Assembly: GCF_000483485.1 (NCBI RefSeq)
Contig: NZ_KI519609.1
Coordinates: 686,072 to 750,071, forward strand
DNA from: Thiomicrorhabdus chilensis DSM 12352
Lineage (GTDB): Bacteria > Pseudomonadota > Gammaproteobacteria > Thiomicrospirales > Thiomicrospiraceae
Direction: 5' to 3'
DNA length: 64,000 nt
The notes under the pieces: generated by a model
Told to the model about the DNA's origin: nothing
The model's database searches: none
Seen by the model: the letters and a program-made list of their open reading frames with translations, nothing else
Shown: in pieces, positions 1 to 64,000 of the stretch
Numbering within the stretch: position 1 is the first letter of the stretch
Layout of the letters: the number at the start of each line of letters is the position of its first letter
Program-made: the position numbers and the translations under genes

Positions 1-975
1 TATGACGAGAGTTTGAAACTGTTTGATGACCTGAGTGAAGATTTTGATTTGAATATTTTTTACTCCACCCGCGGACACTACACTATGGCGCATACCGATA
101 GCGCCATGCGCACCATGCGCTGGCGTGCGGAAGTGAATAAACACCACGGCATCGACAGTGAGGTGGTGGATGTGGAAACGATTCAAAAAGACATTCCCTA
201 CATGGATGTGGAGTGTAACGGCCAGCACCCGGTGATGGGCGCTTTATATCATGCACCGGGTTCCGTCGCACGACATGATGCGGTGGCCTGGGGTTACGCT
301 CGTGGCGCGCAGATGCGAGGGGTGGAGATTCATCAGAAAACCCAGGTGACCGACATCAAAACTGCGTCTGGAAAGGTGGTGGGCGTGGAGACCAACCGCG
401 GTTTCATCAAAGCGAAAAAGGTCATCTCCATGGTGGCGGGCTCTTCTCCCCGAATCACTAATATGCTCGACATCAAAACACCGATCGAGGTGTTTCCATT
501 GCAGTCCTGTGTGACCGAACCGGTCAAGCCGTTTATGAATACCATTGTGGTTTCCGGCAGCCTTCATGTCTATGTCAGCCAATCGTCGCGCGGCGAACTG
601 GTAATGGGGGCGTCGGTGGATCCGGCGGAATTGCACTCAACCCGTTCAACGTTGGATTTTGTGGAGGGCTTGACCGACCAGATGATGGATTTGTTTCCGT
701 TCACCAGTCGCCTCAAGATCATGCGTCAGTGGGCCGGAATGAGTGATATCACGCCGGATTTTGCGCCGATTATGGGCAAGACTCAGATTGACGGTTTTTA
801 CCTCGACAGCGGTTGGGGAACTTGGGGGTTCAAGGCCACGCCAATCAGCGGCAAGACCATGGCCTATACGGTTGCGACCGACACCACTCATGAACTGATC
901 AAACCGTTCAGCCTGGATCGGTTTGAGAGGTTCAATCTGGTTGGAGAGAAAGGTGCGGCTTCGGTCGGACATTAA
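1..975 (+). CDS. mgdA: N-methylglutamate dehydrogenase subunit A (SoxB-like), 5' end cut by window
   Basis: This is the FAD-dependent amine-oxidising subunit that resembles the beta subunit of heterotetrameric sarcosine oxidase (SoxB). The open frame runs into the left window edge, so the start and the N-terminal dinucleotide-binding glycine motif lie upstream; 324 codons are present out of roughly 400-415 usual for the family. The C-terminal half shows the expected DAO-fold features: QWAGMSDITPDFAPIMG and the FAD-contacting YLDSGWGTWGFKATP near the end. It begins a run of eight N-methylglutamate pathway genes on the same strand, and mgdB starts 9 bases after its stop. SoxB of sarcosine oxidase is the alternative, but the adjoining gmaS and mgsABC favour N-methylglutamate as substrate. 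Confidence 0.85.
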   Translation, partial: YDESLKLFDDLSEDFDLNIFYSTRGHYTMAHTDSAMRTMRWRAEVNKHHGIDSEVVDVETIQKDIPYMDVECNGQHPVMGALYHAPGSVARHDAVAWGYARGAQMRGVEIHQKTQVTDIKTASGKVVGVETNRGFIKAKKVISMVAGSSPRITNMLDIKTPIEVFPLQSCVTEPVKPFMNTIVVSGSLHVYVSQSSRGELVMGASVDPAELHSTRSTLDFVEGLTDQMMDLFPFTSRLKIMRQWAGMSDITPDFAPIMGKTQIDGFYLDSGWGTWGFKATPISGKTMAYTVATDTTHELIKPFSLDRFERFNLVGEKGAASVGH

Positions 976-984
976 GGAGACGTT

Positions 985-1254
985 ATGAAATTTATTGATT
1001 GTCCACCGATCGGAAGACGGGCCTTAAGCGAGTTTGTCTACGGCGGTCTTGTGAAGCATGAACCCGACCATGAAAACGTTTCGGAAAGCGTTTGGGCGGA
1101 ACACGTTTTTTACCGACACAGTCATCCGCAAATTCAAAAAGAGTGGTGGTATCACCGACCTACCGGCATGTGGTTTTTCTTTGAGAGAGATACCTTAACG
1201 GATGTCATCCATCACGTCAGTGTTGCAACCAAGGGATATGCAAATGAAGCTTAG
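985..1254 (+). CDS. mgdB: N-methylglutamate dehydrogenase subunit B (SoxD-like small subunit)
   Basis: This 89-residue protein matches the small delta subunit of sarcosine-oxidase-type enzymes in length, in position between the B-like and A-like subunits, and in motifs (EFVYGG near residue 17, ERDTLTDVI near residue 68). A ribosome site AAGGAG precedes the ATG. In sarcosine oxidase the delta subunit binds zinc through Cys6, Cys9, a His near 59 and a Cys near 63. Here Cys6 and His57 are present, but residue 9 is Ile and no cysteine follows the histidine, so the classical zinc site looks incomplete. The gene overlaps the start of mgdC by about 11 bases, which suggests translational coupling. 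Confidence 0.82.
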   Translation: MKFIDCPPIGRRALSEFVYGGLVKHEPDHENVSESVWAEHVFYRHSHPQIQKEWWYHRPTGMWFFFERDTLTDVIHHVSVATKGYANEA

Positions 1255-4141
1255 ATTGGAAAAACAGCCTCTGGAATGGATCGATCGGTCACAATCCCTT
1301 ACCTTTAAAATCGAAGGCGAATCCATCCCCGCTTTTAAGGGGGATGTCATCTCAAGTGCGCTCTGGGCCAAAGGTCTTAAAGTGATGGGAAGAAGCTTTA
1401 AATATCATCGTCGTCGCGGTCTGTTGAGCTTGGCCAACCACGATATCAACGCCCTGTTCCAATCGGTCGATTATCCGAATATCCGTGGGGATGTGGTGTC
1501 GGCGGAAGACGGTCTCAGCCTGACAGCCGTCAACACCTTTGGCAATCTAACCCGGGATGCGGGCTCCTTGGTCGAATCGATCGCAAAGTTTTTGCCGGTT
1601 GGATTTTATTACCGTGCGTTCTATTCACCCAAATTTCTATTCCCCAAATGGGAGTCTCTGATTCGCCATATGGCGGGTTTAGGGAAAGTCGATACGAATT
1701 GGACAGAAGAGCGCAAGCACAAGCGTTATCACTACTGCGATGTGGCAGTGATTGGTGCCGGTCCGGCCGGGATGAGTGCGGCGATTGAGGCCGCCAAAAA
1801 CGGGGTTGATGTGTGTTTGATCGACGAGAACCCTTTCATTGGCGGGTCTTTGGATTATCAATATGTCAACGAGTCCAGTCTTGAAAGCGTTCGCGACAAC
1901 TTAAATCAGACCATCGAAGAGATGCCCAATATCACGGTGATTTCTTCGGCCTATGTGGCCGGATACTATGGCGACAAGTGGTTGGCGGTGAACACGCAAA
2001 GCGGATTGATTAAGCTGTCGGCTTTGTCGGTGGTGGTGGCGACCGGGGTGTTTGAACAACCTGCGGTATTTAGAAATAACGATTTGCCTGGTGTGATGAA
2101 TGCCAGCGCCGCGCAACGTCTGATAGCTCGCTATGGGGTGGCACCGTGTGGTGAGGCGGTGATTCTGACGTCCAATCCTGAAGGGTATCGCGCCGCTTTG
2201 GATCTCCGTAAAGCAGGAATTCAGGTATTGGCGGTATTGGATACGGGGCGTCCCAGTCATGACTGGTATGAGCAGGTCAGCGATTTGGGCATTCCGGTTT
2301 ATAAAGAGATTCAGTCCATTGAAGCACATGGCAAAAAACAACTCCATGCTGTCACCTTTCAGGTTAATGGCTTGTCGCATACCTTGGACTGCGACGGCTT
2401 GTTGATGAGTGTGGGTTGGGCTCCGGCAGGTGCACCGTTATATCAAGCGGGTGGGAAATTCTCTTACGATGAAAAGGTGCAGCAACTTTTGCCTAAAACC
2501 CTGCCGCAAGGGGTGTTTGCATGCGGTCGTATCAACGGCGTGTTCGATATTTATGATCAGTTTAAGGATGGAAAACAGACCGGTCTGAATGCAGCAGAAT
2601 ATGCTTTGAATCAGACACTGAGTCCATGTGACGTCCTAAAGTCTCCGACGCCACACTCGCATTCTTATCCGATTTGGGATCACCCCAAAGGCAAGGCCTT
2701 TGTCGATTTTGATGAGGACGTTCAGTTGAAAGACCTGAAAGGTGCGATTGCGCAAGGTTTCGACAATATAGAGCTGATGAAACGCTTTTCAACCATCGGC
2801 ATGGGGCCCAGCCAAGGCAAACACAGCAATATGAACGGCATTCGCATTCTCGCCAAGTTAACCGGAAAAAGCATCGACCAAACCGGGTCGACCACCGCAC
2901 GACCGATGTTCCATCCAACCCCCGTTTCTCACCTGGGCGGCATGCGTTTCAGGCCTGAGCGTCAAACCGCGCTGCATCATCTGCATGTGGGATCCCAAGC
3001 CAAATTCATGGAAGCGGGCAACTGGTTGAGACCCGAATATTATCAAAGCGATCTAAATCGACAGGCCTGTATCGAGGCCGAAGTCTTGGCGGTGCGGGAA
3101 TCAGCAGGCCTGATCGATGTCTCCACCTTGGGGAAAATGGAAGTATTTGGTCCGGATGCGGCGAATTTGATGGATCGACTCTACACCATGACGATGTCGA
3201 ATATGAAAGTCGGAGCCAGCCGTTATGCGGTGATGGTGGACGATACCGGCGTGATTATCGACGACGGTGTGGCGGTGCGTTATTCGGAAAATCATTTTTA
3301 CGTGACCACCACAACCAGCAGTTCGGATTCGGCTTATCGCTTGATGCAGAAAAAAATCGTCGAATGGGGCTTGGATGCCACGGTCTTGAACCGCACCGGG
3401 CAACTTGCTGCGATGAACCTGGCCGGCCCCAATAGCCGTAAAATTCTGGCGCAGTTGACGGATTTGGATTTGAGCAATGAGGCTTTCCCTTATCTGGCCA
3501 TGCGACAAACTCAGGTTTTGGGCTTTGATGCGACCCTGATCCGTGTTGGCTTTGTGGGTGAGCTGGGCTATGAAATCCATTTGAACGCCTCTGATGCCGT
3601 GCCAGTCTGGCAAGCGCTGATGGCTGAAGGAGCGGAATTTGGCATTCAACCGTTTGGGGTGGAAGCTCAGCGTCTGCTGCGGCTGGAGAAGGGGCACATT
3701 ATTGTCGGTCAGGACACCGACGGTTTGATGAATCCGTTCGAGGCCGGCATGCCTTGGTCGGTTCACCTGAAAAAACCGTTTTTCATCGGCAAGCCCAGTT
3801 TGGCCAAACTCAAAAGCTTGCAGAAACGCAAACTGGTCGGATTTGAACTGCTGGTTGAACCTTCCAACGGGGATTCTGACGAGTCTCCATTGGAGTCGAA
3901 CCTGATCATCGAATCCGGAGACATTGCCGGACGCGTGACCAGCGTTGCCTGGAGTCCGAATTTGGATAAAACCATCGGTTTGGCGGATGTCACGATGGAG
4001 CATGTAGAGCTGGATAAGCTTATCCATATCAAACTAACCAGCGGTGCTTTGATTGAAGCCAAGGTGGTGCCCTTGCCTTTTTACGATCCGGATGGCAAAC
4101 GACAGCGTCCTGAGGAACTGCTGGAAGGAGACGTAGCATGA
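1244..4141 (+). CDS. mgdC: N-methylglutamate dehydrogenase subunit C (SoxA-like)
   Basis: This is the large 965-residue subunit of the SoxA family. In order it shows an N-terminal ferredoxin-like region ending in GRSFKYHRRRG (about residue 50), a Rossmann NAD(P)-binding domain with GAGPAGMSAAIEA (about 170), a second nucleotide-binding region with CGRINGVFDIYDQ (about 430), and a GcvT-like tetrahydrofolate-binding aminomethyltransferase module from about residue 610 to the end. In this family the GcvT module is thought to take up the oxidised one-carbon unit on THF, which fits folD at the end of the operon. Two starts are possible; ATG 1244 is chosen over 1238 because AAGGG at 1231 is well spaced from it. 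The end overlaps mgdD (ATGA). Confidence 0.87.
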   Translation: MKLRLEKQPLEWIDRSQSLTFKIEGESIPAFKGDVISSALWAKGLKVMGRSFKYHRRRGLLSLANHDINALFQSVDYPNIRGDVVSAEDGLSLTAVNTFGNLTRDAGSLVESIAKFLPVGFYYRAFYSPKFLFPKWESLIRHMAGLGKVDTNWTEERKHKRYHYCDVAVIGAGPAGMSAAIEAAKNGVDVCLIDENPFIGGSLDYQYVNESSLESVRDNLNQTIEEMPNITVISSAYVAGYYGDKWLAVNTQSGLIKLSALSVVVATGVFEQPAVFRNNDLPGVMNASAAQRLIARYGVAPCGEAVILTSNPEGYRAALDLRKAGIQVLAVLDTGRPSHDWYEQVSDLGIPVYKEIQSIEAHGKKQLHAVTFQVNGLSHTLDCDGLLMSVGWAPAGAPLYQAGGKFSYDEKVQQLLPKTLPQGVFACGRINGVFDIYDQFKDGKQTGLNAAEYALNQTLSPCDVLKSPTPHSHSYPIWDHPKGKAFVDFDEDVQLKDLKGAIAQGFDNIELMKRFSTIGMGPSQGKHSNMNGIRILAKLTGKSIDQTGSTTARPMFHPTPVSHLGGMRFRPERQTALHHLHVGSQAKFMEAGNWLRPEYYQSDLNRQACIEAEVLAVRESAGLIDVSTLGKMEVFGPDAANLMDRLYTMTMSNMKVGASRYAVMVDDTGVIIDDGVAVRYSENHFYVTTTTSSSDSAYRLMQKKIVEWGLDATVLNRTGQLAAMNLAGPNSRKILAQLTDLDLSNEAFPYLAMRQTQVLGFDATLIRVGFVGELGYEIHLNASDAVPVWQALMAEGAEFGIQPFGVEAQRLLRLEKGHIIVGQDTDGLMNPFEAGMPWSVHLKKPFFIGKPSLAKLKSLQKRKLVGFELLVEPSNGDSDESPLESNLIIESGDIAGRVTSVAWSPNLDKTIGLADVTMEHVELDKLIHIKLTSGALIEAKVVPLPFYDPDGKRQRPEELLEGDVA

Positions 4142-4620
4142 GCATTCAACTGCAAAGCTCTAGTTTAGAACATTTAACCGTTTTAAGAGGCAAGAACCTG
4201 TCCGGTCTGGTGCAAAGCCTGACGGGCTCGGTTCCAGCCTTGTTCCACTATCAGAAGTTCGAGAACCGGGGGTTTATTGCCAACCTGGGCAGCGAAGAAT
4301 TTCTGATCAATTTGGCTGATTTCCATCGAGACCAGCTTGAATCAGATCAATACGCATTCCAACGGGGGGATGTGGTGATTTCCATATCAGGTCAATGGCG
4401 TGAATTGATGTCTGAAGTCTGTATTTATGATTTCAGGCAGGCCTGTCCTGGTGAATTTTTAATGGTTTTGGTTGCCGGAGTGTCTGTCTGGATGCTGATT
4501 CCGGAAGCGACCGAGACGTTGGTAATGGGATGTGACCCGACTTACGGGCACTACCTGTTTAAAACGCTTGAACACCAAAAAAACACCTCCCCTTTTCTAA
4601 ATCACGGAGTGCAAAAATGA
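4138..4620 (+). CDS. mgdD: N-methylglutamate dehydrogenase subunit D (SoxG-like)
   Basis: This 160-residue protein occupies the gamma-subunit (SoxG) place of the complex and has the same type of length. The sequence is weakly conserved, as usual for this subunit, so the call rests on size, order and translational coupling: the start overlaps the mgdC stop as ATGA, and its own stop overlaps the gmaS start as ATGA. Residues 95-125 ([10 protein letters not shown] followed by a hydrophobic stretch) resemble the family core. No transmembrane segment or signal peptide is evident. A standalone function is unlikely. Confidence 0.75.
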
Positions 4621-5951
4621 CCTTAGAAGAAGCAAAACAATTCCTCGCCGACAATGACGTGAAATACATCCTGGCGCAGTTTGTTGACATACACGGCGTG
4701 GCCAAGACCAAATCCGTTCCGGCGAGTTGTCTGGAAGACATCGTGACCTCCGGTGCCGGGTTTGCCGGGTTTGCGGTTTGGGGGCTGGGTCTGGAACCAC
4801 ATCAAAGCGACTATATGGCCAAAGCGGATCTGAGCACCTTGACTTTGGTTCCGTGGCAACCGGGCTATGCACGCATCGCGTGCACCGGACACGTCAATGG
4901 CCAACCTTATGAATACGATTCACGTCACATCATGCTGCAGCAGATCGAGCGTCTGTCGCAAAAGGGCTGGACCTTGAATACTGGCATCGAGCCGGAGTTC
5001 AGTCTGTTGAGAAAAGACGACAACGGCCAGATGGTGCCGTTCGACGAAACGGACGTGTTGGATAAACCTTGCTATGACTATAAAGGCATGTCGCGCTCAC
5101 GTGAGTTTTTGGAAAAGTTCGTTGATTCGTTGCAGCAGGTCGGGTTTGACGTCTATCAGATTGACCATGAGGACGCTAATGGCCAGTTCGAGATCAATTA
5201 TACCTACAGCGACGCCAAAACCTCCGCCGACCGCATCACTTTCGTGCGCATGGCGGGCAGCGAAATTGCCAATGAAATGGGCATGACCTGTTCGTTCATG
5301 CCCAAGCCGAATTCCTCCAGAACCGGCAACGGCTTTCATTATCACCTGTCGGTCACCGATCCGGAGGGGCGTAATTTGTTTGCCGATGATAGTGATGCCA
5401 ATAACCTGGGTTTGTCTGAAATGGCCTATCACTTTTTGGGCGGCTTGATTCACCACGCCAAAGCCTTGTGCGCCTTTTCCGCACCCACCGTCAACTCCTA
5501 TAAACGTTTGGTGGTCGGTCGGTCTTTGTCAGGAGCCACCTGGGCTCCGGCATTCATCAGTTACGGCGACAACAACCGCACGGCGATGGTGCGGGTACCC
5601 TACGGGCGTTTGGAATTCCGGTTGCCCGATTCCGGATCCAATGCCTACCTGGTGACCGCCGCGATTATCGCGGCGGGATTGGACGGGGTGGAGAAGAAAC
5701 TCGACCCCGGCACGCCTAAAAACATCAACCATTACAAACTGTCTTTCAAAGAATTGGAGGATTTGGGCATTGAAACCTTGCCGCAGTCTTTATCGGAAGC
5801 CATCAACGAATTGGAAAAAAGCAGCCTGTTTCACGAGCAGTTTGGGGAGGCGTTTGTTAAAGAGTTTATCGATATCAAACGTATGGAATGGGTTGAGTAC
5901 CAACGACATGTTTCGGATTGGGAAATTGACCGTTATGTGGAATTCTTTTAA
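4617..5951 (+). CDS. gmaS: Gamma-glutamylmethylamide synthetase (glutamine synthetase family)
   Basis: The 444-residue protein has the glutamine-synthetase fold and catalyses ATP-dependent joining of methylamine to glutamate. Visible family motifs are GIEPEFSLL (metal and glutamate site, about residue 120), [13 protein letters not shown] (about 182), GNGFHYHLS (about 240), [11 protein letters not shown] (about 290) and [10 protein letters not shown] followed by [15 protein letters not shown] (about 325-350). True GlnA carries a C-terminal adenylylation region and a different N-terminus. The position between mgdABCD and mgsABC is the strong argument for GmaS rather than ordinary glutamine synthetase or another GlnT-type ligase. 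The start overlaps the mgdD stop, and mgsA follows after 11 bases. Confidence 0.88.
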
Positions 5952-5962
5952 GGAGAGAAATT

Positions 5963-6862
5963 ATGTGCGGAATAGTCGGACTCTATTTGAAAAATGCCGA
6001 GCTTGAAAGCCAGCTTGGTGAACTGTTTGAACCCATGTTGATTGCCATGACGGATCGCGGACCGGATAGCGCCGGCTTTGCCATCTATGGTGATGAAGTG
6101 GAAGAGGGCATGGTGAAATTAACCCTGCAACACGAAGATGCCAACTACCACTGGCATCAGCTGGCCGGACAGCTGGAAGAAGAGTTCAACACCCCGGTTT
6201 CGGTGTTGCACAATGCCAATGCGGCGGTGTTCAAGCTAAAAGGGGAAGAGTCTGCCGTCAGGGAAGCGATTGTCGATTATGCACCCGATGTCAGCATCAT
6301 GAGCGTGGGGCGTTCCATTGAGATTCTAAAATCGATTGGATTGCCCAAAGAGATTGCCGCCAAGTTTAATCTTAAAGGCATGAAGGGATCGCACATCATC
6401 GGCCATACCCGTATGGCGACCGAAAGCGGCGTATCCATGGAAGGCTCGCACCCTTTTACCACCGGCATGGATTTGTGTCTGGTGCATAACGGTTCCTTGT
6501 CCAACCACAACCGCCTGCGTGAAGAGTTGAAAGCCAAAGGAATTGTGTTTGAAACCGAAAACGATTCGGAAGTGGCCGCAGGCTATCTGACCTGGCGCTT
6601 GAAAGAGGGAGCCACCGTTAAAGAGGCTTTGGAAGGTGCGATTGAGGACTTGGACGGATTCTTCACCTTTACGGTGGGAACCAAAGACGGTTTTGCCGTG
6701 GTGCGTGATCCGATTGCCTGCAAACCGGCGGTGATTGCCGAAACCGACGATTATGTGGCCATGGCCTCCGAGTACCACGCCTTATCCACCTTGCCCGGAA
6801 TTGAACAGGCCAAACTTTGGGAACCGGATCCCGGCAAAGTGTATTTCTGGGGCAAAGAGTAA
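5963..6862 (+). CDS. mgsA: N-methylglutamate synthase subunit A (class II glutamine amidotransferase)
   Basis: This protein resembles the N-terminal amidotransferase domain of large-chain glutamate synthase (GltB), here as a free 299-residue subunit. The protein starts Met-Cys-Gly-Ile-Val, so Cys2 becomes the N-terminal nucleophile. Later motifs are MTDRGPDSAGFAIYG (about residue 29), GHTRMATESGVSMEGSHPF (about 147) and LVHNGSLSNHNRLREEL (about 173). In MgsABC it would hydrolyse gamma-glutamylmethylamide and release methylamine for transfer to 2-oxoglutarate. An AAGGAG ribosome site lies 8 bases before the ATG. GlxB-type proteins are near relatives, but the gmaS/mgd context decides the name. 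Confidence 0.86.
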   Translation: MCGIVGLYLKNAELESQLGELFEPMLIAMTDRGPDSAGFAIYGDEVEEGMVKLTLQHEDANYHWHQLAGQLEEEFNTPVSVLHNANAAVFKLKGEESAVREAIVDYAPDVSIMSVGRSIEILKSIGLPKEIAAKFNLKGMKGSHIIGHTRMATESGVSMEGSHPFTTGMDLCLVHNGSLSNHNRLREELKAKGIVFETENDSEVAAGYLTWRLKEGATVKEALEGAIEDLDGFFTFTVGTKDGFAVVRDPIACKPAVIAETDDYVAMASEYHALSTLPGIEQAKLWEPDPGKVYFWGKE

Positions 6863-6892
6863 ACGTTTAAGAATGAATGTGAAGGAATGGTT

Positions 6893-7570
6893 ATGGAATT
6901 CGATTTAAAAAAACAGACGGTCAGAGAACTTAATCAGGCGTTGCATGATTTGCCGAAAGATTCGACAGAATCCGTCGTGGTCAATGGCATGAGCGGCGAT
7001 CATAACGTATGTGTGGGCATGGATCAGCCGGTTGATATTACCCTCAACGGCCATGCCGGTTATTACTGTGCGGGCATGAACAAGTCGGCCAATATTACGG
7101 TGCTGGGCAATGTCGGCCAAGGGGTTGCGGAAAACATGATGTCCGGCAAGGTTCATGTGAAGGGAAATGCCAGTCAGTCGGCGGCGGCAACCGCGCATGG
7201 CGGATTGTTGGTGGTGGACGGCGATGCTGCGGCCCGTTGCGGCATTTCGATGAAAGGCGTCAATATTGTGGTCAAAGGTTCCGTGGGGCATATGAGTGCG
7301 TTCATGGGGCAGTCGGGTTGCATGGTGGTGTGTGGTGACGCCGGCGAGGCACTGGGCGATTCTTTGTACGAAGCGCATCTTTACGTTAAGGGTAAAGTGG
7401 CCTCTTTAGGGGCGGATTGCATTGAGAAGGAGATGCGTCCGGAACATATCGAAGAGTTGCAGGCCTTGCTGGATGAAGCCGGTTGTGAAGATAAGCCGGA
7501 AGAGTTTACCCGTTATGGTTCGGCTCGCCAGCTGTATACCTTCAAAGTTGATAATGCGTCAGCGTATTAA
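6893..7570 (+). CDS. mgsB: N-methylglutamate synthase subunit B (GltB C-terminal, GXGXG-type)
   Basis: This 225-residue protein corresponds to the beta-helical GXGXG domain that forms the C-terminus of glutamate synthase. Repeating Gly-rich turns such as GMSGDHNVCVGM, GHAGYYCAGMNK and MSGKVHVKGNASQSAAATAH are typical of that right-handed helix. In glutamate synthase this domain is structural, linking the amidotransferase and synthase domains; the free subunit probably does the same. Start ATG 6893 is preferred over 6887 because AAGGA at 6882 gives better spacing. It stands between mgsA and mgsC on the same strand. Confidence 0.84.
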   Translation: MEFDLKKQTVRELNQALHDLPKDSTESVVVNGMSGDHNVCVGMDQPVDITLNGHAGYYCAGMNKSANITVLGNVGQGVAENMMSGKVHVKGNASQSAAATAHGGLLVVDGDAAARCGISMKGVNIVVKGSVGHMSAFMGQSGCMVVCGDAGEALGDSLYEAHLYVKGKVASLGADCIEKEMRPEHIEELQALLDEAGCEDKPEEFTRYGSARQLYTFKVDNASAY

Positions 7571-7605
7571 CTCAGCCAATTAAACATTGAGAAAAGGAGT
7601 CTATC

Positions 7606-8931
7606 ATGACTGATAAGCAACCAGGATTGATTGAATCGGCGACGTTCAGCCGAGATGTGATTAATGAGATTCAACGCGCTGCAGACACCGGTATTTATGA
7701 TATCCGCGGCTTTGGGGCCAAAAGAAAGGTGCCACATTTTGACGACTTGCTGTTTTTGGGGGCGAGTATGTCGCGTTATCCTTTGGAGGGTTATCGTGAA
7801 AAGTGCGGCACTGACGTGACACTTGGCACCCGTTTTGCGAAAAACCCGATCAAGCTGGATACGGTGGTGACGATTGCAGGCATGAGTTTTGGTGCCTTAT
7901 CCGCCAACGCCAAAGAGGCTTTGGGACGCGGCGCAAACCTGGCTGGAACCTCTACCACTACCGGAGACGGGGGCATGACGCCTGAAGAGCGTAAAACCTC
8001 TAAAACCTTGGTTTATCAGTACCTGCCTTCGCGTTACGGCATGAATCCGGATGATCTTCGCAAGGCCGATGCCATTGAAGTGGTCTTGGGGCAAGGTGCC
8101 AAGCCCGGCGGAGGCGGTATGTTGTTGGGTCAGAAGATCTCGGACCGTGTCGCACACATGCGAAACTTGCCAAAAGGAATCGACCAACGCAGTGCCTGCC
8201 GTCATCCAGACTGGACAGGACCGGATGATCTGGCGATCAAGATTCAGGAATTGCGCGAGATAACCGACTGGAATGTGCCGATTTACATTAAGATCGGAGC
8301 GACCCGTACTTATTACGATGTGAAGTTGGCAGTGAAGGCCGGGGCCGATGTAATCGTATTGGACGGCATGCAGGGCGGTACGGCCGCCACCCAAGATGTA
8401 TTTATCGAGCATGTGGGCATTCCCACCATGGCAGCTTTGCCTCAAGCAGTGCGTGCGTTGCAGGAGATGGGCATGCACCGTAAGGTTCAGTTGATCGTGT
8501 CGGGCGGAATCCGCAGCGGAGCCGATGTGGCCAAGTGTATGGCGCTGGGAGCGGACGCGGTGGCGATAGGAACCGCGGCTTTAGTCGCATTGGGTTGTAA
8601 CCACCCTAAATGGGACGAGGAATATCAGAAGATCGGTTCGGCAGCCGGTTATTATGACGATTATCATGAAGGTAAATGTCCGGCGGGTATTTCCACTCAG
8701 GACGAGGAACTGGCGTCGCGTCTGGATCCTGAGGATGCAGGACGTCGCTTGGCGAACTATTTGCATGTACTGACGCTGGAGGCGCAAACCTTGGCCAGAG
8801 CCTGCGGGAAATCGCATCTTCACAATCTGGAACCGGAAGATTTGGTGGCCTTGAATGTGGAAGCGGCTGCCATGGCGGGTGTGCCATTGGCCGGAACGGA
8901 CTGGATTCCAGGTAAGCAGGGGTATTCATAA
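7606..8931 (+). CDS. mgsC: N-methylglutamate synthase subunit C (FMN/Fe-S glutamate synthase domain)
   Basis: This 441-residue protein matches the central FMN-binding synthase domain of glutamate synthase. Evidence is [19 protein letters not shown] (about residue 90), [17 protein letters not shown] (about 163), [23 protein letters not shown] (about 228), [14 protein letters not shown], and [23 protein letters not shown] (about 300), which bind FMN and 2-oxoglutarate. A C-terminal cluster with CNHPKW and KCPAGISTQ supplies cysteines suitable for an Fe-S centre. It should combine methylamine with 2-oxoglutarate to give N-methylglutamate. Good ribosome site AAAAGGAG. folD begins 4 bases after its stop, so the two are probably co-transcribed. 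Confidence 0.87.
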
Positions 8932-8935
8932 CGTC

Positions 8936-9796
8936 ATGCACGCTCAAGTTATTGATGGTAAGGCGGTTTCACAAACAGTCAAGGACCAGGTCAGACAGAA
9001 AGTGTTGCTGCGCAAATCCCAGGGTCTGAGGGCTCCGGGTCTGGCGGTGATTTTGATTGGTGACGATCCGGCTTCCTCTGTTTATGTCAACAGCAAGAAA
9101 AAGGCCTGCGAACAGGCAGGCCTGGTGTCCAAGTCTTGGCATTGGCCCAGCACGGCGACACAACCCGAGCTGTTGGACTTGATCAAGCAACTGAATGAGG
9201 ATGCGTCAATTGACGGCATTCTGGTTCAGTTACCTTTACCCGAACAGTTCGATGCGGAAACGGTTATAGAAGCGATTCATCCGCATAAGGATGTGGATGG
9301 GTTTCATCCCTATAATATCGGGCGTTTGACGGTGCGTATGCCGACTCTAAGACCGTGTACGCCTTACGGCTGCATGAATTTACTGAATCATTACGACCTG
9401 TCTGTTAAAGGCAAGCATGCGGTGATTGTCGGGGCCTCGAATATCGTGGGTCGTCCGATGTCGTTGGAGCTTATGTTGGCTGGAGCCACCACCACGGTTT
9501 GTCATCGCTTTACCACCGACCTGAAAACCCATGTGGGCATGGCCGATATTTTGGTCAGCGCTGTGGGCAAACCCAACTTCATCCCTGCGGATTGGATTAA
9601 GCCGGGAGCCATTGTCATCGATGTCGGAATCAACCGTTTGCCGGATGGTTCCTTGACGGGGGATGTTGATCCCCGTGCCAGAGACGTAGCCGCTTATGTG
9701 ACCCCGGTTCCCGGAGGAGTCGGGCCCATGACGATTGCGATCTTGTTGCAAAACACCCTGAAAGCCTGTGAGATTCATGACCTGAATTCCGTTTAA
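8936..9796 (+). CDS. folD: Methylenetetrahydrofolate dehydrogenase / methenyl-THF cyclohydrolase
   Basis: This is the bifunctional 286-residue enzyme interconverting 5,10-methylene-THF and 10-formyl-THF. Family signatures are [13 protein letters not shown] (catalytic Lys region, about residue 44), VQLPLPEQF (about 92), [14 protein letters not shown] (about 115), [14 protein letters not shown] (NADP-binding, about 160) and the C-terminal [22 protein letters not shown] 8936 is chosen because the protein then aligns with the normal FolD N-terminus (HAQVIDGK); longer in-frame extensions run inside mgsC. Ending the N-methylglutamate operon, it probably handles the methylene-THF produced by MgdABCD. 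It may also be the housekeeping copy. Confidence 0.95.
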
Positions 9797-9914
9797 TTGC
9801 ATCCGCTTGAGCGGGCAATAAAGCCAGCTAGGTTTCGGTTTAGGATTGAACGTGGGGATATGTTCAAGAACTGGCTTAAGTTATGATTCTGATGGGAAAA
9901 AAGCATTTTGAAGT

Positions 9915-9942
9915 GCCGCTGACTTTGTCGAGCGGCTTTTTT
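9915..9942 (+). terminator. Rho-independent terminator after folD
   Basis: GCCGCT (9915-9920) pairs with AGCGGC (9931-9936), with a possible inner GAC/GTC pair, followed by a T-run at 9937-9942. It lies about 120 bases after folD and would close the mgd-gmaS-mgs-folD operon. Confidence 0.75.
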
Positions 9943-10031
9943 GTTGGGAAGACAAGAGGCTATTAAAGCATTGGTTTTGGCTTTACGGTCAGCGGATTAG
10001 CGGGAATTGAACACACTTTAGAGGGTTGAAA

Positions 10032-10718
10032 ATGAAGATTCTGATATTGCAGCATACCGCCACCGAAGGGGCCGGTATGGTTTTGGACTGGTGTGCACAA
10101 AAGGGGGCGGAGGTATCCTATATTAACTTGTATGAATCCCATCCACGGTTTGATCTGGATGAACCCGTTCAACTGCTGGTCGTGCTGGGTGGCCCTATGA
10201 GCGTCAATGATGAAAACGATTATCCCTGGCTTAAAGCCGAAAAGTGCTTTATCCGCCAGTGTCTTGAAGCATCGATACCTATTTTGGGACTGTGTTTGGG
10301 CGCGCAACTGATTGCATCGGCATTGGGCTCTCAGGTCGTGGCGAACTCGGAATCCGAAATTGGCTGGCATGAGATTGAAGGGCTGGCCAATCAAACGGAC
10401 GTTTTCCCATTGCCCGCTTGCATGCCGGTGTTTCATTGGCACGGTGAGACATTTGAATTACCACCCCATTCGATTCGTCTGGCAAAAAGTGCTGCCTGTG
10501 AAAATCAGGGTTTTCAATTGGGTGACAAGGTGATTGGGTTGCAGTTTCATCCCGAAATCACTGTGGACACGATTGAGACGTGGATTGCGGATGCCAGTGA
10601 ATCGCTTAAGCCTTCAAGCTATGTGCAAACCCCTGATGAGATGCGGGCTCAAGCCCAAACGTATCTTCCTGATTCGAAAGCGCTGTTGTTTGAAGTGTTG
10701 GATTATCTAGTGAAGTAG
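10032..10718 (+). CDS. Class I glutamine amidotransferase, GuaA-type domain protein
   Basis: This 228-residue single-domain protein has the class I glutaminase triad: the Cys nucleophile in ILGLCLGAQLIA (about residue 83) and the His/Glu pair in GLQFHPEIT (about 170), plus the oxyanion strand VVLGGPMS (about 52). No synthetase domain is attached, so it is not GMP synthase itself. Stand-alone members of this group act on gamma-glutamyl compounds or serve as partner glutaminases; the substrate here is unknown. ATG 10032 is preferred over an upstream TTG because GAGGG precedes it. The folD terminator separates it from the methylamine operon, so a pathway link is only suggested by proximity. Confidence 0.85.
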   Translation: MKILILQHTATEGAGMVLDWCAQKGAEVSYINLYESHPRFDLDEPVQLLVVLGGPMSVNDENDYPWLKAEKCFIRQCLEASIPILGLCLGAQLIASALGSQVVANSESEIGWHEIEGLANQTDVFPLPACMPVFHWHGETFELPPHSIRLAKSAACENQGFQLGDKVIGLQFHPEITVDTIETWIADASESLKPSSYVQTPDEMRAQAQTYLPDSKALLFEVLDYLVK

Positions 10719-10827
10719 ACGCAAAGGTGAATAGGCAAAAGCGTATTCACTGCTTTATCTCTCACACCCTCCCGCGTTTAATTCATTCTTCTGTTCAATT
10801 CAATCCCGTCTGGTTTTTCTTTTTTTG

Positions 10828-10851
10828 AAAATGAACAGGCCTGTTCATTTT
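10828..10851. terminator. Perfect 24-base palindrome built on CAGGCCTG; probable bidirectional terminator
   Basis: The arm AAAATGAACAGG (10828-10839) is followed directly by its exact reverse complement (10840-10851), giving a loopless 24-base dyad. It sits between the convergent amidotransferase (plus) and GNAT (minus) genes and has A/T runs at both ends. It is one of the intergenic CAGGCCTG elements of this window. Confidence 0.7.
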
Positions 10852-10853
10852 GC

Positions 10854-11297
10854 TTACAATGATTTGGAAAAAACCCCCAGTCGGGTTTGATTGAACGCCT
10901 GTTTGCGGTAAAACTCAATCGCCGCCTCATTCTCTAAATCGTAGACCAGTTGCGCGCGGCTGCAGCCGGCCTTTTGACAGCATTCTATGATCTGATTCAG
11001 CAGTTGCTGACCAATGCCTTGGCTTCGGTACTTTTGGTCGATGACCAGATCCTCGATCCACGCCGATTTGTTGCCGGTTGCGGTGGAGTAGACCCATTGA
11101 GCGGTGCCCATACCAATCACCCGGTCTTGTTCATTGGTTGCCACTTTGCAGACACAATCGACACTCTGGATGATGTGTGCTAATGCCGTCTGGTGTTTTT
11201 GGGCATCAAATTCAAAGTCGGCTTCAATGGAAAAGAGCTGTTTCAAGAGGTCGGTCATGGCGTTCAGGTCGGAGGAGTTCGCATCCCGTATGTTCAT
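10854..11297 (-). CDS. GNAT family N-acetyltransferase
   Basis: This 147-residue single GNAT domain shows the acetyl-CoA-binding motif A, YRSQGIGQQLLNQIIECCQKAG (key residues Q-x-x-G-I-G-x-x-L, about residue 90), followed by YDLENEAAIEFYRKQAF, the usual motif B with the catalytic-region Tyr. The substrate cannot be read from the sequence. GGAGAAC precedes the ATG on the minus strand. The gene ends 3 bases before the 24-base palindrome at 10828-10851. It lies downstream of amtB, with a terminator between them, and is probably transcribed separately. Confidence 0.85.
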   Translation of the reverse strand: MNIRDANSSDLNAMTDLLKQLFSIEADFEFDAQKHQTALAHIIQSVDCVCKVATNEQDRVIGMGTAQWVYSTATGNKSAWIEDLVIDQKYRSQGIGQQLLNQIIECCQKAGCSRAQLVYDLENEAAIEFYRKQAFNQTRLGVFSKSL

Positions 11298-11329
11298 AAA
11301 GTTCTCCTTTTATTATTCTATAGCCAATA

Positions 11330-11355
11330 AAAAAGGCCGCGAGTGCGGCCTTTTT
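11330..11355 (-). terminator. Rho-independent terminator of glnK-amtB
   Basis: AAAAAGGCCGC (11330-11340) pairs exactly with GCGGCCTTTTT (11345-11355) around the tetraloop GAGT. It lies 20 bases beyond the amtB stop on the minus strand, and the A-run at the left end reads as a U-run in that direction. Confidence 0.88.
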
Positions 11356-11374
11356 ATCTTAAACGGATCGTGAA

Positions 11375-12628
11375 TTATGACTTGTGGTCAAATTCAGGGT
11401 AGGCTTCCATGCCACACTCTTTCATATCCATACCTTCCATCTCTTCTTCCTCAGTAGGACGAAGACCCATTGTCTTATCAATGATGTATAGAACAATGAT
11501 TGAGGCGATGAACATCCAAGCGAAGGTAGCAACCGTACCGACCAACTGACCGAAGAAAGTTGCATCCGCATTGCTGAATAGTACCGCGAAGATACCCCAG
11601 ATACCGGCTGTACCGTGTACAGAGATGGCACCCACAGGATCGTCCAGTTTCATTTTGTCCATGAACACGACAGACAATACGACAATCAGACCACCGATGG
11701 CACCGATGAACATGGCCAAACCTGGAGTAGGCGCAAGCGGTTCTGCGGTAATGGAAACCAGACCGGCTAGAGCACCGTTGAGCACCATGGTCAAATCGGT
11801 TTTACCAAACATGAACTTACTTAATAACGCCGCTGCAATCATACCCGCTGCGGCGGCTGCATTGGTGTTGACGAAAATCGCCGCAACTGCATTGGCTTCA
11901 TCGACGTTTGAAACCATCAGTTCCGAACCACCGTTGAAACCGAACCAGCCCATCCACAGGATAAACATACCCAATGTCGCCATTGGCAGGTTGGCACCTG
12001 GAATCGGGTGAACTTCACCGTTAGGTCCGTATTTACCTTTACGCGCACCAACCATGATGACGGCTGCCAATGCGGCGGCTGCACCTGCCATGTGAACCAC
12101 AACAGAACCGGCGAAATCCTGGAAGCCAAGCTGGTCTAACCAACCGCCGCCCCATTTCCAGTAACCTTCCATAGGGTAAATCACAGACGTCATGACTACT
12201 GCGAAAACAAGGAAAGGCCAAAGCTTCATGCGCTCAGCAATCGCACCCGATACAATCGACATGGTGGCCGCTGCAAATACCGCCTGGAAAATGAAATCAG
12301 ACATGCCTGAGTAGTAAGGCGCACCTTCACCACCGGCAATCACCGCTTCCACCGTATTGTCCGCACCCAAGAAGAAGCTTAGGTCAGGTAGGTAGGCGCT
12401 GATTGGATCGCCCGGATACATCACGTTGTAACCCACAATCAGGTACATCGTACAAGCCACACTGTAGAGCAGTGCGTTTTTAGTTAGTATTTCAACTGTA
12501 TTTTTACTACGAACAAGGCCCGCTTCCAGCATCGCGAAACCGGCAGCCATCCACATGACAAGTACAGCGCTCATTAAAAAATAAAACGTATCCAAAGCGT
12601 AGGATAGTTGTAAAAAATTCCCTTCCAT
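11375..12628 (-). CDS. amtB: Ammonium transporter Amt/MEP family
   Basis: This 417-residue polytopic inner-membrane protein has about eleven hydrophobic segments. Pore residues are recognisable: the first pore His in AGSVVVHMAGAAAALAAV (about residue 175), the second in AISVHGTAGIWGIFA (about 325), and the GWFGFNGGSEL signature. It conducts ammonium and in this family also methylammonium, which would supply the methylamine operon next door. The short C-terminal cytoplasmic tail is the expected GlnK contact. It lies 20 bases downstream of glnK in the standard glnK-amtB arrangement and ends in a strong terminator. Confidence 0.95.
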   Translation of the reverse strand: MEGNFLQLSYALDTFYFLMSAVLVMWMAAGFAMLEAGLVRSKNTVEILTKNALLYSVACTMYLIVGYNVMYPGDPISAYLPDLSFFLGADNTVEAVIAGGEGAPYYSGMSDFIFQAVFAAATMSIVSGAIAERMKLWPFLVFAVVMTSVIYPMEGYWKWGGGWLDQLGFQDFAGSVVVHMAGAAAALAAVIMVGARKGKYGPNGEVHPIPGANLPMATLGMFILWMGWFGFNGGSELMVSNVDEANAVAAIFVNTNAAAAAGMIAAALLSKFMFGKTDLTMVLNGALAGLVSITAEPLAPTPGLAMFIGAIGGLIVVLSVVFMDKMKLDDPVGAISVHGTAGIWGIFAVLFSNADATFFGQLVGTVATFAWMFIASIIVLYIIDKTMGLRPTEEEEMEGMDMKECGMEAYPEFDHKS

Positions 12629-12648
12629 AATCTACTCCATCTTAAAAG

Positions 12649-12987
12649 TTATAGTGCATCGTCGCCTGTTTCCGAGGTGCGGATACGGATAACTTCTTCT
12701 AATGGCAAAATGAAAATTTTGCCATCGCCAATTTTGCCTGTTTTGGCCTGTTCAACAATAAGCGCAACCACTCTATCTACCATCTCGTCAGCTATCGCTA
12801 TTTCTAACGATACCTTAGGAACAAAAGAAATTTCGTATTCCGCTCCTCTGTAGATTTCATGCTGGCCTTTTTGACGTCCATAACCCTTTACTTCGGAAAC
12901 AGTCAGACCAAAATCGCCTAGCTCTGAAAGAGATTCTCGAACACTGTCTAGTTTGTAAGGATTAATGACCGCTTTAATTAGTTTCAT
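12649..12987 (-). CDS. glnK: Nitrogen regulatory protein P-II
   Basis: This 112-residue PII trimer subunit senses ATP/ADP and 2-oxoglutarate and gates AmtB. The T-loop is present with the uridylylation Tyr at position 51 (RGAEY), and the C-loop signature TGKIGDGKIFILPLEEVIRIRT is complete. The T-loop context EYEISFVPK differs from the common EYxVDFLPK but keeps the tyrosine. It is co-transcribed with amtB. Linkage to amtB favours GlnK rather than GlnB. The upstream region carries two inverted repeats that may be regulatory. Confidence 0.93.
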   Translation of the reverse strand: MKLIKAVINPYKLDSVRESLSELGDFGLTVSEVKGYGRQKGQHEIYRGAEYEISFVPKVSLEIAIADEMVDRVVALIVEQAKTGKIGDGKIFILPLEEVIRIRTSETGDDAL

Positions 12988-13018
12988 ATCGCGAGCCCCC
13001 TCAAAAGAAATTGAAAAG

Positions 13019-13076
13019 AACCAAACCGCACAAAATTTCAGCAGTTTGGTTCAAAGTTGGTATGGAACAAATACCA
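13019..13076 (-). promoter_or_regulatory. Two inverted repeats upstream of glnK-amtB
   Basis: AACCAAAC (13019-13026) and GTTTGGTT (13044-13051) form an 18-base-centred dyad 8/8. TGGTAT (13058-13063) and ATACCA (13071-13076) form a second. Both lie 30-90 bases upstream of the glnK start. A clear NtrC box or sigma-54 -24/-12 element was not found, so the repeats are candidate operators of unknown regulator. Confidence 0.4.
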
Positions 13077-13201
13077 GCAAGGGTAAAGATAGTTTAATGC
13101 CAGGAATAAAAAGTTAATTCAAATCATTGGCTTAGGTGAAAATGGGAAGGGTTATTTCTTTTTAGGAAATAAAGTTGCACCAATAGTAGTGGAGATGGGA
13201 G

Positions 13202-13798
13202 TTATTCTGGTGCGTTCTGGTCGTAAAAAATGATGTTTAGAAAGCGAATAGGCACTTCGATGAGCTCTTCCGGGCCATGCGAAATTCTGGCGTCATAGGT
13301 CAAGGAGTCGCCAGGCTTCATATGATAGGTTTGCTTGCCATGGCGATAAATCAGCTCGCCTTCCAGAAGGTGCATGAACACCTTACCCTCATGGCTGAAG
13401 GTTGGAAAGACTTCGCTTTTATTGTCCAGCGAGATTAAAAAAGGTTCAAATAGCTTTTTGGGCCCGTGGTCGTAAGCAAGCAAGTGGTAGGTGTGACCTA
13501 CCTTGGTGCCTCTGCGAACCACCTCCAGTTTTTCCTCTGATCGTACAAGCTGTGCACCGCCTTCCTCGGAATCGAACTCCCTGAAGAATGACGAGATAGG
13601 CACACCTAATGCTCTGGAGATTTTCAGCAATGAATCCAAGCTGGGAGAAACCTGTCCGTTTTCGATCTTGCTCAACATGCCGCGGCTGATGCCTGATTGT
13701 TCGGCAATATCCGCAATGGTCAGGCCTTGCTTCTTACGCGCAGTGTTGATGATTTTTCCAATATGCAGATCTAGGGTTTGGTGTTCTTTTATGCTCAT
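13202..13798 (-). CDS. XRE-family regulator with C-terminal cupin sensor domain
   Basis: This 198-residue protein combines an N-terminal helix-turn-helix (residues about 14-70; LTIADIAEQSGISRGMLSKIENGQ, SLDSLLKISRALGV) with a cupin domain (about 115-190; FSHEGKVFMHLLEGELIY, MKPGDSLTYDARISHGPEEL). Regulators of this architecture control uptake and catabolism of amines, amino acids and polyamines and are often placed beside GlnT/GlxBCD-type gene sets. It could therefore control the mgd-gmaS-mgs operon or glnK-amtB; this is inference from architecture and distance only. Its own gene is read away from tRNA-Asn and dab, with a leader of about 150 bases before the tRNA terminator. Confidence 0.85.
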   Translation of the reverse strand: MSIKEHQTLDLHIGKIINTARKKQGLTIADIAEQSGISRGMLSKIENGQVSPSLDSLLKISRALGVPISSFFREFDSEEGGAQLVRSEEKLEVVRRGTKVGHTYHLLAYDHGPKKLFEPFLISLDNKSEVFPTFSHEGKVFMHLLEGELIYRHGKQTYHMKPGDSLTYDARISHGPEELIEVPIRFLNIIFYDQNAPE

Positions 13799-13950
13799 AG
13801 CTGTCTTGTAAATACCATGTAAGTGAAGTCAATAAAGGACTGAATGAAACCTAAATTACGTGGGTAATTATACAGGGTTAGAGTGTGTTACAGCTAGTGA
13901 TTCGATAGAAACGGCAGCTTGCCATGAGAAGTGGGAGAGGTATAAATAAA

Positions 13951-13983
13951 AAACCCCAAGCTTATTGAATAGGCTTGGGGTTT
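13951..13983 (-). terminator. Terminator of tRNA-Asn
   Basis: AAACCCCAAGC (13951-13961) pairs with GCTTGGGGTTT (13973-13983). On the minus strand it follows the tRNA 3' end by five bases and is followed by a T-rich tract. Confidence 0.85.
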
Positions 13984-13988
13984 GAATA

Positions 13989-14064
13989 TGGCTCCCGATG
14001 CTGGACTCGAACCAGCGACATACGGATTAACAGTCCGGTGTTCTACCAACTGAACTAATCGGGA
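13989..14064 (-). tRNA. tRNA-Asn (GTT)
   Basis: The 76-base gene folds as a standard cloverleaf on the minus strand: acceptor TCCCGAT / ATCGGGA, discriminator G, encoded CCA, anticodon loop CTGTTAA with GTT, and a T-loop containing TTCGAGT. Confidence 0.95.
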
Positions 14065-14098
14065 TTAGTAGACCAAGCTTGTCGCTTGATGAGTGCGT

Positions 14099-14126
14099 AT
14101 TATAGGGAAAATTTTGGGCTCTGCAA
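14099..14126 (-). promoter_or_regulatory. Sigma-70 promoter of tRNA-Asn
   Basis: On the minus strand TTGCAG (14121-14126) and TATAAT (14099-14104) are 16 bases apart, about 35 bases upstream of the tRNA 5' end. Confidence 0.75.
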
Positions 14127-14265
14127 CCCCTTTTTATAAAAAGTTTTCATTTTTATGACGCTTTAAAAACAGGCTTGCCCGGTTTTGTCCCAATGTTGAA
14201 AAAAATGGCTACATAAACTGTCATTTGTACAGCGATTCAAGCCCTTTTAAGGGCCTTAGACAGGT

Positions 14266-16713
14266 TTAGACTGAGGCGTCTTTCCATTCAAGGTTACGAA
14301 GGCGTTGAATGTGGCCATTCCGATCCCAGTGGAATAAATACAACCATTCATTGTCGATCAGGTTTCTGACCGCTTCATGCTCTTTTGCCACCCGTTCAAT
14401 GGCTTCTTTGGGGGCGTCGATGTAGACGCTCAGACGCAGAGGTTCGTGCATCCAGTTTTCACCATCGTGCAGGGATTGCATGGGTAAGCCGATTCTTAAA
14501 TCTCCCCCGTTGCCTTCAAATACGCCGATGCCGCCATCCACTACATTATGCAGAACCTTGTTGCCGCTTCCGTAGATGTGGTTGTCACAAACGGATGCAT
14601 AATATTGAAGGTTGATCCAGTTGGTGACCACCATTGGGGCGGTCATGATCAGGGTGAGCAGACTGTTGTCTGTATCCTGCTCATAATCGTAATCGTGCAG
14701 GAAGGTGCGCCCCTCGAAATCCAGGCCGCGGGTTCGCGATCTGGGAGCCACGATGAATGCGGCGTTATTGGAAAGCCCCCATTCCGGACGTACCTGGGAC
14801 CAGTCCTTGGCGCGACGCTTGATGGATTGGTGCAGGGCTTGACCGTGCAGATGGGTTAAGCCGAGTCGGGTGGCTCTTTCCTGACGTGCCAAAGTCGTGG
14901 CCTGTTCTAACCAGCATTGCAGCTCGTTAGGGACTTGATCTATTCCGTAGCAGGTAAACTCATCGGTGGTGGTGTTGTGCATGGCGGCAATGAACTGGGT
15001 GTCTTCCGGGATAGTCATCCCTTGATTCACCAGGCCTTGTCGAACCTGGGGGTCATTGAGCAAGTAGGCCAGTACCCTGACGTTGACTTCACCGGTTTGT
15101 CCGCCGCAGGCACCGCAGTCGAGACCGGCAGCATGCGGATTGTTGCAACTGCTGCTGCCGTGACCCACCAGCATGACGTGTTTGGCCAGATTCTTATCCA
15201 GCCCCATCGCCTTGAGAATTCCGGCGGCCAGTTCGACTTTCTGCTGCAGGCTGACCGGTTCGCCATCCTGACTCAACTCAAAATCATCCTGCATGGGCAG
15301 ATTGTTGATCGGATGTGCATGTTCTTCTGGAAACAGGCTGTTGCGTAACAGTTTGAAGGCATACATCAGCCCAACGGATTCGACCATGCTGAAGGTGGCT
15401 GGAGGAGCATTCCCCCATTCGATCCAGCGGGCTTTTTTGTTAAGTTTTTGCTCGGTGGCGATCAGCGTGGTCGATTCGGTGATCGGACGAACACGAATTG
15501 CAGATTTGAGCAGGCCTGGTAGCTGAGGTCTGGCAACCTCGCTTCCAGTTGGCTGAAATTCGATTGGCAGTCCAAAGAAACCGGCAAAACCTAGGGTTTC
15601 AATGTCGGGATGCTGAGCCTCGAGCGCTCGGCGCATGACTTCCGATCGAACATCGATGCAGAAAGCCGCCTGAAGCAGGGGCTGGCTTTCGGTTTGGGTT
15701 TTCTTGGCGGAAGAGACGTGTTGCAATTGTTGATGCAATTGCGATTGATAGGCGATTTCCGCCGCACGTTGCCAAACCCATGCCTTGCTTTGTGATTCCT
15801 TGTGGGTCTCAATCAACTTGGGCAGGATAGTCAGTTGATGACGCCACATGACTTTGAGTTCGTTGAAAACGGAACGGTCACTGTTTTTTTGATGACGCCA
15901 CAGCACCCATTCCCAGGCCATGCGAATGGCCAGAAAGTCGAGCATGAGCTGGTTGTCATGTTGCTGAAGACCATCCTGCCATTTCAGATAGGCGACCCAA
16001 GAAGCCCAGCCGTTTACGTCCATCAAAAGCGCGTGGCTATAGTCGCCAATCTGGTGTGCGGGCACACCCAAGCCAGCCAAGGCTTCGGCCAGCAAGTCTT
16101 CGGCGCTGTCGGGCAAATCAAGAAATTGCTCTGTCAGGCCGTTTTCGGCCATGAGTATTTCGATACCTTTGTCTGAACGAGTCGAGGCCAGCCAGCTGGA
16201 ATAAAGTCCTTGATAGGTATTGGCATAGGATTCTGAAAGCGGTTTTTCGCGAAAAAAGTCCGCACAGAATTGACTGATCTGATGGGTGATTTCATCGCGC
16301 CAGGCCATTTTATACTTGCGGTCACGCCCGCTATCAACGAAGTCGCTGACGTTATGCCAGTGAGTATATTCGTCATCTTCCAGTAGGTAGCGTTCCAAGG
16401 ATTCCACACTTAGATCGGCATCCACTTCTTGAGCCGCCTGGCTGAGGTGTTGTGGCTGCAGGCTTTCCATCCAGACAGACTGATAATAGGATTTGGGCAT
16501 CAAGCAGTTGACCTGTGTCAATGCGGTCAGCTTGGCGGACACGTCACTGAAATGGTGATGGCGCATTTCCCACCAAGGGTTGACTGCAATCAACTCGTCC
16601 AGCGGCCAGGTGGGAGCGATGCGTTCACACGCTTGTCTAAGCTGTGTTATTTGAGATTCGTTCAAGTGTGGCGCAAGTGCTTGCGCCTGTGAAGCAAGTT
16701 GAGCGGATGTCAT
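14266..16713 (-). CDS. dabA: DabA, inorganic carbon transporter subunit (DUF2309/UPF0753)
   Basis: This 815-residue cytoplasmic subunit of the DabAB dissolved-inorganic-carbon accumulation complex resembles a beta-carbonic anhydrase. Candidate zinc ligands and the Asp are seen in AAFCIDVRSEVMRRALE (Cys and Asp, about residue 350) and in VGHGSSSCNNPHAAGLDCGACGG (His and Cys, about 530). The N-terminal PTWPLDELIAVNPWWEM is characteristic. The start at 16713 is chosen because AGAGGAG precedes that ATG and because it overlaps the dabB stop as ATGA; a longer frame runs back into dabB. Presence of this pair indicates CO2/bicarbonate acquisition by an autotroph. Confidence 0.93.
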   Translation of the reverse strand: MTSAQLASQAQALAPHLNESQITQLRQACERIAPTWPLDELIAVNPWWEMRHHHFSDVSAKLTALTQVNCLMPKSYYQSVWMESLQPQHLSQAAQEVDADLSVESLERYLLEDDEYTHWHNVSDFVDSGRDRKYKMAWRDEITHQISQFCADFFREKPLSESYANTYQGLYSSWLASTRSDKGIEILMAENGLTEQFLDLPDSAEDLLAEALAGLGVPAHQIGDYSHALLMDVNGWASWVAYLKWQDGLQQHDNQLMLDFLAIRMAWEWVLWRHQKNSDRSVFNELKVMWRHQLTILPKLIETHKESQSKAWVWQRAAEIAYQSQLHQQLQHVSSAKKTQTESQPLLQAAFCIDVRSEVMRRALEAQHPDIETLGFAGFFGLPIEFQPTGSEVARPQLPGLLKSAIRVRPITESTTLIATEQKLNKKARWIEWGNAPPATFSMVESVGLMYAFKLLRNSLFPEEHAHPINNLPMQDDFELSQDGEPVSLQQKVELAAGILKAMGLDKNLAKHVMLVGHGSSSCNNPHAAGLDCGACGGQTGEVNVRVLAYLLNDPQVRQGLVNQGMTIPEDTQFIAAMHNTTTDEFTCYGIDQVPNELQCWLEQATTLARQERATRLGLTHLHGQALHQSIKRRAKDWSQVRPEWGLSNNAAFIVAPRSRTRGLDFEGRTFLHDYDYEQDTDNSLLTLIMTAPMVVTNWINLQYYASVCDNHIYGSGNKVLHNVVDGGIGVFEGNGGDLRIGLPMQSLHDGENWMHEPLRLSVYIDAPKEAIERVAKEHEAVRNLIDNEWLYLFHWDRNGHIQRLRNLEWKDASV

Positions 16714-18266
16714 TTGATTAACTCCTCTTTTGGAATCTGCAATTTTTTGGGCTTGAAACGAACCGGAAGACGTGTGGGGTAGATTCGCAAGTTCAATCGC
16801 GTAACCCATTCATCCAGATAGAAGCCGGCATAAAATGCGCGCCAAACTCTGGTCATGGCAGGTCTGTTGGCGTGGTAGCGTAATAAGATATAGCCGATGA
16901 AGAAACCGATCAGCAATACCGCGACCCAAAGATCGCCCGCCCAGCCCACACTGGTGGTCATCGAGGAGGCAATCCAGTGAGCGCCGGTTTTTTCGAGGCT
17001 GTAAATCACCAGAAGCACCGCGGCAAGACCAAGCATGGAAACAATTGAAGCTTGATTTAAACGACTTTTTCTTTCTGCCAGCAACAGCGTCAGGGCGATG
17101 GCGAACAGTAGCCATGGACTGTAAGGTTCAGGCAGGTTCATGACCCAGATCAGGCCAATGACCAAGGCAATTGACAGCAGGCCTGCCAGGATCCAATCAG
17201 TGGTTGTTGGGGGTTGAGCTTTGGCCAGGCGACGTTTCATGGTGGATTCCACCTCGGATCCGGAATTTAAGAAGGCGTAGGCTTTGTAGCAGGAGTGGGC
17301 CACTAGATGCAGTAGTGCCAATTCAAAGAGTCCTAAAGCACATTCCACCAGCATTAAACCCATTTGCGACATGGTAGACCAAGCCAGCCTGACTTTGACG
17401 GTGGCACGAGTCATCATCACCAATGCAGCCAGTACGGTCGTGAGTCCACCTATAACCAGCAATAGCCATTGTGCCGAGTTGGAAAGCATGATTAAAGGGG
17501 CGAAGATAATCATCAAAAAACCGCCCAAGTTGATGATCCCCGCATGCAGTAAGGCGGAAACAGGTGTGGGGGCTTCAACGACTTGAATGAGCCAGCCATG
17601 CAGGGGCAATTGGGCACATTTTATTAGAGCAGCCATGGCCAAGAGTGTCGCCGCAAACTGGTCAAGATAACTCAGTTCTTTTGCAACGCTTAAGGTTTGG
17701 TAGATGTCGCTTATCAACCAGGTTTGATGTTGATAATAGAGCAGAAACATTCCGCCTAATAAACAAGCTTCCGCCAAACGGGCGAAAATGTATTTCTTGT
17801 GCGCTGCCAATACCGCTCTTTGACGCTCCGGGTAGAAAATCAGCAAACGGTGAAGGCTGATGCTGATCGAAATCCATGCGAGCATCATGAGAAGCATATG
17901 GTTGCTGATGACAACCAGGGTCACACTTCCCAGTGTGAGAAGCAGCCAACGTAAATATCGACGTTCTTCTTCGCGGTTTCCCACCATGTAAGCGCTGGAG
18001 TAGCGTATGTTGACAAAGGCAATGAAACTGATTAATCCAAGCATCACCAGGCTGACCGGAGAGTGGGTGATCCAGGTCATGTTTTTGCTTAAGGTAAGGC
18101 TGTCCATAACGGTCAGAGTGCCCAGAATGATAGAGATTGCTAAAGCCAGCAAACTGATATTCATGGCTAAACGCCAGTTTGCACGTCGCTCATTGGTTAA
18201 AGCCGTAATAAAGAATAACAGTGGAATCGCCAGCAAAAGCAGCGACCCAATCCATTGACTGTCCAT
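16710..18266 (-). CDS. dabB: DabB, membrane subunit of inorganic carbon transporter (NuoL-like)
   Basis: This 518-residue membrane protein of the proton-conducting antiporter family (NuoL/ND5, MrpA relatives) has about 13 hydrophobic helices. The conserved core LPLHGWLIQVVEAPTPVSALLHAGIINLGGFL (about residue 220-250) contains the Lys/His region used for cation translocation. In the Dab complex it is proposed to couple cation flow to bicarbonate formation by DabA. AAAGGGAA precedes the ATG. It overlaps dabA by 4 bases. A stray NADH dehydrogenase subunit is excluded by the DabA partner and by absence of other nuo genes. Confidence 0.92.
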   Translation of the reverse strand: MDSQWIGSLLLLAIPLLFFITALTNERRANWRLAMNISLLALAISIILGTLTVMDSLTLSKNMTWITHSPVSLVMLGLISFIAFVNIRYSSAYMVGNREEERRYLRWLLLTLGSVTLVVISNHMLLMMLAWISISISLHRLLIFYPERQRAVLAAHKKYIFARLAEACLLGGMFLLYYQHQTWLISDIYQTLSVAKELSYLDQFAATLLAMAALIKCAQLPLHGWLIQVVEAPTPVSALLHAGIINLGGFLMIIFAPLIMLSNSAQWLLLVIGGLTTVLAALVMMTRATVKVRLAWSTMSQMGLMLVECALGLFELALLHLVAHSCYKAYAFLNSGSEVESTMKRRLAKAQPPTTTDWILAGLLSIALVIGLIWVMNLPEPYSPWLLFAIALTLLLAERKSRLNQASIVSMLGLAAVLLVIYSLEKTGAHWIASSMTTSVGWAGDLWVAVLLIGFFIGYILLRYHANRPAMTRVWRAFYAGFYLDEWVTRLNLRIYPTRLPVRFKPKKLQIPKEELIK

Positions 18267-18657
18267 AATGTTTTCCCTTTGATCCCTTTATTGCCTGTGG
18301 CTCTACCCTATGAAATCGAAATTTCAGGAGTTGGGGTGGCAGTAGGCACTGTGCGCTTAGGCTTAAATTTTCGGTGGATAAAGTAATCGCAACAATAAGG
18401 CGATTGCTTGCAAACTTAAACATCATGGTAAGAAATACCCAGGATAAAGAAAAATTGGTAATTCCTATGTGAGCCATAGAGTGGCAGGCATGTGATGGAC
18501 GACACCCTAAATTACATGCTTTGAATCAGTGGAGATTAATTGACGCGGTCGCAGAATGTTTAACGGCTGTATTAATTCTGATAATTAATTTGTGTTTACG
18601 GAATTTTGCCTTTAAAGTTCGTTTTAATTCCATTTTTATTTATGTAGGTATTTACAG
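18267..18657. other. 391-base non-coding region between divergent dabB and the YjbH-like gene
   Basis: No coding frame was supported here. The stretch should hold the dabBA promoter (minus) and the promoter of the polysaccharide export group (plus). An A/T-rich dyad, ATTAATT (18571-18577) with AATTAAT (18583-18589), lies about 70 bases before the YjbH start, and GAAAT/ATTTC flanks CGAA near 18312. Their function is unknown and no convincing -35/-10 pair was identified. Confidence 0.5.
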
Positions 18658-20943
18658 TTGTATTGCTCCTCTGCCCTGAAAAAGAAACATAAACCCCAAC
18701 CTCCTCTTTTACGTCAGTCGGTCATTGCTTTGGCATTGATCTCGATCAGTCAATCACCCATGGCTGAAGACAGGCTTGAGTTCAAGTCTCAAACCGTTTA
18801 TGGCGCAACCGGCTTATTGACCATTCCAACTGCGGATGTCATGGACTATGGCAATGTTTCAATGAGCTATAACAATTTTTTGAATCCGGAATACCAATCT
18901 TTAGATAACCGTGAAGCGCAGAACTTTTTGTTTGGTGTGGGCGTATTTCCTGGGCTGGAATTGTTTGGGCGGTTGGCCGAAGTACATGAGAAGGGTTATC
19001 AGACCCATACCTATGGCAATTTTGATAGTCGAGATTTGATTGGTAATGTGAAATATAAATTGCCTTTGCCGTCCAGTTGGCCTTCTTTTGCAGTGGGAAT
19101 TCAGGATGCGGCAGGTTTGGCTGTAAAAGAAAGGCGTTATTATGCGACTTCAACATTTCATAGCCGATTTGTCGACGCGACTTTAGGTTATGCCCAAAAA
19201 GCCTTGGACTCGCGCCATGATGAGATGCTGGATGGTGTATTTGCAGGCCTGGATGTAAAAGTAAGTTCGTTTGCAAAAATTCAAGCAGAGCATGACGGTT
19301 TGGAGCAACGTGCCGGAGTCGCCTTTAACTGGGATCAACCTTTTGGTTGGGATATGAACTTGATGGCCTCAAGTGTTTTGTATTCCTCTCTGGAAGATGA
19401 AGATCCCAGTTTCTCTATTGGTTTAAATATACCTTTGGGTCGAGCCTCGTCTAGCAAAAATGACTCGCCTGATTATAAAGCCGAACAAGCGAGTCAGACG
19501 GAATATATCTCTGATAACTCTAGCCAGAAAACGGCTTATATAGCCCAAATGTCTGGGGCTGAAGTGTCTTCTGTAGAGCGCCAAAATGCAGAAAAAACCG
19601 TATTGAATAGATTGGAAAGTGAATTTGCATTGTTTCCCGGAAATGAAGTTATTAATTCTGAAATTTACACTGAACAGGGCAATGTGGATGAACAGCTTAT
19701 GTCTTGGGCGGAAGGCTTTAAAGCTAAATTGATTGAGGCAGGGTTTGAGCATTTAACCTTCTCTTACGATCCAAACGCTTCGACTTTGTATCTTTCATAT
19801 CAGAATCGTGCTTATGCACATGGCGAGTTTGCCGCACTTAAAGCTTTAATGACAGAGCTTAAAAACCAGTCCGGAATTGAGCGATTCAAGCATATAGAAA
19901 TTCTGACCGTTAAAGAAGGGCAGCCGCTTATGGCCTTGTCGGTTGAGGTTGACTGGTTGTTGGAAAATGAAAAAGGTATAAGTAAGTCACCGACGTCAAC
20001 GCAGTTTAGGGTGCAGTTCGCGAATCAGTTTCATCATAAGGGCCGTATATTGGCCTCATCAGGCAAGCAGGAGTGGCTGGACATAGAAGTTTCGCCTGCG
20101 TTTAAGGCTTTCTATGGTCATGAATATGATATTTGGGATTATTCACTGGCTTTAAGAACCAATTTCAAGGTTCCGTTATGGCAAGGTGCTAATGCCAGTC
20201 TGGTGCATGAAATGCCGGTTGCCCACAGCTATAATTTCAATGACGGCGAGGTGTTCGACGACAGTCGTCATGAAAGTCGTTGGAGTGAACTGATGTTGCA
20301 CCAAACAATCCAGCCTCTGCCAAGTCTTTTGAACACCACTTCGGTAGGGCGTTTGCATGTTTATGATCGTCCTTATAATGCCTTGATCAACACCACTCGC
20401 TGGTATGGCTGGGGCGGTCAGCATCAGTTTTACGCGCAGTTTGGGAAACTGTACGGCGAACTTTATGGGCCTAATGATTACCGTCTTGCCGATCGTGAGA
20501 TTGAGGTGTTGGGATATGAGTATTTGTGGAGCTCTTTGAACTTGGCCTTGAACTATGAGTATGGTCAATATTATGAGCAGGATCTTTCCAGCAAGGTGAC
20601 GCTCAAGTCCTTTTTGGGAGATACCACGGTCAATCTTCAATATGTCCAATCGGACTTAGGCTGGTCTAAAGTCGGCGTAGGCATCAGCTTCCCGTTTTGG
20701 GGGCAAAAGAAAATTGAATTGGGGCCGGTGTCGATCTCCGGTGATCAAAATTGGACGCATCAAATCGTCACCACGGTGGATGATCCATCTGGAGAAGGTC
20801 GTAACCTAACCAGCGCCAATGCCAACTATGTTAATGTCGGTTTGAATCCTTGGATTTCTCAAACCTTGCATCAGGAAGGAATGCAGCATGGGCGTTTCAC
20901 GCCGGATTACATTCAAAAACATGTCGATTATTTGCTGAATTGA
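18658..20943 (+). CDS. YjbH-like outer-membrane beta-barrel protein for exopolysaccharide
   Basis: This protein of about 761 residues belongs to the YjbH/GfcD family of outer-membrane proteins found with exopolysaccharide and capsule genes. After a hydrophobic signal (SVIALALISISQSPMA, about residues 21-36) the mature part begins with the family hallmark GATGLLTIPTADVMDYGNVS (about 50-70). The C-terminal half is rich in alternating aromatic strands expected of a barrel (EVLGYEYLWSSLNLALNYEYGQYY, WSKVGVGISFPFWGQ). The only in-frame start giving the signal is TTG 18658, so the exact start is uncertain. It is the first gene of a group including a lipoprotein, an SLBB export protein and a Wzz protein. 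Confidence 0.82.
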   Translation: MYCSSALKKKHKPQPPLLRQSVIALALISISQSPMAEDRLEFKSQTVYGATGLLTIPTADVMDYGNVSMSYNNFLNPEYQSLDNREAQNFLFGVGVFPGLELFGRLAEVHEKGYQTHTYGNFDSRDLIGNVKYKLPLPSSWPSFAVGIQDAAGLAVKERRYYATSTFHSRFVDATLGYAQKALDSRHDEMLDGVFAGLDVKVSSFAKIQAEHDGLEQRAGVAFNWDQPFGWDMNLMASSVLYSSLEDEDPSFSIGLNIPLGRASSSKNDSPDYKAEQASQTEYISDNSSQKTAYIAQMSGAEVSSVERQNAEKTVLNRLESEFALFPGNEVINSEIYTEQGNVDEQLMSWAEGFKAKLIEAGFEHLTFSYDPNASTLYLSYQNRAYAHGEFAALKALMTELKNQSGIERFKHIEILTVKEGQPLMALSVEVDWLLENEKGISKSPTSTQFRVQFANQFHHKGRILASSGKQEWLDIEVSPAFKAFYGHEYDIWDYSLALRTNFKVPLWQGANASLVHEMPVAHSYNFNDGEVFDDSRHESRWSELMLHQTIQPLPSLLNTTSVGRLHVYDRPYNALINTTRWYGWGGQHQFYAQFGKLYGELYGPNDYRLADREIEVLGYEYLWSSLNLALNYEYGQYYEQDLSSKVTLKSFLGDTTVNLQYVQSDLGWSKVGVGISFPFWGQKKIELGPVSISGDQNWTHQIVTTVDDPSGEGRNLTSANANYVNVGLNPWISQTLHQEGMQHGRFTPDYIQKHVDYLLN

Positions 20944-21097
20944 AGTAATGCATTGCTTAATAAAGAATTTTTGCGTGTGTTTGCGTAAATAGAATTGACA
21001 AAATAAATTGTAAAAGGTGTAATTTCATAGAATTTGAATGGTTTTGTGGTTGCAGACAAATGCGGCTATGAACAGACTTAATGAAAGAGGAAAAATC

Positions 21098-22054
21098 ATG
21101 AAGGCAAAGAAGATAGTATTGGCCATGTTTGCATCGGCCGCGATTGCGAGTATGACTGGGTGTTTTAGCAGTAGCAGTAGCAGTAGTTCAGATCCGGATA
21201 CGACTACAGAAAGTGGTTCTGTTGTTGACTGGTACATTGAAGGGGCGTTTGTATTTGCCGATTTCAATGATAATGGCGTTTACGATGCAGCTTCAGATGT
21301 GGCCGCAGAGGCTCTAACGGATGCGAATGGTGATTTCACTCTTAATATTCCAAGTTCTATGGGATCGGATTATGTGATCGTTTCCCAGGGTGGTACGGAT
21401 ACGGCAACCGGAACGCCGTTCAATGGTGTGCTTAAGGCTGCCCCAGGCGCAACAGCCGTTACTCCTATCTCAACTCTAGTTCAGACAGTAGGTGATGAAG
21501 CGCTGGTACGTTCTTTCTTGGGATTGAGTGCGGATGCGGATCTGTCTGCTGACCCGGCAACCAGCACGGAGCTGTTTGCGGCTTCTCAGCAAATCGTTTA
21601 CTTGGTGTCTGCGCTTGCGGGACTGGTTGATTTGGCTACGATCGAACCTGCAGGTGTGGATGATCAGTTATTGACCTACTCCAACAGTGTGGTTGAAGCA
21701 TTGTCAGCTTTGATTGCCGGTGGTGCGACGACTTTAGATGCCACTTTGATTGAAAATACAATTCAGGCCGTAGCCACAGATTTGACAGGGGCAGCAACTG
21801 ATTTTGATGCACTTTTCAGTAAGACAACCACTATTCTTAATAAAGTTGATGATATTGGCGATGATGCATTGCTACTAACTGAAGTGACGGTTGCCGGAGC
21901 TACGTCAATCCAGGATGACGTTGATAATTTTGTTGATAATATCGATGATACTGTGCCAGGCGGTTTGGTACCGGTAGCAGTTGATGCAACAGAGTATTTG
22001 GATAACGATGACGTGGACTACATCACAGGTGTAACCGGTACGGAAACAATTTAA
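21098..22054 (+). CDS. Secreted lipoprotein with poly-serine linker, unknown function
   Basis: The 318-residue protein starts with a lipoprotein signal (IVLAMFASAAIASMTGC; Cys about 23), followed immediately by a run of eight Ser and an acidic linker. Residues 45-90 contain a calcium-loop-like or carboxypeptidase-regulatory-like repeat (ADFNDNGVYDAASD, TDANGDFTLNIPS). The rest is acidic, Ala/Asp/Thr-rich and lacks cysteines, as in surface-exposed bacterial proteins. ATG 21098 is chosen because GAGGAAAA precedes it and the signal peptide begins there; an upstream ATG gives a non-signal extension. Position between the YjbH and SLBB genes suggests a role in polysaccharide export or surface attachment. 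No named family was recognised. Confidence 0.7.
   Translation: MKAKKIVLAMFASAAIASMTGCFSSSSSSSSDPDTTTESGSVVDWYIEGAFVFADFNDNGVYDAASDVAAEALTDANGDFTLNIPSSMGSDYVIVSQGGTDTATGTPFNGVLKAAPGATAVTPISTLVQTVGDEALVRSFLGLSADADLSADPATSTELFAASQQIVYLVSALAGLVDLATIEPAGVDDQLLTYSNSVVEALSALIAGGATTLDATLIENTIQAVATDLTGAATDFDALFSKTTTILNKVDDIGDDALLLTEVTVAGATSIQDDVDNFVDNIDDTVPGGLVPVAVDATEYLDNDDVDYITGVTGTETI
21167..21187 (+). repeat. Hexanucleotide AGCAGT microsatellite in lipoprotein gene
   Basis: Three AGCAGT units plus a further AGT encode the poly-Ser stretch directly after the lipidated Cys. The unit is a multiple of three, so slippage would change linker length without shifting the frame. Confidence 0.8.
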
Positions 22055-22059
22055 GAATT

Positions 22060-22109
22060 GTTTTACACAAAAAAAAACCTCCTTCGGGAGGTTTTTTTTT
22101 GTGTAAAAC
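22060..22109. terminator. Very strong terminator with UUCG loop
   Basis: A perfect 23-base stem (22060-22082 with 22087-22109) closes on the tetraloop TTCG; the inner GC core CCTCC/GGAGG is flanked by nine A and nine T. It starts 5 bases after the lipoprotein stop and would isolate it from the SLBB gene. Confidence 0.92.
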
Positions 22110-22183
22110 CAGCTTTTAAGTAGGTTTTTTAATAAAAATATGCTTATATAATTTGCTTATTCTAAATAATAAAAACGAATATT

Positions 22184-24718
22184 TTGGAGATGGGATTGGT
22201 GGTGTGTTTGGCTTTGAAAAAAATAAGGCAATCGAATTGGTTGCTGATGTTGGTTTTTTTAAGTTTGCTGAGTGGGGTGGCGAGTGCTTCTACTCCCGAC
22301 TTGAAGCAGATTGAACTGTTTCAATCTTTGCCCAAAGCCCAACAGCAAAAATTGCTTGAGTCCCAAGGGCTCAGTCGGGATCTGTTGAATCCCATTGCAC
22401 CAGAACAAAGCGAATTGGAACCCGTTAAAGATACGGTTCAACCTCTTTCTTTTGATAAAGAAAAGGGCTTGGAGGATTCAGCATGGCAAAGTAAATCAGA
22501 AGGTTTTGATGAAACCTCACTAAAACTCAAGCGATTCGGTTCCGAATTGTTTGCAGGTAAGCCCACCACTTTTGCCCCCGTGAATGATATTCCGGTTCCG
22601 ACCGATTATGTGTTGGGGCCTGGCGATCAGCTGAAGGTTCAATTGTTTGGAGCCAAGAATCATGTTTATGAGTTGGTGATTGACCGTAACGGCCAAGTCA
22701 ATTTTCCAGAAATTGGCCCGGTCAATTTGGCCGGTTTGAGTTTTTCTGAAGCCAAAGTGGCGTTATCTAAGCGTGTTGAAAACCTAGGTATGGGGGTGAA
22801 TGCTAGTATCACGATGGGCAATTTGCGCTCATTCCGGATTTTTGTCATGGGAGAGTCCAGAACTCCGGGGTCCTATTTGGTGAGCGGCATGGCGACGATG
22901 ACTCATGCGCTGTATGTAAGTGGCGGAATATCCGACATCGGAACCTATCGCAACATTCAATTGAAGCGAAAAGGAAGGCTTATCGCGAGTTTGGATCTGT
23001 ATGATCTTCTGGTGAAGGGGGATAGTCAGGATGATGTACGGCTGCAACCGGGCGATACCGTTTTTATTCCGACGGCTGGAAGTTTGATTTCCCTTCGAGG
23101 AGAAGTGAGCAGGCCTGGTATTTATGAACTGAAAAACGAAAGCCGTCTGGAGAGCCTTCTTGCTCTTGCTGGTGGCCTTAAAGCGACCGCCTACAAGAAA
23201 GATGTTTTGGTGACTCGCATTGCAAAGAATGGCTTAGCCAACGTTAAAAGCATCGATTTGAGTACCAAACAAGGAATGCGTTCTCTATTGCACAATGGTG
23301 ATGAGATTGACGTGAAACGTGTCTCTGAGGATTTGAATAACGCGATAGATGTGGTTGGTGAGGTGACGCACCCTGGAACCTATTCCTGGTCGGAAGGGCT
23401 TTCTTTGGGGCGTCTTTTGAATGGTTATCGTGATTTTAAGCGTCAAGCCGACCTGGGTTATCAGATCATTCTCCGTCAGAAACAAATCGGCAGCGCTTAT
23501 GAAGTCATTACTACTGATTGGTCGAAAATTCATCAGGGGCGTCATGAGGATGTTTTGCTGTGGCCTCAAGATCAGATATTCATATTGAATCGTGACGACA
23601 GTGATTTGCGTCGAGAATTCATTGATTTGGTATTGGAAAAACTCCAACAGCAGGCAACCAAAGAAAATGTGTCTAATGTGGTTTCTGTGAGTGGAATGGT
23701 GCGTTTTCCGGGTTCCTATCCGTTAGGGAAAGCTGACCGCATTCAAGACCTTATTCGTGCCGCAGGCGGCTTAAGAGAACAGGCAATGCTGAATGGCACG
23801 GATTTGGTGCGTTATGAAGTGGCCGAGGGTGAAAAAAGGGAAGTGGAACGTATCCATTTCAATTTGGATTTGGCGATGCAGGGCGATAGCCAGAATAACT
23901 TTCTTTTACAGCCTTTTGATCAATTAAGCATCAAGCAGGTGTCGGACTGGTCTGATGCGGCACAGCAGGTCACAATTAAAGGCGAAGTCCGCTATCCCGG
24001 TACCTTTACGGTTTCTCCCGGAGAAACGCTGGCCTCAGTGATTGAGCGTGCCGGAGGCTTTACCGAGTGGGCGGCCCCTGAAAACACGGTGTTCACGCGT
24101 GAGCAGTTAAAGGTTCAGGAGGAACGTGAGTTAGCTCAGCTGGCCATAGAGCTTGAGAAAAACCTCTTGTTGGCGGCGCGTCGCGATGCCGGAATCATGG
24201 AGAAGGATACCGGGCCGGCGATGATAGCCATGGGGCAGGCTTTGATTGATAAGATCAAGCAGACGCCGGCCATCGGACGACTGGTTGTCGGTTTCGATCC
24301 TGATAAGTCTAAGCGTTATGCGTCGACCATGGCGGTAGAGATGCGGGATGGTGATGTGCTTTATGTGCCTAAACGTTCCGACGAAGTGGTGATTATGGGT
24401 GAGGTGTCGCGAACCATTTCGGTGATACATGAAGAGGGCAAACGTGCGACCGAATACATTGCCATGAGCGGTGGTTTGAGTAAACGTGCTGATGCGAGTT
24501 CGATTTACGTTGTACACGGTGACGGGGCCATTGACCGACTTGAGCTGGGTTGGTTCAGCACAGACGAACATCTTAAAATCCTGCCTGGGGACACCATTGT
24601 GGTGCCAATGGATGTGGAAAGCATCAATCCGATTATAACTTGGACTAATGTATCCAAAATATTGGCTAACTTCGCGGTTTCCGCCGCTACCTTGAAAACG
24701 ATTGGGGTGTTTGATTGA
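22184..24718 (+). CDS. Multi-SLBB polysaccharide export protein (Wza family)
   Basis: This 844-residue protein has a signal peptide (LLMLVFLSLLSGVASAS), the spacer QIELFQSLPKAQQQKLLESQ common in this export subgroup, a polysaccharide-export domain (TDYVLGPGDQLKVQLFGAKN, about residue 140-220), and about six SLBB repeats of the form GEVxxPGxY (for example GESRTPGSY, GEVSRPGIY, GEVTHPGTY, GMVRFPGSY, GEVRYPGTF). No lipobox Cys is evident, unlike classical Wza. It likely forms a periplasm-spanning translocation channel. The N-terminal few residues are uncertain because GTG codons follow the first ATG. Its stop overlaps the start of the Wzz gene by one base. Confidence 0.87.
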   Translation: MEMGLVVCLALKKIRQSNWLLMLVFLSLLSGVASASTPDLKQIELFQSLPKAQQQKLLESQGLSRDLLNPIAPEQSELEPVKDTVQPLSFDKEKGLEDSAWQSKSEGFDETSLKLKRFGSELFAGKPTTFAPVNDIPVPTDYVLGPGDQLKVQLFGAKNHVYELVIDRNGQVNFPEIGPVNLAGLSFSEAKVALSKRVENLGMGVNASITMGNLRSFRIFVMGESRTPGSYLVSGMATMTHALYVSGGISDIGTYRNIQLKRKGRLIASLDLYDLLVKGDSQDDVRLQPGDTVFIPTAGSLISLRGEVSRPGIYELKNESRLESLLALAGGLKATAYKKDVLVTRIAKNGLANVKSIDLSTKQGMRSLLHNGDEIDVKRVSEDLNNAIDVVGEVTHPGTYSWSEGLSLGRLLNGYRDFKRQADLGYQIILRQKQIGSAYEVITTDWSKIHQGRHEDVLLWPQDQIFILNRDDSDLRREFIDLVLEKLQQQATKENVSNVVSVSGMVRFPGSYPLGKADRIQDLIRAAGGLREQAMLNGTDLVRYEVAEGEKREVERIHFNLDLAMQGDSQNNFLLQPFDQLSIKQVSDWSDAAQQVTIKGEVRYPGTFTVSPGETLASVIERAGGFTEWAAPENTVFTREQLKVQEERELAQLAIELEKNLLLAARRDAGIMEKDTGPAMIAMGQALIDKIKQTPAIGRLVVGFDPDKSKRYASTMAVEMRDGDVLYVPKRSDEVVIMGEVSRTISVIHEEGKRATEYIAMSGGLSKRADASSIYVVHGDGAIDRLELGWFSTDEHLKILPGDTIVVPMDVESINPIITWTNVSKILANFAVSAATLKTIGVFD

Positions 24719-25731
24719 TGAGTCACCACCAGAATACACATGAGAGAGTCAATCAGTCGGAAGGAGTAAGACTAACTGCTGCTGACATGGATGATGAAAT
24801 CGATTTGGCTGAATTGTTTTCGGTTTTGGCAAGACGTAAATGGTTCATTTTTCTATTTAGTTTTGCCGCAATGCTTTTTGCAGCTTTGATTGCCTTGCAG
24901 CTCCCTAATCAGTATCAGGCTAAGGTGCTTATGGTGCCGGTCAATACCGGGTCATCAGGTGGCCTGTCAGGTCTAGCTTCCAAATACGGTGGTTTAGCAA
25001 GCATGGCCGGTATCGATCTGCCTTCTTCACAGGGAGACCTTAGTCAGCAGGCTATCAGTGTGTTGAAGTCCAGAAAATTTATTAATGATTTTATTGTCTC
25101 TAATAAACTTAAGCCTGTTCTATTTTATGAAAGCTGGGATCAAGAGCGCCAGGCTTGGAAAGAAAAAAAACCAGGCTTGATTGATGAAGTCAAAGCTTCA
25201 CTGGGGTTGCCTGATTCCAATCCGGTTAATTATGCTGGGCAAGAGTCGCTTACGCCGGGTGAGCCCTCTTTATGGAAAGCCTATAAGCTGTTTGATAAGG
25301 AGGTGATGAGTGTCAGTGAAGACAAGAAAAGTTCGGCTATCACCCTCTCGATTCAGTGGTATGACCCGGTTAAGGCTCGTGATTGGGCAAACCAGATTGT
25401 GGATGATTTGAATGAAAGGCTTCGCAATGAAACCATCGAAAGTTCAGAACGTACCATCAAGTATCTTAAAGAGCAGATTCAGCAGACCAATTTATTGGAG
25501 TTGCGTGAAATTTTATTTGGCTTGATTGAAGAGCATGTTAAAAACATTACGCTTGCAAAAACTCATGCCGAGTATGTTTTCAAGGTGATTGATCCTGCTG
25601 TGGTACCGGAAGAGAAATCTAAACCTAAAAGAGGCTTGATGGTCGCTGTAGCTTTTGTTCTGGGGTTGATGTTATCCATTTTTATTGTGTTGATTCAGAA
25701 TTGGAGAGCGAATTTAAGCCAGCCTAAATAA
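24718..25731 (+). CDS. Wzz/GNVR chain-length determinant-type inner membrane protein
   Basis: The 337-residue protein has two membrane helices: one near residues 40-60 (FIFLFSFAAMLFAALIAL) preceded by DLAELFSVLARRKW, and one near the C-terminus (GLMVAVAFVLGLMLSIFIVLI), preceded by the proline-containing DPAVVPEEKSKPKR typical of Wzz. The periplasmic part is helical, consistent with polysaccharide co-polymerases. No tyrosine-kinase domain is fused. It overlaps the SLBB gene by one base and is translationally coupled to it. A terminator follows, so the export group ends here without any glycosyltransferase or Wzx/Wzy. Confidence 0.87.
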   Translation: MSHHQNTHERVNQSEGVRLTAADMDDEIDLAELFSVLARRKWFIFLFSFAAMLFAALIALQLPNQYQAKVLMVPVNTGSSGGLSGLASKYGGLASMAGIDLPSSQGDLSQQAISVLKSRKFINDFIVSNKLKPVLFYESWDQERQAWKEKKPGLIDEVKASLGLPDSNPVNYAGQESLTPGEPSLWKAYKLFDKEVMSVSEDKKSSAITLSIQWYDPVKARDWANQIVDDLNERLRNETIESSERTIKYLKEQIQQTNLLELREILFGLIEEHVKNITLAKTHAEYVFKVIDPAVVPEEKSKPKRGLMVAVAFVLGLMLSIFIVLIQNWRANLSQPK

Positions 25732-25757
25732 CTATTCCTCCTAAGTTTCTAACCTCA

Positions 25758-25793
25758 AAAACCGCAGTGGAAGTAAATTCCCTGCGGTTTTTT
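25758..25793 (+). terminator. Terminator of the polysaccharide export group
   Basis: AAAACCGCAG (25758-25767) pairs with CTGCGGTTTT (25782-25791) and is followed by further T. It lies 27 bases after the Wzz stop. Confidence 0.88.
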
Positions 25794-25885
25794 CCTTTGT
25801 CCGCTCTGGCTTTCTCATCCACGGTTAAAAAAACTGTCATTACTCGGTCATTTTTCTTTCAAACAAGCGCCGTATAGTGGTTTGA

Positions 25886-26626
25886 ATGGATACGAATCGA
25901 CTCATTCTCGCTTTTCTTCGTCATGGTGAATACCACCAGAGCTTGAGCACGCCCAGTGCTTTTCAACCTTATCCACTGACCGATGGCGGTCGGCTGCAGT
26001 CGGTTTCAGCGGCTCAGCAAATAATTGCGTTTGCCGAGCATCAAGCATTGTCAATCCATCCTGTCATTCACAGTTCCAACCTGCTTAGGGCTTGGCAAAC
26101 CGCCGATGTTATCGCACAAAACCTTGCCTTTAAGGCATTGATTCCAGAACGGAAAGTGGAGTCTGACGCTCAATTGAATGAGCGCTCTGTCGGGGCTTTG
26201 GCCAACCTGACCTTGAGTCAGATCGAAACGGTTGTGAAAAACGACCCTCGACATAATCCTTTGCCCGAGGGGTGGAAGTCTGACAGTGCGTTTTGTTTGC
26301 CGGTTGATGGCGCTGAATCATTGCTGCAGGCGGGTCAAAGAGTAGCCGATTTTATCGAATCGCAATGCATTTCGTTGTTGTCCGAGCAGGATGAGGATTG
26401 TCTTAAAATCATGGTCGGGCATGGCGCGGCCTTTCGTCATGCCGCTTATTTGATGGGACTGTTGTCGTTTGAACAGGTCTCCCGCTATTCGATGCACCAC
26501 GCTTCTCCGATCTATTTTGAATTGACTCTGGGCGCAAATCATTCCGTTTCTTGGCGGCACTTGGCCGGTGACTGGAAGCTCAGGTATACCGATTCAAACG
26601 ATTCTCAACCAATCCTTATTGATTAA
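25886..26626 (+). CDS. Histidine phosphatase superfamily protein (SixA/phosphoglycerate-mutase-like)
   Basis: This 246-residue protein has the catalytic RHG motif near the N-terminus (AFLRHGEYHQ, His about 13), the second arginine in SSNLLRAWQTADVIA (about 68), an acid in LNERSVGAL and the second histidine in VGHGAAFRHAAYLMG (about 183). These form the phosphohistidine active site. It is longer than SixA (about 160) and could act on small phosphorylated molecules or a protein; the substrate cannot be read from the sequence. It is followed 11 bases later by a metallophosphatase, and the two are probably an operon. Confidence 0.82.
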   Translation: MDTNRLILAFLRHGEYHQSLSTPSAFQPYPLTDGGRLQSVSAAQQIIAFAEHQALSIHPVIHSSNLLRAWQTADVIAQNLAFKALIPERKVESDAQLNERSVGALANLTLSQIETVVKNDPRHNPLPEGWKSDSAFCLPVDGAESLLQAGQRVADFIESQCISLLSEQDEDCLKIMVGHGAAFRHAAYLMGLLSFEQVSRYSMHHASPIYFELTLGANHSVSWRHLAGDWKLRYTDSNDSQPILID

Positions 26627-26637
26627 ACAAGGAAAAC

Positions 26638-27855
26638 ATGATGCATTCGATGTTACAAAGTTCTATTGAATGGAAGCCTGAATTTGACTTTAAGGTGCCG
26701 GTTGATAACTGGATGGCACCCCAAAAAGACACCTACTTCTTTTGCGATTTGCATGCGGATGCTGAGGCTTTTTTGCGTTCCTTGAAACTCAGTGGGTTGG
26801 TTGCCGAAACAAGCAGTCTGGAATCCGTCAAATTGACCGCTAACGGTCACAACGGAAAGGTTGTCATCGGTGGCGATTGCTTTGATAAGGGTCCCAGTAA
26901 TCTTGCGCTTTTTAGGCTGATTGGAGCCCTTAGAGCGTCCGGTCTTGACCTGGTCTTGTTGGCTGGAAATCATGACATTCGAATTTACGCAGGCCTGTTG
27001 GCAATGAATTTCATGGATGATGTGCGTCAATGCCATTTTTTTGTCCGCATGGGACGTAAAACTGCCAAATTGTTTGCCGAGATTTTTCAGCAGTATTGTC
27101 AAGGAGAGTCCATTCTTGAGAAGTCGGACGAACAGATTGAAGCGGAATTGTTTCCTACTCAGGAATGGTTTGAACATTTTCCGGAGTATGCATCCGGCTT
27201 TATGACGGAGAAAAAGATTCGAAAAGAGATTAAGCAGATCCGCAAAAAGCGTGACGATTTTATGCAGGCCTGTCAGGAATACGGATTGAGTTTGCAGCAG
27301 GTTTATCTGGCTGCGCGTAAAGCCAAATCTCTGTTTGTCGATAAACAGGGTGAGTTCAGTTGGTTCTTCAATGAATTAGATCTGATGCATGTCTCAGGCA
27401 GTTATGTGTTCAGTCATGCCGGTTTGGATGATCGCATGGCTTGTCGATTGGTGAATGAGGGTAGTGAAGCTTTGAATGTGGAGTTCCGCCAGCAACTGTC
27501 TCAGGGGCGGATATTCCAAATGTACTACAGCGAATTTGGCAATGTGTTCCGAACCAAATACCGGGAAAACGATTGGCCGCTGACGGAGGCCGGAACCCAG
27601 TGTCTGCGTGATCATCACTTATTTGCGATTGTGAACGGGCATCGAAGCCATGAGGCCGGCCAGCAACTGTTTGTGCGATATGGCATGCTGAACTTTGAAT
27701 GCGATACCCAGCTCAATGCCAATTGTCGTCAAAAAGCGAATATGCCAGTGCCAGGAGAAGCGGTGACCATATTCAGTTCTGATGGTTTAGTTTCCGGGCT
27801 GAGTGGCGATTTTCCGGCGATAAAACGTTTTCACCCTAATCAGTTGAAGTCTTGA
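26638..27855 (+). CDS. Calcineurin-like metallophosphoesterase
   Basis: The 405-residue protein carries a full set of metallophosphoesterase motifs: FCDLHADAEAFLR (Asp-x-His, about residue 32), GGDCFDKGPSN (about 79), LLAGNHDIRIYAG (about 105), FSHAGLDDR (about 258) and NGHRSHEAG (about 334). The GDxxDKG form is that of PPP-type protein phosphatases and ApaH/PrpE enzymes. An insertion of about 110 mostly helical residues lies between the third and fourth motifs. AAGGA precedes ATG 26638. The substrate is unknown; its pairing with a histidine phosphatase suggests a shared signalling or nucleotide role. Confidence 0.83.
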   Translation: MMHSMLQSSIEWKPEFDFKVPVDNWMAPQKDTYFFCDLHADAEAFLRSLKLSGLVAETSSLESVKLTANGHNGKVVIGGDCFDKGPSNLALFRLIGALRASGLDLVLLAGNHDIRIYAGLLAMNFMDDVRQCHFFVRMGRKTAKLFAEIFQQYCQGESILEKSDEQIEAELFPTQEWFEHFPEYASGFMTEKKIRKEIKQIRKKRDDFMQACQEYGLSLQQVYLAARKAKSLFVDKQGEFSWFFNELDLMHVSGSYVFSHAGLDDRMACRLVNEGSEALNVEFRQQLSQGRIFQMYYSEFGNVFRTKYRENDWPLTEAGTQCLRDHHLFAIVNGHRSHEAGQQLFVRYGMLNFECDTQLNANCRQKANMPVPGEAVTIFSSDGLVSGLSGDFPAIKRFHPNQLKS

Positions 27856-28010
27856 GCTCTGACACTGGAGTAGCATATAGAAGTGAGGCCTAAAATATTG
27901 CAAGGTTTTGCTTTTAATAGCATGATCGGTAGTAATTAGAAAAAAATGGGAGGTATATTCTCAATTCGGAGAGGTATGTATTAAATGGTTTTGAATTGAT
28001 ATATGAGGAT

Positions 28011-28087
28011 TGGTACGACCGAGTGGATTCGAACCACCGACCCCCACCATGTCAAGGTGGTGCTCTAACCAACTGAGCTACGGTCGT
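28011..28087 (-). tRNA. tRNA-Val (GAC)
   Basis: This 77-base cloverleaf has acceptor ACGACCG / CGGTCGT, discriminator A, encoded CCA, anticodon loop TTGACAT with GAC, and T-loop TTCGAAT. It is 37 bases downstream of tRNA-Leu in the same direction and probably shares its promoter. Confidence 0.95.
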
Positions 28088-28124
28088 ACAATAGAAGGGT
28101 ATTTTTAAGTCGAGAACTTAAAAA

Positions 28125-28211
28125 TGGTACCAGTGGGCGGACTCGAACCGCCACGCTATCACTAGCATCGGATTTTGAATCCGACGTGTCTACCAATTTC
28201 ACCACACTGGC
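28125..28211 (-). tRNA. tRNA-Leu (CAA)
   Basis: This 87-base class II tRNA with a long variable arm has anticodon loop TTCAAAA with CAA, acceptor GCCAGTG / CACTGGT (first pair a wobble), discriminator A and encoded CCA. Confidence 0.94.
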
Positions 28212-28228
28212 TTTGTAGTGCGGGGCGG

Positions 28229-28257
28229 ATTATAGATTTAACCGCTTTGCCTGTCAA
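28229..28257 (-). promoter_or_regulatory. Consensus sigma-70 promoter of tRNA-Leu/tRNA-Val
   Basis: On the minus strand TTGACA (28252-28257) and TATAAT (28229-28234) are exactly 17 bases apart, followed by a GC-rich discriminator (CCGCCCCGC), as in stringently controlled stable-RNA promoters. Confidence 0.92.
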
Positions 28258-28453
28258 GTCTCCTGCCGAGAATAAATCACTTTTATTGGATTTAACTATC
28301 AAATCGTTGTGCAAACGGGAGTCAGGCCTAAACAAGCTATCGAGTTTATTAGTGGCTTGATAAAAAAATGTGTTTTGACCTTTTGATAAGGTTTCTTAAT
28401 AATCCACATTCACAAATTTTTATGAGTTAGTCCGCTTTGAAGAGAAATAGTTG

Positions 28454-30385
28454 ATGGCGATATTGAAGAGTCTTGATTACAGGGAAAGGTGGGTCATTTA
28501 CGTCAGGTCGGTTTTGCTGGCTATGCTGTTGATCATGCCGTTTGCCTATATACAGTTCAGCCAGGTGCAGGCGCACATGGAGTGGTCGTATTTTATTATG
28601 CCCGCTTTGGCCTCGTTGTTTGTGGCGCTGCTGCTGATTAAGATCAAGCTGTTGCAGTCGGATATGGAACGTAAGAGTTCGTTGTTCAAAGCTGCAGTGG
28701 ATTTCAGTCTGGAATTCACCTATGTTCGCTCGGTAAAGGGCGAGTATGAATATGTGTCGCCTGCGGTACTGGAGATGACCGGTTATACACAGGATGAATT
28801 TTATGCCAAGCCCAGCTTTATGGATTCTATTATCCATCCGGATGATCGGGATTTGTGGCATGGCCATGTACACCACGTTAACAGTAATGGCGAGGCGGAA
28901 AATATTGAGTTACGGATTGTCACCAAAAGTGGGGCGATTCGATGGATACAGCATTTGTGCGGCCCGGTACATAATAAAAAGGGCAAAGTCATCAGTATCC
29001 GTTCCACCAATATCGATATTACGGAGCGCCGCCTGACCGACGACAAGCTCAAGAAAATGGGCTTTTATGACCCCTTAACCAATTTGCCAAACCGACGCTA
29101 TATTTCGGATTATCTGGCCGATTTGATTTTGAACGATCACACCGAAGAGGAGAGCCATGAGTTTGCGGTCATGTTCCTGGATTTGAACCGCTTTAAATAC
29201 GTGAACGACGCTCACGGCCATACCGTTGGCGATAAGTTGCTCAAACAGGTCGCTCAGCGTTTTCAGAACAGCTGCATGAGCACCAATAACGGAGTGATAA
29301 GCCGCTTTGGTGGCGACGAGTTCGTCATTATCAAAACCGGAGATGTGTCGGTAGAGGCGATCCAGGATTGCGTGATGCAGATGAACCAGATGCTGGAAGA
29401 GCCTTTTGTTGTCCAAGGACACAACTTGAGTGTCGGCGGCAGTGTTGGGGTGGCCGTCTATCCGCATGACGGCATGGATTCGGAAATCTTGATCAAGAAT
29501 GCCGATGCGGCGATGTTTCAGGCCAAGAATCAGGGCTTGACGATGAAGTTCTTTTCGCAGGAAATGGCCGAGCACGCCTCTAATATGGTGGGCTTGCAGA
29601 CCCAGCTGAAAAATGCCTTGCATGATGGCTTGATTCAGCCGCATTATCAGCCTTTGGTGGATATGAAAACCGGGCAGACCATCGGGGTTGAGGTATTGGC
29701 CCGTTGGATCAATGTCGACGGCAGTCAGGCTCCTTCGCCCGGTGTGTTTATTCCGGTTTCGGAGGAAACGGGGCTGATATGGTCGCTGAGCGAAGTCATG
29801 ATTTCACAGGCGGGACGACAGATCAAAAAATGGCAGGAGCAGGGTATTAATATGAAATACTCCATCAATGTCTCCGCCCGGCAGTTCGCGGACGATAACT
29901 TCTGTAACCAGGCCATTAACCAATTTAAGCGTTTGGGTGTCGACTCCTCTTCCGTGCAGATAGAGCTGACCGAAACGGTATTGTTGAACAATATTGAGCG
30001 CAGTATCGAAAAAATCCACCAGTTGAAGGCCGAAGGTTTTTCCATCGCCTTAGATGATTTTGGAACCGGCTTTGCCTCTTTGCACTATTTAACGCAATTC
30101 CCGCTGGATACCTTGAAGGTTGATCGTGCTTTTGTGGTCAATATACTCGAAGACAAACGCCAGTATGCGATCGCACGTTCCATTATCAATCTGGCGCACG
30201 ATCTTGATTTAGTGGTGGTGGCCGAAGGCATTGAAACCGAAGAGCAGCGCCAATTATTGGCCGACTTGGGGTGTGATATCGGTCAGGGTTATCTGTTCAG
30301 TCGCCCGGTCGCGCCTGAAAAAATTTCCTTAAGCCATATTGGTGGTCCCGACAGTTACATCCCTTTTGGTGCGGTCATTCAATAG
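28454..30385 (+). CDS. Membrane PAS-GGDEF-EAL cyclic-di-GMP protein
   Basis: This 643-residue signalling protein has two N-terminal membrane helices (about residues 15-60), a PAS domain with PAC tail (about 75-200, FKAAVDFSLEFTYVRS to IDITERR), a GGDEF domain (about 205-370, intact RFGGDEFVII) and an EAL domain (about 385-635). The EAL motif reads EVL (VEVLARW), a natural variant. Other phosphodiesterase residues are in place: ELTETVL, LDDFGTGFASL, KVDRAFV and AEGIETEEQ. It could both make and break c-di-GMP, with PAS tuning. It stands alone between tRNAs and queA; control of the polysaccharide genes nearby is plausible but unproven. ATG 28454 is preferred to the TTG before it. Confidence 0.93.
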   Translation: MAILKSLDYRERWVIYVRSVLLAMLLIMPFAYIQFSQVQAHMEWSYFIMPALASLFVALLLIKIKLLQSDMERKSSLFKAAVDFSLEFTYVRSVKGEYEYVSPAVLEMTGYTQDEFYAKPSFMDSIIHPDDRDLWHGHVHHVNSNGEAENIELRIVTKSGAIRWIQHLCGPVHNKKGKVISIRSTNIDITERRLTDDKLKKMGFYDPLTNLPNRRYISDYLADLILNDHTEEESHEFAVMFLDLNRFKYVNDAHGHTVGDKLLKQVAQRFQNSCMSTNNGVISRFGGDEFVIIKTGDVSVEAIQDCVMQMNQMLEEPFVVQGHNLSVGGSVGVAVYPHDGMDSEILIKNADAAMFQAKNQGLTMKFFSQEMAEHASNMVGLQTQLKNALHDGLIQPHYQPLVDMKTGQTIGVEVLARWINVDGSQAPSPGVFIPVSEETGLIWSLSEVMISQAGRQIKKWQEQGINMKYSINVSARQFADDNFCNQAINQFKRLGVDSSSVQIELTETVLLNNIERSIEKIHQLKAEGFSIALDDFGTGFASLHYLTQFPLDTLKVDRAFVVNILEDKRQYAIARSIINLAHDLDLVVVAEGIETEEQRQLLADLGCDIGQGYLFSRPVAPEKISLSHIGGPDSYIPFGAVIQ

Positions 30386-30408
30386 GCTGTGTTGAATTCG
30401 GTTTCGAT

Positions 30409-30428
30409 AAAATGAGCAGGCCTGGTGG
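30409..30428 (+). repeat. Extended CAGGCCTG intergenic element (copy 1)
   Basis: The 19-base unit AAAATGAGCAGGCCTGGTG begins here, between the GGDEF-EAL gene and queA. The same 19 bases recur at 32791 and 45302, and a one-mismatch copy lies at 36245. Confidence 0.85.
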
Positions 30429-30560
30429 CTCGATTTTTCCCTTTTGGCGGCCGATATTGGCTAAGCGCTTGAAAACGGGTGGGAATTGAGCGAAAATACC
30501 GGGCTTTATTTATGGACGCCGGTACGCTTTGAGATTCCTTCGAAGTGGCGAATTTCCCTC

Positions 30561-31616
30561 GTGAAAAGACAAGACTTTTTCTTTGATTTACCTGAAGCAT
30601 TGATTGCCCAACAGCCGGCCGCCCAGCGCCGAGACAGTCGATTGCTCGTTTTAAACCCCAATGTCGAGCCCGAACAAAGCCTGGTTGATGGCCAGTTCCC
30701 CGATCTGCTGAACTATCTAAACGCCGATGATTTGCTGGTGTTCAATAACACCAAAGTGATTCCCGCGCGCCTTTATGGCCAGAAGTCGAGTGGTGGCAAG
30801 GTGGAGTTGCTGATTGAGCGAGTGGTAGATCAAAATACCCTTTTGAGCCATGTGCGTTCCAGCAATGCCCCGAAAGCCGGTGCAGTCCTGACCATAGAAG
30901 GGTCGTTTGACGTTGAAGTGCTGGGGCGCGAGGGTGCGTTGTTTGTCTTAAAAGTGCTGTCCGAGCAAAGTGCTTTGGATTTGATTGAAGCGCACGGCCA
31001 TATGCCGTTACCGCCGTACATCGAACGTGAAGATGCGGTCGAAGACAAAGAGCGCTATCAAACAGTTTATTCTGCCAAGCCCGGCGCGGTGGCAGCCCCA
31101 ACAGCCGGGTTGCATTTTGATGAAGCGTTGTTGGAGGAGATTCAATCCAAAGGCGTGCAGCTTGGTTTTGTGACCCTTCATGTCGGCGCAGGTACTTTTA
31201 AGCCGGTTCAGGTGGATGATATTTCCGAACACGTGATGCATTCCGAGTATCTTGAGGTGGATGCGGAATTGGTAGAGAAAATTCGCCAGACTCGTGCTAA
31301 AGGCGGGCGGGTGTTTGCTGTGGGGACCACCAGTGTGCGCTGTTTGGAGAGTGCCACCCGTTTCAGTTCCAGTGGTGAAATTGAACCCTACCAGGGTGAA
31401 ACCGATATTTTTATTACGCCGGGTTATGAGTTCAAACAGGTTGATGGCCTGCTCACCAATTTTCATCTGCCCGAGTCCACTTTGATTATGCTGGTATCGG
31501 CTCTGGCTGGTTATGAACATACCATGCACGCTTACGCCCATGCGGTCGAGCAACAATATCGTTTTTTCAGCTATGGTGATGCCATGCTGATTTTACCCAA
31601 ACAACCGGTCGCTTAG
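30561..31616 (+). CDS. queA: S-adenosylmethionine:tRNA ribosyltransferase-isomerase
   Basis: The 351-residue enzyme transfers and isomerises the ribosyl group of SAM onto preQ1-modified tRNA, giving epoxyqueuosine. Family features are [26 protein letters not shown] at the N-terminus, [14 protein letters not shown] (about residue 62), [18 protein letters not shown] (about 177), [12 protein letters not shown], and [19 protein letters not shown] near the end. GTG 30561 is chosen because the protein then starts as usual for QueA; an upstream TTG would add 25 unconserved residues. tgt follows 25 bases later, so both queuosine steps are in one unit. Confidence 0.95.
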
Positions 31617-31632
31617 ACAGCCTGACCAGTAA

Positions 31633-32754
<1,122 letters not shown>

Positions 32755-32790
32755 AGCCGGCTTTGATAGGGTGTGCGATTTTATTCATAA

Positions 32791-32810
32791 AAAATGAGCA
32801 GGCCTGGTGA
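32791..32810 (+). repeat. Extended CAGGCCTG intergenic element (copy 2)
   Basis: AAAATGAGCAGGCCTGGTG identical to copies at 30409 and 45302; it lies between tgt and yajC, preceded by further A and followed by an ATTTT tract. Confidence 0.85.
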
Positions 32811-32903
32811 ATTTTAGCAGATTTTTACTATCAGCTGTGCCACAATATGGCCACAGCAAAGCGCTTTAAGCTTTGAATGTTATTTATTTAGGAGAGGAAG
32901 AAT

Positions 32904-33233
32904 ATGAGTTTTTTTATTAGTGATGCAATGGCAGAAGGCACGGCAGCGGCTCAAGGTGGCGGCTGGGAAGGATTGATTCCTTTGGTTTTGTTGTTTGTGG
33001 TGTTTTATTTCCTATTGATTCGTCCTCAGCAGAAAAAAGTCAAAGAGCATAAGGCTCTGGTTGCGGCCATTAAAAAAGGTGACGAAGTGGTTACTTACGG
33101 CGGTTTAGGCGGCAAGGTACGTGAATTGAGCGAAACCTTCTGCGACATCGAAATCGCGGACAATGTCGTGGTTAAAATAGAACGTCAGAATATTTCGCGT
33201 TTGTTGCCAAAAGGTACCTTGAAAGGCGAATAA
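32904..33233 (+). CDS. yajC: Sec translocon accessory protein YajC
   Basis: This 109-residue protein with one membrane helix (LIPLVLLFVVFYFLLIRPQQ, about 25-45) matches YajC, including the RPQQKKVKEHKALVAAIKKGDEVVTYGG block. It associates with SecDF. GGAGAGG precedes the ATG. Its gene is separated from secD by a short stem-loop, which may lower SecD expression relative to YajC. Confidence 0.95.
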   Translation: MSFFISDAMAEGTAAAQGGGWEGLIPLVLLFVVFYFLLIRPQQKKVKEHKALVAAIKKGDEVVTYGGLGGKVRELSETFCDIEIADNVVVKIERQNISRLLPKGTLKGE

Positions 33234-33249
33234 TCGTTGCAGTTCAAAC

Positions 33250-33273
33250 AAAGGGGCATCAGGCCCCTTTTGT
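33250..33273 (+). terminator. Stem-loop between yajC and secD, possible partial terminator
   Basis: AAAGGGGC (33250-33257) pairs with GCCCCTTT (33263-33270) over a five-base loop, followed by TTGTTGTTT. The T-run is weak, so read-through to secD is likely. Confidence 0.65.
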
Positions 33274-33306
33274 TGTTTCATAATCCTTAAAAACTGGATT
33301 CCAAAA

Positions 33307-35190
33307 ATGTTTCAAACACAGCAGAAAGTGATTGCCAATCGTTATCCGGCGTGGAAATACCTATTGTTGGTATTGGTGACGGTGATCGGTTTAGTTTACG
33401 CCATGCCAAACTTGTTTGGCGATGACCCCGCGGTACAGATTTCGCCAGCAAAATCGGTGATTTTCAATGACGAAACCGAGCAGCAGGTTTCACAAATTCT
33501 CTCTCAGGCCAATTTGGCGGTGAAAACATCGGTATTCGAAAACGGCAAATTTTTGATTCGTTTTGAAAACACCGAAGATCAGCTTAAGGCCAAATCCTTA
33601 TTGAAAGAAAGTTTGGGGCGCAGCGCGGTTGTGGCATTGAACCTGGCTCCGGCTACGCCGGACTTTTTGCGTGCCTTGGGTGCCGAGCCCATGTACCTTG
33701 GTTTGGACTTGCGCGGCGGGGTTCACTTTTTAATGGATGTGGACATGGATGCGGCTGTTGAGAAAGCCTATCTGCGTTATGAGGATGAAGTAAAGGGCGT
33801 ATTGCGTGAGAACAAAATCCGCTACCTCAGTGCCGATTACGAAGAGGAGGCGCTGTGGGTCAAGTTCCGCGATCTTGAAACCATGCAGGCCGGCTTGGCT
33901 TTGCTTCAGCGTGAATATGCTGATGAGTTGACGGCACTTGAAAAGACCGATACTGCGTCCCCGATGGTCTCATTGAACTTGTCGTCAAGTGCCATCGCCG
34001 AGACCAAGAAGTTTGCTCTACAGCAGAACATTACCACTTTGCGTAACCGTATCAACGAACTGGGTGTCGCCGAACCGGTCATCCAGCAGCAGGGCGACCG
34101 CCGAATTGTTGTGCAGTTGCCGGGTGTGCAGGATACCGCCCGCGCCAAAGAGATTTTGGGTGCGACAGCGACGCTGGAATTCCGTTTGGTTGAGGAGCGT
34201 GGGGATGCGTTCCGAGCGGAAGAAACTGGTTATGCACCGCACGGCTCTAAACTCTATAAGTTCCGCGATGGTACGCCTTTATTGCTGAAGCGCAGTGTCA
34301 TCGTCAGTGGTGAAAATGTCATCAATGCTCAGTCGGGCATCGATCCTCAGCAAGGCTCTTCAATGGTCAACGTCACCTTGGACGGAGCCGGTGGGCGCAA
34401 GATGCTGGCGACCACCAAAGAGAACGTCGGCAATCGCATGGCGGTGGTTTATATCGAAAACCGCGTCGAGACCATCGAGCAAGATGGTGACAAGGTCAAA
34501 AAACGTATCACCACCAAAGATGTGATTAATGCGGCGGTGATTCGCGGACAGTTCGCCAACCGCTTCCAGATTACCGGATTGGATTCGCCTCAGGAAGCTC
34601 AGGATTTGGCGTTACTGCTGCGTGCCGGTGCTTTGGCGGCTCCTATGGAAATCGTTGAAGAACGTACCGTTGGGCCTAGTTTGGGGCAGGACAATATCAA
34701 CCAAGGTTTCATGTCGGTCGTTGTCGGTTTCATTTTGGTTCTGATCGTGATGGCCTGGCGTTACAAAACATTCGGCATGGTCGCCAATTTGGCTCTGACC
34801 TTGAATTTGGTGGTGATTGTCGCGGTCTTATCGATGCTGCAAGCCACCTTGACCTTGCCCGGGATTGCCGGGATCGTCCTGACCGTGGGGATGGCGGTGG
34901 ATGCCAATGTGCTGATTTTTGAGCGTATTCGCGAAGAGTTGCGCAACAGCTCCATTCAGACGGCGATTTACTCCGGTTACGAAAAGGCGTTTGTGACCAT
35001 TGCCGATGCCAACATCACCACCTTGTTGGCGGCGATTGTTCTATTCAGTTTTGGTACCGGACCAATCAAGGGCTTCGCCATTACCTTGTCGATCGGGATT
35101 TTGACTTCGATGTTTACCGCCATTTTGGGAACACGCGCCATCATCAATACGATGTACGGCAACAAACGTGTTGAAAAACTCTCTATTTAG
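33307..35190 (+). CDS. secD: Protein translocase subunit SecD
   Basis: This 627-residue inner-membrane protein couples the proton-motive force to late preprotein translocation. One N-terminal helix (KYLLLVLVTVIGLVYAMP) is followed by the large periplasmic P1 domain with MYLGLDLRGGVHFLMDVDMD (about residue 120) and AAPMEIVEERTVGPSLGQDNI (about 445), then five C-terminal helices containing VLTVGMAVDANVLIFERIREEL. The first residues FQTQQKVIANRYPAWK fit the family. secF starts 9 bases later. Confidence 0.96.
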   Translation: MFQTQQKVIANRYPAWKYLLLVLVTVIGLVYAMPNLFGDDPAVQISPAKSVIFNDETEQQVSQILSQANLAVKTSVFENGKFLIRFENTEDQLKAKSLLKESLGRSAVVALNLAPATPDFLRALGAEPMYLGLDLRGGVHFLMDVDMDAAVEKAYLRYEDEVKGVLRENKIRYLSADYEEEALWVKFRDLETMQAGLALLQREYADELTALEKTDTASPMVSLNLSSSAIAETKKFALQQNITTLRNRINELGVAEPVIQQQGDRRIVVQLPGVQDTARAKEILGATATLEFRLVEERGDAFRAEETGYAPHGSKLYKFRDGTPLLLKRSVIVSGENVINAQSGIDPQQGSSMVNVTLDGAGGRKMLATTKENVGNRMAVVYIENRVETIEQDGDKVKKRITTKDVINAAVIRGQFANRFQITGLDSPQEAQDLALLLRAGALAAPMEIVEERTVGPSLGQDNINQGFMSVVVGFILVLIVMAWRYKTFGMVANLALTLNLVVIVAVLSMLQATLTLPGIAGIVLTVGMAVDANVLIFERIREELRNSSIQTAIYSGYEKAFVTIADANITTLLAAIVLFSFGTGPIKGFAITLSIGILTSMFTAILGTRAIINTMYGNKRVEKLSI

Positions 35191-35199
35191 GATGCTGGC

Positions 35200-36243
35200 A
35201 TGAGTGAAATGACGATGGAAAAACAGATTGATTTTATGGGCAAACGCCAGCTCGCCTTGGTGTTTTCGGCCTTTTTGATTATCGCCTCCTTTGCGGGCTT
35301 GTGGGTCAAGGGGTTAAACTTTGGTATCGATTTTACCGGCGGTACCTTGATCGAACTTTCCTATCCGCAATCCGTGGATTTGGCCGAGGTGCGTAACGAT
35401 TTGGCGGATGCAGGTTACGATGAAGCGGTAGCACAGCATTTTGGTTCGGCAACCGATGTGCTGATCCGTATCGCACCGCGAGAAGGAATGAATTCGGCAC
35501 AGCTGAGTAACCAAGTGATGGATGCGTTAGAAGCCAGCACGGAGGAGTCGATTACTTTGCGACGCGTTGAGTTTGTCGGTCCGCAGGTAGGCGACGAATT
35601 GACCGAAGACGGGGCCCTGGCGGTGCTTTATGCATTGATAGGGGTGCTGATCTATGTGGCTTTACGTTTCGAGTGGCGCTTTTCGGTCGGGTCGGTCGCG
35701 GCGCTGGTGCATGATGTGGTCATCACTTTGGGGGTTTTCGCCTGGACGCAGACACAGTTCGACTTGACGGTATTGGCGGCCATCCTCGCGGTCATCGGTT
35801 ATTCCTTGAACGACACCATTGTGGTGTTTGACCGGGTGCGCGAAAATTTCCGCACCATGCGCGAGGGCGAGCCGGTGGAAGTCACCAATGTGGCGGTCAA
35901 CCAAATGCTATCGCGTACCATCATGACCTCCTTGACCACCTTGCTGGTGCTGCTGGCGCTGTTTTTTCTGGGGGGTGAAATCATCCACGGATTTGCGTTG
36001 GCCTTGATTGTCGGTGTGGTGGTCGGGACCTATTCTTCGACCTATGTGGCCAGTGCCATTGCACTTGTGATGGGTGTGTCCAAAGAAGACTTGATGAAAG
36101 CTCCTAAAGAGGGCGTTGATAACGAGCAGGAAGAGGCCGAATTGCAGCGATTATTCCTGGAACAGGAAGCCAAACGCGAAGCACGTGAGCTGGCAAAGGC
36201 GCATCGTTCGGGTAAAAAGACAGATACCGAAGACGAACAATAG
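35200..36243 (+). CDS. secF: Protein translocase subunit SecF
   Basis: This 347-residue partner of SecD has six membrane helices. Typical motifs are GLNFGIDFTGGTLIELSYP (about residue 40), VGPQVGDELTEDGALAVLYALIG (about 125) and YSLNDTIVVFDRVRENFR (about 200). A charged C-terminal tail of about 45 residues follows the last helix. It completes yajC-secD-secF. A strong terminator lies beyond its stop. Confidence 0.96.
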   Translation: MSEMTMEKQIDFMGKRQLALVFSAFLIIASFAGLWVKGLNFGIDFTGGTLIELSYPQSVDLAEVRNDLADAGYDEAVAQHFGSATDVLIRIAPREGMNSAQLSNQVMDALEASTEESITLRRVEFVGPQVGDELTEDGALAVLYALIGVLIYVALRFEWRFSVGSVAALVHDVVITLGVFAWTQTQFDLTVLAAILAVIGYSLNDTIVVFDRVRENFRTMREGEPVEVTNVAVNQMLSRTIMTSLTTLLVLLALFFLGGEIIHGFALALIVGVVVGTYSSTYVASAIALVMGVSKEDLMKAPKEGVDNEQEEAELQRLFLEQEAKREARELAKAHRSGKKTDTEDEQ

Positions 36244-36244
36244 C

Positions 36245-36264
36245 AAAATCAGCAGGCCTGGTGA
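36245..36264 (+). repeat. Extended CAGGCCTG intergenic element (copy 3, one mismatch)
   Basis: AAAATCAGCAGGCCTGGTG differs from the 19-base unit at a single base (C for G at position 6). It overlaps the secF stop by none and lies just before the secF terminator. Confidence 0.8.
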
Positions 36265-36284
36265 TGGGATGTCGCTAGGGATTG

Positions 36285-36313
36285 GCCAGACAAGGAATTT
36301 GTCTGGCTTTTTT
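36285..36313 (+). terminator. Terminator between secF and prfC
   Basis: GCCAGACAA (36285-36293) pairs exactly with TTGTCTGGC (36299-36307), followed by TTTTTT. It ends only 16 bases before the prfC start codon, so it may also attenuate prfC. Confidence 0.88.
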
Positions 36314-36329
36314 ATTTGAGAGAAATGAA

Positions 36330-37904
36330 ATGTCGTTACAGTTAGAAACCAGTAAACGCAGAACCTTTGCGATTATTTCCCACCCGGATGCGGGTAAGAC
36401 CACGGTCACTGAAAAGTTGCTTTTATATGGTGGTGCGATTCAGATGGCCGGAGCGGTCAAAAGCCGAAAGACCGACCGTGCGGCCACGTCGGACTGGATG
36501 AAAATGGAGCAGGAACGCGGAATCTCGGTGGCTTCATCGGTGATGCAGTTCCCCTATAAAAATGTCATGATGAACCTGTTGGATACTCCGGGTCACGAAG
36601 ACTTCTCGGAAGATACCTACCGCACCTTGACGGCAGTGGATTCGGCTTTGATGGTCATTGACGTTGCCAAAGGGGTCGAGGATCGAACCATCAAGTTGAT
36701 GGAGGTGTGCCGCCTGCGTGATACCCCGATTCTGACCTTTATCAACAAGCTTGACCGTGAAGGGCGTGATCCGATCGATCTGATGGACGAAGTGGAAGAC
36801 ATTTTGAAAATCAACTGTGCTCCGATGACGTGGCCGATTGGCATGGGTAAACGCTTCAAGGGCATCTACCACCTTTATAGCGATACCATTCGTCTGTTTG
36901 CGCAAGCAGACGGCCAGCGTGCTGGAGAAGGGGAGTTGATTAAGGGGTTGGAAAACGCCCGACTCGACGAGTTGATTGGTGCTCAGGCCGAGGAACTGCG
37001 TGAAGAGATCGAATTGGTGCGCGGTGCCAGCCATGAATTTGAACTGGATGCCTTTCTTAAAGGTGAATTGACTCCGGTGTTTTTCGGATCGGCGGTCAAT
37101 AACTTTGGTTTGCAGGAGTTGTTGGACGGCTTCGCCCAGTATGCGCCGCCACCGAAAGACCGTGCTACCGAGACGAGGATTGTTAAGGCGGATGAGGATA
37201 AACTGACCGGCTTCATTTTCAAGATTCAGGCTAATATGGACCCTCAACACCGCGACCGTGTGGCCTTTATGCGCATCGTTTCCGGAAAATACGAGAAGGG
37301 CATGAAGCTCAAACATGTGCGTATCGGCAAGGATGTCAAAATCGCCAAGGCGATCACCTTCTTGGCGAATAAACGCGAGCAGGCGGAAACGGCTTATCCG
37401 GGTGACATTATCGGTTTGCATAACCACGGCACCATCAAGATCGGCGACACCTTTACCGAAGGTGAGAGTTTGAAGTTCACCGGCATTCCGAACTTTGCTC
37501 CGGAGCTTTTCCGACGTGCTCAACTTAAAGATCCGATGAAGATGAAAGCTTTGCAGAAAGGCTTGACGCAACTATCGGAAGAGGGGGCGACTCAGTTGTT
37601 CCGCCCAATCGCCAATAACGATCTGATTCTGGGTGCGGTGGGGATACTGCAGTTTGAAGTAGTAGCGCAGCGTTTGAAGGATGAATATAACGTCAGCTGT
37701 ATTTTCGAACCGGTCAATGTCAATACCGCACGCTGGGTGGTGGGTGATAAGGCTGAAATCGACAAATTCCTGTCCAAGGTGCGTGACAATGTCGCTTATG
37801 ATGCGGCCGACCAGCTGGTCTATATCGCTCCGACCCGCGTTAATCTCTCATTGACCGAAGAGCGCTGGCCGAATCTGCAGTTTGTGGCGACCCGCGAACA
37901 CTGA
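36330..37904 (+). CDS. prfC: Peptide chain release factor 3
   Basis: This 524-residue translational GTPase recycles RF1/RF2 from the ribosome. G motifs are [14 protein letters not shown] (P-loop, about residue 17), [18 protein letters not shown] (about 83) and [15 protein letters not shown] (about 140). The C-terminal region holds the RF3-specific block [29 protein letters not shown] 36330 fits the family N-terminus ([18 protein letters not shown]); the upstream in-frame extension crosses the terminator and is not conserved. A strong terminator follows. Confidence 0.96.
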
Positions 37905-37924
37905 TTGTAAGGGTCAGTGACGTA

Positions 37925-37962
37925 AAAAGCCCCGTAAGAATTGAATTTCTTACGGGGCTTTT
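37925..37962 (+). terminator. Terminator of prfC
   Basis: AAAAGCCCCGTAAGAA (37925-37940) pairs perfectly with TTCTTACGGGGCTTTT (37947-37962) over a six-base loop, 20 bases after the prfC stop. Confidence 0.93.
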
Positions 37963-37979
37963 GGTTTGAGGCTTTCTGA

Positions 37980-38019
37980 AAAATCGATAGGCCTGTTAAT
38001 GACCAGGCCTGTCGGTTTT
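37980..38019 (-). terminator. Terminator made of two inverted GGCCTG cores, after the OmpA-type gene
   Basis: The 16-base arm 37980-37995 (AAAATCGATAGGCCTG) pairs with 38004-38019 (CAGGCCTGTCGGTTTT), with two G-T wobbles, over an eight-base loop. It ends 8 bases from the minus-strand OmpA-type stop and is built from two copies of the window's repeated core. Confidence 0.82.
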
Positions 38020-38026
38020 GAAAGGC

Positions 38027-38674
38027 CTAAATTTCGCTAATCAGGAAGGTCACTCGACGGTTTTGGCGTTTGCCTTCCGGGGTGCTGTTGCTGGCGATAG
38101 GGCGTTCTTCACCGTAGCCATAAGTTTGAATGCGCTGGCTGGCAATGCCGTTGTTCATCAGGTGTAAAGCCACGCCTTTGGCACGGTTCTCGGACAGCTG
38201 TTGATTATAAGCGTTTGATCCGTCTGAGTCGGTGTGCCCTTCAATATGCACACGAGTGTTAGGGTGGTTGTTCATGGTTTTAATGATTGGGCTTAAACGG
38301 CTCAGTTCATATGGATCCAACTCGGCAGAACCCGAACGGAAATTGACGTTTTGTACACTGACCTGGATGTATTCCTGATCGCCGATTTTAACCGCATCCA
38401 CTTGCGTGTTGGGGTCATTGGCGGTGCCTGCATTGACTTCATCATAAACGGCACGTGCGGTGATCCCGGTGATGGCTCCCACCGCAACTTTACCGACGTT
38501 ATTGTCAACACCCAAAGCATTCGCAGCAAGCATGCCGCCAATCCCGGCGGCCACGGTCAGGATGTTCTTTTCCTGTTCACGCTCTTCAGGAGTTTTGTAT
38601 GGGCTGCTTGAGCACGCCGATAACAGGCTGATGGCCGTCGTCGCGGCGATGGTGGTTAAGAGTTTGGTGTTCAT
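38027..38674 (-). CDS. OmpA-family peptidoglycan-binding lipoprotein (YiaD-like)
   Basis: This 215-residue outer-membrane lipoprotein has lipobox LLSAC (Cys about 21). A glycine-rich, glycine-zipper-like segment (AAGIGGMLAANALGVDNNVGKVAVGAITGITA, key Gly and Ala residues, about 45-78) precedes a C-terminal OmpA domain (about 105-215) with the peptidoglycan-binding signature HIEGHTDSDGSNAYNQQLSENRAKGVALHLM (Asp and Arg present) and YGEERPIASNSTPEGKRQNRRV. ATG 38674 is preferred to 38686, as the signal peptide starts there. It probably anchors the envelope to peptidoglycan. It stands alone with its own terminator. Confidence 0.92.
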   Translation of the reverse strand: MNTKLLTTIAATTAISLLSACSSSPYKTPEEREQEKNILTVAAGIGGMLAANALGVDNNVGKVAVGAITGITARAVYDEVNAGTANDPNTQVDAVKIGDQEYIQVSVQNVNFRSGSAELDPYELSRLSPIIKTMNNHPNTRVHIEGHTDSDGSNAYNQQLSENRAKGVALHLMNNGIASQRIQTYGYGEERPIASNSTPEGKRQNRRVTFLISEI

Positions 38675-38836
38675 AATGCCCTCCAAGTTTAGGGTAGTGA
38701 CCCGATACAGTATCGAGTGTGATTGTTCATACTTCTATTTATAAGGGAATTTTGCAAATATGCAAGTCATAAGAGAGTTTCTCAATTCTGTTTAAAGACT
38801 TGTCGATATGGGTGAGCGTAAATCGTAGGTTTTTTG

Positions 38837-38860
38837 AGAATGAGCAGGCCTGTTCATTTT
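38837..38860 (-). terminator. Near-perfect CAGGCCTG palindrome after mgtE
   Basis: AGAATGAGCAGG (38837-38848) and CCTGTTCATTTT (38849-38860) pair with two mismatched or wobble positions. It lies 24 bases beyond the mgtE stop on the minus strand, followed by a T-run in that direction. Its right half equals that of the perfect palindrome at 10828. Confidence 0.7.
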
Positions 38861-38883
38861 AGTTGTCGTCATCCCTGCGGGCA

Positions 38884-40242
38884 TTAAAGCAGGACGATGG
38901 TGGCGAGTCCAAGGAAAACGAAAAAGCCCAAAGAATCGGTGACGGTGGTGAGCATAAGGCCCGAAGCCAAAGCCGGGTCAATACGCATGCGTTGCAGCAT
39001 CAAAGGAATGCTTGCGCCAGCCAGAGCCGCCGCAAGTAAGTTGATGAGCATGGCTGAGGCGAAAATAAGACTCAAGGCCAAATCCTGGAACCAGAGCATC
39101 ACCGCCAAACCGGTCAAACACGCCCAAATGATGCCATTGAGTGCACCGACGCTGGTTTCCTTGATTAATAGGGAGCGACTGTTCTGGCTGCCGAGTTTTC
39201 CGGTGGCCAATGCACGAATGACGATGGTTGAGGTTTGGGTTCCGGCGATGCCGCCCATGCTGGCGATGATCGGCATTAACACCGCTAAGGCGACGATTTT
39301 TTCAATCGAGGCATCAAACAAGCCAATGACAATCGAAGCGAAAATGGCGGTTAGAAGATTGATACCCAGCCAGAAAGTTCGGCGTTTTGCGGCACGCGTG
39401 GCGGGGGCAAAGATATCTTCGTCCTCGTTCAGACCCGCACTGATCATCTGCGCGTGTTCTCCTTCCTCACGAATGATATCGACCACGTCATCGATGGTGA
39501 TACGCCCCAGGATCTGATTGTGGTCGCTGACCACCGCAATGGAGATCAGATCATGCTTTTCGAAAACTTGCGCCACTTCTTTTTCAGGCGTGAAGGCACG
39601 AATCGTCGGTTTGTTGGTGTCCAGTAGCTCGGACACCAGCGTATCCGGATCGTGGGTCAAAAGGTCGTTGATCTTCAGGGTGCCGACATAAAAGTCTTCG
39701 CGGTCGCGCACAAATAAGTCAACCGTCGAGGTTGGCAAGGTGCCGAGTTTGCGTAAATAGCGTAATACCACATCCAGAGTGACGTCGGCACGAACCGAGA
39801 TGAAGTCGGTGCTCATCAAACCACCAGCGGTGTCGTCCGGATAGGAGAGGGCCATTTCAACCGCCGTTCGGTTTTCCTCGTTCAGGGAGTCTAGCAGGGT
39901 TTGCTGGTTCTCATCATTGAGCGATTGCGCAATGTCGGCAATGTCATCGGTTTCCAGGTTCTCGGTGATTTCGGTGATTTCGTGCGGTTCAAGCTGTTCC
40001 AACAGGCTGGCACGTACTTCGTCATTGGTGTGCGCGAGGATTTCCCCTTGCACTTCGGCACCGACTTCTCCCCATAGGAAATGGCGTCCCTTGGGCGGCA
40101 TGGATTCCAGCAGCTCGGCGATGTCTTCGGCAACCAGCTGGGAAAGCAGGGGCTGGATCTGAGAAAAGTTTTGATCTTGAACGGCAGCAAGGAGTTGCTC
40201 GGTGACTTGAGCTTTATCAATGACAGTATTACTTTGTACCAT
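38884..40242 (-). CDS. mgtE: Magnesium transporter MgtE
   Basis: This 452-residue protein has the MgtE order: an N-terminal helical domain (about residues 20-135), two CBS domains (about 140-260; MSTDFISVRADVTLDVVLRYLRK, FTPEKEVAQVFEKHDLISIAVV) that sense cytosolic Mg2+, and five membrane helices from about 285 containing PIIASMGGIAGTQTSTIVIRALATG. It is a Mg2+ channel gated by its own substrate. It is monocistronic, with the hpf terminator upstream and the palindrome at 38837 downstream. No magnesium riboswitch was seen in its short leader. Confidence 0.95.
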   Translation of the reverse strand: MVQSNTVIDKAQVTEQLLAAVQDQNFSQIQPLLSQLVAEDIAELLESMPPKGRHFLWGEVGAEVQGEILAHTNDEVRASLLEQLEPHEITEITENLETDDIADIAQSLNDENQQTLLDSLNEENRTAVEMALSYPDDTAGGLMSTDFISVRADVTLDVVLRYLRKLGTLPTSTVDLFVRDREDFYVGTLKINDLLTHDPDTLVSELLDTNKPTIRAFTPEKEVAQVFEKHDLISIAVVSDHNQILGRITIDDVVDIIREEGEHAQMISAGLNEDEDIFAPATRAAKRRTFWLGINLLTAIFASIVIGLFDASIEKIVALAVLMPIIASMGGIAGTQTSTIVIRALATGKLGSQNSRSLLIKETSVGALNGIIWACLTGLAVMLWFQDLALSLIFASAMLINLLAAALAGASIPLMLQRMRIDPALASGLMLTTVTDSLGFFVFLGLATIVLL

Positions 40243-40292
40243 TGCGCCTCCCTGAATGCGTGAATTAACTTGAAGATTCGATAAAGCCTATT

Positions 40293-40306
40293 GTAGCAGG
40301 CCTGTA
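40293..40306. repeat. CAGGCCTG element between mgtE and hpf
   Basis: GTAGCAGGCCTGTA is an intergenic copy of the core without the full extended flanks, about 50 bases upstream of the mgtE start. Confidence 0.7.
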
Positions 40307-40357
40307 TAACAAGTTAATGAAAAATTAATGGAGGCAATGTGCAGAATCTAAATAAAA

Positions 40358-40383
40358 AAAACGCCCGAATATTCGGGCGTTTT
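40358..40383 (-). terminator. Terminator of hpf
   Basis: AAAACGCCCGAAT is followed directly by its reverse complement ATTCGGGCGTTTT. On the minus strand it is followed by a long T-run, about 45 bases after the hpf stop. Confidence 0.92.
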
Positions 40384-40429
40384 GTGACCAGTCTCTGAGA
40401 AATCTGGTTTGAGTCGCTCTGGTTGAGAA

Positions 40430-40759
40430 TTAAGCTTCTTCAACCATGTTTTTTACACCACCTGATTTTTGTTTGTGGTCACTCATTTTTTCTTTGTGTT
40501 TGATGATTTGGCGATCCAGTTTGTCGATCAAGCCGTCAATTGAGGCATACATGTCATCGGTTTCATTTTGTGCAAATAAATCAGCACCTGAAGCGTGAAC
40601 GGTTGCTTCGGCTTTCTGCTGCTGTTTCTCAACGGTCAAAATAACATGTACATTGGTCACATGATCAAAATGACGCTCTAATTTTCCCATTTTTTCGGTA
40701 ACGTAGTCACGAAGTGCATCCGTTACGTCTACGTGGTGACCGGTAATATTAATTTGCAT
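40430..40759 (-). CDS. hpf: Ribosome hibernation promoting factor, short form
   Basis: This 109-residue protein of the HPF/YfiA family has QINITGHHVDVTDALRDYVTEKMGKLERHFDHV at the start (key residues G-H-x-x-x-x-T-x-x-L-x-x-Y) and basic residues in KLDRQIIKHKEKM. It lacks the long C-terminal dimerisation domain, so it is the gammaproteobacterial short form that binds the 30S decoding site and promotes 100S dimers. GGAGCGATATA precedes the ATG. It follows lptB directly; the usual intervening rpoN is absent. Confidence 0.94.
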   Translation of the reverse strand: MQINITGHHVDVTDALRDYVTEKMGKLERHFDHVTNVHVILTVEKQQQKAEATVHASGADLFAQNETDDMYASIDGLIDKLDRQIIKHKEKMSDHKQKSGGVKNMVEEA

Positions 40760-40971
40760 TATATCGCTCCTTTATCTTTGTAATGCGATGTCGATTATTT
40801 GTTTAAACTGCCTTATTTATTCTGGCAACTGAGTGCGTTTTGTTAGAAAAGACAATTTATTTTAATCGATTTCAGTATAACACCAACCGCTTTGAAATCC
40901 GTATTTATTCATCTAAAAAAGCCATCATCCACTTACAGAAGCGGAAGGGGGGGATTTGGATTTTTCCGTCC

Positions 40972-41694
40972 TTACGTGAAGTCTTCCCCGAGGTAGACAC
41001 GTTTGACTTCACTGTGATTGAGCACGTCTTCGGGTTTGCCGGAGGCCAGTATGGTTCCGGCATGCAGGATGTAGGCGTAGTCACATACCCCAAGGGTTTC
41101 GCGCACATTGTGATCGGTAATCAAGACGCCAATCCCCTTTTCCTTTAGGTGCAGAATAATGCTTTGGATGTCTTTGACGGAAATGGGATCCACGCCGGCA
41201 AAAGGTTCGTCCAGTAAAATGAACTTGGGCTCCATGGCCAAGGCTCGGGCGATTTCAACGCGACGGCGTTCCCCGCCGGAAAGGGCTTGTCCGGGTTGTT
41301 CGAGAATATGGCCGATTTGCAAGTCGTCAATCAGGTGTTCAAGGATCAGATTGCGTTCATCCAATGTGAGTTCGGGGCGCATTTCCAGGATGGCGCGGAT
41401 ATTTTCTTCCACGCTGAGCTTACGGAATACCGAGGCCTCTTGGGGCAAATAGCCAATACCGCGACGGGCGCGTTCGTGTATGGGCATCTGGCTGATCTCT
41501 TCGTTGCCAAGATAGATTTGGCCACCGTCATTGCTGACCAATCCAGTCATCATGTAAAAGGTGGTGGTTTTGCCCGCGCCATTCGGGCCAAGCAGTCCCA
41601 CAACCTGACCGTTGTAGACATCCAGGTCCACAGAGGTCACGACCTGACGTTTTTTGTAGCTTTTTGCGAGGTTACGTGCGTAGAAGTGAGACAA
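40972..41694 (-). CDS. lptB: Lipopolysaccharide transport ATP-binding protein LptB
   Basis: This 240-residue ABC ATPase powers LPS extraction from the inner membrane with LptFG. Walker [20 protein letters not shown] (about residue 35), signature [16 protein letters not shown] (about 138), Walker [17 protein letters not shown] (about 158) and the LptB-specific REGHLYLQEG-type block in the form [23 protein letters not shown] are present. It starts 11 bases after lptA in the lptC-lptA-lptB set. Confidence 0.97.
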
Positions 41695-41705
41695 GGGTCA
41701 AGTTC

Positions 41706-42242
41706 CTATTTGGGTGAGTTTTCAACTTTTTTTTCAGGCATCAGGGTGACCGAGACGCGTTTTTTCTCTTCAGGCGTGCTGTTAGCCTGTAGGGTTTTAT
41801 TTTGCATGTCGTAAAACAGTTCCGGGCCGGTGATGAGGTTTTTTCCGGGTTGTTCGACTTTGGCGTCACCGGTCAATAAGACGGTTTTTTCAGCAGCTCG
41901 GTAGTCGATTCGGTTGGCTCGGCCTTTGATCCACGACTGTTCTTGAACATCGAATCGTTTGAAGGTGGCGGGCGCTCCGTCGACCTCGATCCATTCCACT
42001 TCACGCTGAGGATGGTGGATAGTCATTTTGTCGCCTTTGAGCGTTAAGCTTCCCTGGATCACTTCAACCTTTCCGGTGTAGATGCTGATCCCTTTCAGGT
42101 CTTGAATGTCGAGGCTGTCCGCTGTGATGTGGATCGGTTGTTCTTCATCCGGAGTTTGAGCTTGTTGGGCCTGGGTCGAAAGACCGGTCAGCGATAAGCT
42201 GATGCACAGCAGAGGTAATAATAATGACTTTAAATGAGGCAT
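41706..42242 (-). CDS. lptA: Lipopolysaccharide transport periplasmic protein LptA
   Basis: This 178-residue protein has a signal peptide (LLLPLLCISLSLTGLSTQAQ) and an OstA/LptA beta-jellyroll (PIHITADSLDIQDLKGISIYTGKVEVIQGSLTLKGDKM, then RANRIDYRAAEKTVLLTGDAKVEQPG). It forms the periplasmic bridge between LptC and LptD. It lies between lptC (12 bases upstream) and lptB (11 bases downstream). Confidence 0.95.
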   Translation of the reverse strand: MPHLKSLLLPLLCISLSLTGLSTQAQQAQTPDEEQPIHITADSLDIQDLKGISIYTGKVEVIQGSLTLKGDKMTIHHPQREVEWIEVDGAPATFKRFDVQEQSWIKGRANRIDYRAAEKTVLLTGDAKVEQPGKNLITGPELFYDMQNKTLQANSTPEEKKRVSVTLMPEKKVENSPK

Positions 42243-42254
42243 AGGGTCTCGCTT

Positions 42255-42842
42255 TTAGTTTTCCGTAGAGGGCATGTAGTGACCTTTGACATTGGATAAC
42301 AGTTGAAACTGCCTGGTTTGCAGGTTGGCCTGGAGGCCGGTTCCACTGGTCGTGCCGTTCGCTTGGGTGATCACAACCTCTCGGTGACTGTTGATCTCTT
42401 CTGTGTTGGAATTATAAGTGATGAATTCGGTTGTTAAGGTTTTATTTTGGCTGTCTGTTTTGATGGTTAAGTATGGTTGGTCAAATTGAGTGATGATGAC
42501 CTGACCTGCAAGTTCAAGTACGGAATCCGCACGGGTTTTCCCTTGTTGGCTGCGGATGACAAGCGTCTGTTCCGGCTGGCTGATGACAATGCGTGGTTGG
42601 CTCAGTTGACTGGTTTGATTGGCTTCCTGATAAAACACGCTGTCGGCTTGGGTGATGGTGTTTTGTTTGGATTGGGTTTTATCGAACTGCCAGGTGGTGC
42701 TGTTGAAGAGCTGCCAGCTGTAGTCGGTCGATTTCAGTGAGGAATCCAGCAGGGCCGATTGCTGGGTGGTTTGTTGGAAACTGATCCATAAAGCGAGGGC
42801 CGCCAGAATAAGAGCAAATAAAATGAATCGACCGCTAAACAT
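42255..42842 (-). CDS. lptC: Lipopolysaccharide export system protein LptC
   Basis: This 195-residue protein has one N-terminal membrane anchor (FILFALILAALALWISF) and a periplasmic jellyroll (about 35-190, with RADSVLELAGQVIITQFDQPYLTIKT and FITYNSNTEEINSHREVVITQANGTTSGTGLQA). It receives LPS from LptFG and passes it to LptA. Similarity is moderate, but its place between kdsC and lptA is decisive. Confidence 0.92.
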   Translation of the reverse strand: MFSGRFILFALILAALALWISFQQTTQQSALLDSSLKSTDYSWQLFNSTTWQFDKTQSKQNTITQADSVFYQEANQTSQLSQPRIVISQPEQTLVIRSQQGKTRADSVLELAGQVIITQFDQPYLTIKTDSQNKTLTTEFITYNSNTEEINSHREVVITQANGTTSGTGLQANLQTRQFQLLSNVKGHYMPSTEN

Positions 42843-42895
42843 TGATTCTTCCTGCTGACCGTGAGGTCGGGTGGTTTAAATCATTAGTATATTAG

Positions 42896-43438
42896 TCAGA
42901 GGCTTTCGCGTAAATAAAAATCCATGTGTCCTTGCCAGGTGCCTTGTGCTTTCATAATGAGTTCACACATTTCACGCACGCATCCCTGGCCGCCGTTGAA
43001 ACTGGAAATGTGGTCGACTCGAGATTTGACTTCCGGATCTCCGTCGGCGGGGGTGGCCGACAGGCCGACTCGAGTCAGGATCGGTAAGTCAAGGATGTCG
43101 TCGCCGATATAGGCCACTTCATCAAAACCGATATCCAAGGTTTCCATCAATTGCAAAAAGGTCGGCAACTTGTCCGGCACGCCCTGATACAGGTGTTTGA
43201 CCTTCAAGTCGCGCATGCGGTTGGCCACCAGTTGGGATTTTCGGCCGGTAATGATGCCGATTTCAACGGAGGATTTTTGCAGCATTACCATGCCGTGGCC
43301 ATCACGGGTGTAAAAAGATTTGAGCTCTTCGCCACTGTCACTGTAATACAGAAAATTGTTGGTCATGACGCCGTCCACATCCAAGAGCAGTAATTTGATC
43401 TTTTTGGCTTTTTCTATGATGGGGCTGGGGACGTTCAT
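42896..43438 (-). CDS. kdsC: 3-deoxy-D-manno-octulosonate 8-phosphate phosphatase
   Basis: This 180-residue HAD-family phosphatase makes free KDO for lipid A. The nucleophile motif is LLLDVDGVMTNNFLYY (Asp about residue 20), followed by IITGRKSQLVANR (about 60) and VAYIGDDILDLPILTRVGLSATPADG (about 110). Length fits KdsC tetramers. The arabinose-5-phosphate isomerase gene kdsD, usually between yrbG and kdsC, is missing here. Confidence 0.95.
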   Translation of the reverse strand: MNVPSPIIEKAKKIKLLLLDVDGVMTNNFLYYSDSGEELKSFYTRDGHGMVMLQKSSVEIGIITGRKSQLVANRMRDLKVKHLYQGVPDKLPTFLQLMETLDIGFDEVAYIGDDILDLPILTRVGLSATPADGDPEVKSRVDHISSFNGGQGCVREMCELIMKAQGTWQGHMDFYLRESL

Positions 43439-43472
43439 GTGATACCTCGGGTTCTAAGTTTGGGTGCTAAAG

Positions 43473-44462
43473 TTAGGCGCTGGTGGAACGAATGTAAAGC
43501 GTAAACAGATAAGTGACAAAAGCCAATGTCAGCAACACCCCTTTGGGTTTGCTGATGACGGCGTGGCCTTTGCGGGGAAGTGCCAGTAATAACATGGCCA
43601 GAGTGAAACCGATCATCACCGGTATGTCTTCCTTTAGAACCGAAGGTTCCAAAACCGAAGGCGCGAGCAGGCCAGGCACAGCAAGAACCGCCAGAATGTT
43701 GAACAGGTTTGAGCCGACGATATTACCAATCATCAGGTCGGCTTCGTTTTTGCGCGCGGCCGCAATCGCCGCCGCCAGCTCCGGAAGACTGGTGCCGATG
43801 GCGATGATGGTCAGGCCGATGATGACTTCCGGCACCTGGAAATGATGGGCGATTTCTACGGCTCCCCATACCATCAATTTGGCACTGATCATCAGAATGA
43901 TCAGGCCGACAACCAGCATTAACAAAGACTTGTTGAGCGTAAAAGCCGGCATGGAGTCGACCACTTGGCTGGTTTCGCTAACCAATGGATCTTGAGGATC
44001 CACAGCTTTGTTTACTTTGATCATCCAGACCATGACCAGGATGAGCGCACTCACCAGAATGAGACCGTCGATAAACCCTAGAGTTCCGTCTAATAGCAGT
44101 AGATAGACCCCAACTGAAATAGCTAGCAATACCGGAAGTTCTCGTTTGATGAGGGAGGATTTGATGGCGATGGGGGCAAGTATGGCAGTGAATCCGAGCA
44201 CCAGGCCGATATTGGCAATGTTGGAACCGATGGCGTTACCGACAGCCAGTCCGGGACTGTTGTCTAAGGAGGCGAGTGTGGCAACCACGACCTCTGGCAT
44301 GGAGGTTCCAAAGCCCAGCACAACTACCCCGATTACCAGCGGAGAGATGGACAGATGGGTTGCCGTCGAGGCTGAACCATCAATGAACACATCCGAACTC
44401 CATACTAAAAAAGCAAGACCGATTATGAGTGCTAATCCGGGGATTAAAAGGGATATTGCCAT
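43473..44462 (-). CDS. yrbG: Calcium/sodium antiporter YrbG family
   Basis: This 329-residue cation exchanger has about ten helices and the two inverted alpha-repeats of the family: GFGTSMPEVVVATLASLDNSPGLAVGNAIGSNIANIGLVLG (about residue 50-90) and AIGTSLPELAAAIAAARKNEADLMIGNIVGSNLFNILAVL (about 220-260), each with the Glu-centred transport motif. It heads the minus-strand kdsC-lpt operon, divergent from the DUF72-like and mla genes. Confidence 0.93.
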   Translation of the reverse strand: MAISLLIPGLALIIGLAFLVWSSDVFIDGSASTATHLSISPLVIGVVVLGFGTSMPEVVVATLASLDNSPGLAVGNAIGSNIANIGLVLGFTAILAPIAIKSSLIKRELPVLLAISVGVYLLLLDGTLGFIDGLILVSALILVMVWMIKVNKAVDPQDPLVSETSQVVDSMPAFTLNKSLLMLVVGLIILMISAKLMVWGAVEIAHHFQVPEVIIGLTIIAIGTSLPELAAAIAAARKNEADLMIGNIVGSNLFNILAVLAVPGLLAPSVLEPSVLKEDIPVMIGFTLAMLLLALPRKGHAVISKPKGVLLTLAFVTYLFTLYIRSTSA

Positions 44463-44620
44463 AGTTACATCTTTCGTTTTTTCTTCAGTAGTAGCAATGT
44501 ATTATAACCAATGAATCAAATGATGATAAAATTTTTTTATGGATGGTTGAAAGTCTGTTTCAGGTGTTAAAATTCTCCTCCTATTATCTATCGGTACGGA
44601 ATGGCGAAAGGTTGAGAAGC

Positions 44621-45226
44621 ATGTTGGATAATTTGCAGATTGGAACCTACGGCTGGTCTCATCAGGATTGGCGAGGAAGTTTTTATCCTCAGGATTTGCC
44701 AGAAGAGTGGGAGTTGGATTTTTACAACAATGCTTTTCATGTCGTCTTGGTGCCGTTAGACCAGTGGATAGCCTGGCAGGATGATGAGGTGGCTGAGTGC
44801 ATTGATGCCGTGGATGAGAATTTTCGTTTTTACCTGCAGCTTGAAAGTGAACTGAATGCAGAAGGGCATAAGCAACTTGGCAAACTTAAATCGGGCTTGC
44901 AGGGTTTGTTGGGTGGTCTAGTGGTGTTTTCGGAATCCTGGTTGCCGGAAACTTCCATTCAGGGGGTGCCGGTCAGCTTGATCTCAAAGCAGTTGCGACT
45001 TCCTGGATGGCAACTTCGACTGGGAGAGAATCAGCTTTCCGGCCATGCTTTTGGCTACATCGACGAATTGAAGCAAGACGGCAAGTGGCAAGCTTCTATG
45101 CTTCAGGATTTCATGCAGAGTTTGCCGGGCGATTTGTCAGGTGCCCCCTTTTTTATTGGAGGGGAATCCATTAATATGGCTCAAGTTGCCAATTTGAAGG
45201 TGGTGGCTGAGGTTCTGGGTTACTGA
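44621..45226 (+). CDS. DUF72-related protein, divergent
   Basis: The 201-residue protein opens with IGTYGWSHQDWRGSFYPQDL, matching the N-terminal signature of DUF72 (YecE-like TIM-barrel proteins; IGTSGWSYxDWxGxFYP). The remaining sequence is shorter and less conserved than the usual 240-300 residues, and the common W/E/F active-cleft positions are not obvious, so function may be altered. ATG 44621 is chosen because AAAGGTTGAG precedes it and it starts just before the conserved block. It lies between the divergent yrbG and mlaF genes, where no gene is expected in E. coli. Confidence 0.6.
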   Translation: MLDNLQIGTYGWSHQDWRGSFYPQDLPEEWELDFYNNAFHVVLVPLDQWIAWQDDEVAECIDAVDENFRFYLQLESELNAEGHKQLGKLKSGLQGLLGGLVVFSESWLPETSIQGVPVSLISKQLRLPGWQLRLGENQLSGHAFGYIDELKQDGKWQASMLQDFMQSLPGDLSGAPFFIGGESINMAQVANLKVVAEVLGY

Positions 45227-45301
45227 GTTTGGACGGGCCTGGATGAGGTTTTCGTCAATTATGTTTTTAGTCAGCGTGGCAAGCATTAAAAAGCCGGTTT
45301 T

Positions 45302-45321
45302 AAAATGAGCAGGCCTGGTGT
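45302..45321 (+). repeat. Extended CAGGCCTG intergenic element (copy 4)
   Basis: AAAATGAGCAGGCCTGGTG, identical to copies at 30409 and 32791. It lies about 75 bases upstream of mlaF. A degenerate core GGGCCTGG lies 65 bases before it at about 45235. Confidence 0.85.
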
Positions 45322-45395
45322 AGACCGATGATCGGTTTACCAAAAAGGTAGAAATCTTTGGAAAAGGATAGGAAAAGGTTGTGAGTGGAGAAAAG

Positions 45396-46205
45396 ATGCA
45401 AGCGGAAACGCTGATTGAGATTCAGAACCTGAGTTTTTCCAGAGGGTCGAGAAAGATTTTCGACGACTTGAATTTGTCGATCCCAAAAGGCAAGGTGACC
45501 GCCATAATGGGGCCGAGTGGAACCGGAAAAACAACGCTTTTAAAGTTGATCGCCGGACAGCTTCGACCTGATACGGGTACCATTTTGGTGGAGGGGCAAA
45601 ATGTCCATAAACTCAGGCGCGCCAAGCTTTATGAGCTGCGTCAGAAAATGGGCATGTTGTTTCAGACCGGCGCTTTGCTGACGGATTTGAATGTGTTTGA
45701 CAATGTCGCTTTTCCTTTGCGCGAGCATACCCAGTTGCCTGAATCGTTGATCTATCCTCTGGTATTGATGAAATTGCAGGCGGTCGGCCTGCAAGGAGCC
45801 CGTCATTTAATGCCTTCGGAGCTTTCTGGTGGTATGTCCAGACGTGTGGCCTTGGCGCGAGGTATTGCCCTGGATCCGGAAATGATTTTTTACGACGAGC
45901 CTTTTGTCGGTCAGGATCCGATTACCATGGGGGTTCTAGTGGAATTGATCCGCAAGTTGAACGACAGTCTTGGGCTGACCAGTGTTGTCGTGTCGCATGA
46001 TGTTAATGAAGTACTCTCCATTGCCGATTTTGTTTGTGTGCTCTCCGAGGGGAAAATCATTGCCCAGGGGGCGCGTGATGAGATTTTGGAAAGCGATTCG
46101 GCTTACGTCAGGCAGTTCCTTGACGGTTTGCCGGATGGGCCGGTTCCTTTCCATTACTCGGATGAGACCTATCAGCAGGCTATGGCCAGTGGAGCGTCTA
46201 AATGA
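45396..46205 (+). CDS. mlaF: Phospholipid transport ATP-binding protein MlaF
   Basis: This 269-residue ABC ATPase of the Mla system maintains outer-membrane lipid asymmetry. Walker [22 protein letters not shown] (about residue 40), signature [18 protein letters not shown] (about 145) and Walker [18 protein letters not shown] (about 165) are intact; the LSGGM form and DEPFVGQDP are characteristic of MlaF. ATG 45396 is preferred over GTG 45381 because GGAG precedes it at the right distance. Its stop overlaps the mlaE start by four bases. Confidence 0.95.
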
Positions 46206-46999
46206 TGCCGCTAATTGATTCCTTCTTTTCGCGACTTGCCCTTTTGGGTGAGCGTTTCATCGCGCTCCTTTCCGGTTTGGGTAGAATGGCGTTTTTTATG
46301 GCAGCCGTTTTGCCGGTTATTCCTTATGCGTTCTATCGTTTCGGTTTGTTGATGAAGCAGGTCTATGTGGCCGGGGTTTTGTCATTGCCGATTATTTTGA
46401 CGGCGGGATTGTTTGTCGGCATGGTGCTGACCTTGCAGGGGTATAATGTCTTGGTCGACTATAACTCTGAAGAGGCGGTGGGAACCATGACCGCTCTTTC
46501 ATTGTTGAGAGAACTAGGACCGGTGGTCGCGGCTCTGTTGTTTGCCGGGCGTGCCGGGTCGGCGCTGACGGCCGAGATTGGTTTGATGCGCTCTACCGAG
46601 CAGCTTTCGGCTTTGGAAATGATGGCTGTGGACCCTCTTAAATTTATCTTCGCGCCGCGATTCGCCGCCGCTTTCATTACCTTGCCAATGCTTTCGTTAC
46701 TGTTTATCGCGATGGGGATTTTAGGCGGTTATATGGTGGGAGTCGGCTGGCTCGGTGTTGACGAGGGGTCTTTTTGGTCGCAGATGCAAAGCTCAGTTGA
46801 TTGGCGTGAAGATGTGATGAACGGCGTTATCAAGTCGGTTGCGTTTGCCTTTTTGATTGCGCTGGTGGCGTTGTTTCAGGGATACGATGCCATGCCGACT
46901 TCGGAAGGTGTGAGTAACGCAACCACGCGCACCGTGGTGCATTCGTCTTTGGGTGTGCTGGGCTTAGACTTTATTTTAACCACTTTGATGTTCAGTTAA
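46202..46999 (+). CDS. mlaE: Phospholipid transport permease MlaE
   Basis: This 265-residue permease of the MlaE/YrbE family has five or six helices. The family core [40 protein letters not shown] (about residue 100-140) is very well conserved. The C-terminal [22 protein letters not shown] is typical. It forms the MlaFEDB inner-membrane complex. Confidence 0.96.
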
Positions 47000-47026
47000 G
47001 AACGTGATAGAAAAAGGAATCGTGAC

Positions 47027-47491
47027 ATGAAACGGCAACTAAAAGTAGAAATCTGGGTCGGAGCATTTGTATTGATGACTCTGCTTTCATTGGTGGTGAT
47101 TGCCTTTCAGGTGAGCAATTTCAGTACTTGGAAAGAGAAGCCGAGTTACCAGGTTTCCGGTCTGTTCAATAATATCGGCGGGCTTAAGGTTCGTGCACCG
47201 GTTAAAATCAGTGGTGTGGTTGTTGGCCGAGTCGTCGGCATCAGCGTCGATCCAAGAACCTATCAAGCTCGTGTTTCGATGACGGTTTTTAAAGAGTTTG
47301 ACGATTTGCCCATTGATACTTCCGGTGCGATTTTGACCTCCGGATTGCTTGGGGATCAGTACATCGGCTTGATGCCGGGTGCGGATGAGGAATTTTTAAA
47401 GGATGGCGATCAGTTGGATTTGACCCAGTCGGCACTGGTTCTGGAAGATTTGATTGGCCAGTTCTTAGTGAAATTCAGTGAGGGAGAATAA
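47027..47491 (+). CDS. mlaD: MCE-domain phospholipid transport protein MlaD
   Basis: This 154-residue protein has one N-terminal membrane anchor (IWVGAFVLMTLLSLVVIAFQV) and a single MCE domain (about 37-120: YQVSGLFNNIGGLKVRAPVKISGVVVGRVVGI, TSGLLGDQYIGLMPG). Hexamers form the periplasmic lipid tunnel above MlaE. The C-terminal tail with ALVLEDLIGQFL fits the pore helix. Confidence 0.96.
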   Translation: MKRQLKVEIWVGAFVLMTLLSLVVIAFQVSNFSTWKEKPSYQVSGLFNNIGGLKVRAPVKISGVVVGRVVGISVDPRTYQARVSMTVFKEFDDLPIDTSGAILTSGLLGDQYIGLMPGADEEFLKDGDQLDLTQSALVLEDLIGQFLVKFSEGE

Positions 47492-47495
47492 GAAA

Positions 47496-48164
47496 ATGTG
47501 TAAGAGTAGAGCGAACGTTCCGGCTCTGTTTGTTCAGGCCTTTTTCAGTGTTGTCTTGATGGCCATGGTGGCATCCATTCAGGCGAACAATTCCATCCCC
47601 CAAGATGATCCCGAGAAAATGATTTCACATCTGTCTGAAACCATTATCGAGGCGTTGAATGATCAGAGGGCCGAGTTGGAGGGCAATCCCGCTAAGATTA
47701 AGGCATTTGCAAAAACCTATGTATTGCCTTATGTGGATACTCCGAAAATGGCACGATATGTGATGGGGCGCTACTGGAGAACCACCACCCAAGAACAGCA
47801 GGAAGCCTTTGTAGATGAGTTTACCACCACCTTGTTGCGTTCCTATTCGCAAAGCCTGTTGAAACTTAAGATTACCAGCGTGTCGGTCCGGCCGAAAATT
47901 GAAGAGAAGCCTGGTCGAGTGACGGTTTCATCGGAAGTGGTGCAGGCCGATGGCAATAAAACTGATGTCATTTACCGTGCCTATCTCGACAAGAAAAACC
48001 AAAAATGGATGGTTTATGATGTCACAGTGGAAGGGGTGAGCATGTTGTTGAATTATCGAAAAACCTACGATTCTGAATTCTCCAGATCGGGCGTAGACGC
48101 GGTGATTGCAGCCATGAAAGAGAAAAACAAAGAATTCAATGGAGTGCCTAATGGCTCTGTTTAA
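47496..48164 (+). CDS. mlaC: Periplasmic phospholipid-binding protein MlaC
   Basis: This 222-residue protein carries a signal peptide (FFSVVLMAMVASIQANN) and the Tol-Tol-Ttg2/MlaC domain (PYVDTPKMARYVMGRYWRTTTQEQQEAFVDEFTTTLLRSYSQSL, about residue 70-115). It shuttles phospholipids between MlaFEDB and the outer-membrane MlaA complex. ATG 47496 is taken because GGGAGAATAAG precedes it; a GTG at 47478 lies inside mlaD. Its end overlaps mlaB. Confidence 0.94.
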   Translation: MCKSRANVPALFVQAFFSVVLMAMVASIQANNSIPQDDPEKMISHLSETIIEALNDQRAELEGNPAKIKAFAKTYVLPYVDTPKMARYVMGRYWRTTTQEQQEAFVDEFTTTLLRSYSQSLLKLKITSVSVRPKIEEKPGRVTVSSEVVQADGNKTDVIYRAYLDKKNQKWMVYDVTVEGVSMLLNYRKTYDSEFSRSGVDAVIAAMKEKNKEFNGVPNGSV

Positions 48165-48453
48165 AAAGCCCATCGCCAAGGTGCCTTTGAAATGGAAAGA
48201 GGGTGGCGTGCTGGTGTTGCCGGCGGTGGTCAATGTGGAAACCGTTCCGGCAATTTTGCAGCAGGTGCAGCGCGATCAGCGCCAGCCTATGGGCATTGAC
48301 TTTTCAGAAGTGACTCAGGCGGATAGTGTCGCTCTTGCCATGCTGTTGTCGTGGCAGACGCAGACGGAAAATTCTTTGAAAGTCGAGTCGCTACCCGCTG
48401 AATTGAATACCTTGATTCAGCTTTATGATTTGGAAACCGTGCTCCAGTCATAG
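48151..48453 (+). CDS. mlaB: STAS-domain protein MlaB
   Basis: This 100-residue STAS-domain protein fits the MlaB regulator that binds MlaF. The conserved region is MGIDFSEVTQADSVALAMLLSWQ (about residue 50-72), with the STAS loop Ser/Thr region. ATG 48151 overlaps the mlaC 3' end by 14 bases, so translation is coupled. It is the last gene of the mlaFEDCB set. Confidence 0.9.
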   Translation: MALFKKPIAKVPLKWKEGGVLVLPAVVNVETVPAILQQVQRDQRQPMGIDFSEVTQADSVALAMLLSWQTQTENSLKVESLPAELNTLIQLYDLETVLQS

Positions 48454-48602
48454 CCTAATTCTCAAAGCTCTGTTTTATTCACCTTATCGAGCTTTTGGTG
48501 GGTCTGGTCCTTTATCCTTTTCCGGAAAATTTACAATAATCATCACGAATTACGGCCGAAATCCAGTTGGAATCGAGTCGTCTCTAAGGGTATGAAATCA
48601 CT

Positions 48603-49520
48603 ATGTCATCAGCGGTAAGCTTTCAGCAAGTCACCAAACATTACGGGTCGTTCGAGGCTCTGAAAGGCATCAGTTTTGATGTCGAAGAAGGTTCCTTTTT
48701 TGGGCTTTTAGGGCCGAATGGTGCCGGCAAGTCGACCTTGATTAATGCCATGTCCGGCCTGTTGGTGCCGACATCCGGCCACATTAAAGTGCATGGAGAG
48801 GATGTCGTTCATGACTACCGTAAGACGAGACGGGCTTTGGGTTTGGTGCCGCAAGAGTTAATAGCGGATCCTTTTTTTACCATTAGGCAATTGCTTGAGC
48901 TCCAGTCCGGTTACTTTGGAATCAGAGGGCCTGAACAGAGTAAATGGATCAATGAGTTGCTGGAGCGCCTGGCTTTGAGCGATAAAGCCAATTCGATTAC
49001 CAATGAGTTGTCCGGAGGAATGAAAAGGCGCGTGCTGATCGCCATGGCTCTGGTGCATAAACCGCGGGTTTTGGTCTTGGATGAACCGACAGCTGGGGTG
49101 GATGTCGACCTTAGGCACACCTTGTGGGAATTTACCAAGGAGTTGCATCAAAAGGGACATACCATTATTTTGACCACGCATTACCTTGAAGAAGCCGAGG
49201 CGTTGTGTGAAAAAGTCGCCATTATGCAACATGGAGAAGTCAAAGCGCTGGATACCACCAGTGAGCTTTTAGCATGTCACCCGTTTCGTTATGTGCGTGT
49301 TTCCGTGGAAGATGAAACTCAGCCTTTGAGTGAGGCGTTGAAATCCAAGCTGGTCGAATCCGACGCGAGCGGATATTTGTTCAAACTGGAAAAACAGCAG
49401 AGCATGTCGGATATGTTGGGTATGCTGCATCAGAGCGGATTGGATGTGAAAGATATTCGCAGCCGCGATGCGTCATTGGAAGAGGTGTTTATGAATTTAA
49501 CAGGGGCGGCGCAGTCATGA
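48603..49520 (+). CDS. ABC-2 type exporter ATP-binding subunit (YadG-like)
   Basis: This 305-residue ATPase has Walker [22 protein letters not shown] (about residue 35), signature ELSGGMKRRVLIAMALVHKP (about 138), Walker B VLVLDEPTAGVDVDLRH and the H-loop ILTTHYLEEAEALCE. The C-terminal extension of about 80 residues is as in DrrA/NodI/YadG proteins. It is coupled to the permease downstream by a 4-base overlap. The substrate is unknown. Its placing between mlaB and ibaG differs from E. coli. Confidence 0.9.
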   Translation: MSSAVSFQQVTKHYGSFEALKGISFDVEEGSFFGLLGPNGAGKSTLINAMSGLLVPTSGHIKVHGEDVVHDYRKTRRALGLVPQELIADPFFTIRQLLELQSGYFGIRGPEQSKWINELLERLALSDKANSITNELSGGMKRRVLIAMALVHKPRVLVLDEPTAGVDVDLRHTLWEFTKELHQKGHTIILTTHYLEEAEALCEKVAIMQHGEVKALDTTSELLACHPFRYVRVSVEDETQPLSEALKSKLVESDASGYLFKLEKQQSMSDMLGMLHQSGLDVKDIRSRDASLEEVFMNLTGAAQS

Positions 49521-50287
49521 TGGAGTTTAATTTTTCAGGATGTTGGGCACTGTTCGTCAAGGAAGTTAGGCGTTTTTATTCGGTCGCGGTTCAGACGGTT
49601 TTTGCGCCGGTGGTCTCGACTTTACTCTATCTATTGGTGTTCGGTCAGGTGATCGATACCCAGATAGAAGTGTTTAGCGGCTTGAGTTACAGTCAGTTCC
49701 TGATTCCCGGCTTGGTGATGATGGCTATTTTGCAGAACGCCTTTTCAAATACTTCTTCGAGTTTGATTCAATCGAAAATGCACGGCAATTTGACGTTTGC
49801 ATTGTTAAGCCCCATTTCACCTTTTGAGTTTTATCTGGCTTTTGTCGGCGCATCCGTCATTCGTGGTTTGGCCGTTGGTTTGGGTATTTTGGTGATAGGG
49901 GTGTTTGGATTCGGTTTGACCTTTAACGCGCCTGCCTGGATTTTGCTGTTTGCGGTTCTCAGTGCCGCCATGATGGGGGGGCTGGGCATGTTGGCAGGCA
50001 TCTTGTCGGACAAGTATGACCATCTAGCGGCGTTCCAGAATTTCATTATCATGCCGCTGACCTTTTTAAGCGGTGTGTTTTATTCGATTCACGCTTTGCC
50101 TGAGGTCTGGCAGGATGTGTCGCACTTCAATCCATTCTTCTATATGGTGGATGGGTTCCGTTATGGATTTTTTGAGCAATCCGACGTATCGGTGAATTTG
50201 AGTTTATCGGTCACGGTTGCTTTCTTGGTGTTAATCTCGGCGATAAATCTGATTTTATTGAACAAAGGCGTTAAAATACGCAAATAA
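49517..50287 (+). CDS. ABC-2 type exporter permease (YadH-like)
   Basis: This 256-residue six-helix permease of the ABC-2 family has the family signature in FQNFIIMPLTFLSGVFYSIHALPEVWQDVSHFNPFFYMVDGFRYGFF (about residue 172-217), as in YadH/NodJ. It partners the preceding ATPase by a 4-base overlap. ibaG starts 17 bases after it. Confidence 0.9.
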   Translation: MMEFNFSGCWALFVKEVRRFYSVAVQTVFAPVVSTLLYLLVFGQVIDTQIEVFSGLSYSQFLIPGLVMMAILQNAFSNTSSSLIQSKMHGNLTFALLSPISPFEFYLAFVGASVIRGLAVGLGILVIGVFGFGLTFNAPAWILLFAVLSAAMMGGLGMLAGILSDKYDHLAAFQNFIIMPLTFLSGVFYSIHALPEVWQDVSHFNPFFYMVDGFRYGFFEQSDVSVNLSLSVTVAFLVLISAINLILLNKGVKIRK

Positions 50288-50304
50288 ATTTTTGGAAGAA
50301 AGTA

Positions 50305-50523
50305 ATGTCCCCAGACAAGATTAGAGAGATGATACAAGAGGCTATTCCCGGTAGCCAAGTAGAGATGTCAGGCGCAGACTGTAATTTTGCAGTGACGGTG
50401 ACCAGTGCTGAATTTGAAGGCAAATCCCCGATTCAGAGACATCGAATGGTGAATGATGTGTTTAAAACTCAGTTTGAGACAGGTGAATTGCATGCCTTGT
50501 CGATCAAGACTAAGGTTCAATAA
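50305..50523 (+). CDS. ibaG: BolA-family protein IbaG (YrbA)
   Basis: This 72-residue protein has the BolA fold (VEMSGADCNFAVTVTSAEFEGKSPIQRHRMVNDVF). It has the Cys in the DCNF position and the His in QRHRMV that bind an Fe-S cluster with monothiol glutaredoxins. It stands directly upstream of murA, as in other gammaproteobacteria. Confidence 0.93.
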   Translation: MSPDKIREMIQEAIPGSQVEMSGADCNFAVTVTSAEFEGKSPIQRHRMVNDVFKTQFETGELHALSIKTKVQ

Positions 50524-50539
50524 GTTCACATTAAATTGA

Positions 50540-51817
<1,278 letters not shown>

Positions 51818-51870
51818 AGCCTTACCCATATTTAATACCCGAATTTTAATTTAAAGTGACTGAATACGTT

Positions 51871-52512
51871 ATGAAGCAACCATTAACCATCGCGCTTTCT
51901 AAAGGCCGAATTTACCAAGATACCGTTCCATTGCTGGAGGCAGCGGGGATCCGTCCTTTGGAAGATCCAAGCAAAAGCCGTAAGTTAATCATCCCGACCA
52001 ATCATGATCATGTCAGGTTGTTGATTGTTCGCGCCACCGATGCGCCAACCTATGTGGCCCATGGCGCGGCGGATATCGGGGTGGCTGGTAAAGATGTATT
52101 GATGGAGGCTCCCGCCGATAACTTGTATGAACTGTTGGATCTTCAGATTGCCAAATGTAAATTGATGGTGGCCGGTCCCGAAGTTGAAAAACCGCACGGT
52201 CACCGACTTAAGATTGCAACTAAATACCTGAAGTCCGCCCAGGCGTATTATGCCCAGAAGGGCGAGCAGGTGGATTTAATCAAACTGTACGGTTCCATGG
52301 AGATTGCCCCTTTGATCGACTTGGCGGATCGTATTGTTGATTTGGTGGATACCGGAAATACATTGCGTGCAAACGGGTTGGTGCCGATGGAGCATATTGC
52401 GGACATCAGCTCTCGAATGATTGTCAATCAGCATGCGTATAAAACCAAGTTTGAACAGATTAATGAAATAGTAAAACAATTCCAAACAGTGATAGAGAGT
52501 CAAAATGCTTAA
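51871..52512 (+). CDS. hisG: ATP phosphoribosyltransferase, short form
   Basis: This 213-residue enzyme catalyses the first step of histidine synthesis. [32 protein letters not shown]-type block in the form [13 protein letters not shown], and [16 protein letters not shown] are visible. The C-terminal regulatory domain of the long form is absent, so activity should need a HisZ subunit encoded elsewhere. Start 51871 is chosen because [13 protein letters not shown] aligns with the family start; an upstream GTG adds five residues. Its end overlaps hisD by eight bases. Confidence 0.95.
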
Positions 52513-53806
52513 TATTCGTCGTTTATCTGCTAACGCAGCAGGCTTCAGAGAAGAGTTAGATACACTTTTGGCATGGGAGACTGTGTCCAATGATTCGGTT
52601 AACGATATTGTCAAGGAAGTGGTGAATAATGTACGCACCCAAGGTGATGCGGCACTGTTGGAATACACAGAGCGTTTCGACCGCTTGGCGCTTAAGAGTG
52701 GTGCCGAACTTGAAATTCCAATGGAAAGAATCCAAAAAGCACTTCAGACCATTCCCGCTGAGCAACGTGAGGCACTGGAGTTGTCGGCGGAGCGAGTCAA
52801 GGCGTATCACCAGAAACAGGTGACCGAGTCTTGGAATTATACGGAAGCCGATGGCACCATGCTGGGCCAGCAAGTCACTCCTTTGGACAGTGTGGGCCTA
52901 TATGTTCCCGGCGGTAAAGCGGCCTATCCTTCATCCGTGATCATGAACGCCATTCCAGCCAAGGTGGCAGGTGTGGAAACTTTGATCATGGTGGTGCCGA
53001 CTCCGGACGGTGAGGTCAACGACATGGTATTGGCCGCCGCCGCGATTTGTGATGTGGATCGCGTCTTTACATTGGGAGGCGCGCAAGCTGTGGCGGCTCT
53101 GGCTTATGGTACGCAAACCGTTCCGGCGGTAGATAAGATCGTTGGGCCGGGTAATATTTTTGTCGCGACCGCCAAACGCATGGTGTTTGGTACCGTGGGC
53201 ATCGATATGATCGCCGGACCGTCCGAGATTCTGGTTTATTGTGACGGCAAGACCAATCCGGATTGGATCGCCGTTGACCTGTTTTCACAAGCCGAGCATG
53301 ATGAAGATGCTCAGTCCATTCTGGTGACTCAGGATGCCGAGTTTGCGGAAAAAGTCTACGAGAGCATGAACCGTTTATTGCCGACCATGCCACGTCAAGA
53401 AATCATCCGCAAGGCGTTGGATGATCGTGGCGCGATTATTGTGGTCAATGACGAATCTCAGGCATTGGAAATGATCAATATCATCGCACCTGAGCACTTG
53501 GAATTGTCGGTTGAAGACCCCAAAGCGCTGTTGCCAAAGATTCGCCATGCGGGCGCAATCTTTATGGGGCGTTATACGGCCGAGGCGTTGGGTGATTATT
53601 GCGCGGGACCAAACCATGTCCTTCCTACATCACGTACAGCACGTTTTTCTTCACCATTGGGGGTCTATGATTTCCAGAAACGTTCCAGTTTGATTATGTG
53701 TTCGGAAGAGGGCGCAAATGTGTTAGGTAAGGTTGCTGGCGTTTTGGCCGATGGTGAAGGGTTGCAGGCACATGCTGCTTCTGCACGTTACCGTGTAAAA
53801 GGCTAA
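52505..53806 (+). CDS. hisD: Histidinol dehydrogenase
   Basis: This 433-residue zinc enzyme performs the last two oxidations to histidine. Motifs are [27 protein letters not shown] (about residue 125), [43 protein letters not shown] (about 238) and [14 protein letters not shown] with zinc-binding Gln-His (about 262). The catalytic Glu-His lies in [14 protein letters not shown]. hisC, often next in gammaproteobacteria, does not follow; a perfect terminator does. Confidence 0.97.
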
Positions 53807-53832
53807 GTAATGTTTTTTGAACATTAAGCGTT

Positions 53833-53858
53833 AAAAACCACCAGGCCTGGTGGTTTTT
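53833..53858. terminator. Perfect palindromic terminator of hisD built on CAGGCCTG
   Basis: AAAAACCACCAGG (53833-53845) is followed directly by its reverse complement (53846-53858) and then by more T. It starts 26 bases after the hisD stop. Confidence 0.88.
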
Positions 53859-53911
53859 TTTCGCATTGACGTTTTAATGGCTCTTCATCCAATACGATAA
53901 AGGTAAAGTTT

Positions 53912-54652
53912 ATGTTGCGAAGTGAATTATCGGATTACTTACACGGCTTTTTAAAGGTCGCCGATTTTCAGGACTATGCTCCGAATGGATTGCAGGTTGA
54001 AGGTCGGACAGAGATTCGTACTATCGTTACTGGCGTGACGGCTTGCCAGGCCTTGATTGATAAGGCGATTGAGCTGAAAGCCGATGCCGTGCTGGTTCAT
54101 CATGGGTACTTCTGGAAAAGTGAGCCGGTTGAAATTATCGGTTTCAAGCAAAAGCGTATCAAGTCGTTATTGACGCATGACATTAATTTATTTGGTTATC
54201 ATTTGCCTTTGGATGCCCATCCGCTCCTGGGCAATAATGCCATGCTCGCCAAGTTGTGGGGTCTGCAGGATATCACTCCGCAAGCGGGTCTGGTTAGATT
54301 GGGAAGTCTGCCAGAACCCAGCTCGATAACGGACTTTCGCAATCAAGTTTCCGAGTCATTAGGACGTGAGGTTCTGCATTTACCAGGTGGTCCCGATAAG
54401 ATCAATACTGTTGCCTGGTGCAGTGGCGGCGCTCAGAATTACATTGATATTGCTCTAAAGTGGGAGGCTGATCTATATATCAGTGGAGAGGTTTCGGAGC
54501 AGACCACGCATATCGCTAAAGAGGGGGGCATCCATTATTTTGCAGCGGGCCACCATGCCACGGAAAGGCTTGGAATACAGGCGCTGGGCGAACATTTGGC
54601 CGAAAAGTTCGGTTTGCAATGCCACTTTGTGGATGTTCCAAATCCGGTGTAA
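53912..54652 (+). CDS. NIF3/YbgI family dinuclear-metal protein
   Basis: This 246-residue protein of the Nif3-like family has metal-binding motifs VLVHHGYFWK (about residue 63), YHLPLDAHPLLGNNAML (about 97), YISGEVSEQTTHIAKE and AAGHHATERLGIQALGEHLAEKFGL (about 210). Family members are annotated as putative type 2 GTP cyclohydrolase I, but true activity is uncertain. Length is that of the short YbgI form. It stands between hisD and petABC, a common arrangement in gammaproteobacteria. Confidence 0.9.
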   Translation: MLRSELSDYLHGFLKVADFQDYAPNGLQVEGRTEIRTIVTGVTACQALIDKAIELKADAVLVHHGYFWKSEPVEIIGFKQKRIKSLLTHDINLFGYHLPLDAHPLLGNNAMLAKLWGLQDITPQAGLVRLGSLPEPSSITDFRNQVSESLGREVLHLPGGPDKINTVAWCSGGAQNYIDIALKWEADLYISGEVSEQTTHIAKEGGIHYFAAGHHATERLGIQALGEHLAEKFGLQCHFVDVPNPV

Positions 54653-54786
54653 AAGTGTCTCTAACTAGGCACTTTTCCTCTATAGAAAAATTTTATTAAC
54701 TGACATATAATCAGATAATGATTTGAGTTTGAGGCTCCCTTGGGTAAAATAGGGGGCATTTGCTTGTGAACAATAGGAAGACAAAT

Positions 54787-55404
54787 ATGTCGACAAAAGA
54801 ACATAAGAGTAAAGGTGTTGATTTACAGCGCCGGAAAATCCTAACCGGGGCAACAGGCGTTGTGGGTGCTGCGGGCGCGACCTTCTTGGCAGTGCCATTT
54901 GTCAGTTCTTGGCAGCCAAGTGAAAAAGCAAAAGCGGCAGGTGCACCAGTCGATATTGACCTTAGCAAACTTCAGCCGGGACAAATGGTCACCGTATCAT
55001 GGCGCGGTAAACCGGTATGGGTTGTCAGACGCACGCCTGACATGCTGGAGCGGCTTTCAGCGTCGGATTCTCAGTTAAGGGACCCCGCCTCACAAGAGTC
55101 GATACAGCCTGATTATTGCCAGAATCCATCACGAGCTATCAATGAAGAGTATTTAGTTGTGGTCGGAATTTGTACCCACTTGGGGTGCGCCCCTTTATAC
55201 CGTCCAGCAATCGGCTCTCCGGATGTGGGTGCGGATTGGCAAGGCGGGTTCTTCTGTCCGTGTCATGGTTCGAGATTCGACCTGGCCGGCCGAGTGTTTC
55301 AATCGGTTCCGGCTCCAACCAACCTAGAGATTCCCCCACATCATTTCGTGAATGCAAATTTGGTTCGCATTGGTGAAGATCCGAAAAAAGAAGGAGTGGC
55401 CTAA
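54787..55404 (+). CDS. petA: Ubiquinol-cytochrome c reductase Rieske iron-sulfur subunit
   Basis: This 205-residue protein has a twin-arginine-like start (RRKILTGATGVVGAAG) leading into a single helix, then the Rieske domain with CTHLGCAP (about residue 127) and CPCHGSRFDLAGRVF (about 155), which supply two Cys and two His ligands plus the disulfide. It accepts electrons from ubiquinol in the bc1 complex. ATG 54787 follows a GGAAGAC site. petB overlaps its stop by one base. Confidence 0.96.
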   Translation: MSTKEHKSKGVDLQRRKILTGATGVVGAAGATFLAVPFVSSWQPSEKAKAAGAPVDIDLSKLQPGQMVTVSWRGKPVWVVRRTPDMLERLSASDSQLRDPASQESIQPDYCQNPSRAINEEYLVVVGICTHLGCAPLYRPAIGSPDVGADWQGGFFCPCHGSRFDLAGRVFQSVPAPTNLEIPPHHFVNANLVRIGEDPKKEGVA

Positions 55405-56651
55405 TGTCGCATAAACATTCCGAAACTCAGGCTTCAGAAAAACAGTCGTCTTTGCTGGGTTGGCTGGATCGTCGTTATCCGTTGGTCAGCACCTGGAACG
55501 AGCATGTAGGTGAATACTACGCGCCCAAGAACTTCAATTTCTGGTACTTTTTTGGCTCTTTGGCTTTATTGGTTTTGGTGAATCAGTTCATTACCGGTAT
55601 TTGGCTGACAATGAGTTATAAGCCAAGTGCCGCCGAGGCGTTTAATTCGATTGAGTACATCATGCGTGATGTCGAATGGGGTTGGTTGATTCGTTATATG
55701 CACTCAACCGGTGCCTCTGCCTTCTTTATTGTGATTTATTTGCACATGATGCGAGGCCTGCTCTATGGCTCTTATAAAGAGCCGCGTGAGCTGGTTTGGC
55801 TTCTGGGGATGTTGCTGTTCCTGGTGTTGATGGCGGAAGCCTTCATGGGTTATCTATTGCCATGGGGACAGATGTCATACTGGGGTGCTCAGGTTATCAT
55901 TTCCCTGTTTGGTGCTATCCCAGTGATTGGTCCCGACCTGGCTTTGTGGGTGCGTGGTGACTTTGTCATTTCCGATGTCACATTGAACCGTTTCTTCGCC
56001 TTGCATGTAATTGCCTTGCCATTAATTTTGATCATTTTGGTATTCATGCACATTGTGGCCCTGCATAAGGTTGGCTCAAACAATCCGGATGGGGTCGAAA
56101 TCAAAAAGTATAAAAACGAATCAGGATTGCCGATCGACGGTATTCCATTCCACCCATATTATTCCGTAAAGGATTCCATGGGGGCTGTTTTCTTTATGAT
56201 TTTGTTCGCTTTTGTGGTTTTCTATTGGCCGGAAGGCGGAGGCTTCTTTATCGAGCCGCCAAACTTTGAGCCTGCGAACCCGCTTAAGACTCCGGATCAC
56301 ATTGCCCCGGTTTGGTACTTCACGCCTTTCTATGCGATCTTAAGAGCGGTACCTGACAAGTTCTTGGGTGTGGTGGCCATGGGGGGTGCGATTGCTGTCC
56401 TGTTTGCTATGCCATGGTTGGATCGCTGTAAAGTGAAGTCCATCCGCTACCGCGGTGCTTCATTCAAACTGTTGTTGACCATGTTTGTTGTCAGTTTCAT
56501 CGCTTTGGGTTACTTGGGTACTCAGCCATCAACCCCTGAACTGACGAAAGCGGCGCAGTTGTTTACCGCGCTCTATTTTGCGTTCTTTTTAATTTTGCCA
56601 TTTACCTCGGTGAATGAAAAAACCAAGCCAATACCGGAGAGGGTTCACTAA
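55404..56651 (+). CDS. petB: Cytochrome b of the bc1 complex
   Basis: This 415-residue, eight-helix protein is a full-length cytochrome b. Heme-ligating histidines lie in RYMHSTGASAFFIVIYLHMMRGL (about residue 98-115) and in FFALHVIALPLILIILVFMHIVAL (about 198-220). The quinol-site motif GYLLPWGQMSYWGAQV and the Qo-site PEW-type motif (here PVWYFTPFYAILRAVPDK) are present. Start overlaps petA and end overlaps petC, each by one base. Confidence 0.97.
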   Translation: MSHKHSETQASEKQSSLLGWLDRRYPLVSTWNEHVGEYYAPKNFNFWYFFGSLALLVLVNQFITGIWLTMSYKPSAAEAFNSIEYIMRDVEWGWLIRYMHSTGASAFFIVIYLHMMRGLLYGSYKEPRELVWLLGMLLFLVLMAEAFMGYLLPWGQMSYWGAQVIISLFGAIPVIGPDLALWVRGDFVISDVTLNRFFALHVIALPLILIILVFMHIVALHKVGSNNPDGVEIKKYKNESGLPIDGIPFHPYYSVKDSMGAVFFMILFAFVVFYWPEGGGFFIEPPNFEPANPLKTPDHIAPVWYFTPFYAILRAVPDKFLGVVAMGGAIAVLFAMPWLDRCKVKSIRYRGASFKLLLTMFVVSFIALGYLGTQPSTPELTKAAQLFTALYFAFFLILPFTSVNEKTKPIPERVH

Positions 56652-57307
56652 TGAAAAAACTAGTATGGATGTTTAGTTTATTGTTGGCGATGCCTTTTGC
56701 GGCGCAGTCTGCCGGTGGGCCGGCAATTGAGTTGGAGCCGGCTGAAAACAACCTGCGTGATCAGAATTCCCTGCAGCGCGGAGCGGTACTGTTCTCAAAC
56801 TACTGCATGGCTTGTCACTCCTTAAAGTATATGCGTTATAACCGTATAGCCCGAGATATCGGCTGGAGTGATGAGGAAGTGGTCGCGAAAATGGCTTATG
56901 GTATGAACAGCGTGGTCGATGATGTCGAGACCCGTATGCTGCCAGGTGTCGGTATGGATGTATTGGGTACCGAGCCGCCTGATCTATCGTTGATGGCGCG
57001 TTTGAAAGGAACCGATTACATCTACACCTTTTTGCGAAGCTATTACCAGGATGGACAGGGGAAATGGAATAACCATGCTTTAGAGGGAACGTCGATGCCT
57101 AACGTGCTCGAAGGCATCGAACGTCATGCCTCTTCTGAAGATTATGCTCAGGCCGCTCGTGATATTTCCAATTTCTTGGAGTATGTCGGTGAACCGGCCA
57201 AAATGAAGCGTATGGATCTAGGCTGGAAGGTCATCGCATTCTTATTGGTATTACTGTTGTTAACTTATATTCTGAAAAAAGAGTATTGGAGAGACATTAA
57301 GCACTGA
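56651..57307 (+). CDS. petC: Cytochrome c1 of the bc1 complex
   Basis: This 218-residue protein has a signal peptide (MFSLLLAMPFAAQSAG), one heme c site CMACHS (about residue 54), the axial Met region in EGTSMPNVLEG (about 157) and a C-terminal membrane anchor (VIAFLLVLLLLTYILKKEYW). It completes petABC, the respiratory bc1 complex. Confidence 0.96.
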   Translation: MKKLVWMFSLLLAMPFAAQSAGGPAIELEPAENNLRDQNSLQRGAVLFSNYCMACHSLKYMRYNRIARDIGWSDEEVVAKMAYGMNSVVDDVETRMLPGVGMDVLGTEPPDLSLMARLKGTDYIYTFLRSYYQDGQGKWNNHALEGTSMPNVLEGIERHASSEDYAQAARDISNFLEYVGEPAKMKRMDLGWKVIAFLLVLLLLTYILKKEYWRDIKH

Positions 57308-57322
57308 TCAATGTCTGCTTTT

Positions 57323-57347
57323 AAAAGCCCGCATGAAGCGGGCTTTT
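57323..57347. terminator. Terminator of petABC
   Basis: AAAAGCCCGC (57323-57332) pairs with GCGGGCTTTT (57338-57347) over a five-base loop and is followed by TTGTTTTT. Confidence 0.9.
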
Positions 57348-57400
57348 TTGTTTTTGTCGCAGTAAAATGCGGCAAGTGTTTGTGAAGTTGGGATGGGTAG

Positions 57401-58765
57401 ATGGCTAAAATTAAAAATGCTTACGTGTGCACCGATTGCGGAGCCGAACACAGTCAATGGCAGGGTCAATGTATGGCCTGTAAAGCTTGGAATACACTCA
57501 AGGAAATTAAGTTGAGTGCGGCAAAAAGCAAATCGGCGAGTCCCGTGGTGGGTTATGCCGGAGCCGCAGACAATCAGGTTAAGGCGGTTCATGAGGTCAA
57601 TTTGGCAGAAGTGCCCCGCATAGCCTGCGGCATGTCCGAGGTGGATCGGGTGTTGGGAGGCGGGATCGTTCCCGGTTCCGTGGTGTTGGTTGGCGGCGAT
57701 CCTGGTGTGGGTAAGTCATCCATCCTGCTACAGGTGATGTGTGCTTTGAGTGAGCAGATGAAAGTGCTGTATGTCACCGGGGAAGAATCCTTGCAACAGG
57801 TGGCGATGCGTGCCAAACGCATGCAATTGCCCGATGAGCAGCTTCGTCTTTTGACTGAAACCGATGTGGAGTCGATCGCCCACGCCGCCCAGCAGGAAAG
57901 CCCTAAAGTGATGGTCATTGATTCGATTCAGACCATGCAGCTGGCTGATGTCGGCAGTGCCGCAGGCGGCGTGTCACAGGTAAGAGAGAGCGCGGCCTTT
58001 TTGACCCGCTACGCCAAGCAGAACAATATCGCGATTTTTCTGGTAGGGCATGTGACCAAATCCGGTGAGGTGGCCGGCCCAAGAGTGTTGGAACATATCG
58101 TTGATACGGTGGTGTTTCTGGAAGGCCAGTCAGACAGTCGCTTTAGAACATTGCGCGCAATCAAAAACCGTTTTGGGGCTGTGAATGAACTGGGTGTCTT
58201 TGCGATGACGGAAAAGGGCATGAAGCAAGTCAAGAACCCTTCGGCGATTTTCCTTTCGAGAGGTGAGGAGCCCGCGCCCGGCTCGGTAGTGATGGTCATC
58301 TGGGAAGGTTCACGACCCCTGTTGGTAGAAATTCAAGCTTTGGTGGATGAATCACCTTATGGATCCCCGAGAAGAGTGACGGTGGGCGTGGATCAGAATC
58401 GTATCGCCATGTTGCTGGCGGTGATGCACCGTCATGGCGGCATACAGGCGGCGGATCAGGATGTTTATGTCAACGTGGTCGGTGGCGTCAAGGTCAGTGA
58501 GACCAGTGCCGATCTGGCGTTGCTGTGCGCGATTCTTTCCAGTATGCGCAATCAACCTCTGTCACAGGAATTGATTGTGTTTGGAGAGATAGGCTTGGCG
58601 GGAGAAATCCGGCCGGTTCCGAGTGGTCAGGAACGTATTATCGAAGCGGCAAAACATGGATTTAAACGAGCCATCGTTCCTCTGGCTAATGTGCCTAAAG
58701 GAGGCGTGGCCGGCATGGAGATTATCGGTGTGAAGAGTCTTCAGCAAGCCTTGGATATTCTTTAG
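57401..58765 (+). CDS. radA: DNA repair protein RadA
   Basis: This 454-residue RecA-like helicase aids branch migration. It has an N-terminal zinc finger (CTDCGAEHSQWQGQCMAC, about residue 10-27), Walker A GGDPGVGKSSILLQ (about 93), the RadA KNRFG motif (about 252) and a C-terminal Lon-like domain (EIGLAGEIRPVPSGQERIIEAAKHGF, about 400). It is monocistronic, with a CAGGCCTG element just after it. Confidence 0.97.
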   Translation: MAKIKNAYVCTDCGAEHSQWQGQCMACKAWNTLKEIKLSAAKSKSASPVVGYAGAADNQVKAVHEVNLAEVPRIACGMSEVDRVLGGGIVPGSVVLVGGDPGVGKSSILLQVMCALSEQMKVLYVTGEESLQQVAMRAKRMQLPDEQLRLLTETDVESIAHAAQQESPKVMVIDSIQTMQLADVGSAAGGVSQVRESAAFLTRYAKQNNIAIFLVGHVTKSGEVAGPRVLEHIVDTVVFLEGQSDSRFRTLRAIKNRFGAVNELGVFAMTEKGMKQVKNPSAIFLSRGEEPAPGSVVMVIWEGSRPLLVEIQALVDESPYGSPRRVTVGVDQNRIAMLLAVMHRHGGIQAADQDVYVNVVGGVKVSETSADLALLCAILSSMRNQPLSQELIVFGEIGLAGEIRPVPSGQERIIEAAKHGFKRAIVPLANVPKGGVAGMEIIGVKSLQQALDIL

Positions 58766-58777
58766 GCTTTTAAGCTC

Positions 58778-58790
58778 AACAGGCCTGCCC
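58778..58790. repeat. CAGGCCTG element after radA
   Basis: CAACAGGCCTGCC is an intergenic core copy 14 bases beyond the radA stop. It is not clearly part of a hairpin. Confidence 0.7.
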
Positions 58791-58917
58791 ACTCTTGACA
58801 GTTATGGGTTGAGATTGATTTTATTTATTGGCGGGTTTTTATATTCAATTACCTCGATTGGTTTGAGTGATAAAATCTCTTTATTGACTGCCATGATCTA
58901 AAGTAATAGGAGTATGA

Positions 58918-60150
58918 ATGACCGTCTCTAAATTGACCCCCGCACTGATTCTTGTATTGACCTCTCCAGCGGTAATGGCTTCAGGCTTTGCCTTAATTGA
59001 ACAAAGCGCCAGTGGGCAAGGTTTGTCCTATGCCGGTGCCGCAGCCAGTGCTGAAGATGCCAGTGTGATGTGGTTTAACCCGGCGGGCTTGACACAAATT
59101 GAAGGCAGTCAGGCGGTGGCCGGGATGCACGTGCTTTTGCCTTCAAATGATTTTACCAATAGTGATTCACGTATTGAAGGCGTGATGCCATTGAGTGGGG
59201 ATGACAATGCCGCGACCAATGGATTGGTTCCGAACTTATACTGGAAAGGCCAGTACGGTGATTATGCACTCGGGTTTGGTTTGAATGTGCCTTATGGGCA
59301 AAAACTGGAATATGCGGATGATTGGGCTGGGCGATATCAGTCGATTGAAACCGATTTGAAGTCGGTTAATTTAAATGCCAATATTGCACGCAAGCTTAAC
59401 GGCCACACTTCCATTGGTTTTGGCGTGAATGCACAGTATGTGACCTTGAACATGAGTCAAAAGATTTTCACCGGCGGGGCAGACGGCGAAGCGGAAATTG
59501 AAGCCGACAGCTGGGGCTATGGATACAATCTCGGGTTGTTGACCCAGGTCTCTCTTTCGACAAAGGTGGGACTGTCTTATCGTTCTGAAATCACCCAAAA
59601 TGCGAAAGGTGAGGTGGATTACAATGGCTTGGCTCCCGGGCAAACTTTGAAGTCAGATGTGACCTTGCCTGCTACGGCCATGTTTGCAGTGACGCATGAT
59701 TTAAATGAGCATATTTCGTTGTTGGCGGATGCAACCTGGACGGGATGGAGTGCCTATGATGAGTTGGTGATTGAGTTTGCCAATGGCAGTCGTTCTGAAA
59801 CCAATCAGAATTTTAAAGACTCCATGCGTTATGCGTTAGGAATGATCTATGATTATAGTGATGACTGGCGCTTTAGAACTGGGATCGCTTTTGACGAAAC
59901 GCCTGTGCCCAATGCTGAAAGCCGTTCATCCCGAACGCCTGACAGCAATAAAACATGGGTGTCCGTTGGCTTTAATTATCAAGTGACGCCAAGTATCAGC
60001 CTGGATGCCGGGTACAGTCATTTGTTTGCAGATAAGGCCAAGATCAACAAACATGAAACACTGAGTCCGAGTGGTTTGGATAACTACGTGGTCGGTGAAT
60101 ATGAGACCCATGTGGATATTGTCAGTCTGCAGATGGTTTGGAATTACTGA
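58918..60150 (+). CDS. FadL-family outer membrane transport protein
   Basis: This 410-residue beta-barrel has a signal peptide ending near ASG and the FadL/TodX N-terminal hatch signature GFALIEQSASGQGLSYAGAAASAEDASVMWFNPAGLT (about residue 22-60, with conserved NPAG). It ends in an aromatic residue (WNY), as outer-membrane proteins do. FadL proteins admit long-chain fatty acids or other hydrophobic compounds; the substrate here is unknown. GGAG precedes ATG 58918. Confidence 0.92.
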   Translation: MTVSKLTPALILVLTSPAVMASGFALIEQSASGQGLSYAGAAASAEDASVMWFNPAGLTQIEGSQAVAGMHVLLPSNDFTNSDSRIEGVMPLSGDDNAATNGLVPNLYWKGQYGDYALGFGLNVPYGQKLEYADDWAGRYQSIETDLKSVNLNANIARKLNGHTSIGFGVNAQYVTLNMSQKIFTGGADGEAEIEADSWGYGYNLGLLTQVSLSTKVGLSYRSEITQNAKGEVDYNGLAPGQTLKSDVTLPATAMFAVTHDLNEHISLLADATWTGWSAYDELVIEFANGSRSETNQNFKDSMRYALGMIYDYSDDWRFRTGIAFDETPVPNAESRSSRTPDSNKTWVSVGFNYQVTPSISLDAGYSHLFADKAKINKHETLSPSGLDNYVVGEYETHVDIVSLQMVWNY

Positions 60151-60168
60151 GTTTGATCGCCAATATCG

Positions 60169-60207
60169 AAAACAAACAGGCCTGCTTATAGCAGGCCTGT
60201 TTGTTTT
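60169..60207. terminator. Bidirectional terminator from an inverted pair of CAGGCCTG elements
   Basis: A perfect 17-base stem (60169-60185 with 60191-60207) closes on TTATA. Each arm contains one CAGGCCTG core, and A/T runs flank both ends. It lies between the convergent fadL and inositol-phosphatase genes. Confidence 0.92.
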
Positions 60208-60231
60208 TAGGGTATGCGTTTTAATTGGGTG

Positions 60232-61044
60232 TTACTGTGAAGCCTGTTGCAGGTGGGCGCGCCATTCGTCAAAGAGTGCCGGTGTAGTGGCGGCCAAAGC
60301 AGAACGTTTGACAACCTTGGGCACAACCACCGATTCGCCATCCAAAGTACAGCTTTTGCCGCCAGCCTCTTCGAGTATCAACCAGCCCGCGGCATAGTCC
60401 CAGATGTTTTGTGCGCCATGCAGATAAACCTGCCCGCGCCCGGCGGCAATCCAGCACCAGTCAAGCGCAACCGAGCCAAAGCTGCGTTGCGAAGCGTAGG
60501 GCGGGGTTTGAGCCAGGTTGGTGGATAACGGCGTTTTAAGGCGCTTGAAGTCGACAATGCTGCTGCACTGTTTGAGGGTTTGTTTGGCGGTGGCCGCAAC
60601 CAGTGGCTGGTCATTCAGCTCCGCGCCCAGGCCTTTTCGAGCAGCGAACATTTCATTGCGACTGGGATCGTAGATCAATCCGACGACCAGTTCGCCTTGA
60701 ATCATTAGCGCCAAAGAGACTGAGAAAAAAGGGATGCCGCAGGCAAAGTTGCTGGTGCCGTCAACCGGATCCAAGATCCAGCAACCCTGTTCACTTTGCA
60801 TGGCCGCCTGCTGTTCTTCCAGTGAGGATTCCTCCCCCAGAAAAGCGAATTCCGGCCAGTTCTCGGTCAAGAACTCGGCGGTTTTAATCTGCATCTGGGT
60901 GTCGGCTTCTGTCAGCAGCGATCCATCATCTTTAGTTTGTGCGCTCACCTTCTCAAAGCGGCCAAGCACTTCGGTCTTAGCCAGCTGGATGATGCCTTGT
61001 TTGAGTTGATTCCAGACGTGAGGCTGGTTGAAGGTGTGGCGCAT
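60232..61044 (-). CDS. Inositol monophosphatase family protein (SuhB/CysQ-like)
   Basis: This 270-residue member of the Li+-sensitive metal phosphatases has the site residues in FLGEESSLEEQQ (Glu, about residue 75), WILDPVDGTSNFACGIPFF (about 95; DPVDGT) and NIWDYAAGWLILEEAGGK (about 210; WDxAAG). Substrate could be inositol phosphate, fructose-1,6-bisphosphate or adenosine bisphosphate (CysQ role). It is 11 bases downstream of the CorC-type gene and probably in its operon. Confidence 0.88.
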   Translation of the reverse strand: MRHTFNQPHVWNQLKQGIIQLAKTEVLGRFEKVSAQTKDDGSLLTEADTQMQIKTAEFLTENWPEFAFLGEESSLEEQQAAMQSEQGCWILDPVDGTSNFACGIPFFSVSLALMIQGELVVGLIYDPSRNEMFAARKGLGAELNDQPLVAATAKQTLKQCSSIVDFKRLKTPLSTNLAQTPPYASQRSFGSVALDWCWIAAGRGQVYLHGAQNIWDYAAGWLILEEAGGKSCTLDGESVVVPKVVKRSALAATTPALFDEWRAHLQQASQ

Positions 61045-61055
61045 AGTCTTCTCGC

Positions 61056-62327
61056 TTAAGTTTGTGACAAATCGATTAATTTCACTTTCTCAATGGCATT
61101 GGACGAGGTTTCAACTACCTCCAGAATATAGTCGTCGATACGAATACAGGTGCCGATATTGGGTAGTGATTCAAGCTCTTCCTGAATCAAGCCGTTTAAG
61201 GTTTTTGGACCATCAGTCGGAAGGTTGAAATTGTATTCTTTATTGAGGTCGCGCACGAACTCACCGGCTTCAAACGACCAGGAACCATCTTCGTTGATCT
61301 CGATCGCTTCGGGAGTTTTGGATTTACTGTCGGTGGAGAGTTTACCGACAATCTCTTCCAGCAAATCTTCCATGGTCAGCAGTCCCTGTATGTCTCCGTA
61401 TTCATCCACGATGAGCGCCATGCGGCGTTTGTTGTGATTGAATTTTCCCAGCTGAATGTTCAAGGAGGTGGTCTCAGGAACAAAATAAGCGGGTTTGGTG
61501 AGCTTGATAAGGTCTTTTAGGCTCACATCACTGCGCATGAGTGCAGGAAGAGCCCGTCGGAGATTGAGAATGCCGATCAGGTCATCATCAATGCTGCCAC
61601 GATAAATCGGAATGCGTGTATATGGGGATTTCTGAAGCGCTTTCAAAATCCCTTCAATCGGCTGATCGATGTTGACACCGTAGACTTCCTGCTTGGGAAT
61701 CATGACGTCCTCAACCGTGACACTTTCCAGTTGCAGGATACTGGTCAGCATGGAGCGGTATTCGGAGGGCAATTGGCCTGTTGCTTCATCAATCAAGGTC
61801 TGTAATTCTTCCTGGCTCAGTTCGTGATGATCGTGATCCTGAGTCAGTCTGACTCGGAAAAGCTTCAAGAAGCCATTGGCAAAAAAGTTTACAAACCAGA
61901 CAATCGGCGACAACAGCTTTAGTAAGGGGGTTAAAAAGTAGGCCGCCGGATAGGCGATTTTTTCCGGGTAGAGTGCGGCTAATGTTTTGGGTGCAACCTC
62001 TGCGAAAATTAAGATGACAAGTGTTAACAGTCCGGCGGCCAAAGCGATACCGGCTTCTCCCATAAGGCGCATTGCGATGATCGTGGCAATGGAGGAGGCA
62101 AAGATATTGACGAAATTGTTACCCAGTAAAATCACGCCAAGCAGGCGGTCGGGCGATTTAAGCAGTTTTTGAGCTCGAATCGCGGCTTTGTTTCCGGACT
62201 TTGCATGATGTTTTAGGCGGTATTTATTGAGCGCCATCATGCCAGTTTCAGAGCTTGAGAAAAGAGCCGACAGTACGATAAGCAAAATCAGGATGCCGAA
62301 CAGAATAGGAAGTTCTAGGGAGTTCAA
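61056..62327 (-). CDS. CNNM/CorC-family transporter (YfjD-like)
   Basis: This 423-residue protein has an N-terminal DUF21 membrane domain (about residues 1-190, four helices), two CBS domains (about 205-320; MIPKQEVYGVNIDQPIEGILKAL, MALIVDEYGDIQGLLTMEDLLEEIVG) and a C-terminal CorC/HlyC domain (about 335-420). Such proteins export Mg2+ or Co2+. The start is TTG 62327, because an in-frame stop lies 9 bases before it. Order ypjD-yfjD near ffh matches E. coli. Confidence 0.9.
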   Translation of the reverse strand: MNSLELPILFGILILLIVLSALFSSSETGMMALNKYRLKHHAKSGNKAAIRAQKLLKSPDRLLGVILLGNNFVNIFASSIATIIAMRLMGEAGIALAAGLLTLVILIFAEVAPKTLAALYPEKIAYPAAYFLTPLLKLLSPIVWFVNFFANGFLKLFRVRLTQDHDHHELSQEELQTLIDEATGQLPSEYRSMLTSILQLESVTVEDVMIPKQEVYGVNIDQPIEGILKALQKSPYTRIPIYRGSIDDDLIGILNLRRALPALMRSDVSLKDLIKLTKPAYFVPETTSLNIQLGKFNHNKRRMALIVDEYGDIQGLLTMEDLLEEIVGKLSTDSKSKTPEAIEINEDGSWSFEAGEFVRDLNKEYNFNLPTDGPKTLNGLIQEELESLPNIGTCIRIDDYILEVVETSSNAIEKVKLIDLSQT

Positions 62328-62467
62328 TGCGGTTCAATTACATTATGGATTGGCTAAGAATTATAACGATTAATGATCCCATTAAAAAGAGTTTATCTCT
62401 TTTTTTGTTGCCTTCATATTTGCATTGAGTTCGAGCTAACTGACTATTTTTAAATGGAATATTGGGT

Positions 62468-63259
62468 TTACTGGTAAATTCCGTATAAAATCAGTTCGGT
62501 GCCGATATAACTTAAAACCAGAAAAACGTAAGCCCAGATTGTGTATTTGGCGGCTTTCTGTCCACGCCAGCCACGCTGGAAGTGGCCGACCAGAAAGGTG
62601 GCATAAACCAACCAGGCCAAGATGGCGAAAAAGGTCTTGTGAATAAGGTGTTGCGCAAAGAGGTTTTCAATGAAAAACACACCACTCAATAAAGCAAAGC
62701 TCAAAAACACAAAGCCGATAATGATCAGTTGAATCAGTATCTTTTCCATTGTCTGGAGCGGTGGCAGGGCTTTAAGCAGTGTCGAGAGCTGTTTTTTTCG
62801 GAAGCGACGTTCCTGCAAGCTATATAAAATGGCTTGGGCGGTGGCCAGTCCCATGATGCTGTAGGCGGAGATTGAGATCAATACATGGCTTCCTAACTCA
62901 TAAGGTAAAGGATGCATGTCGTTCAGACCAAGAGGGAGAACGGTGGTAAGGGCGGCCAGAGGAAAAATAAAAATGCCCAGTGTTTCCGTCTGTTTATTGA
63001 TGTTGGTAATCAGTAAAATCGAACTTCCGAGTAACGCAATTAAAGACAGTCCGTTTCCAAATCCGAATTGAATCTGATAGCCGTCCAATAAGGTTGTGCT
63101 CAAAGCGAAGCCATGCAGTAAAACCGCAACTAGGGCAATGCCCAGTATCTTGTGGCGAATAGAATCTTGAGTTTGGTTTTGCACTTTTTGCCACAACAGA
63201 AAGCTGGCGTAAAAGTAGAGCAGACTTGCGATCAATGCGCTGAAGCCACTTAGAATCAT
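62468..63259 (-). CDS. Cytochrome c assembly-type membrane protein (YpjD-like)
   Basis: This 263-residue protein with about eight helices belongs to the CcsA/CcmC-like family and carries the histidines in PLPYELGSHVLISISAYSIMGLATAQAIL and KTFFAILAWLVYATFLVGHFQRGWRGQKAAKYTIWAYVFLVLSYIG (about residue 210-255). In E. coli the homologue next to ffh is YpjD. Function is not established; a heme-handling role is inferred from the family. Confidence 0.87.
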   Translation of the reverse strand: MILSGFSALIASLLYFYASFLLWQKVQNQTQDSIRHKILGIALVAVLLHGFALSTTLLDGYQIQFGFGNGLSLIALLGSSILLITNINKQTETLGIFIFPLAALTTVLPLGLNDMHPLPYELGSHVLISISAYSIMGLATAQAILYSLQERRFRKKQLSTLLKALPPLQTMEKILIQLIIIGFVFLSFALLSGVFFIENLFAQHLIHKTFFAILAWLVYATFLVGHFQRGWRGQKAAKYTIWAYVFLVLSYIGTELILYGIYQ

Positions 63260-63494
63260 GAAGTTGCAACCTTAAACAATGAGTTTATGAGTTTGAAGTC
63301 TGAATGCGTTCAGGTTCAATGCGATTCAGGGGTTATGCCTAACACTGGAGCAGAGGCTCCACTATTGGGCGGAATATTTAGTTATAATAGCGGAATTACA
63401 GTTTGAATAGAAGACTGATGCGTACTTTGCCTAAAGGATTTTTATAAAAGACCGGATGGCAATGGCATGGAGTCGATTTAGGAGAGTGACCGTC

Positions 63495-64000
63495 ATGTTT
63501 GACAATCTATCGGAACGTTTAACGAAAACCTTTAAATCCCTGAAAGGGCAAGGCCGTTTGACTGAAAGCAATATTAAGGATGCCTTGCGCGATGTGCGTA
63601 GAGCCCTGTTGGAAGCGGACGTTGCGCTGCCGGTGGTGAAGGATTTCATTGCTAAGGTTCAGGATCGCGCCGTCGGTCAGGAGGTTTCGACGAGTTTGAA
63701 TCCGGGTCAGGCATTCATCAAGATTGTTCGTGAACAATTGACAGAAGTCATGGGCCAGGAAGTGGAGCCTCTGAACTTCAATGTGGAACCGCCCGCCGTG
63801 ATTATGGTGGCCGGTTTGCAAGGGGCGGGTAAAACCACTTCTGTGGCCAAACTGGCTAAATGGCTGAAGGAACGTGAAAAGAAAAAGGTCATGGTGGTGT
63901 CGGCCGACGTATACCGTCCGGCCGCGATTAAGCAGTTGGAGACCTTGGCTGAGCAGGTGGATGTCATCTTTTATCCTTCTACGGCGGATCAGGATCCGGT
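63495..64000 (+). CDS. ffh: Signal recognition particle GTPase Ffh, 3' end cut by window
   Basis: The first 168 residues of the SRP54 homologue are present: N domain (MFDNLSERLTKTFKSLKGQGRLTESNIKDALRDVRRALLEADVALPVVKDF, here read from residue 1 to about 50), then the G domain with the P-loop VAGLQGAGKTTSVAKLAKWL (about 103) and VVSADVYRPAAIKQLE (about 134). ATG 63495 follows GGAGAGTGACC. The frame is open to the window edge; the M domain lies beyond. It is divergent from the ypjD-type gene. Confidence 0.96.
   Translation, partial: MFDNLSERLTKTFKSLKGQGRLTESNIKDALRDVRRALLEADVALPVVKDFIAKVQDRAVGQEVSTSLNPGQAFIKIVREQLTEVMGQEVEPLNFNVEPPAVIMVAGLQGAGKTTSVAKLAKWLKEREKKKVMVVSADVYRPAAIKQLETLAEQVDVIFYPSTADQDP

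Follow-up and report, generated by a model that had tools for sequence, protein, structure and literature searches.

Four adjacent genes of Thiomicrorhabdus chilensis, encoding a YjbH-family barrel, a lipoprotein, an SLBB export protein (OPX), and a Wzz-like protein, probably carry out the envelope-export stage of a surface polysaccharide pathway of the Wzx/Wzy type, in which the lipoprotein would be a fixed partner of YjbH, in the place held elsewhere by GfcA/YjbE. The basis of this reading in the sequence is the family identities, a synthesis locus elsewhere in the genome, and an OPX gene that is the only one present; the subsequent steps are what we infer from these. The new point is the lipoprotein beside a divergent YjbH, together with its Thr/Gly tail, which resembles the ends of GfcA and YjbE and hints at what such tails are for.

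Gene content of the export set

The window (the whole 64,000-nt stretch that was analyzed) spans positions 686072–750071 of a 2.44-Mb genome in two contigs, and the export set occupies genome positions 704729–711802. The preliminary description of this DNA, made from the letters alone, had reported a compact set of four genes, and all four were found there, with their families borne out by ORF translations and Pfam or, for the lipoprotein, by its lipobox and poly-Ser stretch. The first gene (18658..20943 of the window, forward strand; TTG start as listed) encodes a 761-aa protein predicted to be a divergent outer-membrane double barrel of the YjbH/GfcD family. It matched PF06082 at 50 bits (cut-off, 24), and its AlphaFold model (pLDDT 72) contained 12 strands at residues 66–259, an alpha/beta domain at approximately 342–439, and approximately 13 strands at 463–708; by these two lines of evidence, the GfcD/YjbH double barrel of group 4 capsule systems is present in the set. 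The best local Foldseek matches of the model were outer-membrane barrels, including KdgM and FapF, a likeness that concerns the N-terminal barrel, and a sequence search of the PDB with YjbH gave no match.

The second gene (21098..22054, forward strand) encodes a lipoprotein of 318 aa, with a likely ATG start at 21098 (MKAKK..), a signal peptide, a lipobox (..MTGC) followed by a poly-Ser linker, a beta domain, a helical domain, and a C-terminal Thr/Gly tail (DYITGVTGTETI; codons at 22016..22051, forward strand) of a kind that recurs on lipoproteins and on small proteins encoded next to YjbH elsewhere. It scored below every Pfam cut-off (GEVED, 20.5 of 24.4; CarboxypepD_reg, 20.0 of 32.3), and neither Pfam nor NCBIfam assigned it to GfcB/YjbF or to any other family; a phmmer search found no GfcB-like ORF adjoining YjbH in the set. 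Its low-confidence model (pLDDT 66) has a beta domain at residues 33–112, helices at 121–282, and disordered ends. A PDB sequence search and a Foldseek search of this model returned nothing firm, with no Foldseek match below an E-value of 0.15 and a weak X-module-like local match.

The third gene (22184..24718, forward strand) encodes an 844-aa protein predicted from its domains to be an OPX of Class 2 type to which a GfcC domain is fused. Pfam matched Poly_export (66.6 bits), SLBB (144.8 bits in four stretches), SLBB_2 (131.4 bits in five stretches), and, at the C-terminus, GfcC (PF06251, 27.1 bits against a cut-off of 20), the only form in which GfcC is present in the set; the combination of Poly_export, SLBB, and GfcC, a feature of Class 2B, is present by the same search, and sequence matches to solved Wza structures agree with the assignment to OPX. 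The protein has at least five SLBB-type repeats, and the six counted earlier are about right if the GfcC-like repeat is included; it also lacks an obvious lipobox, as previously noted, and begins with an ordinary-looking signal peptide. Its C-terminal segment was conserved in an alignment of 18 proteins, with a hydrophobic moment of 0.27–0.38 in the ten computed, which would suit an amphipathic helix, and Pfam gave no Wza_C match in the protein. The fourth gene (24715..25731, forward strand), which overlaps the OPX gene by 4 bases, encodes a predicted Wzz-like polysaccharide co-polymerase (PCP) of 338 aa (PF02706, 48.6 bits; GNVR, 37 bits), too short for a kinase domain.

Wzz and GNVR were the only PCP domains detected by Pfam, which found no Etk-type kinase or Etp phosphatase beside the set; its neighbors are His_Phos_1 and metallophosphoesterase-like genes. 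A promoter scan gave 5 promoters, fewer than in shuffled sequences (mean, 13.4), and a terminator scan gave 13 terminators, slightly more than in shuffled sequences (mean, 9.2). Matches in a search of plasmid records were all below 60% identity. The gene for a c-di-GMP enzyme that had been noticed approximately 3 kb further on was identified by Pfam as a PAS-GGDEF-EAL gene (28451–30385).

Synthesis genes outside the window

The preliminary description had remarked on the lack of synthesis genes in the set, and they are missing from the window as well: for the three families searched genome-wide, none of the genome's nine matches to PF00534, its one match to PF02397, or its two matches to PF04932 lies inside it. 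A Wzx/Wzy-type locus is located 44–66 kb upstream of the export set in the same genome. Whole-genome searches placed here the sole PF02397 sugar transferase (PGT), at 650266, and three of the PF00534 glycosyltransferase matches, at 641–649 kb; of the two Wzy_C (PF04932) genes, one lies at 659067–660368, 44 kb from the export set, and the other at 2129812. Pfam analysis of ten ORFs of the region further identified a Wzx-like protein (639068–640636; PF01943, 57 bits), whose gene is 66 kb from the export set, an EpsG-like protein (PF14897, 33 bits), and a Polysacc_synt_2 protein. The OPX of the window is the only one in the genome; a genome-wide SLBB search yielded five stretches, four in the OPX and one in another ORF, which we take to be NuoF-like. 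Three findings support the suggestion that the polymer exported by the set may be synthesized elsewhere: this locus, the sole OPX, and a related genome (G047) in which the set directly follows a synthesis cluster. We found no complete synthesis locus that relies on a different exporter. The exported polymer is likely the product of the locus at approximately 639–660 kb.

The same region yielded a second Wzz gene, at 675022, by Pfam analysis of its ORFs; this gene and the Wzy_C genes could serve lipopolysaccharide (LPS) alone, which counts against our reading. A PglL-type O-glycosyltransferase was considered as the identity of the 555-aa Wzy_C protein at 2129 kb and rejected; only Wzy_C was found in it, and protein O-glycosylation therefore receives no support from that protein.

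Conservation of the YjbH–lipoprotein pairing

Among the 62 genomes of the family, relatives of the OPX (E-value ≤ 0.001) occurred in 28, those of the lipoprotein, mostly weak, in 15, and those of the divergent type of YjbH in 9. Of 369 genomes sampled across the class, 18 were matched by the lipoprotein profile and 11 by the YjbH profile; matches to both occurred only in G000 and G215, where the two genes are adjacent, and a scan of named genomes with the YjbH alignment gave 5 loci only. The preliminary description had proposed a survey for co-occurrence of the lipoprotein with the SLBB/YjbH pair, and this brought out all four genes together, in the same order, in G000 and G047. G047, which belongs to the same genus as the window's genome, carries YjbH, lipoprotein, OPX, and Wzz genes directly after a cluster with a PGT. 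In G046, of the same genus, the OPX–Wzz pair lies beside a PGT, and the YjbH–lipoprotein pair is 19 kb away. In G055, the YjbH–lipoprotein pair is 2–3 kb from a KpsD-like OPX gene and apparent ABC-transporter capsule export genes, and in both G055 and G054 the pair has no adjoining Wzz/OPX of the window's type. The arrangements in G046 and G055 suggest that the YjbH–lipoprotein pair may not be tied to the OPX of the window. Elsewhere, the lipoprotein and YjbH adjoin other OPX/PCP genes (G215, G201, G591, and G485), and full gfcBCD-like sets with OPX and Wzz were observed in G029, G040, and G059. The set of G047 lacks a PAS-GGDEF-EAL-type gene in its 20-kb stretch, and in G046 only the YjbH–lipoprotein pair is retained beside the counterpart of the window's PAS-GGDEF-EAL gene. 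The earlier interpretation stands as regards a polymer made elsewhere and the lipoprotein as a part; these arrangements give no support to membership of the c-di-GMP gene.

Searches within the family and the class yielded 20 loci with a divergent YjbH, and a later search of the phylum added 4; a lipoprotein gene adjoined YjbH in 17 of these 24 (13/20 and 4/4, respectively). Among the 13, the gene of G388 is apparently frameshifted at its start, that of G345 runs off the contig, and the G135 protein does not fit the lipobox pattern, although two of its homologues do. Seven loci had no lipoprotein neighbor (G012, G011, G024, G145, G395, G086, and G268); contig ends are close by in G011, G024, and G395, and the YjbH frame is broken in G268. 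The paired lipoproteins form at least two sequence groups, one comprising that of the window with those of G047, G046, G055, G054, G215, and G485, and the other those of G135, G345, G201, and G050. Those of G176, G388, G723, G749, and G591 are divergent, and not all of the lipoproteins can be aligned, which counts against our reading. None of these lipoproteins occurred at the 22 ordinary YjbH/GfcD loci with a recognized YjbH (L167 and L171, in which the ORF caller found no YjbH, being set aside), of which 9 had a GfcB-like neighbor and 7 were bare YjbH–OPX–Wzz trios.

The preliminary description had raised the possibility that the lipoprotein is an unrecognized part of the system. This gains support from members of the same family beside YjbH in G000 and the six genomes of its group, and from further lipoproteins beside YjbH elsewhere that match it in position and in the type of C-terminal tail; in other words, the lipoprotein is not confined to unrelated contexts. 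By this comparison, it is very probably a genuine part of the export system.

A Thr/Gly tail on proteins encoded beside YjbH

The lipoproteins encoded beside YjbH end in Thr/Gly stretches, with at least three TG/GT pairs in the last 25 residues in nine of ten and two in that of G215. The tail of the window's own lipoprotein, with three pairs, is among the weaker ones, which counts against our reading. Similar stretches occur at the C-termini of several small GfcA-like proteins from gfc operons, and the ends of E. coli GfcA and YjbE are Thr-rich; the tail is the putative link between the window's lipoprotein and GfcA/YjbE.

The first tail metric, derived from the discovery loci, required at least three TG/GT among the 25 C-terminal residues. 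Applied to 15 later loci, it picked out 8 of 224 ORFs, which are distributed over 8 of the 15 loci and lie no more than 1.6 kb from YjbH; among its “control” matches, two were copies of paired lipoproteins in other loci and a third was directly beside YjbH (L174). A refined rule, which required a signal-peptide-like start and three or more TG/GT/TT among the 15 C-terminal residues, located a tail within 2.51 kb of YjbH in 15/15 later loci (16/224 ORFs), but this is not a blind result because those loci had already been inspected once when the rule was fixed. The sixteenth ORF, of 80 aa and in one of the same 15 loci, looks spurious, as do two further short passing ORFs (70 and 79 aa). Moreover, 11 of the 15 encode ordinary GfcA/YjbE, proteins already known to be Thr-rich, and a single family (f183) supplied nine of these 11; the independent part therefore consists of the four divergent loci, which come from four families. 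The refined rule was also applied to 36 of the 44 discovery loci (all except L167, L171, G011, G345, G395, G268, G024, and the window, which was scanned separately), and a tail was found within 2.51 kb of YjbH in 17 (18/397 signal-peptide-like ORFs, all 18 near YjbH). The other 19, including all seven bare trios, failed the rule, which counts against our reading; three of the trios have a nearby small protein with a short Ser/Thr/Gly end. In the window, the lipoprotein alone passes among 47 signal-peptide-like ORFs.

Among signal-peptide-like ORFs in the control stretches, the tail was found in 1/279 in twenty 20-kb stretches chosen regardless of YjbH, 0/73 in 99 kb of the same genome outside the window, 0/89 in seven OPX stretches without YjbH, and 2/95 in nine stretches that surround relatives of the lipoprotein encoded at a distance from YjbH; none of these nine relatives carries the tail itself. 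In the open-licence literature, as far as the accessible portions extend, we found no account of a shared tail or of a lipoprotein partner of divergent YjbH.

Proposed export route and alternative explanations

In the proposed route, repeat units from the locus at approximately 639–660 kb would be flipped and polymerized, and the Wzz-like protein would set the chain length and dock on the OPX. The latter, which has a GfcC-like end and a putative terminal helix, would take the chain across the periplasm as far as the outer membrane, where the YjbH double barrel would act on the chain or on a product bound to it. The lipoprotein would be the fixed partner of the divergent YjbH, in place of the Thr-tailed GfcA/YjbE of gfc/yjb operons, held in the outer membrane by its lipid and offering its Thr/Gly tail to the barrel; the role of the tail is the least proven step. 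As a tentative extension, which we think less probable than the route itself, the tail may be a common working part of YjbH/GfcD partners (GfcA/YjbE, and non-homologous lipoproteins in divergent systems), serving either as an address for the barrel or as an O-linkage site for polysaccharide, so that the capsule would be exported and anchored as a glycolipoprotein.

The four genes might instead comprise two independent modules, with YjbH and the lipoprotein displaying or secreting the lipoprotein itself or a protein product, OPX and Wzz serving a polysaccharide, and the adjacency being incidental. The 19 kb between the pairs in G046, the pair without an adjoining Wzz/OPX of this type in G055 and G054, and the resemblance of the N-terminal YjbH barrel to FapF and KdgM are consistent with this, but we consider it unlikely in view of the shared order of all four genes in G000 and G047, the other OPX/PCP genes that adjoin the lipoprotein and YjbH in four genomes, and the direct YjbH–OPX–Wzz trios at 7 of 22 ordinary loci. 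It also seems rather improbable that the set exports a second polymer and that the product of the 639–660 kb locus is LPS O-antigen only: the genome has a single PF02397 PGT, and the set adjoins a PGT-bearing synthesis cluster in G047, even though the O-antigen could be explained by the Wzz at 675022 together with the Wzy_C proteins encoded at 659067 and 2129812. That the lipoprotein is an unrelated surface lipoprotein, present in the operon by chance, is very improbable. Nine inspected relatives of its domains do occur away from YjbH, but they lack the tail that the members beside YjbH carry; the pair also persists where it has moved relative to OPX–Wzz (G046), and the pairing recurs in other families of the class. 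We retain the reading of the four genes as the export end of a Wzx/Wzy-type pathway.

Comparison with known export systems

GfcA is needed for the group 4 capsule of enteropathogenic E. coli (EPEC), where deletion of gfcA alone abolished the capsule and was complemented (PMC3853201). GfcD homologues constitute the largest group of multi-barrel outer-membrane proteins in PMC11494523, which calls GfcA and GfcD uncharacterized; in the relevant portions of these two papers, neither protein has an assigned function. A tail recurring on unrelated barrel partners would offer a short, mutable element for testing the function of both. For the GfcA product, encoded by a gene with 30% Thr, it has been speculated that O-antigens modify it and that it is targeted to GfcD, and GfcB, a lipoprotein, binds GfcC and GfcD (PMC8592465). 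The window's lipoprotein is read here as a lipid-anchored counterpart of GfcA.

Among composite translocons, EpsX/EpsY is similar in pairing an OPX with an outer-membrane barrel (PMC9601211). However, EpsY is short, consisting of two periplasmic domains with no membrane-spanning part, unlike the long 844-aa OPX here with its Poly_export, SLBB repeats, GfcC domain, and terminal helix-like segment, and EpsX has 18 strands, whereas the barrel here is double. The Class 2 OPX proteins (KpsD-like), defined with the other OPX classes in PMC9603273 (Microbiol Spectr 2022), share the same Poly_export–SLBB(n)–GfcC architecture, to which Class 2B adds a C-terminal helix. A table in that paper lists YjbH homologues near Class 2A (5) and Class 2B (19) OPX genes, and the FapF-like half of GfcD is noted there; its passages on Class 2 OPX do not describe the lipoprotein or the tails.

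The closest likeness is to E. coli gfcABCDE-etp-etk and its paralogue yjbEFGH, with which the set shares a GfcD/YjbH double barrel, a GfcC domain, a lipoprotein, an OPX, a PCP, a protein whose tail resembles the Thr-rich kind, and synthesis genes apart from the export genes. In the group 4 system, the polymer is the O-antigen of the strain and comes from a locus of its own; in the genome analyzed here, there is likewise a synthesis locus away from the set. GfcD has the same layout as the YjbH model, with 12- and approximately 13-strand barrels around an alpha/beta domain (PMC8592465). In contrast to E. coli, the YjbH here is divergent, the GfcC domain is fused to a Class 2 OPX instead of being free beside a Class 1 GfcE, the GfcB-family lipoprotein is absent, the PCP has no kinase and no Etp accompanies it, and the similar kind of tail is on the lipoprotein rather than on a small GfcA. 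The set is thus predicted to operate in the manner of the exporter of the E. coli group 4 capsule (Gfc), yet it is a variant and not a member of that system, because it has no GfcB, no free GfcC, and no kinase PCP.

In G055, one of the genomes compared (L105:5030–12567), the pair formed by a divergent YjbH/GfcD-family barrel gene and its adjoining lipoprotein gene lies next to capsule export genes of ABC-transporter-like type and a gene for a KpsD-like OPX; this neighborhood suggests that the YjbH–lipoprotein pair can serve different polymer pathways. Beside YjbH and its lipoprotein in G050 (L178:6873–15650), the latter differing from that of the window, stands a gene that we take to be dabB-like, and the arrangement is the same in the window, where a presumably dabB-like gene (16710–18266) precedes YjbH. 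In G342, YjbH is immediately followed by a gene for an Ig-like surface protein (L174:7096–8211), which ends C-terminally in a long TG repeat and showed no lipoprotein signature in the lipobox test. Histidine-phosphatase and metallophosphoesterase-like genes come after Wzz in the window (25886–27855).

Within the polysaccharide synthesis locus of the window's own genome, a gene for a Fic-domain protein (PF02661; L089:4968–6494, corresponding to G000:C1:650968–652494) is flanked by sugar transferase and Polysacc_synt_2 genes. At the end of this polysaccharide region, Pfam identified an ATP-dependent DNA-ligase-like gene (L089:16906–17925); two relatives carry ORFs that, judged by eye, resemble it (L062:14795–15727 and L063:5577–6557), each adjoining an ORF that looks ComEA-like.
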